Assembly (NCBI GenBank): GCA_016871535.1
Contig: VHCZ01000044.1
Span: 1-33,961 of the forward strand
Direction of reading: 5' to 3'
From: Verrucomicrobiota bacterium
Lineage (GTDB): Bacteria; Verrucomicrobiota; Verrucomicrobiia; Limisphaerales; SIBE01
Length of the DNA stretch: 33,961 nucleotides
Positions 1 through 33,961 of the stretch are shown one piece after another (positions within the stretch are counted from its first letter, which is position 1; each line of letters opens with the position of its first letter). A model generated the notes under the pieces. It saw only the letters and a list, made by a program, of their open reading frames with translations. It was not told where the DNA came from and made no database searches. A program made the position numbers and the translations under genes.

Positions 1-77
1 GGAGACCGGGTTCATGGGCGCACTGCGCGCACAGGTTCGAGGAAGTCGCATTTTGCCATACGCGCATGAACCGAAAA

Positions 78-166
78 CCGTGCGGACCGCAGCCTTCAGG
101 CTGCTTCCGCGCACTCTCCGGAGTCCAACGTTGAAGCGGCCTAAAGGCCACGGCCCGGAGGAACGG
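78..166 (+). repeat. Family A two-hairpin palindromic element, copy 1
   Basis: The outer arms CCGTGCGGACCG and CGGCCCGGAGGAACGG are imperfect inverted repeats. Inside are two short hairpins, GCAGCCTTCAGGCTGC and GGCCTAAAGGCC, so the element can fold as a small cloverleaf. It is 89 bp long, like copies 2, 3 and 5. Confidence 0.85.
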
Positions 167-222
167 TCCAGGGGAAGCTGCCTTGGCCTCAGAACCATGC
201 ACTCGACCATTGAACCAATCAG

Positions 223-308
223 CGGTAGGGCGAGTCCGTCCCGGCGAGCCGATCCACGTGCGTGGAACACGTCTGACTCGGCTCGCTGGGGACAGGCTCG
301 CCCTACCG
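223..308. repeat. Family B palindrome, copy 1
   Basis: An 86-bp inverted repeat with arms CGGTAGGGCGAG..GGCGAGCCG and CGGCTCGCTG..CTCGCCCTACCG around a short centre that is itself self-complementary (CCACGTGCGTGG). It is a strong hairpin former with no coding potential that I recognise. Confidence 0.85.
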
Positions 309-369
309 GCTGCTTCATGGGCAGCTTTCTTGGCCTCTAGGGCCATGCACATGGCCCTTGAACTGAAAA

Positions 370-458
370 CCGTGCGGACCGCAGCCTTCAGGCTGCTTCC
401 GCGCACTCTCCGGAGTTGAGCGTTGAAGCGGCCTAAAGGCCACGGCCCGAAGGAACGG
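370..458 (+). repeat. Family A element, copy 2
   Basis: This 89-bp copy keeps both internal hairpins and the outer arms. It differs from copy 1 mainly around the spacer after CTCCGGAG. It lies in the second unit of the left-end tandem array. Confidence 0.85.
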
Positions 459-514
459 TTCATAGGAAGCTGCCTTGGTTTCAGAACCATGCACTCGTCC
501 CTTGAACCGATCAG

Positions 515-600
515 CGGTAGGGCGAGTCCGTCCCGGCGAGCCGATCAACGTGCGTGGAACACGTCTGACTCGGCTCGCTGAGGACAGGCTCGCCCTACCG
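515..600. repeat. Family B palindrome, copy 2
   Basis: This copy is 86 bp, the same length as copy 1, with only two or three substitutions. It lies in the second unit of the tandem array. Confidence 0.85.
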
Positions 601-660
601 GCTGCTTCATGGGCAGCTTTCTTGGCCTCAGGGCCATGCACATGGCCCTTGAACTGAAAA

Positions 661-749
661 CCGTGCGGACCGCAGCCTTCAGGCTGCTTCCACGCACTCT
701 CCGGAGTCCAGCGCTGAAGCGGCCTAAAGGCCACGGTCCGGAGGAACGG
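661..749 (+). repeat. Family A element, copy 3
   Basis: An 89-bp copy with both internal hairpins intact. The flank diverges soon after it, marking the end of the tandem array. Confidence 0.85.
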
Positions 750-949
750 TCCAGGGGAAGGACCGAGGAGCGGGGCGAGCCAACAAAGACGGCCCTCCTC
801 TCCCGGTCCATCTCCTCCCTCCTGGCAAAGTGTATTCTATCCCACGGTCTGATCAGTAATTCAACAGCAGTGCCTCTCCGGGTTCTGCTCCTTCTCCCAT
901 TCGTGCTTTTCGTGTATTGCGTGGGCCCACCGCCGCTTGAAGATGCGGT

Positions 950-2650
950 TCAGCGAAGCTTGTTCCTCAGCACCAGAACGGACGGCCCAACTTTCTCCCA
1001 GAGGTCCAGCAACGACTTCGGCACCTCGCTCGGCCCATGGATGTAGGAGCCCAACACCAGGTCGATATCCCCGTCGCCGTCCAGATCGTCCGCGTCCATC
1101 GTCAGCCAGCGTCCCGTGAAGAATTGCGGAAACGTCGAAGGCGCAAACTTCAGTCCGCCCTGATTCTCCAGGTAAACGAAACTCTCCTGGGGCGAACGCT
1201 CGTAGTCCGGGAAGAACGAGATCGCTGCGATGTCCAGATCGCCGTCTCCGTCGAAATCGCGCGCGACCGCCTTGTACGCGCCGTTGATCGGGAAGAAGAA
1301 GCTCTCCTCGAACTTCAAGGCGCCTTTGTTGAGATAAATCCGGAGGCCATGGTAGCGCTTGAGCGGGGAAGCATACTCGCCGTTGTCCCCGTTCGTGGCC
1401 AAGACGTCGGGCCGGCCATCGCCATTGAAATCCGCCAGCTCGAAGTGGGAATGGCCATAGACCGGCGGCTTCTGAAACACGGGCTGCGGCGTGAAATTCC
1501 CTTTGCCATCGTTGAGCATCAGAAAAAGCGTTTCCAAATCCTGGGCCATCAACACGGCGATATCCGGCGCGCCGTCTCCGTTGAAGTCGCGGATCACGGG
1601 ACGCAACGCGCCCGGCTTCGGGAGAATGACGTGTTCCTTGTACGCGTCCTTTCCATCGTTCTCAAACCACGACAGGCGGCCCGCGTTGTTCCCGAACATC
1701 GAGATCACGAAATCCTTTTTCCCGTCCCCGTTCAGGTCCGCGAACTCGACATGCGTGGGCCGGGGCAGTTCTTTCAGGATCACCTTCGGCGGTTTGAAAC
1801 CGCCTTCCGCCTTTTCCAGAAACACAAATTCGCCTTTGGGATCCTCGGAGGGCAGGAAATGTCCAATCAGCGTGACATAAAGGCCGCGCTCCGTTTCCGC
1901 GACGGAGACGGGGACGTTGCCGAGGCTGATCGACTGCAACAGGCCTCCATCGGCGTCGAGGAGGTCGAGCGATTTGGTTTCCGCGTCGCCCATGTAGATT
2001 CGGTGCGTCTTGGCGTGAATGACGACCATCGAAGTCGAAGGATTGGCCCGTTTGAATCGGGGGCGCTCCGGCGCGAAGAGTTTCAGCCGGGTTTGGATTT
2101 GCGGCCGGGGTCCCTGGGGCAAAGCGGTCTCCGGCGCCGCCGACAGATAATAGGCTTCGATCAATTTCCACTCGGCTTCGGAAAGCAGCGGCGCCGTCGG
2201 AAAGACCCCTGAAGCCCGGAGCAATTTCGCTTCCCGATGTCGATCGATCAATTCGGGAGCCAGGCCCATGCGGATTCTCATGCGCGGCAAAGTCCCCTCG
2301 CGCCACGTCTTTTTATCGAGCAAATCCGGCTCCGGGAAAAGGTGGCAGGAAGCGCAGAAAATCCGGGCCAGGCCGGGGCCGTCGGTCGCCTTGGCCACAA
2401 GCGCCGGGTTGATTTTGGGAGCCGCCGAACTCGATTCAACGGGGGCACTCGGTTGAACGAGGGCACTGGAGCCAGCGCAACACAACAGGAACGTGAGGAG
2501 CGCCAGGCCGTACGGATTCGCCCCCTCTAAACCAGTTTCTTTGACCACGGATTTCGCGGATTTCGCGGATAACGAAACGGTCCTATCCGTGGGATCCGTG
2601 GGATCCGTGGTTGAACTCTGCCTTCTGTGCAAGCGCGGATTCTGTGTCAT
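950..2650 (-). CDS. FG-GAP/VCBS repeat protein with N-terminal c-type cytochrome motif
   Basis: This is probably an exported haem-binding beta-propeller protein; its substrate is unknown. A hydrophobic stretch at about residues 47-64 looks like a signal peptide. A single haem motif CASCH is at 99-103, with nearby methionines (LPRMRIRMG, about 121-129) that could supply an axial ligand. From about residue 230 onward there are FG-GAP blades with calcium-binding DxNGDGxxD motifs (DLNGDGKKD, DFNGDGAPD, DFNGDGRPD, DFDGDGDLD, DLDGDGDID), as in integrin-like propellers. The start is uncertain. The only ATG (2650) places palindromic element C1 in the N-terminus as codons 14-35, ahead of the signal peptide. 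A GTG at 2548, at the edge of that element, would give a normal short n-region. The two genes upstream on this strand are a remnant and an SGNH/TPR protein. The family assignment is firm; the role is not known. Confidence 0.85.
   Translation of the reverse strand: MTQNPRLHRRQSSTTDPTDPTDRTVSLSAKSAKSVVKETGLEGANPYGLALLTFLLCCAGSSALVQPSAPVESSSAAPKINPALVAKATDGPGLARIFCASCHLFPEPDLLDKKTWREGTLPRMRIRMGLAPELIDRHREAKLLRASGVFPTAPLLSEAEWKLIEAYYLSAAPETALPQGPRPQIQTRLKLFAPERPRFKRANPSTSMVVIHAKTHRIYMGDAETKSLDLLDADGGLLQSISLGNVPVSVAETERGLYVTLIGHFLPSEDPKGEFVFLEKAEGGFKPPKVILKELPRPTHVEFADLNGDGKKDFVISMFGNNAGRLSWFENDGKDAYKEHVILPKPGALRPVIRDFNGDGAPDIAVLMAQDLETLFLMLNDGKGNFTPQPVFQKPPVYGHSHFELADFNGDGRPDVLATNGDNGEYASPLKRYHGLRIYLNKGALKFEESFFFPINGAYKAVARDFDGDGDLDIAAISFFPDYERSPQESFVYLENQGGLKFAPSTFPQFFTGRWLTMDADDLDGDGDIDLVLGSYIHGPSEVPKSLLDLWEKVGPSVLVLRNKLR
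2545..2610. repeat. Family C palindrome (CCACGGAT type), copy 1
   Basis: A 66-bp element of three direct CGGAT-type words facing three inverted ATCCGTG words (CCACGGATTTCGCGGAT ... GGGATCCGTGG). It overlaps the N-terminal codons of the FG-GAP/cytochrome gene. Read on the minus strand it encodes STTDPTDPTD followed by SAKSAKSVV, in the same frame as copy 2 in the CRTAC1-like gene. Confidence 0.85.
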
Positions 2651-2729
2651 CTTGGAATGGTCAGGGAAGGTAACTGCAAATGTGCCCTATGAACATCAAA
2701 TCTTGGCCGCAAGTATGTCTCAGGAGAGT

Positions 2730-2878
2730 GGGGAGCACACGCGCCTCGCGTGTTCCGACCGGCGCCCCCGCCGGTCGGATTGTCGAAGAAGCCATCTTCT
2801 CAAACAACTCATTGTCCAGAGAGAGGACTGGCGTCGGCGGGGGCGCCGACCCAGCACGCGAGGGCGCGTGCGGGCCCC
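2730..2878 (+). repeat. Family G 149-bp palindromic element, copy 1
   Basis: It begins GGGGAGCACACGCGCC, contains the nested palindrome GACCGGCGCCCCCGCCGGTC, and ends ACGCGAGGGCGCGTGCGGGCCCC. Copy 2 at 25122-25270 is in the opposite orientation and has the same length. This copy fills most of the gap between two minus-strand genes. Confidence 0.8.
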
Positions 2879-2891
2879 AATCTTGTTTAAT

Positions 2892-2923
2892 AAAAAAGAG
2901 GCCGGACTTGCGCCCGGCCTCTT
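2892..2923 (-). terminator. Rho-independent terminator
   Basis: Read on the minus strand, the 10-bp stem AAGAGGCCGG / CCGGCCTCTT has an 8-nt loop and is followed by a run of six T and then ATTA. It lies 18 bp downstream of the stop of the gene remnant at 2941. This is the clearest intrinsic terminator in the window. Confidence 0.85.
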
Positions 2924-2940
2924 GGAGTATGGCCCGAATC

Positions 2941-3324
2941 TCAGTTTTTGATTCGGCCGAAAAGCGCCGCTGCCGTTGGGTTGAACGTGTACGGGCTCGC
3001 CGCTCCGGGCACGTCTTGCCACGGACCGGTCACCGCGGGCGCGGCTTGCAGCGTCCCGCCTCCGGTCCATTCGAGGGTGAGGCTGCCGTTGGCGTTCTTG
3101 GTGAACTTGGTAAACTTGGCCTGAGCCGGTGCGGCGGTAATGTTGCCGGCCCAGCGCACGGCGGCGTCGAACAGCTTGAGACCGTCCGCGTCACCGGCAC
3201 GGTCGGTTTCGTCGAAATTATCCTGGAGAGCGGACTCCCAGTTCACAATCCCGACCGTTGAGTTGCGGAACTTGTCGCCGACCTCGCCGGAGGATCCCGA
3301 TGCGGGCCCGGGACCTTTCGAGAA
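2941..3324 (-). pseudogene. C-terminal remnant of an exported protein
   Basis: The frame is open from just after a TAA at 3325-3327 to the stop at 2941, with only a GTG (3246) as a possible internal start and no signal peptide. The last ~55 residues match the small C-terminal beta-sandwich seen in two other products of this window: LTLEWTGGGTLQAA, then VTGPWQDV, then a terminal aromatic/GR-I-K ending. In this lineage that module closes large secreted proteins, so a free 100-130 residue copy is best read as the 3' end of a decayed gene. Upstream to 3437 I find no continuation. The intact terminator at 2892-2923 probably belonged to the parent gene. A genuine short protein starting at GTG 3246 cannot be excluded. 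Confidence 0.55.
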
Positions 3325-3437
3325 TTAAATTTGCGCCGGCTGCTGGTTGCGATCCATTTGCCCCTGCGTTTGCGATGGCTCTCGCGAGCGCCTCAGTCAA
3401 TGACAGAGCTTTGCCGCGCTATGATCTTTGCGGCTAA

Positions 3438-6011
3438 TTAATCGCCGTTTCCAGATTTCGGACGCGGCGCGGCGTTGGTGAGGGACTGGATGGTTTGGAG
3501 GAATTGTTTCGCCTGTCGATTGGCCGGTTGGAGGCGCAGCGTTTCCTGAAAGTGGACCGCCGCTTCGCGTAGCCGCGCTTGTTTGGCCAGGGCCACCCCG
3601 AGATTCAAGTGCGCCAGGGCAAAGTCTGGCCGCAGCCGAACTGCCTCGGCGAATTGCGCCTGCGCTTCGGGAAGCCGCTCCTGCGTCGCCAATTCGACGC
3701 CGAGCAGATAGCGCGCTTCCCAAAAATCGTTTTTCAGGCGCACGACCTGACGCAGACTTTCCATCGCATCCGTGCTGCGGCCAACCGCCGCGAGCGCATT
3801 GGCCAACTTGAAGTGAGCGAGCGCGTCTTGCGGTTGCGACTGCACGAGCCGGTTGAATTCCCCCAGGACAGTTTCCGGCTGCGCGCGGGCGGCATCGGAG
3901 TAATGCTGCAGGGCGGACATTCGGTCGCCCTGCTGCGCCTGGAGGTCCCCGAGACGCAGATGAGCCACGTGAGAATTCGGTTGCAGCCGCAGAGCTTCGG
4001 TGAAATGCCCAATCGCCCGGCTCGAATCGCCTAGCTTTTCCAAGGCGAGCGCGAGATTCAGGTGAGCTTCCCAAAGTCCGGGCCGAAGGCGAATCGCCGC
4101 CATAAACGAACCGACGGATTCCGCCCTTCGTTCCTGGCTCAGGGCAATCATGCCCAGGCCGAAGTGCGCCTCCCCATAGTCCGGGTTCACTTTCAAGGCT
4201 TGCTGAAAGTATTGCGCGGCTTCGGTGATCTTGCCCTGCGCGCGCCGAACGGCACCGGCATTGTAGTAGCCGGACGGATCGTGCGGCCAAAGTTCGATAA
4301 CCCGCTGGAATTGCCCCAGCGCGGCCTCGAAATCGCCGCGCGCGTGCAGGAGTTTTGCGAAATTCTCGCGCAACATCACGTCGTCCGGCATGCGCGTGAG
4401 AGCTTCCTTGAAAACCTCCACCGCTGCACCAAGCGCTGCGGGTTCCGCGCCCGGACGCAGTTCGCGCAGCTTTTCCAGGGACCGCTGGCGGCGCGCGGCG
4501 TAATTGAGTTGATTGGTGAAGGGAGCCGAGGACAGCCGCCGCAACATGGTTTCGTGCATCGCGTATCGGCTCCAGGCAGTGAGCGCGAGCCGCTGCGCGC
4601 AAAGTTCTGCCGAGGCCCACGATCCTTTGTCGTTCCGGGAGATTCCCGACGGCAAAGCGCGAAGCGTCCCCTGAGCCAGTGCCCGCGCCAAGTGATAATT
4701 GCCTTCAAACGTCAGATGCACGTGATCGAAGAAGAATTCGTCACCCGGAATCCCGTCGGCGCTCGCCTGAGCGAGCGTCTCCATCGCGTCCAACCAATAA
4801 ACTCCGGCATCTTCGCGGCTGGCAGCGAGCTGCTTGGTGAGGGCGTTAAGGCGAGTGTCCGCGCGGAAACGCAGCGTGTCCAAATCGCGCGCCCGGTCGA
4901 ATCGGCGCCGGGCTTCCACCTGATTCGTCAAGGCGGCATGGCATCGTGCCAGGCGAAACTGCAATTCCGCGAATCCGGCATCGATCCACTCGGCGGCCCC
5001 GTAGGCCGAGATTGCTTTGGCGAATTGCCCTGAGTTTTCCAGCGCGGCGGCATCGCTGTAAGCCCGGTCCCATTCGGAAATCTGGCTCTCGTTCAGATGA
5101 GGACTGTGGAGCGACGCCAGCGGGGCGCAATCTTTGAGGTTGCTGGCCACCGAGCTGACGATGACTCTCGCGCCGCTGCGGATGCCAATTTGAACAATGT
5201 CCTCCAAGTTCCGGCGGAAATGATCATAGACCCGGCTGAGGCGCGCGTCGTCTTGACGGATTTGTTGTTCGAGGAACATTTCCATGCCTGCCCAGGATTG
5301 AGTTTGTGACGAGGCGCCGAAAAGACGCTCCACCGTTTGATCCGCCCATTGGCCGAGCTGGAGCCTCTTGAGGGCCAGGCTGGCTCGGATCACTGGCAAA
5401 GGAGGCGCCTGCGCGCTGAAGATCGTTCCGGCGCCGAAGGGTCCCATGACTTCGTTGTTGCCCATGTACACGATCCAGAGATCACCTTGTTGACCGGCGC
5501 ATTCGCGGGCGATCGGAAGGATGACATGGGAGTTGATGGCGGTGAACGCGACGTTGACGACCTCGAATCGCGCGCCGGGGAACCGTTCGCGCAAGAGCAC
5601 TTCCAGGATACGGCTGAAGCCAAACGCCGGTTCCGGGTCTCCCATGGCGGCCGATTCACCGAAGACAAAAATGCGGAACGTGCCGGCAGGCTTCTCCGCA
5701 TTGATGCTCAGCGGAAGCGGGCGCCGAGCCAGTTGGCGGGGAAAAAATCTCCAGCCGAATTTTTCATTGGCAATCCGAACTTCCTGGCCGCCCGTGGTGC
5801 GGGGGAGGAGAAAGCGGGTCGGATATCCGGACCCTGCGAGGCGTAGCGCGACTTCAATTCCCGCCAGACAAAGCAAAGGCAGAGCAACCATTGCGATCAG
5901 GGCAAACACCCAGCGGCGTTTGACGGCTGGCGCGGCGGCAGCAGGCGGGGTGGGGGAACCGGACGCCTCTGAAGCAGGAGTCTGTTGCTTGCGCTGCCGA
6001 TTTCGTTTCAA
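3438..6011 (-). CDS. Membrane-anchored SGNH-hydrolase-like protein with TPR repeats
   Basis: A cytoplasmic, basic N-terminus is followed by one transmembrane anchor (about residues 33-56). The periplasmic part begins with an SGNH/GDSL-type hydrolase domain. FGESAAMGDP carries the likely nucleophile Ser120 (block I, GES instead of GDS). Asn160 lies in the block II region, GNNE (184-187) fits block III, and DHVH (429-432) supplies the Asp/His pair of block V. From about residue 520 to the end are tandem tetratricopeptide repeats (for example PDYGEAHFGLGMIALSQERR and PNSHVAHLRLGDLQAQQG), typical of protein-protein docking. The start is a TTG at 6011; no other start precedes the anchor. It is divergent from the CRTAC1-like gene with a gap of 194 bp. 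A lipase/acyl-esterase or O-acetyltransferase-like activity fits the family; the substrate is unknown. Confidence 0.85.
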   Translation of the reverse strand: MKRNRQRKQQTPASEASGSPTPPAAAAPAVKRRWVFALIAMVALPLLCLAGIEVALRLAGSGYPTRFLLPRTTGGQEVRIANEKFGWRFFPRQLARRPLPLSINAEKPAGTFRIFVFGESAAMGDPEPAFGFSRILEVLLRERFPGARFEVVNVAFTAINSHVILPIARECAGQQGDLWIVYMGNNEVMGPFGAGTIFSAQAPPLPVIRASLALKRLQLGQWADQTVERLFGASSQTQSWAGMEMFLEQQIRQDDARLSRVYDHFRRNLEDIVQIGIRSGARVIVSSVASNLKDCAPLASLHSPHLNESQISEWDRAYSDAAALENSGQFAKAISAYGAAEWIDAGFAELQFRLARCHAALTNQVEARRRFDRARDLDTLRFRADTRLNALTKQLAASREDAGVYWLDAMETLAQASADGIPGDEFFFDHVHLTFEGNYHLARALAQGTLRALPSGISRNDKGSWASAELCAQRLALTAWSRYAMHETMLRRLSSAPFTNQLNYAARRQRSLEKLRELRPGAEPAALGAAVEVFKEALTRMPDDVMLRENFAKLLHARGDFEAALGQFQRVIELWPHDPSGYYNAGAVRRAQGKITEAAQYFQQALKVNPDYGEAHFGLGMIALSQERRAESVGSFMAAIRLRPGLWEAHLNLALALEKLGDSSRAIGHFTEALRLQPNSHVAHLRLGDLQAQQGDRMSALQHYSDAARAQPETVLGEFNRLVQSQPQDALAHFKLANALAAVGRSTDAMESLRQVVRLKNDFWEARYLLGVELATQERLPEAQAQFAEAVRLRPDFALAHLNLGVALAKQARLREAAVHFQETLRLQPANRQAKQFLQTIQSLTNAAPRPKSGNGD

Positions 6012-6205
6012 GGCAATTCTTTTAGCAAACGGCCTCCATGCTGAGAACCACGAAACCCTTCGCCTGGGGAAAAGGTTTGTGTGGTTCTACAAAAGGAAAC
6101 GAAGAGAACAAAGACCCCGTTGGCTTCGTTACCTCCCGTGCCTCCTGGGATTTGGACGCTTTGGTTTTTGCTTCGACTGAGTCGGAGAGATAGAATGCGT
6201 CCGGC

Positions 6206-9200
6206 ATGCAGCAACGCTTCGGCACGATTCTCTCGGTCGTTCTCGGGTTTTTCATGGTTTTCAGCGGCTGTGTCCTGGGCCTCGAAAGTCACCCTCCGCC
6301 CGAACCTGAGTCAACCACGGATTACACGGATCGCACGGATAAGGGAGCTTCTAAATCTGTGAAATCCGTGAAATCCGTGGTGCGAGAATCTGTTCGAGAG
6401 TTCAATGCGGGGAGTTTAGCAATAGGGAATTCTCCCCTCGAACCTCCCCCTCACCCTGTCCCTCTCCCCCTTGCGGCGGGAGAGGGTGTCCGCAAGACGA
6501 GTGAGGGGCAAAATCGCGCGCAGTGGGAGCAAGGCCAGAGCTTCCGAAGCAAAGCACTCGTTGTTCCCCCAAACGGCCAGGCTGGCTTCACGCTCCTGTC
6601 GTCAAACCTTACCGGCATCGCGTTCGGCAATTTCGTGCCTGAAGCCCGGCATCTCACGAATCAAATCCTTCTCAACGGCTCCGGGGTCGCCGCCGGGGAC
6701 GTCGATGGCGACGGCTGGTGCGATCTGTATTTCTGCGGATTGAACGCGCCCAATCGCCTCTACCGCAATCTGGGCCACTGGAAATTCGAGGACATCACCG
6801 AGGCCGCGGGAGTTGCTTGCACCGGATTGGATTCAACGGGCGCAACCTTCGCGGATCTGGACGGCGACGGCGATCTCGACTTGATCGTGAACTCGATCGG
6901 GCGCGGCACGCGAATATTCTTCAACGACGGCAAGGCGATTTTTGCCGAACGCACCGTGTTAAATCCCGGCAAAGGCGGAATGACCACGGCCATAGCCGAC
7001 ACCGACGGCGACGGATTTCTGGACCTGTACATCGCCAATTACCGCACCAATGCTCTCATGGACATGCCCAACGCCCGGGCCACGTTCAAAGTGATCGATG
7101 GCAGAACGGTCGTGGAGCGCGTCGATGGCCGGCTCACCACCGAACCGGAATTGACGAACCGATTTGTCGTTACCGCTTCGGGACGGATTCTGGAAATGGG
7201 CCAACCGGATGCGTTCTATCGAAATCTCAGCGGCACGAACTTCGGCGCAATTTCCTTTACTGATGGCACGTTTATGGAGGAAGACGGCCAACCGTTGAAG
7301 GAAACGCCTCGGGATTGGGGACTGGCCGCGATGTTTCGCGATCTCAACGGCGACGGCTGGCCCGACCTTTACGTCTGCAACGATTTCGATTCGCTCGACC
7401 GCGTCTGGATCAATCAGGGGAAGAATTCCCCAAAGCCTTCACACCCTGAACCCCGGAACGGCCCCCTCACCCGTCCTGCGGACACCCTCTCCCCCTCCGA
7501 GGGGGAGAGGGATGGGGTGAGGGGGCAGGTTCCTTGGGAGGGTCGGTTTCGCGCGATTCCTCGCCTGGCGCTGCGCAAGGCCAGTCTGTTTTCCATGGGC
7601 GTTGATTTTGCCGACCTCAACCGCGACGGGTTTGATGACTTTCTCGTGCTCGACATGTTGAGCCGGGATCATCGGCTGCGCATGACCCAGATGCTGGACG
7701 ACAATCCGTCCGCGCCGCGAATCGGCGAGATCGAGAACCGTCCGCAATACGGGCTGAACACCCTCTTTTTGAGCCGGGGCGACGGCACTTACGCCGAGAT
7801 TGGGCAGTTCAGCGGGCTGGAAGCTTCGGAGTGGTCCTGGACGCCGATCTTCCTCGATGTCGATCTCGACGGATGGGAGGACGTGCTGATTTCCAACGGC
7901 CAGGAACGCGCGGCGCGTGATCTCGACGTGGCGGATGAATTGAAATCCCTGCGCGCGAAACGAAGAATGTCGGACGCCGAACTCTTCCAGGCGCGCCGCA
8001 AATTCCCCCGCCTCAGCACGCCGAATCTCGCCTTCCGCAATCGCGGCGATCTGACGTTCGAAGAAACCGGCCGTGCGTGGGGCTTCGACCTCGCCGGCAT
8101 TTCGCACGGAATGGCGCTGGCGGATCTGGACAATGACGGCGACCTGGATGTTGCCGTGAATAATTTCAATGCCCTGGCCAGTGTCTATCGAAACAATTCT
8201 TCGGCGCCTCGGATCGCCGTGCGTTTGAAAGGCCGCGCGCCCAACACGCGGGGGATTGGCGCCCGGATCAAAGTGCTGGACGGCGCCGTGCCAGAGCAAT
8301 CCCAGGAAATGATCTGCGGCGGGCGTTACCTGTCTTCCGACGAACCGCTGCGGGTCTTTGCCGCCGGCTCGCTGACGAACGAACTGACGATCGAAGTGAA
8401 CTGGCGCAGCGGGCTTCGGAGTCTGGTCCGCGGAGCCAAAGCGAATCGCGTGTATGAAATCCAGGAAGCTGAGTCGGTCCCCCTCACCCGTCCTGCCGAC
8501 ACCCTCTCCCCCTCGGAGGGGGAGAGGGCAGGGGTGAGGGGGCCCGTTCGTCGGGAGGGAATGGGTGAGACGGAACGCCTGACACACAGGAGCGCCGGAG
8601 CGTCCGTGCGTCAGAGCGTTGAGCCGTCCACGAACAACCCTCGGACGCTCGGACGCTCGGACGCTCCAGCGCTCCAACGCTCTGACGCTCCCACACTCTT
8701 CGAGGAAGTGAGCCATTTGCTGAATCACACCCACAGGGATCAACCGTTCGACGATTTCAGCCGCCAGCCGTTGCTCCCGAATCGGCTCAGCCAATTGGGG
8801 CCGGGAGTCGCCTGGTTCGATATCGATGCGGATGGTTGGGACGACTTGATTGTGGGCAGTGGCAAAGGCGGGACGCTGGCGGTTTATCGCAACCAGAGCA
8901 ACGGGGGATTCTCCAAGGTCGAGGGCCCTCCAGCCCTGCCGGCCACGCGAGATCAGACAACAGTGCTGGGGTGGAACAAGGCGCCGGGACAAAGAGTGCT
9001 TCTCGCCGGATCCGCGAATTACGAGGACGGCCTTGCGATTGGCGCGTGCGTCCGGCAATTCGATCTGGCCGCCAGGCGCGCCGAGGATCTCATCGCCGGA
9101 CGCGAAGCCAGCACCGGACCGCTGGCCCTGGCGGATTACGACGGGGACGGGGATCTGGATTTGTTCGTCGGCGGGCGCGTGCTTCCCGGGAAATATCCGG

Positions 9201-10477
9201 AAGCGGCATCCTCAGCGCTCTACCGGAATGCTGGCGGGAAATTCGCGCCGGACACGGAAAACTCGAAGTTGTTGGTCGCAGTCGGGCTGGTCAGCGGCGC
9301 GGTGTTCAGCGATCTCACCGGAGACGGTTATCCGGAACTGATTCTGGCCTGCGATTGGGGGCCCATCCGGATTTTCTGGAATCAAACGGGGCGCCTGGCG
9401 CCCTGGAATTGGCCCGTGACTTTGCCCCAGGGAAATTCCACGCTTCACGCTCCACGCTCCACGCTCCACGATTTGACAGGCTGGTGGAACGGCGTCACCG
9501 CCGGCGATTTTGACGAAGACGGCAAGATGGACCTCGTCGCCTCGAATTGGGGACGCAACACGAGGTATCAGAGCCATCGCGCGCAACCTTTGCGCGTTTA
9601 CTTCGGAGACTTCGACCGCGACGGAACCGAGGACATTATCGAGGCCTACTACGAGCCGGCGCTGAAGAAGGTCGTGCCGGAACGGCAGTTCGTGGCACTC
9701 GGACGCGTCATGCCGTTTCTACGCGAGCGGTTCGCTTCGAACAAAGCCTATGCCGGCGCGGGTGTTGAGGAACTTTTGGGCGACCGACTGCCCGGCGCGA
9801 AGTTCTGGGAGGCGGTCTGGCTGGAGTCCACCGTCTTCCTGAACCGCGGCGACCGCTGGGAGGCGCGAGCTTTGCCGGTGGAAGCGCAGTTTGCGCCCGC
9901 GTTCGGCCTGGCGGTTGCCGATGGGGATGGCGACGGTCATGAAGACCTTTTCTTGAGCCAAAATCTTTTCGGCGCGCAGATCGAAACCCCGCGCTACGAC
10001 GGCGGACGCGGGCTGTGGTTGAGAGGCGACGGACGCGGCGGATTTGCGGCCCTGGCCGGGCAGGAGAGCGGCGTGATGATTTACGGCGAACAGCGCGGAT
10101 GCGCCCTCGCGGATTTTGACCGCGATGGAAGGATCGATCTCGCGGTGGCGCAGAACGGCGCCGCCACAAAACTATTCCGCAATCGCGGCGGCCGGCCGGG
10201 CTGGCGCATCCGATTGAAGGGTCCGGAGGACAATCCGGACGGCGTTGGCGCCTGCCTCCGGCTTATCACGGGAACCACCTATGGCGCGGCGCGTGAGATT
10301 CACTCCGGGAGCGGTTACTGGTCGCAGGACAGTTCCGTGCAAGTCATGGCGTCTGCGCAATCGGCGACGCGTCTGTGGATTCGTTGGCCGGGTGGGAAGG
10401 AGACGACCGTCGATCTGCCGAAAAACGCGCGGGAAGTCAGCGTTGATCTCGCGGGGCGCATCACGAACGTGCCTTGA
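6206..10477 (+). CDS. CRTAC1-like protein: FG-GAP propellers with two ASPIC/UnbV domains
   Basis: This is a large exported protein. The N-terminus has a hydrophobic stretch ending FSGC, a possible lipoprotein box. The first FG-GAP propeller starts near residue 155 (AAGDVDGDGWCDLYFC) and carries many DxDGDGxxD calcium loops. An ASPIC/UnbV domain lies at about 685-752 (GARIKVLDG, GGRYLSSDEPLRVFAAG). A second FG-GAP half covers about 855-1325, and a second ASPIC-like segment closes the protein (1337-1422: GVGACLRL, SGSGYWSQDSSVQVM, LWIRWPGG). The function of this family is unknown; vertebrate relatives are extracellular matrix proteins. Oddly, five palindromic elements sit inside the gene without breaking it (6315-6380, 6446-6508, 7462-7525, 8479-8542, 8584-8696), plus a short CGCTCCA repeat at 9436-9472. 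All lie in linkers or loops. A GGAGAGA at 6184-6190 is rather far from the ATG. Confidence 0.88.
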   Translation: MQQRFGTILSVVLGFFMVFSGCVLGLESHPPPEPESTTDYTDRTDKGASKSVKSVKSVVRESVREFNAGSLAIGNSPLEPPPHPVPLPLAAGEGVRKTSEGQNRAQWEQGQSFRSKALVVPPNGQAGFTLLSSNLTGIAFGNFVPEARHLTNQILLNGSGVAAGDVDGDGWCDLYFCGLNAPNRLYRNLGHWKFEDITEAAGVACTGLDSTGATFADLDGDGDLDLIVNSIGRGTRIFFNDGKAIFAERTVLNPGKGGMTTAIADTDGDGFLDLYIANYRTNALMDMPNARATFKVIDGRTVVERVDGRLTTEPELTNRFVVTASGRILEMGQPDAFYRNLSGTNFGAISFTDGTFMEEDGQPLKETPRDWGLAAMFRDLNGDGWPDLYVCNDFDSLDRVWINQGKNSPKPSHPEPRNGPLTRPADTLSPSEGERDGVRGQVPWEGRFRAIPRLALRKASLFSMGVDFADLNRDGFDDFLVLDMLSRDHRLRMTQMLDDNPSAPRIGEIENRPQYGLNTLFLSRGDGTYAEIGQFSGLEASEWSWTPIFLDVDLDGWEDVLISNGQERAARDLDVADELKSLRAKRRMSDAELFQARRKFPRLSTPNLAFRNRGDLTFEETGRAWGFDLAGISHGMALADLDNDGDLDVAVNNFNALASVYRNNSSAPRIAVRLKGRAPNTRGIGARIKVLDGAVPEQSQEMICGGRYLSSDEPLRVFAAGSLTNELTIEVNWRSGLRSLVRGAKANRVYEIQEAESVPLTRPADTLSPSEGERAGVRGPVRREGMGETERLTHRSAGASVRQSVEPSTNNPRTLGRSDAPALQRSDAPTLFEEVSHLLNHTHRDQPFDDFSRQPLLPNRLSQLGPGVAWFDIDADGWDDLIVGSGKGGTLAVYRNQSNGGFSKVEGPPALPATRDQTTVLGWNKAPGQRVLLAGSANYEDGLAIGACVRQFDLAARRAEDLIAGREASTGPLALADYDGDGDLDLFVGGRVLPGKYPEAASSALYRNAGGKFAPDTENSKLLVAVGLVSGAVFSDLTGDGYPELILACDWGPIRIFWNQTGRLAPWNWPVTLPQGNSTLHAPRSTLHDLTGWWNGVTAGDFDEDGKMDLVASNWGRNTRYQSHRAQPLRVYFGDFDRDGTEDIIEAYYEPALKKVVPERQFVALGRVMPFLRERFASNKAYAGAGVEELLGDRLPGAKFWEAVWLESTVFLNRGDRWEARALPVEAQFAPAFGLAVADGDGDGHEDLFLSQNLFGAQIETPRYDGGRGLWLRGDGRGGFAALAGQESGVMIYGEQRGCALADFDRDGRIDLAVAQNGAATKLFRNRGGRPGWRIRLKGPEDNPDGVGACLRLITGTTYGAAREIHSGSGYWSQDSSVQVMASAQSATRLWIRWPGGKETTVDLPKNAREVSVDLAGRITNVP
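6315..6380. repeat. Family C palindrome, copy 2, inside a gene
   Basis: A 66-bp copy (22 codons) just after the signal sequence of the CRTAC1-like gene. It encodes STTDYTDRTD followed by SVKSVKSVV, the same frame as copy 1 gives in the FG-GAP/cytochrome gene. Because the length is a multiple of three, it is frame-neutral. Confidence 0.88.
6446..6508. repeat. Family D palindrome (CCCTCACCC type), copy 1, inside a gene
   Basis: Arms CCCCCTCACCCTGTCCCTCTCC and GGGAGAGGG..GAGTGAGGGG. It is read through in the CRTAC1-like gene as PHPVPLPLAAGEG, a different frame from copies 2 and 3. The length is 63 bp. Confidence 0.85.
7462..7525. repeat. Family D palindrome, copy 2, inside a gene
   Basis: Arms CCCCCTCACCC and GGGGTGAGGGGG around CTCTCCCCCTCCGAGGGGGAGAG. 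It is read through as LTRPADTLSPSEGERDGVRG, inside an FG-GAP loop between WINQGK and RFRAI. Confidence 0.88.
8479..8542. repeat. Family D palindrome, copy 3, inside a gene
   Basis: It is 64 bp, the same as copy 2, and nearly identical to it. It is read in the same frame as LTRPADTLSPSEGERAGVRG. It sits in the linker after the first ASPIC/UnbV domain. Confidence 0.88.
8584..8696. repeat. Family E inverted repeat (GGACGCTC type), inside a gene
   Basis: A perfect 14-bp inverted pair GCGTCAGAGCGTTG / CAACGCTCTGACGC lies in a longer imperfect palindrome. The right side holds tandem CGGACGCT words. It is translated in the CRTAC1-like gene as a low-complexity stretch (GRSDAPALQRSDAPTL). It follows family D copy 3 by about 40 bp. 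Confidence 0.8.
9436..9472. repeat. CGCTCCA short tandem repeat, inside a gene
   Basis: Tandem CACGCTCCA words are translated as STLHAPRSTLHD, immediately before the conserved block TGWWNGVTAGDFDEDG of the CRTAC1-like protein. It looks like another linker insertion, shorter than the palindromic families and without a clear second arm. Confidence 0.65.
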
Positions 10478-10498
10478 GAACACGGCCGATGAACCCAC

Positions 10499-10568
10499 CC
10501 CTTCCCCTCCCAGGAGGGGAACTCCGTCCGGCGTTGCGGAGTTCAGTTCCCCACCTGGGAGAGAATTC
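10499..10568. repeat. Palindrome K downstream of the CRTAC1-like gene
   Basis: An imperfect inverted repeat pairs CTCCCAGGAGGGGAACTCCG with CGGAGTTCAGTTCCCCACCTGGGAG. It begins about 20 bp after the stop at 10477. Without a following T run it is more likely a dispersed element than an intrinsic terminator, though it could still block 3' decay. Confidence 0.6.
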
Positions 10569-10608
10569 CCCGAAGTGCCTGGCACATGGAATCGCTGAAC
10601 GGATTTCT

Positions 10609-10790
10609 TAACCACGGATTACGCTGCTGTGCTTTGTGATCTCTGCGTTCTTTGCCTATTTCACCGACCGCTATCCCGGATTTGACTTGGAGGACCCCGA
10701 TTGGCCGAAGTTGCGTGAGCAATTGCGACTGATCGAGGGGATTCTCCAGACCGTTAAGTCGCGCCTGCATTGGAGTTTTTGGATCAGGCG
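10609..10790. other. Intergenic stretch with a partial family C element and a possible coding scrap
   Basis: Positions 10609-10657 read AACCACGGATTACGC... then ATCTCTGCGTTCTTTGCC, a truncated or variant family C element. From about 10650 to 10770 the plus frame reads YFTDRYPGFDLEDPDWPKLR, which has protein-like composition but no start, no recognised family, and runs into the opposite gene. I cannot support a gene here. Confidence 0.4.
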
Positions 10791-13700
10791 TCACTCCTTC
10801 CTCGCCGCCCACTTCACCGCATTGCGCAGAATGGCCTGATAGGCCGGGTGTTCGTGGGCCGCGCCGTCGTGGCCCAGCGTGCAACAGACGATGCGCGCCT
10901 TGGGATGGCTCACGATCCACACCACGGGGTACGTTTTGCCGGAGACCGAATTCTTGCCCGTGGCCAGCACCTGGATCGACGGCCCTTCCGCGTCTTTCTG
11001 GAAGTGATACAGCTCGTCGGAAATCTGGAAAGTCGCGGGCACGCTCGCCATGATCGGATGGCCGGGTTCATCCACGGTGACTTCAAACTCGCCGAACTTG
11101 TCGTGGCTGCGGGTGCCGCCGCTGACCAAAGCGCGGTTGTATTCCGGCCAGTCGCGCCAGTTGTACCAATTCGCCGCGTGAACGAGCAGAAGCCCCCGGC
11201 CGGAATCCGCGAACCCGAAGATCCCGTTCCGGAGCGCTTTGTTCGTCATCGGTTGGTTGTTGCTCAGGTAAAGCACTCGAAGCTGATTCAGCGCGGGGAG
11301 GATGGTGTTGACGTCCTCGGTGTAATTCACCTCTACGCCGTCGATCCCCTTCAACGTGGCGACGTCCGCTTCGTTGAACCAGCGCAGGAAATTGTGGGCG
11401 CTGCCGCCGCCCACGATCAACACTTTTGCCCCGCCGCTCGGCAGGACGCGGGGCGAGCTTTGTTCGCTCGTAGAAGCCACGGTATCCCGCCGACTCACGT
11501 CGGCGGCTGCGAGTTCGGCGGTGATCGCGGCAAATGTTGGCGCCACCGCGTTGTCGTAGCTTTCCAGAGTGATTCGGTCAATGACCGCCTGTCGTTTCAA
11601 CGGCTTGCTGAACCAGCGCACCTGCCCGTATTTGACCAAACCAAGGGCCTCTTGCGATCCGGGCACGTCATGCTTGCCGTTGTAATCCGCAATTTCCTGA
11701 CCATTCCGCAGAATGATCTCCTCGCGCTCCTGATCCGCGTAAAGAACGGTGACCTTGGCCACCGGCACGTTTTCGTTTTTGTTGTCGCCGCAACACGGCC
11801 AGGCCCAGCCGCCGACGCCGCCGAGGAAATGCAGTTTGCTCGCCGCCACGCCGGCTTTGATTTCGACGCGCTGATTCAGCGTTTTGGCGAACCCGCGGCC
11901 GCCCTTGAGCACGACGACGTTGTTGCCGCTTCCGCTCTTGGTAGGGCTGACGACCTCGAACGGCACATCCGCCACGCGCACCAAACCAAAGCGCGTGAAG
12001 CGCAAGGATTCATTGACCGCGTCCTCGCTCCCGTAAATCCCGCGCGAACTGTTGGCCGTGAAGGCGCCGCCGAGGTCGAGGACGCGATACTTGCCTTCCC
12101 CGGCGCGAATGTAGGCCAGCAAATCTTGCAGTCCGGCCGCGCCCAACGACTCGAAGCCGTCCGGCATCAGCGACAGGCCCGTGGAACGCTGGCTGCGGAT
12201 GTTCTCGCGCTTGAGGTCCAGTTCGCCCTGGGCGTTGCGCAACACGACGCTGGCCTGATTCTCGCGCGCGACAATCCCGTCGAACACCTGGCCGTCTTTG
12301 GTTTCGACGCTGTGCGCGACGAAATTCGGCTCCACGACGCGATTGGGATCGAGGACGTGCGTGAGCAATTCCGCCGGGCCGTGCGCGCCCATGCCGGTCA
12401 GGTCCGGCGCGAGGTCGCTGCCCTGGCCGTTGAACTTGTGGCAGGTCGCGCAATTCTGCGTGAAAAGCTGCCGGCCGTTCTCGGCGTTGCCCGGCCTTTG
12501 CACTTCCGGAAGCAATTTCGCAATCAGCGTGTCCTTTTCCTTGATCTCCGGACCGCGGATTTCATCGATGACCTCGCCGGCGCGCAGAGCGACTTCCTTG
12601 TTGCTGTGCGCGCGCAGCCGGTGCACGGCAGCCGGGCCGAGGGTCGTGAGCGAAATCTTTTCCTCTTGGATAGCCCGAACCAGCGCCTGCGACCAGTCGG
12701 CGCGTTTGATCAATTGATTGAAAGCGAGCGATTGCAGTTCCGCCGACAATTTCGGAAACGCCGCGACCATCGGCGCGCCCATCGCCGCGTCCGGCGTGTT
12801 GCCCAGGGCTTCGATCACTTGGCGCTGCAGGGTGGCTGAACTGCCCGATCCCAGAATCTGCGCCACGTTCCCCACCACCTCCGGATTCAATTGTCGCACG
12901 CCGAGCAAACTGCCGGCGACGCGAGCGCGCTCGGAATCCGAAAGTCTGCTGTCGTTGACTTTGTCCGCCATTTTTTGAATGAGCGGTTTCAAGTTGGCGG
13001 TCATCCCGCCTTTCTTGTCCCAACGCACGACCAGCGGCAGAACCGCTCCAACCACGATGTCCGACGCCGAGGTCAGAGAAGTCTGAAAAGCTTTCTGCAA
13101 TTCCGGTGTCCACGCGGGCGCGATTTCCGGCTTGAGCGCCGCGGCCAGTCTCTCAAACGCAGTTCGCTTGAGAGCGTCCGCAGCGGCGGGACCGCTCAAA
13201 ACCGAAAGAGTCATCCGAAAAGCCAAAGCGGCGTCCTGTTTGCCGCCGACCTGCTCGCTCACGGCGGCAACGAATGAATCCAGCGCGGAGGCCGACTTCG
13301 CTGCCAAAGCAGCCTCCACGAACAGCAGCGGCGCTTTGGCGCCGACACCCACGGCCACGGACTCCGACCAGGCGTCCTTCAGATCGGGATAGACCGAGAC
13401 GATCGCGTTCGCGATTTCCTTGTCCGGCGGCAGCGATCCCAGCGCGACCAACGCTTGCAGCCGCGCGCGCGCAGCGGTGTCCTTGACGCGGCTGAGAATC
13501 GACTTCCTCAGGTCCGGACCGAGAAGCCGCGGATTTTCTCCGGCGATACGAAGGGCATTTTTTCGCACGGCGGCGTCCGAATCTGCGATGGCCGCCTCGA
13601 GAACGTCGGGCGAAATGCGCCCCAGGTTCTGCAAAATCCACAGCGCATGAATCCGCGCCGAGGCTGGCTTGTCTGATTCCGCCAGTTGTTGAAGCGGACG

Positions 13701-15836
13701 AACCACATCCGGATTCTGCATCTCCGCGAGCAGCCGATGGGCCGTCGTGCGCACAAAGCCATTGGGGTGTTCCAACGCTTTGACCAGGCCGGCGAGGCTG
13801 TGGCGGGTGAGCTTCGGTGCGTCGAGTTTCTTGGCTTCCTTGTGCTGGAGGCGCCAGATGCGGGCAAAGTGATGATCGCGGTCCGGCCGCACGGCCGCGT
13901 TGCCCGCGCCGTGTTTGGGGCCGCGCGTGTCATTGTGGATGACCGCCTGATTGTAGAAATCGACGATGTAAAGCGCGCCGTCCGGACCGACACGCGTGTG
14001 GATGGGCCGGAACCAGAGGTCCGTGCCGGCGATGAATTCCTCTTCCGCGCGATCCTTCGTTGCGAGGTAAGTCGCGCCGCTCGGTTTGATCAAGTCGAGG
14101 TGGACGATGTTGATGGTCGGCTCCGAAAGAAAATGCGCGCCGTCGTATTGCGCCGGCCACGCGCCCCCGGTGTAAATCGTGGAGCCTGCCGCCGCCGTGA
14201 ATCCGCCCACCACGTCGATCTGCACGTAAGCCTGTTTCTTGTGCGTCATCGTGGGGAACGATTTCGTGTGGTCTTGCATCGGCTTGAAACTCGCGGTGGA
14301 ACCCACCTTGCCTCGGGCCAGAATGTTCTCGGGCACGACGACGTGATTCAAGTGATCGCCGCTGGTAGCCTGCGTGAAAAACAGTTCGCCATCCGCCGCG
14401 AAATCCAATCCCCATGTGTTCCCGCCCTTCGATGAGACCTGCTCGAACGCGCTGCCGTCCGGTTTGAAGCGAACCACTCCTGAAGTGACGATTCCGAAAT
14501 CTCTCGTCCCGTCCGGAGATTTCGGATGGCCCGCGCTGTAGCCGAGCGTCGCGTAAACCCAACCGTCCATGCCCCAGCGGAGGTTGCTGATGACCGCGTG
14601 CGTGTCGAAATCGCCCATGCCGGTGTAAAGCGTGACCTTCTTATCGGCTTGCCCGTCGCCGTTGGTGTCGCGCAGCCAGTAAATGTCCGGCGCTTGCGTG
14701 ACGATGACGCCGTCATGGTAAAGCACGAGGCTGGTCACCAACTCCAGGCCTTCATAGAAGACGGTTTTCTTGTCCATCACACCGTCGCCATCCGAATCTT
14801 CGAGGACGGAGATGCGATCGCGCGCGGGCCTGTTTTCCAGTTCGCCCTGGAACAACTGCGGATTCGTTTCCCGCCAAAGCGCGACCATGTTGTCGTTTTT
14901 GTTGATGCGCCGGCCGTTGGGGTATTCGGGCGTTTCCGCAACCCAGAGACGTCCACGCTCGTCCCAGTCCAGAGACATGACTTTTTCGATGAGCGGCTCG
15001 GAGGCGATGAGGCTGATGTTGAACTCGGAAGGGGCGTTGATTTTGGCCGCGGCCTTTTCCGGCGCGGTCGGGCCGCCTTCGGGATACTTGAGACTGGCGA
15101 ATTCCTCTTTGTTCACGAGAAGGTCGGCGTCGCGTTTGCCGGCCCAGGCGATGCCGCGCAGCAGAATCGCCCGGAAATGCGGCAGATTGAACGACGAGTA
15201 TTCGTGGCCCTGGATGCAGACGAAGGCGCGATAGTTGTCCTTCTCATAAACCCACATCTGCGGCGCGAGATCGAAGACGGAGTGAAAAGAGGATGCGAGG
15301 ATTTTCGCGCCCGGCACCATGTGCAGGTCGTAATAAATCTCGTCCTTGAACTCGAAGTTGGAAAGGCCGCGCGTGATCGGATGCTCCTTGTCCAGGAAGT
15401 AAATTCCGACGTCGCCTTCATACCACTTGGAATGCCGGTGTTCCCACGCGCCGCCGGCGACCGTTTTGAACCAGTGCGGATCCGTGCCGCAAATCGCGTC
15501 GTGGATCACGACCAGGCCGCCGCCGCGTTTGAGGAATTTGTCGAGGTAACCGCGTTGGTCCGGTTTGATGGTCGCTGCCTCGGCCGCGAACATCGCGAGG
15601 ACGTCGGTAGCGGCGAGCTGGCTTTCGGTGGGGAAATCCATCGCGCCGTCGGCCTTCGCGCCGCGCTCGGCGAGCAGCTTGGTCCAATCCTTGAGGAAGC
15701 GCGGATGATCGTGCTGGCCCGGCCCGTGCGTCTTGACCCCGGCGCGGATGAAAACGCGGAGGGGAGGATCGCTTGGGGCGGCCGAAACGGGGAGGGAGGA
15801 AGCCAGGAAAACGAGCCAGAGCAGAGGTTGTTTCAT
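10791..15836 (-). CDS. ThuA / PVC beta-propeller / HEAT / cytochrome c / ThuA fusion protein
   Basis: This is a 1681-residue exported protein with a clean signal peptide (residues 1-20). Domains in order: ThuA-like (about 27-245; GGGLVVIHDAICGT, HPITRGL, FVCIQGHEYSSF); PVC-type membrane-bound dehydrogenase beta-propeller (about 270-650; LDWDERGRLWVAETPEYPNG, SDGDGVMDKKTVFYEGLE); HEAT-like helical repeats (about 670-1080); cytochrome c (CATCH at 1129-1133 and the c-type tail APDLTGMGAHGPAELLTHVL); a galactose-binding/NPCBM-like beta-sandwich (about 1215-1440); and a second ThuA-like domain (about 1468-1681; GLLLVHAANW, HPIMASVPATF, TLGHDGAAHEHPAYQAILRN). ThuA domains are glutamine-amidotransferase-like and occur in sugar-processing loci; the cytochrome suggests electron transfer from a periplasmic oxidation. 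The substrate is unknown. The linker at about 1440-1464 carries a GCCGACGTGAGTCGGC-type palindrome. Confidence 0.9.
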   Translation of the reverse strand: MKQPLLWLVFLASSLPVSAAPSDPPLRVFIRAGVKTHGPGQHDHPRFLKDWTKLLAERGAKADGAMDFPTESQLAATDVLAMFAAEAATIKPDQRGYLDKFLKRGGGLVVIHDAICGTDPHWFKTVAGGAWEHRHSKWYEGDVGIYFLDKEHPITRGLSNFEFKDEIYYDLHMVPGAKILASSFHSVFDLAPQMWVYEKDNYRAFVCIQGHEYSSFNLPHFRAILLRGIAWAGKRDADLLVNKEEFASLKYPEGGPTAPEKAAAKINAPSEFNISLIASEPLIEKVMSLDWDERGRLWVAETPEYPNGRRINKNDNMVALWRETNPQLFQGELENRPARDRISVLEDSDGDGVMDKKTVFYEGLELVTSLVLYHDGVIVTQAPDIYWLRDTNGDGQADKKVTLYTGMGDFDTHAVISNLRWGMDGWVYATLGYSAGHPKSPDGTRDFGIVTSGVVRFKPDGSAFEQVSSKGGNTWGLDFAADGELFFTQATSGDHLNHVVVPENILARGKVGSTASFKPMQDHTKSFPTMTHKKQAYVQIDVVGGFTAAAGSTIYTGGAWPAQYDGAHFLSEPTINIVHLDLIKPSGATYLATKDRAEEEFIAGTDLWFRPIHTRVGPDGALYIVDFYNQAVIHNDTRGPKHGAGNAAVRPDRDHHFARIWRLQHKEAKKLDAPKLTRHSLAGLVKALEHPNGFVRTTAHRLLAEMQNPDVVRPLQQLAESDKPASARIHALWILQNLGRISPDVLEAAIADSDAAVRKNALRIAGENPRLLGPDLRKSILSRVKDTAARARLQALVALGSLPPDKEIANAIVSVYPDLKDAWSESVAVGVGAKAPLLFVEAALAAKSASALDSFVAAVSEQVGGKQDAALAFRMTLSVLSGPAAADALKRTAFERLAAALKPEIAPAWTPELQKAFQTSLTSASDIVVGAVLPLVVRWDKKGGMTANLKPLIQKMADKVNDSRLSDSERARVAGSLLGVRQLNPEVVGNVAQILGSGSSATLQRQVIEALGNTPDAAMGAPMVAAFPKLSAELQSLAFNQLIKRADWSQALVRAIQEEKISLTTLGPAAVHRLRAHSNKEVALRAGEVIDEIRGPEIKEKDTLIAKLLPEVQRPGNAENGRQLFTQNCATCHKFNGQGSDLAPDLTGMGAHGPAELLTHVLDPNRVVEPNFVAHSVETKDGQVFDGIVARENQASVVLRNAQGELDLKRENIRSQRSTGLSLMPDGFESLGAAGLQDLLAYIRAGEGKYRVLDLGGAFTANSSRGIYGSEDAVNESLRFTRFGLVRVADVPFEVVSPTKSGSGNNVVVLKGGRGFAKTLNQRVEIKAGVAASKLHFLGGVGGWAWPCCGDNKNENVPVAKVTVLYADQEREEIILRNGQEIADYNGKHDVPGSQEALGLVKYGQVRWFSKPLKRQAVIDRITLESYDNAVAPTFAAITAELAAADVSRRDTVASTSEQSSPRVLPSGGAKVLIVGGGSAHNFLRWFNEADVATLKGIDGVEVNYTEDVNTILPALNQLRVLYLSNNQPMTNKALRNGIFGFADSGRGLLLVHAANWYNWRDWPEYNRALVSGGTRSHDKFGEFEVTVDEPGHPIMASVPATFQISDELYHFQKDAEGPSIQVLATGKNSVSGKTYPVVWIVSHPKARIVCCTLGHDGAAHEHPAYQAILRNAVKWAARKE
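11445..11515. repeat. Probable palindromic insert in the linker before the second ThuA domain
   Basis: A perfect CCGCCGA / TCGGCGG palindrome (11487-11506) lies in a stretch coding for SRRDTVASTSEQSSP, which has no domain character. The GCCGACGTGAGTCGGC wording looks like a dispersed element, but there is no second copy in this window. The edges are approximate. Confidence 0.45.
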
Positions 15837-16011
15837 AAGCGTGTGTTGCGAGGCGTCAGGATAATCGCCGCCGTTGCGTTGCCAACCTTATTTGGCTGCC
15901 AGGAGGAACGAATTGGACGCATTGACTTGAGCGTTGCAGGCCGACACGTTCCTGCCCATGACGCTTGAGTTGAGTGATCTCGATACGCTTACTGCTTGGT
16001 CCGCGGGATGG

Positions 16012-16137
16012 ACGACAAAGCGCGTAGCGCAGAGTTGCACTCTGCCGTATCGCAGAATTGTATTCTGCGGGGCGTCTCCCAGTCCGAGCACGCTGGGACT
16101 TGCCGGCGCCCTGCCGATTGGAAGATTTACCGCGTAG
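16012..16137 (-). repeat. Family I palindrome (CAAAGTAGCGCAGA type), copy 2
   Basis: The sequence ACAAAGCGCGTAGCGCAGAG, then TCTGCCGTATCGCAGAATTG, then a GGGCGTC core matches the reverse complement of copy 1 at 26081-26231. Nested hairpins (GCAGAgttgcacTCTGC, GCAGAATTGTATTCTGC) are visible. The far arm is degenerate. Confidence 0.75.
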
Positions 16138-16381
16138 TTGTCCTGCTGCAGAAGGACGAACCCAGCATGGAACGCGCGGCAGAGATTTGGGGGACGAGAG
16201 AGTTGCCAGCCTCTACTCGACCCACGCGGCGGACACGATTTCCCCGGCTTCCGCTACGAAGTCATTCGGCAGTGTCGCGAGTACTTGCGGAAGAACCGGA
16301 CTGGAGTTCCTTCACAGCGAGCTTCCCAAATCCACACAAGACTTACCGTGGAATAGGGAGCTTGCTTGCGTTAGTTGAACC

Positions 16382-16386
16382 GAGGA
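16382..16386 (+). promoter_or_regulatory. Ribosome binding site of the small AbiEii partner gene
   Basis: GAGGA lies 10 nt before the ATG at 16397. It supports that start over the ATG that follows directly at 16400. Confidence 0.6.
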
Positions 16387-16396
16387 AAATCCTGCC

Positions 16397-16714
16397 ATGA
16401 TGACGCTGAGCACGGCCGAGCAGCAGAGGAGCCTCCATCAGACGGAGGCGTTGCTGGGAATCGCCCGCCGTCTCCTCTGGTGGTTGCCGCCGGAGGAAGG
16501 CCTTGCGCAGCGCGCCTTGTTTATCGCACAAGTGATGACTCTGGGGACATGGGACGATGTCGAGATCGTGCGTGATGCCCTGGGCGAACCTGCTTTGCGA
16601 AGCACGTTGAAAGAACCGCCACCTGGAGTGTTTGATCTGCCTTCCTGGCATTATTGGCACCGCCGGTTTGGCCTGGAACCGGCCCCCTCTTTGCCCAAAC
16701 GCCGACTGCCTTGA
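16397..16714 (+). CDS. Small partner (putative antitoxin) of an AbiEii-type nucleotidyltransferase
   Basis: A 105-residue soluble protein that contains no helix-turn-helix I can confirm. The C-terminal half (MTLGTWDDVEIVRDALGEPA ... FDLPSWHYWHRRFGLEP, then a basic tail) resembles the DUF6922-like small proteins commonly found directly upstream of AbiEii/AbiGii genes: an 'xWxDV..v...G' block, a 'LP..W.yW...fGL' block and a basic end. Its stop TGA (16712-16714) overlaps the TTG start of the next gene in TTGA, so translation is almost certainly coupled. By analogy with AbiE and MNT/HEPN-type systems, I infer that it counteracts or regulates the downstream enzyme. Its own biochemical activity is unknown. 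Confidence 0.75.
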   Translation: MMTLSTAEQQRSLHQTEALLGIARRLLWWLPPEEGLAQRALFIAQVMTLGTWDDVEIVRDALGEPALRSTLKEPPPGVFDLPSWHYWHRRFGLEPAPSLPKRRLP

Positions 16715-17370
16715 ATCGCTTCAAACCATGCCTGGACATTCTGCCTCCGGCGCAGAGGCGGCTGTGGACCGAATTGGAAACGGTTCCACCGCATTTTGTG
16801 CTCTATGGCGGAACTGCAATCGCACTCCGTTTGGGGCATCGCCAATCGATCGATCTGGATTTTTTCTCGACGGAGCCTTTCGATCCCGCACAACTCTTTC
16901 AAAACATCGCGCTGTTGCGCGGCGCGCGGCGACTGCAATCCCGCCTCAACACGTTGACAGTTGAAATCGATCGCGGCGGCCTGGTAGAGGTGTCCTTCTT
17001 TGGCGGGTTGTCGTTGGGGCGGGTCGGCGATCTGGAAATGGCGGAAGGGCACACCGTGCCAATCGCCTCTTTGCTGGATTTGGCCGGACTCAAAGCGGCC
17101 GTCGTCTTGGAGCGCGCCATGAGTAAAGACTACCTGGACATGGCGGCGCTCCTGAAATCGGGCATTTCATTGCCGCGGGCTCTGGGAGCAGCCCGCGCGC
17201 TCTATGGCGAGCAGTTCAATCCCATGATCACGCTCAAGGCGCTGAGCTACTTCGCCGACGGCGATTTACCGAAGTTGCCGGACGACGTGAAAGGTTTCCT
17301 GAGCGAGCAAGCCAGCCAGGTGCGCGCCATTCCCGCCGTCCCGCGATTGTCGGATCGAATTGGCCCATGA
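16711..17370 (+). CDS. AbiEii/AbiGii-type nucleotidyltransferase (putative toxin)
   Basis: This is a cytoplasmic enzyme of the DNA polymerase beta-like nucleotidyltransferase superfamily. The diagnostic motif GGT..LRLGHR.S.DLDFF is intact (YGGTAIALRLGHRQSIDLDF), with the two metal-binding aspartates of the D-x-D pair. A later LDLAGLKAAVVLERAMSKDY block corresponds to the K..A...R...KDxxD region typical of AbiEii (SKDYLDMAALL). I chose the TTG at 16711 because it overlaps the upstream stop (TTGA) and gives 219 residues; an upstream start at 16654 would overlap the partner gene by 61 bp. In characterised AbiE modules the enzyme is a toxin that modifies tRNA or protein and aborts phage infection; that role here is inference. 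It is the only plus-strand module in the right two thirds of the window. The interval 17371-17527 after it shows nothing clear. Confidence 0.85.
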   Translation: MNRFKPCLDILPPAQRRLWTELETVPPHFVLYGGTAIALRLGHRQSIDLDFFSTEPFDPAQLFQNIALLRGARRLQSRLNTLTVEIDRGGLVEVSFFGGLSLGRVGDLEMAEGHTVPIASLLDLAGLKAAVVLERAMSKDYLDMAALLKSGISLPRALGAARALYGEQFNPMITLKALSYFADGDLPKLPDDVKGFLSEQASQVRAIPAVPRLSDRIGP

Positions 17371-17961
17371 TTCTGGATGATTCTTGACCGAAGCAACTGA
17401 TTTCGACTTGCAAACGGGAGGCTGCCGCGAAGAATGCCGGCATGATCGGCACGATGGCCAAACGCAGTCCAACCCGGCCGCGGCGGAAAGACCGGGATTC
17501 CGTCCCTACCACGCTAAACACGTACTACTACGGCCCGGCCTTGCTCAATTCCGCCAGGATGAACTTCCGCCGGTTTTCGAGCTGGCCAAGGAAGGATTGG
17601 ATGTGGCGCTGGAAGCGAGCGAGAGCCTCTTGTGGATTCTCGCCGTTGGCCTGGGCGCGAACCGGGATCTCTTTCGCCAGACGCTGCTCGAGGCCGCGGA
17701 TGACCGGGCCGAATTTTTCTTCCGTGAAAATCGTCGCGCAGATTTCGCGCAACCGGGCGAGGAATCGTTTCCGAAATTCTGGATTGGCCAACAAGGGCCC
17801 GGAGAAGTGACCAGGAGGCCGCCACCAGCTTGTGCCCCCGCCAAACGGGCCGCCGCCGCCGAACAAGCCGCGGAATCCTTGCGCCAGCCGATCCCCGCCC
17901 ATCCCGAAGGTTAACGGCATGTCATACCAATCGTAGCGTTGGGAAGCGCCGTCGTAGTCGC

Positions 17962-17975
17962 CCCAGGTCCCAGGT
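17962..17975 (-). other. 7-bp tandem duplication causing the CotH frameshift
   Basis: CCCAGGT occurs twice in direct succession. On the coding strand this is ACCTGGGACCTGGG. With one copy the codons read AAA ACC TGG GGC GAC TAC, which joins both halves of the CotH kinase in one frame. Confidence 0.9.
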
Positions 17976-19632
17976 TTTGTCTTCGTCCCACGGATACATC
18001 TCCCACTTTTTCGTGCCGTTGACGTCGTGGTAAGTGAAGTAATTGTTGAAGAAGCCGTCCCAGTTCGAGATGCACATATTGACCGCGAAGTAATTGATCA
18101 CTTCCTCGACGGTGAAATTCTCGCGGATGAACTCCCATTGCTCGGTGCCGCGCGTCCGGTTCAAGCCGTTGATCAACTGCGCCAAATCCGTGTGGCCGCC
18201 GGCCGGATTGGTTTTCTTCTCGTGCTGGCCGACGACGCCTTGCCCATACCAGAGCAGCTTGTAAAGGTTGCCGGTGTCATCCCGGCTGTTCCGCGCGAGG
18301 AACGATTTGTTTGGCTGCTCGACCAGCAATTGATATCCGGCCAGGCGGCCATCTCGCCAAATCCGAATATGCTCGCTCATGGGCGCCGGGACCCCCGGGC
18401 GGCGATACAACTCATACGCGAGGTGCTCGGCCAATACCCACCGCGGGGCGCCCTCAAAGAGGAGATTCGCAACTGTGATCCCGTTCAGCGGCTGATCCTT
18501 CAAAAACCGAATCTTGAAGCCTCCGTGCCGGGGGGTGACGCGCACGTGATCGAAGACCTGCGGCGGCGCAGCCCCGGGCGGGATATAAACGAACGCGGCA
18601 TTGCCTTGGGTCGGCGCCGAAGCGACCGCCCGCCCCCGCGGTCCCCCGTAGATGGATGATCCCGGCCTTTCCGGCGGCCCGGCGCTAATCACGAAACCGA
18701 ACGGAATGTGCGCGTCGTTGGCGACTGCCGGCACGTAATAGGAATAGGCCGGGCGCGGTTCGTTCTCCGAAGGTTGAACCCGCTCGGTTCCGGTCGCGTC
18801 TGCGGCCTTGATCCGGAAACGAACCAGAACTCCGGCGGGCTGTCCTTCGAGAACGGCGGAGTACGTCCCATTTTTCTCATCGCCGGAGGCGCGAGTCATG
18901 GCGACCGTGCGTTCGGCCATGGCGTTCCGAGGAGCAACGGTGCGATAGGCCAGGGTCAGGGATTGAACGCCGTCCGCATCCGCGGCCGATGCGGTAACGG
19001 TGACGCTTTGTCCGGGAGCAGGAACCTTCGGCATGAATTCCACGCGCGTGACACGAGGCGGAAGGTTCGCCGAAAAACTGTCGTTCTTTTTCCCGGGTGT
19101 CCCGGCCGGGCGTTTGGTCGGCGGCAAACGAGAGGGGGCCCAGTTCTCTGGCGCGTCTCCGGGCGAAGCCGGAGAGATGCGTTCGAGCGAGGATGAGTAA
19201 CCATCCGCCCCGATCGGCCAATCGTCGCGATCCGAATAGCGGACGGCATCGACCAATTTCTTCTGGGCGTTCGCGAGTTCGATGCGGTCGCCACGGTGGC
19301 TGAGTTTTCCGGAAAAGTTTCCGAGCGCGGAGACCTCCTTGCCATAGTGCGCCGAGAAATCAGCCAGGCTCCGGCAAATGACGAGGAACGCGCCGGGATC
19401 CATCCGCGTGTCTTGAGGAAAAGCGTATTTGATCCTTCGGGTGAACGACCAGTTGGACAGGTCCACCGTCGAAGCGCCGCGATTGAAGAGTTCGACATAC
19501 TGGAGGCTCTCCAGTTCGTTCGGCGGGTTATACATGATTTCGTTGATGACGATATCGGCGGCGGCGGCGTAAAGCCGGGGTGCGAGAAGGCTGAGAATAA
19601 GAACCTGCTGGAACGACCATGAACTGCTCCCT

Positions 19633-19698
19633 GGTAGGGCGGTGCTGCTGCGCCGCCGTATCGACAGGAAACCGGCTGCGCGGCAACGCAGCCCTACC
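19633..19698. repeat. Family J palindrome, copy 1, at the CotH N-terminus
   Basis: A 66-bp inverted repeat with arms GGTAGGGCGGTGCTGCTGCG and CGCGGCAACGCAGCCCTACC. It is open in the CotH frame (RAAGFLSIRRRSSTALPG), just before the hydrophobic export signal. Its left half is shared with a chimeric copy at 22356-22395. Confidence 0.75.
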
Positions 19699-19931
19699 TG
19701 GCTCATAAGAACGCACCACGATTCTTTGATTGCGCACTGGGACCATGAACGAAAGGAAGCGAGCTTCGGCGCGCCAGCGTTTCGGAATGCGGAAGTCCTC
19801 GGCCGCTTTTGGACTTGCCCGACGAATCGAAAGCGCCCGGGGACTGGCGCAGTCCAAAACCTGGCGGAACCACGACCGTTCATGGGTAGCTTCCTTGGTC
19901 TCGGGACTATGCCCACCGCCCATGAACCGAA

Positions 19932-20022
19932 CGCTGCGCGGGCCGCAGCCTTCAGGCTGCTTCCGGGCGCACTTTGGAGTTGAGTGTTGAAGCGGCCTAA
20001 AGGCCACGGTCCGAACAGACGG
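19932..20022 (+). repeat. Family A two-hairpin element, copy 4
   Basis: Both hairpins are intact (GCAGCCTTCAGGCTGC, GGCCTAAAGGCC), with slightly altered outer arms and a length of 91 bp. It lies between the pseudopilin gene and the CotH pseudogene. The preceding GTTCATGGGTAGCTTCCTTGG wording also flanks the copies at the left end, so the mobile unit is longer than the cloverleaf core. Confidence 0.85.
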
Positions 20023-20038
20023 TTCATGGTCAGGTTGC

Positions 20039-20755
20039 TCATGGCAGTTTCGCGGTGGCGTTTCGCCATTCTTCGGTGACGGCCCATAGATTGACCGGTT
20101 TGAGCGAATGGCCGTAGCGAAGGAACCGGATGCTTCCATCTGCGAAAGCGAAATTCGATCCGCCTGATTCCGGGCCGCCTCCGCCGTGCCGGCCTTGCTC
20201 CACTTGCTCAATGTCGTTGCCCCGGCCCTGGCTGAAATCCATGTGGACGTGCCGGGACGTGGATTTCTTCTCGCCGAATGTGATGGTCTCGGCGGGATTG
20301 GGAATGCAGGCCGATTTCATGCCGTGCGGCCAGCTCCAGTTGGTGAACGCCTGGTAATCTTCGGCCGCCAGGGTCGATTGAAAGTAATCGTTCCAGCCAT
20401 TAATGATGTAACTGCGGTCCTGGCCAAAACGGTCGCTGGGGCACTTCAGAACTGCCGGCTCCACGTAGTAAGGTTTGAGCGTGCTGACCCAATGCGTGGG
20501 TTCGCGGCGGCGCAGGGGAAACTCGCCATTGTGTTCGTCCCCGTACATCGTGAGCGACAATTCGAGTTGCCGGAGATGGTTGAGGCACTTGACCGCATTG
20601 GCCTTTTGCTTGGCCCGGACCAACGAGGGCATCAACATCCCGGCCAGAATCCCGATGATCCCGATGACCACCAGAAGCTCAATCAGCGTGAAGCCGCGCG
20701 GATTGACGAGAATTCGACGCGGCCAGGTGGCCAATCGAATTGGCGTGACCGGCAA
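20039..20755 (-). CDS. Type II secretion-like pseudopilin (DUF1559-type)
   Basis: The protein has a prepilin leader ending in RG, then [18 protein letters not shown], the cleavage/methylation site and hydrophobic helix of type IV pilin-like proteins. The prepilin peptidase would cut after the glycine and methylate the phenylalanine. Downstream is the globular domain usual for PVC pseudopilins, with two cysteine-containing motifs (CLNHLRQL, LKCPSDRFG) and the terminal GGSNFAFADGSIRFLRYG block. The frame stays open to an ATG at 21133, but that stretch is three family D palindromes and would give a leader of about 150 residues, so a TTG at 20755 (21-residue leader) is more likely; TTG 20734 is an alternative. 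Genomes of this group carry dozens of such genes, so its specific role is unknown. Confidence 0.82.
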   Translation of the reverse strand: MPVTPIRLATWPRRILVNPRGFTLIELLVVIGIIGILAGMLMPSLVRAKQKANAVKCLNHLRQLELSLTMYGDEHNGEFPLRRREPTHWVSTLKPYYVEPAVLKCPSDRFGQDRSYIINGWNDYFQSTLAAEDYQAFTNWSWPHGMKSACIPNPAETITFGEKKSTSRHVHMDFSQGRGNDIEQVEQGRHGGGGPESGGSNFAFADGSIRFLRYGHSLKPVNLWAVTEEWRNATAKLP

Positions 20756-20789
20756 ACCTTGAGCGCAGGGGAAAGTGTGCGCCACCTTT

Positions 20790-20825
20790 CCCCTCACCCT
20801 GCCCTCTCCCCAAGGAGAGGGCGCC
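20790..20825. repeat. Family D element, copy 4 (short form)
   Basis: CCCCTCACCCTGCCCTCTCC joined to GGAGAGGGCGCC. It is a shortened form of the palindrome, just upstream of the pseudopilin start. Confidence 0.7.
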
Positions 20826-20899
20826 CAATTCACCATCCGCGACTTTGCTTGGCGTGGCGGCTTTCTCCCACACGACAGTAAGTGCTCCCTCTCTCCGAA

Positions 20900-20969
20900 C
20901 GTCCCCCGCTCCCGTCCTGCGGACACCCTCTCGCCCTCCGAGGGGGAGAGGGAACGGGAGAGGGGGACG
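20900..20969. repeat. Family D element, copy 5
   Basis: Arms CGTCCCCCGCTCCCGT and ACGGGAGAGGGGGACG surround the centre GACACCCTCTCGCCCTCCGAGG, closely matching the two copies in the CRTAC1-like gene. It lies between the pseudopilin and hydrolase genes. Confidence 0.82.
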
Positions 20970-21003
20970 TTCAGGAGGACAAGGGGCGAAGTTCTGCTTG
21001 GGA

Positions 21004-21050
21004 GACTTCTCTCCCAAAGCGGGAGGGAAGGGGTGAGGGGAAAGGTGAAG
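21004..21050. repeat. Family D-like element, copy 6
   Basis: CTTCTCTCCCAAAGCGGGAG followed by GGAAGGGGTGAGGGGAAAGG. It is a diverged family D half-element in a cluster with copies 4 and 5. Confidence 0.6.
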
Positions 21051-21189
21051 CAGGTTTGGACTGTTTCACGAAAACTCCCCGACACCCGTTCACTCCGGGG
21101 AGAAGATTCCCAGCATAAGGCAGGGCCACGCATATCGATCTAATAGACATTACCCCGCCGAAAACGTTTTGTTACAAGAGATCGTTCCG

Positions 21190-21226
21190 GGGCAGGCAGG
21201 ATGCCGGCAGGATGCCTGTCCTACTT
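21190..21226. repeat. Family F element (GGCAGGATGCCTG), copy 1
   Basis: GGCAGGCAGGATGCCGGCAG followed by GATGCCTGTCCTACTTC. It ends at the stop of the hydrolase gene (21221). It shares its right half with copy 2 at 28603-28676. Confidence 0.7.
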
Positions 21227-22264
21227 CTCACGCTCGCCTGTTGCTTTGAGCCATTTTTCAAACCATTCCATCGCGGCTTGGAGCGAATCCGGGTTGACCT
21301 TGTGCGCGGTCTGCTTCTGGATGCGAAGCACAAATTTCTCTTCCGCGCCTTGCGCGGCATACGCCTTCCGCGTGGCCGCCGCGCATTCTTCCACGCCCGG
21401 CAAGGGCGTTCGCGGATCGATTTCGCCATTGATCACCAGGAGCGGTCGCGGCGCAATCAAGGGCAACATGGCCGGGCCGTCGAACGGCCCGTAAATCCCG
21501 GGAACAACGCGGTCGTAGAATTTGCGGACGATCTCGGCATCCGGCAATTCCAGTCCCGCTTCTTGGGCGGCGGCGTTCACGGCTGGTTGAATCGTTTCCA
21601 TGCGTGATTTCCAGGCGTCGTGTTCGAGCGCCCAACGGAACGATTGAACGCCGATACAAGGAACGGCCACGGCAATGCGCGGTTCGACGGCGGCAGCCAG
21701 GTAGGTCTCCATGCCGCCTTTGGAGAATCCGATGACGCCAATGCGCCCGGCATCTACGTCGTCACGGGTCTCCAGGTAATCGATCAGCCGGAGGATATCC
21801 CAGACCGTGTCATACAGAAACGGATGTTCCTGTCCCGTTTGGTACGCCCGTAGAATAGCCTCGTGATAAGCCGCTGCTCCCTTGCCTTGTTGGGTGCGCT
21901 CGCCGTGATAGCGGCCATCGATGGCGACACCGATAAATCCTTTGCTCACGGCATTGGTCAGGAAGGCGACCTGGCTCTCCTTGGCGCCGCCGGTGCCGTG
22001 CAGGGAAATGATGACCGGGCGCCGACCGCGGGAAGCTCCCTTGATCAAAATGCCGGGAACCCGTTGCTGCGCGTCGGCGGCGTAAGTGAAATGGAATCGG
22101 AGAAGTCCGTTCGTCTGAGGCAACTCGGAGATCTTCGGAGCCAAAGGCACCTTGGGCCGCTCGATGAGTTTCAGAAAGGTGGCGCGAGTGGAGGCGTCAC
22201 CGGCAAAAGTGTCCGCGCTGAAGGACAAGAGCAGCCACGCCAGGCATACGGTTCCGGAGCGCAA
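21221..22264 (-). CDS. Secreted alpha/beta hydrolase (acetyl-xylan-esterase / dienelactone-hydrolase type)
   Basis: The alpha/beta-hydrolase fold is recognisable from the oxyanion block VIISLHGTGGAKES, the nucleophile elbow GFSKGG, the acid strand LLVINGEIDPRTPLPG and the histidine in QTAHKVN, giving a complete Ser-Asp-His triad. A short signal peptide (RSGTVCLAWLLLSFSADTFA) follows a TTG at 22264, which I take as the start. The same frame stays open to an ATG at 22540, only 32 bp after the preceding gene's stop, but that extension is translated repeat (family A copy 5 and half of family J) and would bury the signal peptide near residue 100. It probably cleaves ester groups from extracellular carbohydrates; the substrate is not determinable. 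It is likely co-transcribed with the two genes upstream on this strand. Confidence 0.8.
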   Translation of the reverse strand: MRSGTVCLAWLLLSFSADTFAGDASTRATFLKLIERPKVPLAPKISELPQTNGLLRFHFTYAADAQQRVPGILIKGASRGRRPVIISLHGTGGAKESQVAFLTNAVSKGFIGVAIDGRYHGERTQQGKGAAAYHEAILRAYQTGQEHPFLYDTVWDILRLIDYLETRDDVDAGRIGVIGFSKGGMETYLAAAVEPRIAVAVPCIGVQSFRWALEHDAWKSRMETIQPAVNAAAQEAGLELPDAEIVRKFYDRVVPGIYGPFDGPAMLPLIAPRPLLVINGEIDPRTPLPGVEECAAATRKAYAAQGAEEKFVLRIQKQTAHKVNPDSLQAAMEWFEKWLKATGEREK

Positions 22265-22355
22265 AGAACGTTGCGCCGACTCGATTGCAGACGCAAGCCA
22301 GCCGAGAGTTCTCCAAGGTTTTTTGATCCAGCCAGCCGACCTATGCAATCGTCGC

Positions 22356-22395
22356 GGGTGGGGCGATGCTGCCGCGCCGCCGCATCGACAGAAAA
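22356..22395. repeat. Family J element, copy 2, truncated by family A
   Basis: GGGTGGGGCGATGCTGCCGC followed by GCCGCCGCATCGACAGAAAACC matches the left half of family J copy 1. The right arm is missing, and family A copy 5 begins exactly there. This looks like one element inserted into or recombined with another. Confidence 0.65.
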
Positions 22396-22484
22396 CCGTG
22401 CGGACTGCAGCCTTTACGCGGCTTCGGCGCACTCTCTGCAGGCGAGCGTTGAACCGGCCTAAAGGCCACGGTCCGAAGAAACGG
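22396..22484 (+). repeat. Family A two-hairpin element, copy 5
   Basis: It is 89 bp long. The outer arms CCGTGCGGACTG and CGGTCCGAAGAAACGG and the GGCCTAAAGGCC hairpin are kept; the first hairpin is degenerate (GCAGCCTTTACGCGGC). It sits in the 5' region of the hydrolase gene. Confidence 0.8.
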
Positions 22485-22571
22485 TTCCTGGGAAGTTTCC
22501 CAACGCGCGCCGTCACCTTTGCTTCGTGTCGTGAATTCATTTCTTGTTTCGCTCTTGCGCTCAACGCCGGG

Positions 22572-23606
22572 TTACTTCTGCGGCTTCACCAACTTCCAGC
22601 CCTGCTCACTGACTTCGATCCCGGTGTGGCCGGCATGTTGATCGTACACTTGCTCCATCTCCTCGATCGAATCGAAGTAGCCGACGATGAAAGCGGCGCT
22701 GAACGACTCGCCCGCCTTGATCGGCTTGCCTCCGAACTCCTCGATCATGCACACGTAGCCGCGTTGGTGGCACCAGGCTTCATAGACCGCGGTAGGGTCC
22801 AGAGTCATTCCCGCCAGCCACGGGCCTTCGCGGCCCGTCTGTGGATCGCGCAAGCGATAGGCGCGAATGAAACGTTTGGGCGAAGGGTTCGAGCCGCGAA
22901 GGTAGTGGAACTTTTCGTCGGGAGGAAAGTCCCGGAGGAACTGATTCGAGGAAATCTTCCCGTAGTAACTCAAAAAAACTTCGCTGAACGCGTCACCCTG
23001 CTTGTGTTTGATGTGGCCGGGCATGTCGATGCGCAGAAACATAGCCTCGCTCGCGTTGACGCTGCTGATCTTGTCGCTGGAAATGAAGTAGCGTTGGCCC
23101 TGGGGAAACACCAGCACCTGGCTCCATTCGGAACCGGTCCTTTTGCCCGGGGCGGCGATCAGGTATTTGAAATTCATCGCCACAGCCACGAAATCTTTCC
23201 CCCGGATGACCCGCGGCGAAAGCTCCCGCGCTTTGGTGCAGATTTGCGGCCCCTCGAGCGAGCGTTTGGGCCGCTGGCCGTGATAGGCATTGTTGAATTC
23301 GTACTTCAAATCGCCTTGGAGCTGGTCCCGATACGACTCGTCACTGCCGGGTTCCATGATCCAATCGACGATGTCCAGGCCAAAGCCCGCGTCCTTGAAA
23401 CCGGTTTTCTTGTCGAGAAAAGTCCCGCCCGCAACGCCGGTCACATAGCCTTTCTTGCGGACGACGGCTTCGAGCGTGGACGACGCGATCTTGATCTGGT
23501 CGTCGTTTTCGGAAACTTGAAACTCCGCCGCGCGCGCTTCCGGCAGAGCATGGTTCAAGGTCAGAAGAACGATCACCGCGGGCCAAAGGTATGGGACCAG
23601 GTTCAT
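22572..23606 (-). CDS. Secreted protein of unknown function
   Basis: I do not recognise this family. The product is about 344 residues, with a clear signal peptide (hydrophobic LWPAVIVLLTLNHALPEARA, cleaved near AAE) and a soluble, mainly beta-rich mature part with no membrane segment. The segment IASSTLEAVVRKKGYVTGV, then GGTFLDKKTGF, is reminiscent of the opening strands of mutarotase-like (GH/PL accessory) beta-sandwiches, but this is only a resemblance. AGMTLDPTAVYEAWCHQRGY and an aromatic-rich C-terminal half (YFDSIEEMEQVYDQHAGHTG) look conserved. The AGGAG at 23611-23615 favours the second of two consecutive ATGs. It lies 55 bp after the NHL-propeller gene and just before the hydrolase, so the three may form one unit acting on an extracellular polymer (inference). 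Confidence 0.75.
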   Translation of the reverse strand: MNLVPYLWPAVIVLLTLNHALPEARAAEFQVSENDDQIKIASSTLEAVVRKKGYVTGVAGGTFLDKKTGFKDAGFGLDIVDWIMEPGSDESYRDQLQGDLKYEFNNAYHGQRPKRSLEGPQICTKARELSPRVIRGKDFVAVAMNFKYLIAAPGKRTGSEWSQVLVFPQGQRYFISSDKISSVNASEAMFLRIDMPGHIKHKQGDAFSEVFLSYYGKISSNQFLRDFPPDEKFHYLRGSNPSPKRFIRAYRLRDPQTGREGPWLAGMTLDPTAVYEAWCHQRGYVCMIEEFGGKPIKAGESFSAAFIVGYFDSIEEMEQVYDQHAGHTGIEVSEQGWKLVKPQK

Positions 23607-23610
23607 CATA

Positions 23611-23615
23611 CTCCT
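23611..23615 (-). promoter_or_regulatory. Ribosome binding site AGGAG
   Basis: On the minus strand AGGAG is followed by TATGATG. Spacing is 1 nt to the first ATG and 4 nt to the second, so initiation at 23606 is more plausible. Confidence 0.65.
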
Positions 23616-23664
23616 GCCTACTCGACAGCACGCCGGGACGCAACCCTGAAGCGAATTCCGAGGT

Positions 23665-24951
23665 TCAGTTGGCCGGCCGGCGCAAGAAATCGATCTTACG
23701 GATAAAGCCCGCGTCGTTCTCCGTGATGAGAATATTGCCCTGCCGGTCCATCGTGACGGCGCGGACTTCGCTGACTTTCAGTCCAGGCGTCTTGAAATCT
23801 TCGTCATCGCCGGCGTGCGCGTTGCGAGCGCCGTCCAGGAACAAGTGAATGATGCCCCGGGTGTCCACGTACCAAATCTGGCAGCCTTCGTGTGTGGCCA
23901 GGAAATAGCCGCTGTTCGGCAAGAGCCAGATGCCGCGCACGCCGTGCAACGCGGTTTCTTTCGCCAAAGCCCCGTCGCCGCCGCCGGTCGTCTCGCCGTT
24001 GCCCGCGATCACGGTTTTTTTTCCGTCGTTGGAGATGCGATAGACGCGGTTGTCCGCGCGGTCCGTCACGACCACGCGTCCGGTGAAATCGACGGTCAGG
24101 TTTCCCAGTTCTTTGAAACCGTCCTCGAAAGTCTTCACGCCGCCGCCCGGCGTCCAGCGCTTCACCGAAGTCCCCGCCGCCACGTAAGCGAGCGTCTCGT
24201 CGTCGCTGACCCAAAGACCGCGCCCTGCTTGAATTCCCCCTTTGACGTCAAACAGCGTGGACATCACGCCGTTGGTATCGACCTTCCGGACTTTGTCGTT
24301 GTCCGTATCGAGAATGTAAAGGGTCCCGTCGCCTCGCACCCACAAACCATTCGGTGACGCGAGATGGCGCCGCGTCGCAAGCCCCGGAGCATTGCCGTCG
24401 TCGCCCGGTTCGTTCATCCCGGCCACGGTGAAAATCCGGCCCGCGGGAGTCACTTTGCGGATGGCGTGTGAGTCTTTGTCCGCGATATAGACGTTCCCGG
24501 CGTCGTCCGCCAGGGCCATGTGGGGCCGGGAAAGTTCTGCTTCTGTAGCCGGGCCTCCCTCGAAGCGTGCTTCCCAGGCATTGAAGCCGTCCTCGCCGAT
24601 TTCACCCTTGCCCCCAATCGTTCGCAGCGTGGAGTAGGAAGCGCGAAGATTGGTGTAGCCTGCGGGCGTGCCCGAAATGTCCAAAGACAACAGGCGATAG
24701 AATGCCGAACTTCCCGAAGGAACCACCGTCAGGAAGCCAAACGGATTCGTGGCGAAAACATTTTTCACGGGCTGCCACGGCCCTGCGGCCGAAGAAGCTA
24801 CTTCCACCGTGCAAACTCCGGGAACCAGCGCGTTGGCCCAGGTCAACGTGCCGTCCCGATCCAGCGAGAGAAGCCGGAAATCTGCCGCTTGGCCGAACCA
24901 CGGCAAACAGAATATCGCGACAACGCAAAGGCAAGCTCTCAGTCTTTTCAT
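23665..24951 (-). CDS. Exported NHL-repeat beta-propeller protein
   Basis: The signal peptide is MKRLRACLCVVAIFCLPWFG; I chose ATG 24951 over a TTG six codons upstream because the ATG gives a canonical signal. Next comes a small beta-sandwich (about residues 24-95; LTWANALVPGVCTVEVASS, AAGPWQPVKN, AFYRLLSLD), the same module that ends two other proteins here. The rest is an NHL-type propeller with repeated 'P.g.a.d..GnvYiaD.....Irk' blocks (LSRPHMALADDAGNVYIADK, LASPNGLWVRGDGTLYILDT, VTMDRQGNILITENDAGF). No catalytic residues are evident. NHL propellers commonly serve as binding scaffolds; the ligand is unknown. It is the likely first gene of a unit with the two genes downstream. Confidence 0.82.
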   Translation of the reverse strand: MKRLRACLCVVAIFCLPWFGQAADFRLLSLDRDGTLTWANALVPGVCTVEVASSAAGPWQPVKNVFATNPFGFLTVVPSGSSAFYRLLSLDISGTPAGYTNLRASYSTLRTIGGKGEIGEDGFNAWEARFEGGPATEAELSRPHMALADDAGNVYIADKDSHAIRKVTPAGRIFTVAGMNEPGDDGNAPGLATRRHLASPNGLWVRGDGTLYILDTDNDKVRKVDTNGVMSTLFDVKGGIQAGRGLWVSDDETLAYVAAGTSVKRWTPGGGVKTFEDGFKELGNLTVDFTGRVVVTDRADNRVYRISNDGKKTVIAGNGETTGGGDGALAKETALHGVRGIWLLPNSGYFLATHEGCQIWYVDTRGIIHLFLDGARNAHAGDDEDFKTPGLKVSEVRAVTMDRQGNILITENDAGFIRKIDFLRRPAN

Positions 24952-25281
24952 CCGATGAAAGGCGTTCAAACGCGGCGAAAAAATGCACGCTGGCTTCCGG
25001 AAAATCCAGTCGGAAGAACCCGCTTCGGTGATCTGCTCCGCGGCCTCCGCGGAAAAGGACGATTCAGCCGGTGCAGCGCAGGTGTTTAACCCCGGCGCAG
25101 GTAGGTGTGTGCGTCCTCCCGGGGGACCGCACGCGCCCCGCGTGCTGAGGTGGGCGCCCTCGCCGACCTCAGTCTTCCGTCAGAAGAAGCGATTGCTTGA
25201 TATGATGGCTTCTCCGACGACCGACCGGCGAGGGCGCCGGTCGGGACGCGCGAGGGCGCGTGTGCTCCCCAACTCGAACAC
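24952..25281. other. Intergenic region holding family G copy 2
   Basis: There is no gene here. About 135 bp of unremarkable sequence (25, 0xx range) upstream of the NHL gene should contain its promoter, but I cannot point to -10/-35 boxes. The remainder is the 149-bp element at 25122-25270. Confidence 0.5.
25122..25270 (-). repeat. Family G 149-bp palindromic element, copy 2
   Basis: Its reverse complement starts GGGGAGCACACGCGCCCTCG and ends GCGTGCGGTCCCC, matching copy 1 at 2730-2878 end to end with the same total length. The nested palindrome GACCGGCGCCCTCGCCGGTC is kept. It directly follows the stop of the second pseudopilin gene. Confidence 0.82.
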
Positions 25282-25980
25282 TCAAGAGGAACCGGGCGGG
25301 ACGAATTGGATGCGTCCGGGATTCCGCGTCGCCTCCTGCAGAAACGATTTGATCTTCATTGGCTCAACGCGCCCATCGATCACGCCCACGTGAGTGCCGC
25401 CATTGTGCTGCGAAGTGGCGCCCTCGTAGGGAAAAGCTGCTCCGTCATTGAAGTCTCCGGGTTTTGTTTCATCTGCTTGCCAGAAAATAATGGCATCTGG
25501 CCGGATGTTCACCGCCTTGAGCGTGCGCGTCCGAAGCGGCGTCTTGTCGTAGGCCAGCAGCGCGGCGTTCATGATGAAGCTCGAATACTTCTGCGGGCGG
25601 GCTTTGAACTCGGCGGTGTTCGTTTTGTCGATCGGACAGCGGAACGTCTTGTACGCGCTCGCGTATTTCCAGAGCTGTCCGGTTTGCAGGTTCGTCTCGC
25701 CTTTCTCCCAGGGCGGAGTGCAGAGCCAGCCGCTCACCTTCGGATCATTTCCATAATTCGGCACGGGCAGCCAGTCTTCGGCGTCGCCGGCATACAGGAG
25801 AGTCGCGAGCATCAACTGCTTCTCATTGTTGAGGCATTGGATCTGATTCGCTTTGGCCTTGGATTTCGCCAGGGCGGGCAACAGCATTCCAGCCAGGATG
25901 GCAATGATGGCAATTACGACCAGCAGTTCGATCAGGGTGAAAGCGTTGGAGCGATGGGGGAGAGGACAGGCAGTTTTCAT
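25282..25980 (-). CDS. Type II secretion-like pseudopilin
   Basis: A 232-residue protein with a 13-residue basic leader, then [18 protein letters not shown] and [12 protein letters not shown], the class III signal of PVC pseudopilins, processed by prepilin peptidase. A helix with CLNNEKQL follows, then a globular region with [13 protein letters not shown] and the closing block [20 protein letters not shown], which corresponds to the usual 'H.GG...f.DG' end. The start ATG is unambiguous from the leader, although I see no strong Shine-Dalgarno. It is a different paralogue from the one at 20039. It is likely a minor component of a secretion or adhesion filament; which one cannot be told. Confidence 0.88.
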
Positions 25981-26080
25981 AGCGACATTAGCGGTTGTTG
26001 AACCGGCCTTAACAACTCTAATCCAAGACGTGCGCGCGTCAATTCGCGTTCATGGGTAACGCCTCAGCAAACCAGGGCCA

Positions 26081-26231
26081 TTGACAAAGTAGCGCAGAAT
26101 TGAATTCTGCTGTATCGCGGATTTGCAATCCGCATAGGGTCACGGCGGGTTGGGCGCGCTTGGATCTCCCGACGCCCTGCCGAATGCAATTCGGCGATAC
26201 GGCAGATTGAAAATCTGCGCTACTTTGTCAA
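26081..26231 (+). repeat. Family I long palindrome, copy 1
   Basis: TTGACAAAGTAGCGCAGA at one end is answered by TCTGCGCTACTTTGTCAA at the other. Inside are nested hairpins such as GCAGAATTGAATTCTGC and GCGGATTTGCAATCCGC. The whole 151 bp can fold into a branched structure. It lies in the gap between two minus-strand genes (25981-26362). Confidence 0.85.
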
Positions 26232-26261
26232 CAGCCCTGCTCAGCCTACACGGGTGAGAAG

Positions 26262-26330
26262 AGCGTCCCGGCGAGCCTAATTCAATCGAACTCTGCGATG
26301 GACCGGCTCGGCGAGATCCCCGCCCCAAGA
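26262..26330. repeat. Possible degenerate family B element
   Basis: GAGCGTCCCGGCGAGCC facing GGCTCGGCGAGATCCCCGCC recalls the inner arms of family B, but the TAGGGCGAG ends are lost. Low confidence. Confidence 0.35.
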
Positions 26331-26362
26331 CTGAAACATTACGCGTGGGCCGTCGAGCCGCA

Positions 26363-28567
26363 TCATTTCCGCACGCGATAGAATCTTCCCGCGCCGGTCA
26401 AGGTCACGGTGTGCGGACTCGACGCCGCCGAGACCGCAGTCCACGGACCGGTGATGGAATCGGACGATTCGAGGACACCGCCTTCGGTCCAACTCAGTGT
26501 GAGCGAGTTCCCGGACCGCGCCGCGGAGATTTTCGGCGTTGCAGGTGCGCCGGCAGGAAATGCACCCGCACCCACTTTGATGTTCGGCAGTCCCTCGGCC
26601 TTGATCAAGATGTAATCCACTTCATACTCCGAAAGCCCGCCGATGCTGGAGCCGGCAATTCCTGCGAAACCGATCCGGTCTGCTCGCGTCCAGCGCATTG
26701 GCCAATCGGACGGTTCAGCAACAGTTCCGTCCGCGAGCCAGACTTTGCCAAAGATATTCGGACCGTCGGTCACGATGCTGCCCGTCTGGCGCAAACGCAG
26801 CCAGTACCAGGTTTCATTTTCCCAATCGATGTCGAGTCCGGGCGGTCCCCAGGCGCGCCGGTCGTCCAGCAATTTGAACTGGCGGCCTGAAACGCTATCC
26901 TGGTCGTTGTCGCGGAAATGCAAATTGATGCCCTGGCTGGAGTCCGGATCGACTCCGACCGCAATGCCGCACCGCGGCGCGTCGCCGGCGCCGAACGCCG
27001 TGATCCGAATTCGAGCCAGCACTTCCTGCGCGTCTTCGCTGTAGCCCGGCGCCTGGTAGAGCAAATGCGTATCCGGACCTTCGCCGACGACCGTGACCCG
27101 AAGCACGCCATTGGCCGGTTCGTAACTGTCTTTCTCCAGAGGCACCGGCACCCAGTTCGGGTCGCGGGTCGCGCTGAGGAAATCATCCTGAAACCCTTTG
27201 ACGGTCTGTCCGAAATCGGCGGGCACCGCCACATCGAAACTGATCGGGACCTGTGAATTCGGAAGAATGGTGTTGCCAACCACGTCTTGAATTCCTTTGA
27301 CGGTGAGCGTGTAGCTCGTCCCCGGCTTTAGGGCGCCGGTTTTCAAAACGACATTCGTGCCGACGCCGGAGAGTTTGGCCGCGCTGACGGAAAGCCCCGT
27401 GACCGCGTAGTTCGCGACATTGGTTGCCGTGCTGGCCGCGACGGGCTCGGAAAACATGACGGTGACGCTGTCGAAAGTCCGGTCCACGCTCGCGACAGCT
27501 CGGACCACGGTCGGCGGGGTCACATCCACCGTCAAGATCGCCTCGGCGCTGGTGACGGTTGCGCCGCCCATCGAAAGGGCGCAACGGAATTTCGCGCCGT
27601 GATCCGTTCGAGTCACCGGAGTGGTTGTGTAGCTCTTCGCCGTGGCGCCGGCGATGGCGACAAAGTTGGTGCTCCCCGCCGCCGCTCTTTGCCATTGGTA
27701 AGCCGGCGGGGCCGAACTCGCGACTTCGAGTGTGAATGTGGCGGTTTGGCCGATGTCGGCGCTCGCGCTTTTCGGTTGTTGCCGGATGCTCAAGAACAAT
27801 GGCTCCGGGAATGCGCTGGGCGAGACTTTGATGCTCGGAAGGCCTTCCGCTTTGATGAGAATGTAGTCCACTTCGTATTCCGAAAGCCCGCCGATGCTCG
27901 AACCGACGATTCCCGCGAACCCCGTTCGTCCGCTGCGCCGCCAGTTCATTTGCCACTCGCCCGGTTCAGGAACGCTGCCGTCCGCCAGCCAGACTTTGGC
28001 GTTGATGTTGTTGGTGGGAGCGGTGCCAGGGCCGGTCTGGCGCAGACGCAACCAATACCAGGCCGCGTCCTCCCATTTGAGATCCAGCCCGCGTGGCCCC
28101 CACGCGCGCCGATCATCCAGCAACTTGAATTGGCGCCCCGACAGCCCATCCTGATTGTGGTCGCGGAAGTGCAGGTTGATTCCCTGACTGGTATCCCCGC
28201 TCACCGCGACCGCGATGCCGCACCGCGGCGCGTCTCCGGTGCCGAACGCCGTGACCCGAATCCGCGCCAGCACTTCGTGTGCGGTGTCGTCGTAGCCCGG
28301 CGCCTGGTAGAGCAAGTGTGTGTCGAACGCCCCTTCGCCAACCACCGTGACGACGAGCACGCCGTTGAGTTGATCGTAGTTGTCCTTCTCCGGCGGCACC
28401 GGCACCCAGTTCGGATCGCGCCTCGCGCCGCTGAAATCATCCTGGAAGCCGTTGACGGTTTGGCCGACGTCCGCCGGCGTGAACTTCGCCTGGGCGTGAA
28501 GCGTCGCTGGAACTTGAATCATCATGAAGCATGCAACGAGGGAAACTCCGACAGATGTTTTGCGCAT
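26363..28567 (-). CDS. Secreted protein with duplicated lectin-like domain, Ig and Big domains
   Basis: The signal peptide MRKTSVGVSLVACFMMIQVP leads to a ~225-residue beta-rich domain (GFQDDFSGARRDPNWVPVPP ... GLSEYEVDYILIKAEGLP), comparable to concanavalin-like or DUF1080-type sugar-binding folds. Then come an Ig-like domain (about 265-345; QTATFTLEVASSAPPAYQWQ), a bacterial Ig-like domain (about 350-445; VTVMFSEPVAAST, GTSYTLTVKGIQD), and a second copy of the first domain (about 450-675) with very high identity. It ends in the small beta-sandwich found elsewhere in the window (LTLSWTEGGVLESSDSITGP, FYRVRK). No catalytic residues are evident; an extracellular binding role is inferred. An AAGAAGG six bases ahead favours the ATG at 28567 over the one at 28573. 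Confidence 0.85.
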   Translation of the reverse strand: MRKTSVGVSLVACFMMIQVPATLHAQAKFTPADVGQTVNGFQDDFSGARRDPNWVPVPPEKDNYDQLNGVLVVTVVGEGAFDTHLLYQAPGYDDTAHEVLARIRVTAFGTGDAPRCGIAVAVSGDTSQGINLHFRDHNQDGLSGRQFKLLDDRRAWGPRGLDLKWEDAAWYWLRLRQTGPGTAPTNNINAKVWLADGSVPEPGEWQMNWRRSGRTGFAGIVGSSIGGLSEYEVDYILIKAEGLPSIKVSPSAFPEPLFLSIRQQPKSASADIGQTATFTLEVASSAPPAYQWQRAAAGSTNFVAIAGATAKSYTTTPVTRTDHGAKFRCALSMGGATVTSAEAILTVDVTPPTVVRAVASVDRTFDSVTVMFSEPVAASTATNVANYAVTGLSVSAAKLSGVGTNVVLKTGALKPGTSYTLTVKGIQDVVGNTILPNSQVPISFDVAVPADFGQTVKGFQDDFLSATRDPNWVPVPLEKDSYEPANGVLRVTVVGEGPDTHLLYQAPGYSEDAQEVLARIRITAFGAGDAPRCGIAVGVDPDSSQGINLHFRDNDQDSVSGRQFKLLDDRRAWGPPGLDIDWENETWYWLRLRQTGSIVTDGPNIFGKVWLADGTVAEPSDWPMRWTRADRIGFAGIAGSSIGGLSEYEVDYILIKAEGLPNIKVGAGAFPAGAPATPKISAARSGNSLTLSWTEGGVLESSDSITGPWTAVSAASSPHTVTLTGAGRFYRVRK

Positions 28568-28573
28568 AATCAT

Positions 28574-28580
28574 CCTTCTT
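28574..28580 (-). promoter_or_regulatory. Ribosome binding site AAGAAGG
   Basis: On the minus strand AAGAAGG abuts the ATG at 28573 but lies 6 nt before the ATG at 28567. The second is the normal spacing, so the site decides the start. Confidence 0.65.
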
Positions 28581-28602
28581 CAACTCGGTTGATAACCGCC
28601 AA

Positions 28603-28676
28603 CGCAGGGCAGGCTTCCAGCCCGCCTCCGTTTATTCAACTGCTCAAACCATCAGGCAGGCAGGATGCCTGCCCTA
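28603..28676. repeat. Family F palindrome, copy 2
   Basis: GCAGGGCAGGCTTCCAGCCC at the left is answered by AGGCAGGATGCCTGCCCTAC at the right across an AT-richer centre. It fills the gap between the DUF1501 stop (28679) and the next gene. Confidence 0.8.
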
Positions 28677-28678
28677 CT

Positions 28679-30178
28679 TCACACGATCTGTTCGATGACT
28701 TTTCCCTGGACCAGGGTGAGGCGCTCATTGCGGCCCAGGTGCGGAAAATTCAACGCGTCCTGGTCCAAACCCAGTTGGTGCAAGATCGTCGTGTGGATGT
28801 CGCGGAAGTGAACCGGATCCTTCACCGCGCGCAAGCCGATGTCGTCCGTCGCGCCGACGACCTGGCCGCCTTTGCTGCCGCCGCCCGCCATCCACATGCT
28901 GAAACCCAAATTATGATGATCGCGGCCTTTGCCGGTCTGCGCTTCGGGTGAGCGCCCAAATTCGCCGCCCCAGAGCACGAGCGTGCTGTCGAACAGCCCG
29001 CGGCGTTTTAAGTCCTTCAGCAGTCCGGAAATCGGCTTGTCCGTCTTAGACGCCATGCGGAGGTGATTTTCCTCGATGTTGTCGTGCGCGTCCCACTGCT
29101 TGTTCCCTGGCCCACCGCCGGAAACGACGCAAATGAACCGCACGCCCTTTTCAACGAGACGCCGGGCCAGCAAACAACGGCGGCCGTAATCGTGCGTCGG
29201 CGCGGTGCCGACGCCGTAGAGGTCGAGCGTCTCCTGAGGTTCCTCCGAAAGATCGAAGACCGCCGGGGCTTCCGATTGCATCTTGAACGCGAGGTCGTAC
29301 GCGCTGATCCGCGCGGAAAACTCGTCATCGTCCGGAGCCAATGTCGCTTCATTGAGATGGCGGATCAGATCAACGGTCTTGCGCCGTTGCTCGGAGGAGA
29401 CGCCAGTTGGCAAGTCGAGGCTCAGCACCGGCTTGGTGCCCGAACGCAGCATGGTCGGTTGATAGACCGCCGGCAAAAACCCGTGCATGTACATCGGCTG
29501 GCCCGCTTCCAGCGCGCCGTCCGGGTCCGGCATCACCACGTAGGCCGGCAGCGATTGACTTTCCGAGCCAAGTCCATAGGCGATCCAGGAACCCATGCTC
29601 GGAAACCCCGGCACGATGCGACCGCTGAACAGTTCGTACTGCGCCGCCGAGTGCACGACCATGTCCCCGTAACACGAGCGGATCACCGCGATGTCGTCGA
29701 TGCATTGGGCCGTATGCGGAAACAGGTCGGAAACCTCAATGCCGCTCTGGCCGTATTTCTTGAAGGAGCGCTTCGTGCCCAGAAGCTTGGCGTTCCTTTC
29801 GATGAATTGATATTTCGCCTCGCCAAATTCCTTCGGGCGCGGCTGGCCGTGAAGCTGATTGAGCAGCGGCTTGGGATCGAAGGTGTCGATGTGGCTCGGC
29901 CCGCCCGCCGCAAACAAGAAGATGACCGCCTTCGCTTTCGGCGCGAAGTGTGAAGGTTTCGGCGCGAGCGGATTCAATATCGCGGCGCGCGCTCGCTCCT
30001 GCTGGAGAATCGAAGCGAACGCCAGCGAACCAAAGCCGCAGAACGCGTCGCGAATGAACTCGCGTCGCGTCCGGGTAAGACGAACGTGGCCGACGTTATT
30101 CTCCGGAGGCATCATGATTTCTGTTCCCGTCTCGCGTGTGTGCAACCCAGCGGTGGGATGTTGCTGTTCAGTTGACAT
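28679..30178 (-). CDS. DUF1501 protein (sulfatase-like fold), Tat-type signal
   Basis: This 499-residue protein belongs to the DUF1501 family, abundant in Planctomycetes and Verrucomicrobia and related in fold to alkaline phosphatase/sulfatase enzymes. The N-terminus has a twin-arginine signal (RTRREFIRDAFCGFGSLAFA), implying export in folded form. Conserved blocks include AGGPSHIDTFDPKP, DLFPHTAQCIDDIAVIRSCY, FPSMGSWIAYGLGSES, ICVVSGGGPGNKQWDAHDNI, LVLWGGEFGRSPEAQ and GRDHHNLGFSMWMAGGGSKG; their Asp/His residues are candidate metal ligands. Its ATG overlaps the end of the DUF1549/DUF1553 gene by 11 bp, so the two are translationally coupled and co-transcribed. The pair is thought to act in periplasmic polysaccharide (possibly sulfated) degradation, but the exact reaction is not established. 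Confidence 0.92.
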   Translation of the reverse strand: MSTEQQHPTAGLHTRETGTEIMMPPENNVGHVRLTRTRREFIRDAFCGFGSLAFASILQQERARAAILNPLAPKPSHFAPKAKAVIFLFAAGGPSHIDTFDPKPLLNQLHGQPRPKEFGEAKYQFIERNAKLLGTKRSFKKYGQSGIEVSDLFPHTAQCIDDIAVIRSCYGDMVVHSAAQYELFSGRIVPGFPSMGSWIAYGLGSESQSLPAYVVMPDPDGALEAGQPMYMHGFLPAVYQPTMLRSGTKPVLSLDLPTGVSSEQRRKTVDLIRHLNEATLAPDDDEFSARISAYDLAFKMQSEAPAVFDLSEEPQETLDLYGVGTAPTHDYGRRCLLARRLVEKGVRFICVVSGGGPGNKQWDAHDNIEENHLRMASKTDKPISGLLKDLKRRGLFDSTLVLWGGEFGRSPEAQTGKGRDHHNLGFSMWMAGGGSKGGQVVGATDDIGLRAVKDPVHFRDIHTTILHQLGLDQDALNFPHLGRNERLTLVQGKVIEQIV

Positions 30179-32411
30179 ATAGAAATGCGTTCAGATTAAA
30201 CATCGCCAGCGCGAATTCCTTCAACGGCTGGCTTTGGAGGAATTGGAGCGCGAGACGCTTTTCATTCTTGGTGGGCGGACGGCTCGCAGCCAGCCAATAC
30301 GCGCGATCGATCTGAGCGTTGGCGTCAGCGCCCGCTTCGGCGACCAGCCGTTGCGCGAACGCTTCCGCCAGCGTGTTTGAAATGCGCCCGTTCAAAAGCT
30401 CCAAGGCTTGCGGCGCGTGCGTGCTCGTCTCCCGCCGGCCGCAACTTGTCTGAAGCGCCGGTTGATCGAACACTTCCATGAACGGCAGCCGCAAGTTGCG
30501 TTTCGCAATCAGGTAAACCGAGCGGCAGTGATGATCCTGCTCGTGCGGCGTGACCGTCCATTGCGAAGGCTTGTAAAGCTGACCGATCAACTCGGCATCG
30601 ACCGGCAGCAGCACGCTCGGCCCGCCCGCTTTTCGATTCAGCTTTCCCGAAACCGCCAGCATCGCGTCGCGAATCCCTTCCGCGTCCAGGCGCCGGCGAT
30701 TGAACCGCCACAGCAACCGGTTTTCCGGATCGCTCGCCGCCGCCTCTTCACCACGACGGGTAAGGACGGATTCCACTCCGTCCCTGACTAAGCCCCGACG
30801 GGGCGACGCAAGGTTGATCCCTGAAGCCCCTTCGGAGCTAAGATCAGGGACGTGGTGGAACGCGTCCTTACCCGGCTCAAGGCTGCTGGGAACAGTCCCC
30901 GACGCTTGCCGATAAACACTGCTCAACAAGATCATCCGGTGAATCGGCTTGAGCCGCCAGCCGTGCTCGATGATCCGGAGCGCCAGATAATCGAGCAATT
31001 CCGGATGGCTCGGCCGGTCGCCGTTCTCGCCAAAGTCATTCGCCGTCTTCACCAGCCCTTGCCCGAAATGAAATTGCCAGACCCGATTCGCCAGCACGCG
31101 CGCTGTCAACGGGTTTTTCGGATCGGTGATCCAACGCGCCAGGGCCGTCTTGGGGTTCGGTGTGTCCGGCGGAAGCTCCGTCGTTCCTTCCTGCCAGAGA
31201 ATATTCGGGCCTTTCATGCCCACGCGCTCGCCTTTGCTCTCCCAAGCGCCGCGCCGCAAAACGTGAATCGCCGTGCGATTGGACTCGACGTTCTGGATGC
31301 TGGCGATGGTCGCGGGCGGGCGCGGCATGTTCTCTTCCAGCTCGAGAATCTTCTGGTTCAGCCGCGCCTTCTCTTCGTCCTCCGCGTTTCGCAAAGCGCG
31401 CTTGAGGCGGGCGACCTCCTGATTGATCGACTTGACCTTGTTCTTCCAATCCTCCTGTTCCTGCGGGCTGCTCAACAGAATGTTCCGTTCGTCCGTGGCC
31501 GCGAGGAACGCCTGCATCTGATAGTAATCCTTCTGGCGGATCGGATCGAACTTGTGATCGTGGCAACGCGCGCAGCCAATCGTCAGGCCCAGAAAAGCCG
31601 CGCCGATGATGTCCGTGCGGTCGGTCAATACTTCGTTGCGGCTGCTGGCCACGTCTTGATTGCCCGCGTTGCGCCGGACCGGACCCAGCCGATGAAAGCC
31701 GGCGGCAACTTGCATTTCAGGGTCGTCCGGCGCCATCTCGTCCCCCGCCAGTTGTTCGAGAACGAACCGATCGAATGGCTTGTCCCGATTGAACGACTCG
31801 ATGACGTAGTCCCGGTACCGCCACGCATCGGGAATGTCGCGATCGTACTCGAAACCTTCCGTTTCTGCGAAACGCACCACGTCCAGCCAATGCTGGCCCC
31901 AGCGCTCGCCGTAGTGCGGGCTGTTCAACAAACGATCCACAAGTCTTTCGTAGGCGTCGGGCGACGAAGCGTTGAGGAACTGCTGCACTTCCTCAGGAGC
32001 GGGCGGCAAACCGATGACATCGAAGTAAACCCGTCGAATGAGATCGAGCTTGGGCGCGGGCGATGCCGGAGCGAAGCCGCGTGATTCCAGCCCGGCCAGG
32101 ATGAACTGATCGATTGAGGTCCTAGGCCAGGCCCGGTCTTTGACCGAAGGAGGGGAAACACGTTTGAGCGGTTGAAACGACCAAAAATCTTTCCCGGATT
32201 CGCGGTTGAGCACCTCGGACATCGGCGCCGCCGGACCCGAAGCCTCTCGTTTCGCGCTTTGACTCACGTCATCGGCCGGAGAGTCGAATGCCACCCAACC
32301 CCAAAAGCTGAAGATCACGATCCGGACCCAGGCGCGGGCCGATTCAGAAATCTCGAAGCCCTTTCTCCTTCGCCGAAAGCTCGGTTCGCAGTCTTTTTGG
32401 CTGATCTTCAT
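30168..32411 (-). CDS. DUF1549/DUF1553 protein (PSCyt2-PSD1 type), with embedded palindrome
   Basis: A membrane-anchored or exported protein: a basic N-terminus, then a hydrophobic segment WVRIVIFSFWGWVAF at about 28-42. DUF1549 follows from about 95 (SIDQFILAGLESRGFAPASP, RRVYFDVIGLPPAPEEV, HYGERWGQHWLDVVRFAETE) and includes the haem-like motif CARCH at 280-284 within IGCARCHDHKFDP. DUF1553 covers about 400-720 (NPLTARVLANRVWQFHFGQG, DPENRLLWRFNRRRLDAEGI, FDQPALQTSCGRR). The PSCyt1 cytochrome domain that often precedes these domains is absent. A coiled coil (about 310-350) sits between the two halves. Element H (30757-30874) is read through in frame between YRQASGTVPSSLEPG and AAASDPENRLLW. 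I chose ATG 32411 rather than TTG 32417. It is translationally coupled to the DUF1501 gene. Confidence 0.9.
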   Translation of the reverse strand: MKISQKDCEPSFRRRRKGFEISESARAWVRIVIFSFWGWVAFDSPADDVSQSAKREASGPAAPMSEVLNRESGKDFWSFQPLKRVSPPSVKDRAWPRTSIDQFILAGLESRGFAPASPAPKLDLIRRVYFDVIGLPPAPEEVQQFLNASSPDAYERLVDRLLNSPHYGERWGQHWLDVVRFAETEGFEYDRDIPDAWRYRDYVIESFNRDKPFDRFVLEQLAGDEMAPDDPEMQVAAGFHRLGPVRRNAGNQDVASSRNEVLTDRTDIIGAAFLGLTIGCARCHDHKFDPIRQKDYYQMQAFLAATDERNILLSSPQEQEDWKNKVKSINQEVARLKRALRNAEDEEKARLNQKILELEENMPRPPATIASIQNVESNRTAIHVLRRGAWESKGERVGMKGPNILWQEGTTELPPDTPNPKTALARWITDPKNPLTARVLANRVWQFHFGQGLVKTANDFGENGDRPSHPELLDYLALRIIEHGWRLKPIHRMILLSSVYRQASGTVPSSLEPGKDAFHHVPDLSSEGASGINLASPRRGLVRDGVESVLTRRGEEAAASDPENRLLWRFNRRRLDAEGIRDAMLAVSGKLNRKAGGPSVLLPVDAELIGQLYKPSQWTVTPHEQDHHCRSVYLIAKRNLRLPFMEVFDQPALQTSCGRRETSTHAPQALELLNGRISNTLAEAFAQRLVAEAGADANAQIDRAYWLAASRPPTKNEKRLALQFLQSQPLKEFALAMFNLNAFLYVN
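30757..30874. repeat. Palindromic element H inside the DUF1553 gene
   Basis: CGGGTAAGGACGGATTCCAC at one end is mirrored by GTGGTGGAACGCGTCCTTACCCG at the other, with an inner GCCCCGACGGGGC hairpin. It is 118 bp long. Its translation (KDAFHHVPDLSSEGASGINL, then ASPRRGLVRDGVESVLTRRG) has no counterpart in the conserved part of the family and sits in a loop. Confidence 0.85.
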
Positions 32412-32502
32412 GACCAATGAAGCTCGCTCGATGAACGCATTCTTACCATAGGGTGATTCCCTTTGGCGAGCGCGTTTCGGGCTCTTCCTGGCTCGGATTC
32501 AA

Positions 32503-33811
32503 TCACCGCAGCGTCGCGCGGAAGAAAATCCGGTGCGAATTCACGGGCGAGGTTTCCAGATGAATCACTGCGCCTGAACTGTCCCGGAACTCCAGGGCCG
32601 TCCCGGTCTTCCAGTTGAACAGGTCCGTGCTGTAATCCAGCGTGAAACGTTGATCGGGCTTGCCGGAGAAAAGAAACCCGTTCTCGCCGGACTTGCGGTT
32701 GAAGCTTTTGATCGTGATGGGCGCCAGGTCGGGAATCACCTGGCTCAGCAGAATCACGCCTTCCACTCCGGCGGCCAGGAGCTGTCCGCCGGAACTCGCC
32801 AGCGCGAACAACGATTTGTGCGTGATCGTGCCGGTCCACCCAGACTGTAGCGCTGGCAGCGTTGGTTTTGAATCCTTCCACCGTCAGCCCGGTCCGGCCT
32901 CCCAACAAGAACAAGCTCCCGTCCCACAAACTGCTCAAGTAAGTCCAATTCGGCGCCGGAAACGACGTGGCGGCGCTGCGAATCTGATCGGACCAGACGC
33001 CGTTCTCTTGCAGGCGCAGCTCGCTTTCGCCCGCGACCGACACACTGCTGGGGCTGGCGGTGATGGTGTAGAGAGTGTTCGCGGCGCTGGTGGCAACGGT
33101 CTGCCAGCTTCGGCCATCGCTGCTGCTCAAAGTTCGTCCCGAGTCCCCCACCGCCACGAATCGATTCTGAACCCAGGCGATCTGGTTTAAGTGTTCGGTC
33201 ACGCCGCTGGTCTGGCGTTGCCACGTGACGCCGTCCGAGCTGGTCGCCACCAGGCCGGTCTCGCCCACAGTCACAAACAATCCATTGCCGTAGGCGACTC
33301 CGCGCAGCCAGGTCGTAAACGACTGGCTCTGCCGCAGCCAGACGGTGCCATTGTGGCTGGTGTAAGTGGCGCCGTTGTCTCCGACTGCGACCTGGAGAGC
33401 GGGTGAAGCCGCGACGCCCTCCAACCAGTCCAGTGTGCCCAGGTCAATGCGTTGAAATTCGGGCCGAGGCAGGCCTGATTCGGCGTAGAGCACGGTGCCG
33501 TTTTCGCCGGTGACGATGATCTTGCTCCCGAAAAACGTCGCGCTCCGCAGATCGTTGGTCGTTTTGCTGTCACAGGGAATCCAATCGTCCAGATCGCGGC
33601 TCAGATAAATCTGGCCGCGCTCTCCGACCTGGACGATCCAGCCGTTGCCAAAAGTCATCGCGGCAATGTTATTGCCGTGGGGCTTTGGGTTCGACCAGCG
33701 CCAGACCAATGGCAGGCCGGCCGCGTGTGCGCCGGAGGCCAAGGCCGAGAGTAACGTGAGCACGCCCGCGACGACTAAACACGCCCTGCGCGCATAGCTC
33801 CGCAACCCCAT
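32503..33811 (-). pseudogene. Ycf48-like beta-propeller protein, frameshifted near the C-terminus
   Basis: The signal peptide (RRACLVVAGVLTLLSALASG) is followed by at least five repeats of about 40 residues with the pattern 'GNG.fV.VGe.G.i..S.DG..W' (FGNGWIVQVGERGQIYLS, YGNGLFVTVGETGLVATSSD, FVAVGDSGRTLSSSDGRSW), as in Ycf48/sialidase-like propellers. Near residue 324 (32836-32842) the frame is lost: codons for ATVW are followed by GTGGACC, while the matching continuation WTGTITHKSLFALASSGGQ lies in the next frame and runs to 32503. It ends in a C-terminal beta-sandwich (FTLDYSTDLFNWKTG, HRIFFRATLR). An extra G in a GGG run, or a 4-bp insertion, explains it. As written, the wrong frame runs to 32408. 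The start lies only about 25 bp from the 3' end of a group II intron. Confidence 0.82.
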
Positions 33812-33835
33812 AGCGCAGCGAAAGCCGCAACCAAA

Positions 33836-33961
33836 GATAGGGGTAGGGATGACACACGAGCGTCACCCCTCCCTCCGAACCGGACGGGCGGATTTCCCGC
33901 ATCCGGCTCTCCGGTTGATGGGGTCTCGACGAGAGAGAGCGCACCTTTCGTGCGGTCTCCA
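33836..33961 (-). mobile_element. Group II intron, 3' end (domains V and VI), cut by the window edge
   Basis: Read on the minus strand, 33909-33877 is a domain V: GAGCCGGAT, GCGG, a GAAA-containing loop, CCGC, the CCG bulge side, then TCCGGTTC. This matches the near-invariant GAGC..GAAA..GGTTC hairpin of bacterial group II introns. It is followed by domain VI (about 33876-33836), a GGGGTGAC / GTCATCCC hairpin whose 3' strand carries an A about 8 nt from the likely 3' splice site (CCCTATC at 33836-33842). The catalytic core is therefore intact here, but domains I-IV and any reverse transcriptase lie beyond the window, so activity cannot be judged. The short linker suggests a bacterial class C or related intron. 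Confidence 0.82.
33877..33909 (-). ncRNA. Group II intron domain V hairpin
   Basis: The lower stem GAGCCGGA pairs with TCCGGTTC (one G-U). The bulge and the upper stem GCGG/CCGC around GAAAT follow the standard layout. At 33 nt it is one shorter than the usual 34. Confidence 0.85.

Follow-up and report, generated by a model that had tools for sequence, protein, structure and literature searches.

In-frame palindromic repeats in a CRTAC1-like gene and in conserved enzyme genes of a Verrucomicrobiota bacterium, probably carried into the proteins

Introduction

Do selfish repeats really create protein segments? This old question is raised again by a single gene in the genome of a Verrucomicrobiota bacterium, which holds several palindromic repeats and is open to translation across all of them. 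The best-known cases of palindromes lying in frame within genes come from reduced intracellular genomes. The gene studied here lies in a window (the whole stretch of DNA that was analysed, 33,961 nt) from one fragmented, high-GC MAG of 6.7 Mb in 460 contigs. We compared the gene with its homologues and followed its repeats through the source genome and its relatives.

Results

A large secreted-protein gene carries five folding palindromes

The host gene (6206-10477, + strand) is predicted to encode an FG-GAP/ASPIC (CRTAC1-like) secreted protein. We observed no internal stop across its 1423 codons, and Pfam matched FG-GAP_3 in seven stretches and UnbV_ASPIC in two, all of them intact, which bears out the claim of an earlier note on this DNA that the gene is open throughout. 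Its relatives are large, secreted-protein-like and present in many genomes, with 10-15 strong matches (paralogues or homologues) in each related genome; the source genome has 15 strong matches. The protein was aligned with up to 28 paralogues and homologues from the same genome, genus, family and order, and, in a further set, with sequences from a Gemmatimonadaceae MAG, Bacteroidota and others. Five elements, termed C2, D1, D2, D3 and E, each fold better than all of 200 shuffles.

C2 (6311-6400, +; fold z -7.1) belongs to the ATCCGTG-AATCCGTG family and is read as TDYTDRTDKGASKSVKSVKSVV behind the signal peptide. D1 (6446-6508, -; fold z -3.3), a D (type B) palindrome in reverse orientation, is read as PPHPVPLPLAAGEGVRKTSEG. 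Both follow the signal peptide (..VLGLE) and precede the start of the mature domain (..W..SFRSKAL), and in this interval C2 is absent from the aligned homologues (up to 28). Their location near the N terminus makes a start-site error possible; the hydrophobic, signal-like peptide predicted upstream argues against it.

D2 is a clean block of 39 codons (7424-7540, +; fold z -4.7) in a propeller loop, read as NSPKPSHPEPRNGPLTRPADTLSPSEGERDGVRGQVPWE and flanked by WINQGK and GRFRAI. The palindrome itself spans 7462-7525, with a hairpin stability of -71 kcal/mol, and the 5' part of the block is similar to the flanks of other D copies, which suggests that the element takes up all 117 nt. The block is missing from every homologue aligned across the site, other phyla included. 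This is the outcome that the earlier note had proposed to look for, namely an insertion of a multiple of three that homologues lack. In a structural model of the first propeller and ASPIC domain (mean pLDDT 73, from a shallow alignment of 7 sequences), the D2 insert sits between two strands with a pLDDT of ~30 and no secondary structure. Such a low-confidence, unstructured loop agrees with the earlier suggestion that the insertion sites tolerate extra residues.

D3 (8479-8542, +; fold z -3.1), also a D (type B) palindrome, is read as VPLTRPADTLSPSEGERAGVRGP and lies with E in the linker behind the first ASPIC domain, a linker whose length varies in all homologues. The D3 segment is missing from all homologues examined, including those from Gemmatimonadaceae and Bacteroidota. 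D1, D2 and D3 form a single family, with D1 inverted relative to the other two, and a fourth copy in the window is intergenic (20903-20983, +). D1, D3 and C2 lack exact empty sites because the comparison set consists of paralogues and distant homologues (at most 59% identity) rather than orthologues.

Other repeats and RNA matches were also noted in the window. Rfam gave no match within the host gene and a single one in the window, a group II intron domain near the contig end (33837-33911, -; RF00029, 55 bits). A tandem ~292-nt unit with a 131-nt core in three copies occupies 47-760 and has two further dispersed copies (19903-20033 and 22365-22495), and a Big_5 gene (26363-28573, -) contains an internal duplication at 26574-28478 with 1251-1254 nt spacing.

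E and the CGCTCCA tandem resemble older variable loops

E (8590-8705, +; fold z -4.9) is an octamer-like (CGCTCCA/CGCTCGG) palindromic repeat found in 6 places in the analysed DNA. The CGCTCCA element (9438-9474, +), read as STLHAPRSTLH ahead of TGWWNGV, is a short tandem of 7-nt units rather than a palindrome and shows no folding (z +0.6). With 13+3 matches, the E/CGCTCCA octamer is rare in the source genome. At the E site, paralogues C46, C73 and C95 and L022 have tandem-like ..APTLF.. peptides (xAPTLF); at the CGCTCCA site, paralogues C95, C106, C123, C176 and C190 and homologues from other genomes have STLN..STLN or TLHAPRSTLH before TGWW. Because paralogues carry related tandem repeats at both sites, these differ from the D and C2 sites, and judged from the alignments E and CGCTCCA are best read as older, variable, repeat-prone loops of the protein family, not clearly new insertions.

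The earlier claim of five palindromic insertions therefore holds in part: five palindromes fold and D2 and D3 are insertions, but E and CGCTCCA are not clearly gene-specific ones. The note had also held that homologues in unrelated genomes with the same peptides at the same sites would point to ancestral sequence. By this yardstick E and CGCTCCA do seem to have been inherited within the paralogue family, even though both peptides are missing from more distant homologues. In a separate observation, the ASPIC linkers of paralogues C106, C123, C176 and C190 (L126, L128, L129 and L127) have a common repeat-like peptide, PPFQAAGSGGFPAARVSGQESPENRQAGKPA, likely another in-frame repeat family.

D copies keep the reading frame across the genome

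A 27-nt D core has 46 matches in the source genome (up to 3 mismatches) versus 0 for a reversed-pattern control, and the C2 motif has 94+91 (185) versus 0. In a class-wide scan the D core was detected in 11 of 141 genomes; the family is thus patchy but not private to the source genome. When oriented, D copies have a three-stem fold in common, made up of an outer stem, a side hairpin (GTCCTNCGGAC) and a main hairpin of 12 bp. Their ends, the outer stem CCCCCTC(A/T)CCC / GGG(T/A)GAGGGGG with flanking arms GAACG / CGTTC, are terminal inverted repeats of the kind that characterises MITEs.

We then scored the coding signal on both flanks of 43 D copies. Statistics were drawn from ~1.8-2.1 Mb of the source genome, a sample that holds nearly all D copies and is biased towards them, and genes were called with a custom hexamer-based caller. 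In 19 of the 43 copies both flanks are coding in one frame, which stays open through the element; only 2 have same-strand flanks in shifted frames, and both are outside gene calls and adjoin gene ends. For the same-strand coding-flanked copies, 19 against 2 gives p = 5e-11 relative to an expectation of 2/9 (one third of insertions keeping the frame, times two thirds of frames open), and p = 0.013 if the element length is in every case divisible by three. The earlier note had argued from the host gene for selection on an open frame; support for such selection comes from this genome-wide count rather than from the host gene alone. In-frame retention reveals which insertions survived and neither their improbability nor their usefulness.

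Random positions in 1.54 Mb of unbiased contigs were in frame by the same test in 39% of cases (p = 0.53 against 19/43), and D copies thus show no depletion from genes. C2 copies are depleted (3 of 31 scorable copies in frame, p = 4e-4), and type A, a paired-hairpin family related to D, is intermediate (10/35). The 21 D copies with strong coding on both sides fall into orientation/phase classes F2 (9), R2 (4), R0 (4), F0 (3) and F1 (1). Between 38 and 43 of the 43 copies are stop-free in each of the four common classes, and 19-24 in the other two. With four of six reading frames stop-free, either orientation is readable and D is well suited to in-frame insertion; since four classes are used, D encodes no single preferred peptide and any stop-free reading is accepted.

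A de novo scan of the same 1.54 Mb gave 527 dispersed-repeat intervals, of which 68 fall inside genes with coding on both sides (46 of 1091 genes). The resulting ~4% of genes is an upper estimate because some intervals may be conserved protein motifs and not mobile repeats. A PSCyt2/PSD1 gene of 1042 aa (L064:1464-4592) contains five such intervals, more than the 6206-10477 gene in that scan.

Conserved enzymes are among the hosts of D

By Pfam, D lies within or between the domains of DNA polymerase I, PurL, UbiD, an AcrB-type pump, a UvrD-like helicase, a DegT aminotransferase, an FAD-oxidase/Fe-S protein, a kinase-WD40 protein, PSD1-type proteins and others. The polA copy adds 105 nt, placed between the 3'-5' exonuclease domain and the polymerase domain, and the site is empty in the congeners G001 and G002. 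The peptide predicted to span element and host is LIGEGILRPTSPIEPLNGPLSPSEGER. We observed a dN/dS of 0.14 for the insert-carrying polA against G001 (0.09 for the polymerase domain), and the gene is thus under strong constraint. The polA linker has further repeats, among them a C2-like peptide, TRDYTDKTASPSAKSVV, that occurs in the source genome only. GGAGA stands on both sides of the polA insert and a GGAGA-like sequence also ends other D copies, so that a duplication reads the same as an element end. For the Gate-domain host of D, no homologue was found at the cut-off used, and that gene gave no second empty site.

Different repeats occupy the same loop in related genomes

Three species of one genus each have a different repeat in the same loop of UbiD (L206, L209 and G000:C37, the last at L146:8791-10419): D in the source genome, an SNQYSVISNQ-type repeat in G002 and a GGGGAGCGCATGCGCC...-type palindrome in G001. 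A CCTCGCGTG...CGGTCGG palindrome, possibly of the family in the G001 loop, has inverted copies in the window at 2744-2778 and 25221-25255. At the PurL site where the source genome has D, G009 of the same order (L181) has an unrelated in-frame inverted repeat, AGTGGGACAGGCG...CGCCTGTCCCACT. No simple empty sites were found for purL and ubiD among relatives because these loops vary in all of them.

A third case lies in the window itself. The gene at 30168-32417 (-) has a PSD1 match in Pfam that is broken at residue 514, and an inverted-repeat palindrome of a family unrelated to D (TAAGGACGGATTCCACTCCGTCC...; 30757-30874, -) lies in frame inside this domain. The family occurs in ~54 places in the analysed DNA. 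This palindrome is missing from most PSD1 paralogues, two of which have other repeat-like sequence at the site.

Search for a mobilising enzyme

The source genome has 13 matches to Y1_Tnp (PF01797). No D, C2 or E motif was found near the five best-scoring of these genes, and a RAYT/REPtron link was rejected on this basis. Two Y1-type transposase genes with equal scores, L190 and L191 (G000:C235), lie ~2 kb apart on a small contig, a possible recent duplication. No clear target-site duplication was found at D insertions. Only 12 of 43 D copies have GTAG/CTAC, which can also form within the GTCCTACGGAC side hairpin; CGTC/GACG, found in 42 of 43, comes largely from the consensus CCCGTCC rather than from an end tag, and the D unit exceeds 40 bp.

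Discussion

The analysis showed that D elements are inserted, keep the frame and recur in many conserved genes, that congeners have empty sites, and that a polA with an insert is under purifying selection. The explanation that very probably accounts for this is that C2 and D1-D3 are dispersed palindromes that landed in the gene, are translated and persist at permissive loops, where purifying selection has maintained the frame, with E and CGCTCCA as older repeat-prone loops. Short, non-coding, non-autonomous palindromic families (MITE- or REP-like) would have spread through the genome, presumably by transposition, and inserted widely. Copies causing a frameshift or a stop would be lost, and those retained would have a net length that is a multiple of three, a stop-free frame through the hairpin and a site in an exposed loop, in a linker or behind a signal peptide, where they may be nearly neutral. 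The gene would still be translated, and each repeat would become a disordered peptide of 20-40 residues.

Could the repeats instead be ancestral protein sequence that merely looks palindromic? The CGCTCCA peptide and parts of E do occur at the same sites in paralogues and in homologues from other families, and for the CGCTCCA tandem, and partly for E, ancestry remains the better reading. For D1-D3 the comparisons refute it: the D2 and D3 segments are missing from every homologue examined, and unrelated genes contain this DNA in either orientation and in four phases, as do stretches outside genes. As an account of the whole set, ancestry is therefore very unlikely. We give equally little credence to the idea that the host gene is a decaying, unexpressed paralogue with neutral insertions and a frame open by luck. 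Any single copy in a family with 15 strong matches in the genome could be dispensable, but 1423 codons are stop-free with FG-GAP and ASPIC matches intact, D is in frame in single-copy housekeeping genes including a polA under purifying selection, and frame-broken D copies are almost absent. An assembly artefact is barely conceivable: a short-read MAG of 460 contigs with abundant repeats (527 intervals in 1.54 Mb) might join unrelated contigs, but in ~20 genes the flanks are the same protein in the same frame, and alignments resume exactly past the insert.

Removal of the segments after transcription, by splicing or translational bypass, would give a protein without them. The very stable hairpins (D2 in particular) and the group II intron domain elsewhere in the window might be taken to favour this; however, it would make frame and stops irrelevant, yet stop-poor phases and in-frame lengths dominate, and we regard it as extremely improbable. 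Loops may also gain repeats by recombination or template switching that swaps repeats at repeat-seeded loops, not by fresh transposition. Unrelated repeats in one loop of UbiD (three congeners), PurL (two genomes) and PSD1 (three paralogues) are what such swapping would produce, as is the lack of a transposase linked to the D family among the five best of 13 Y1_Tnp matches. The polA and D2 sites, however, present a filled site against a clean empty one with no earlier repeat, and permissive loops alone could explain recurrent insertions; we consider swapping unlikely. More speculatively, the permissive loops of conserved enzymes might be recurrent acceptor sites in which unrelated palindromes replace one another between sister species through repeat exchange or loop-targeted insertion, rather than through random insertion and selection. 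We hold this doubtful, if conceivable, for UbiD in the three congeners, PurL and PSD1; if true, the loop peptides of housekeeping proteins would be steadily rewritten.

The reading of D as inserted, translated palindromes has parallels in known systems. As reviewed in PMC10969869, the Rickettsia palindromic elements (RPE; Ogata 2000, 2002) are palindromes of ~100-150 bp that sit in frame in various unrelated protein genes, at places that tolerate them, with several families per genome and presumed translation. D resembles these elements in being palindromic and repeated, with copies in frame in unrelated genes and presumed translation. Empty sites in relatives' orthologues, a further mark of RPE as a kind, were found for D at polA in G001 and G002, and for D2 by way of paralogues and distant homologues. 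D appears to differ in sequence, and it belongs to a large high-GC genome, whereas RPE are found in a reduced intracellular one; it also uses both orientations and four phases, with an intragenic share no lower than that of random positions. Intragenic GTAG/CGTC REPs, many of them in Opitutus terrae (Verrucomicrobia), are palindromes inside ORFs that hit some genes twice; their hosts include DNA repair and polymerase genes, and linker sites have been proposed as tolerant (PMC3733652). D is longer, with a ~64-nt nested palindrome in an insertion of 105-117 nt, and has a three-stem fold. It is not a GTAG REP because it has neither a GTAG tag at the end nor a RAYT link (at the five best of 13 Y1_Tnp matches). 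A CGTC REP has CGTC at one end, an 8-9-bp stem and 20-40 bp in total; CGTC/GACG is present in nearly all D copies, and the D unit is longer. MITEs and the enterobacterial RU-ERIC elements are likewise small, non-autonomous and palindromic, are found intragenically and can carry open frames (PMC2759123, PMC2229807); D shares the small palindromic form but shows no clear target-site duplication. SPSEGER-type peptide strings had no match in the literature searched. The phenomenon is of a known kind, that of Rickettsia RPE and the intragenic REPs of Opitutus terrae. New are the non-depletion of D from genes, the turnover of unrelated repeats at one loop and probably the D family itself.

In conclusion, this bacterium probably makes proteins that contain pieces of repeat DNA, as judged from repeats that sit in protein loops without breaking the frame. 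Its 6.7-Mb genome has in-frame repeats in up to ~4% of genes in the sampled contigs, polA included. Since close relatives differ in whether a site is filled or empty and in which repeat a loop holds, proteomics and comparison within the genus can here test directly whether protein segments do arise from selfish repeats.
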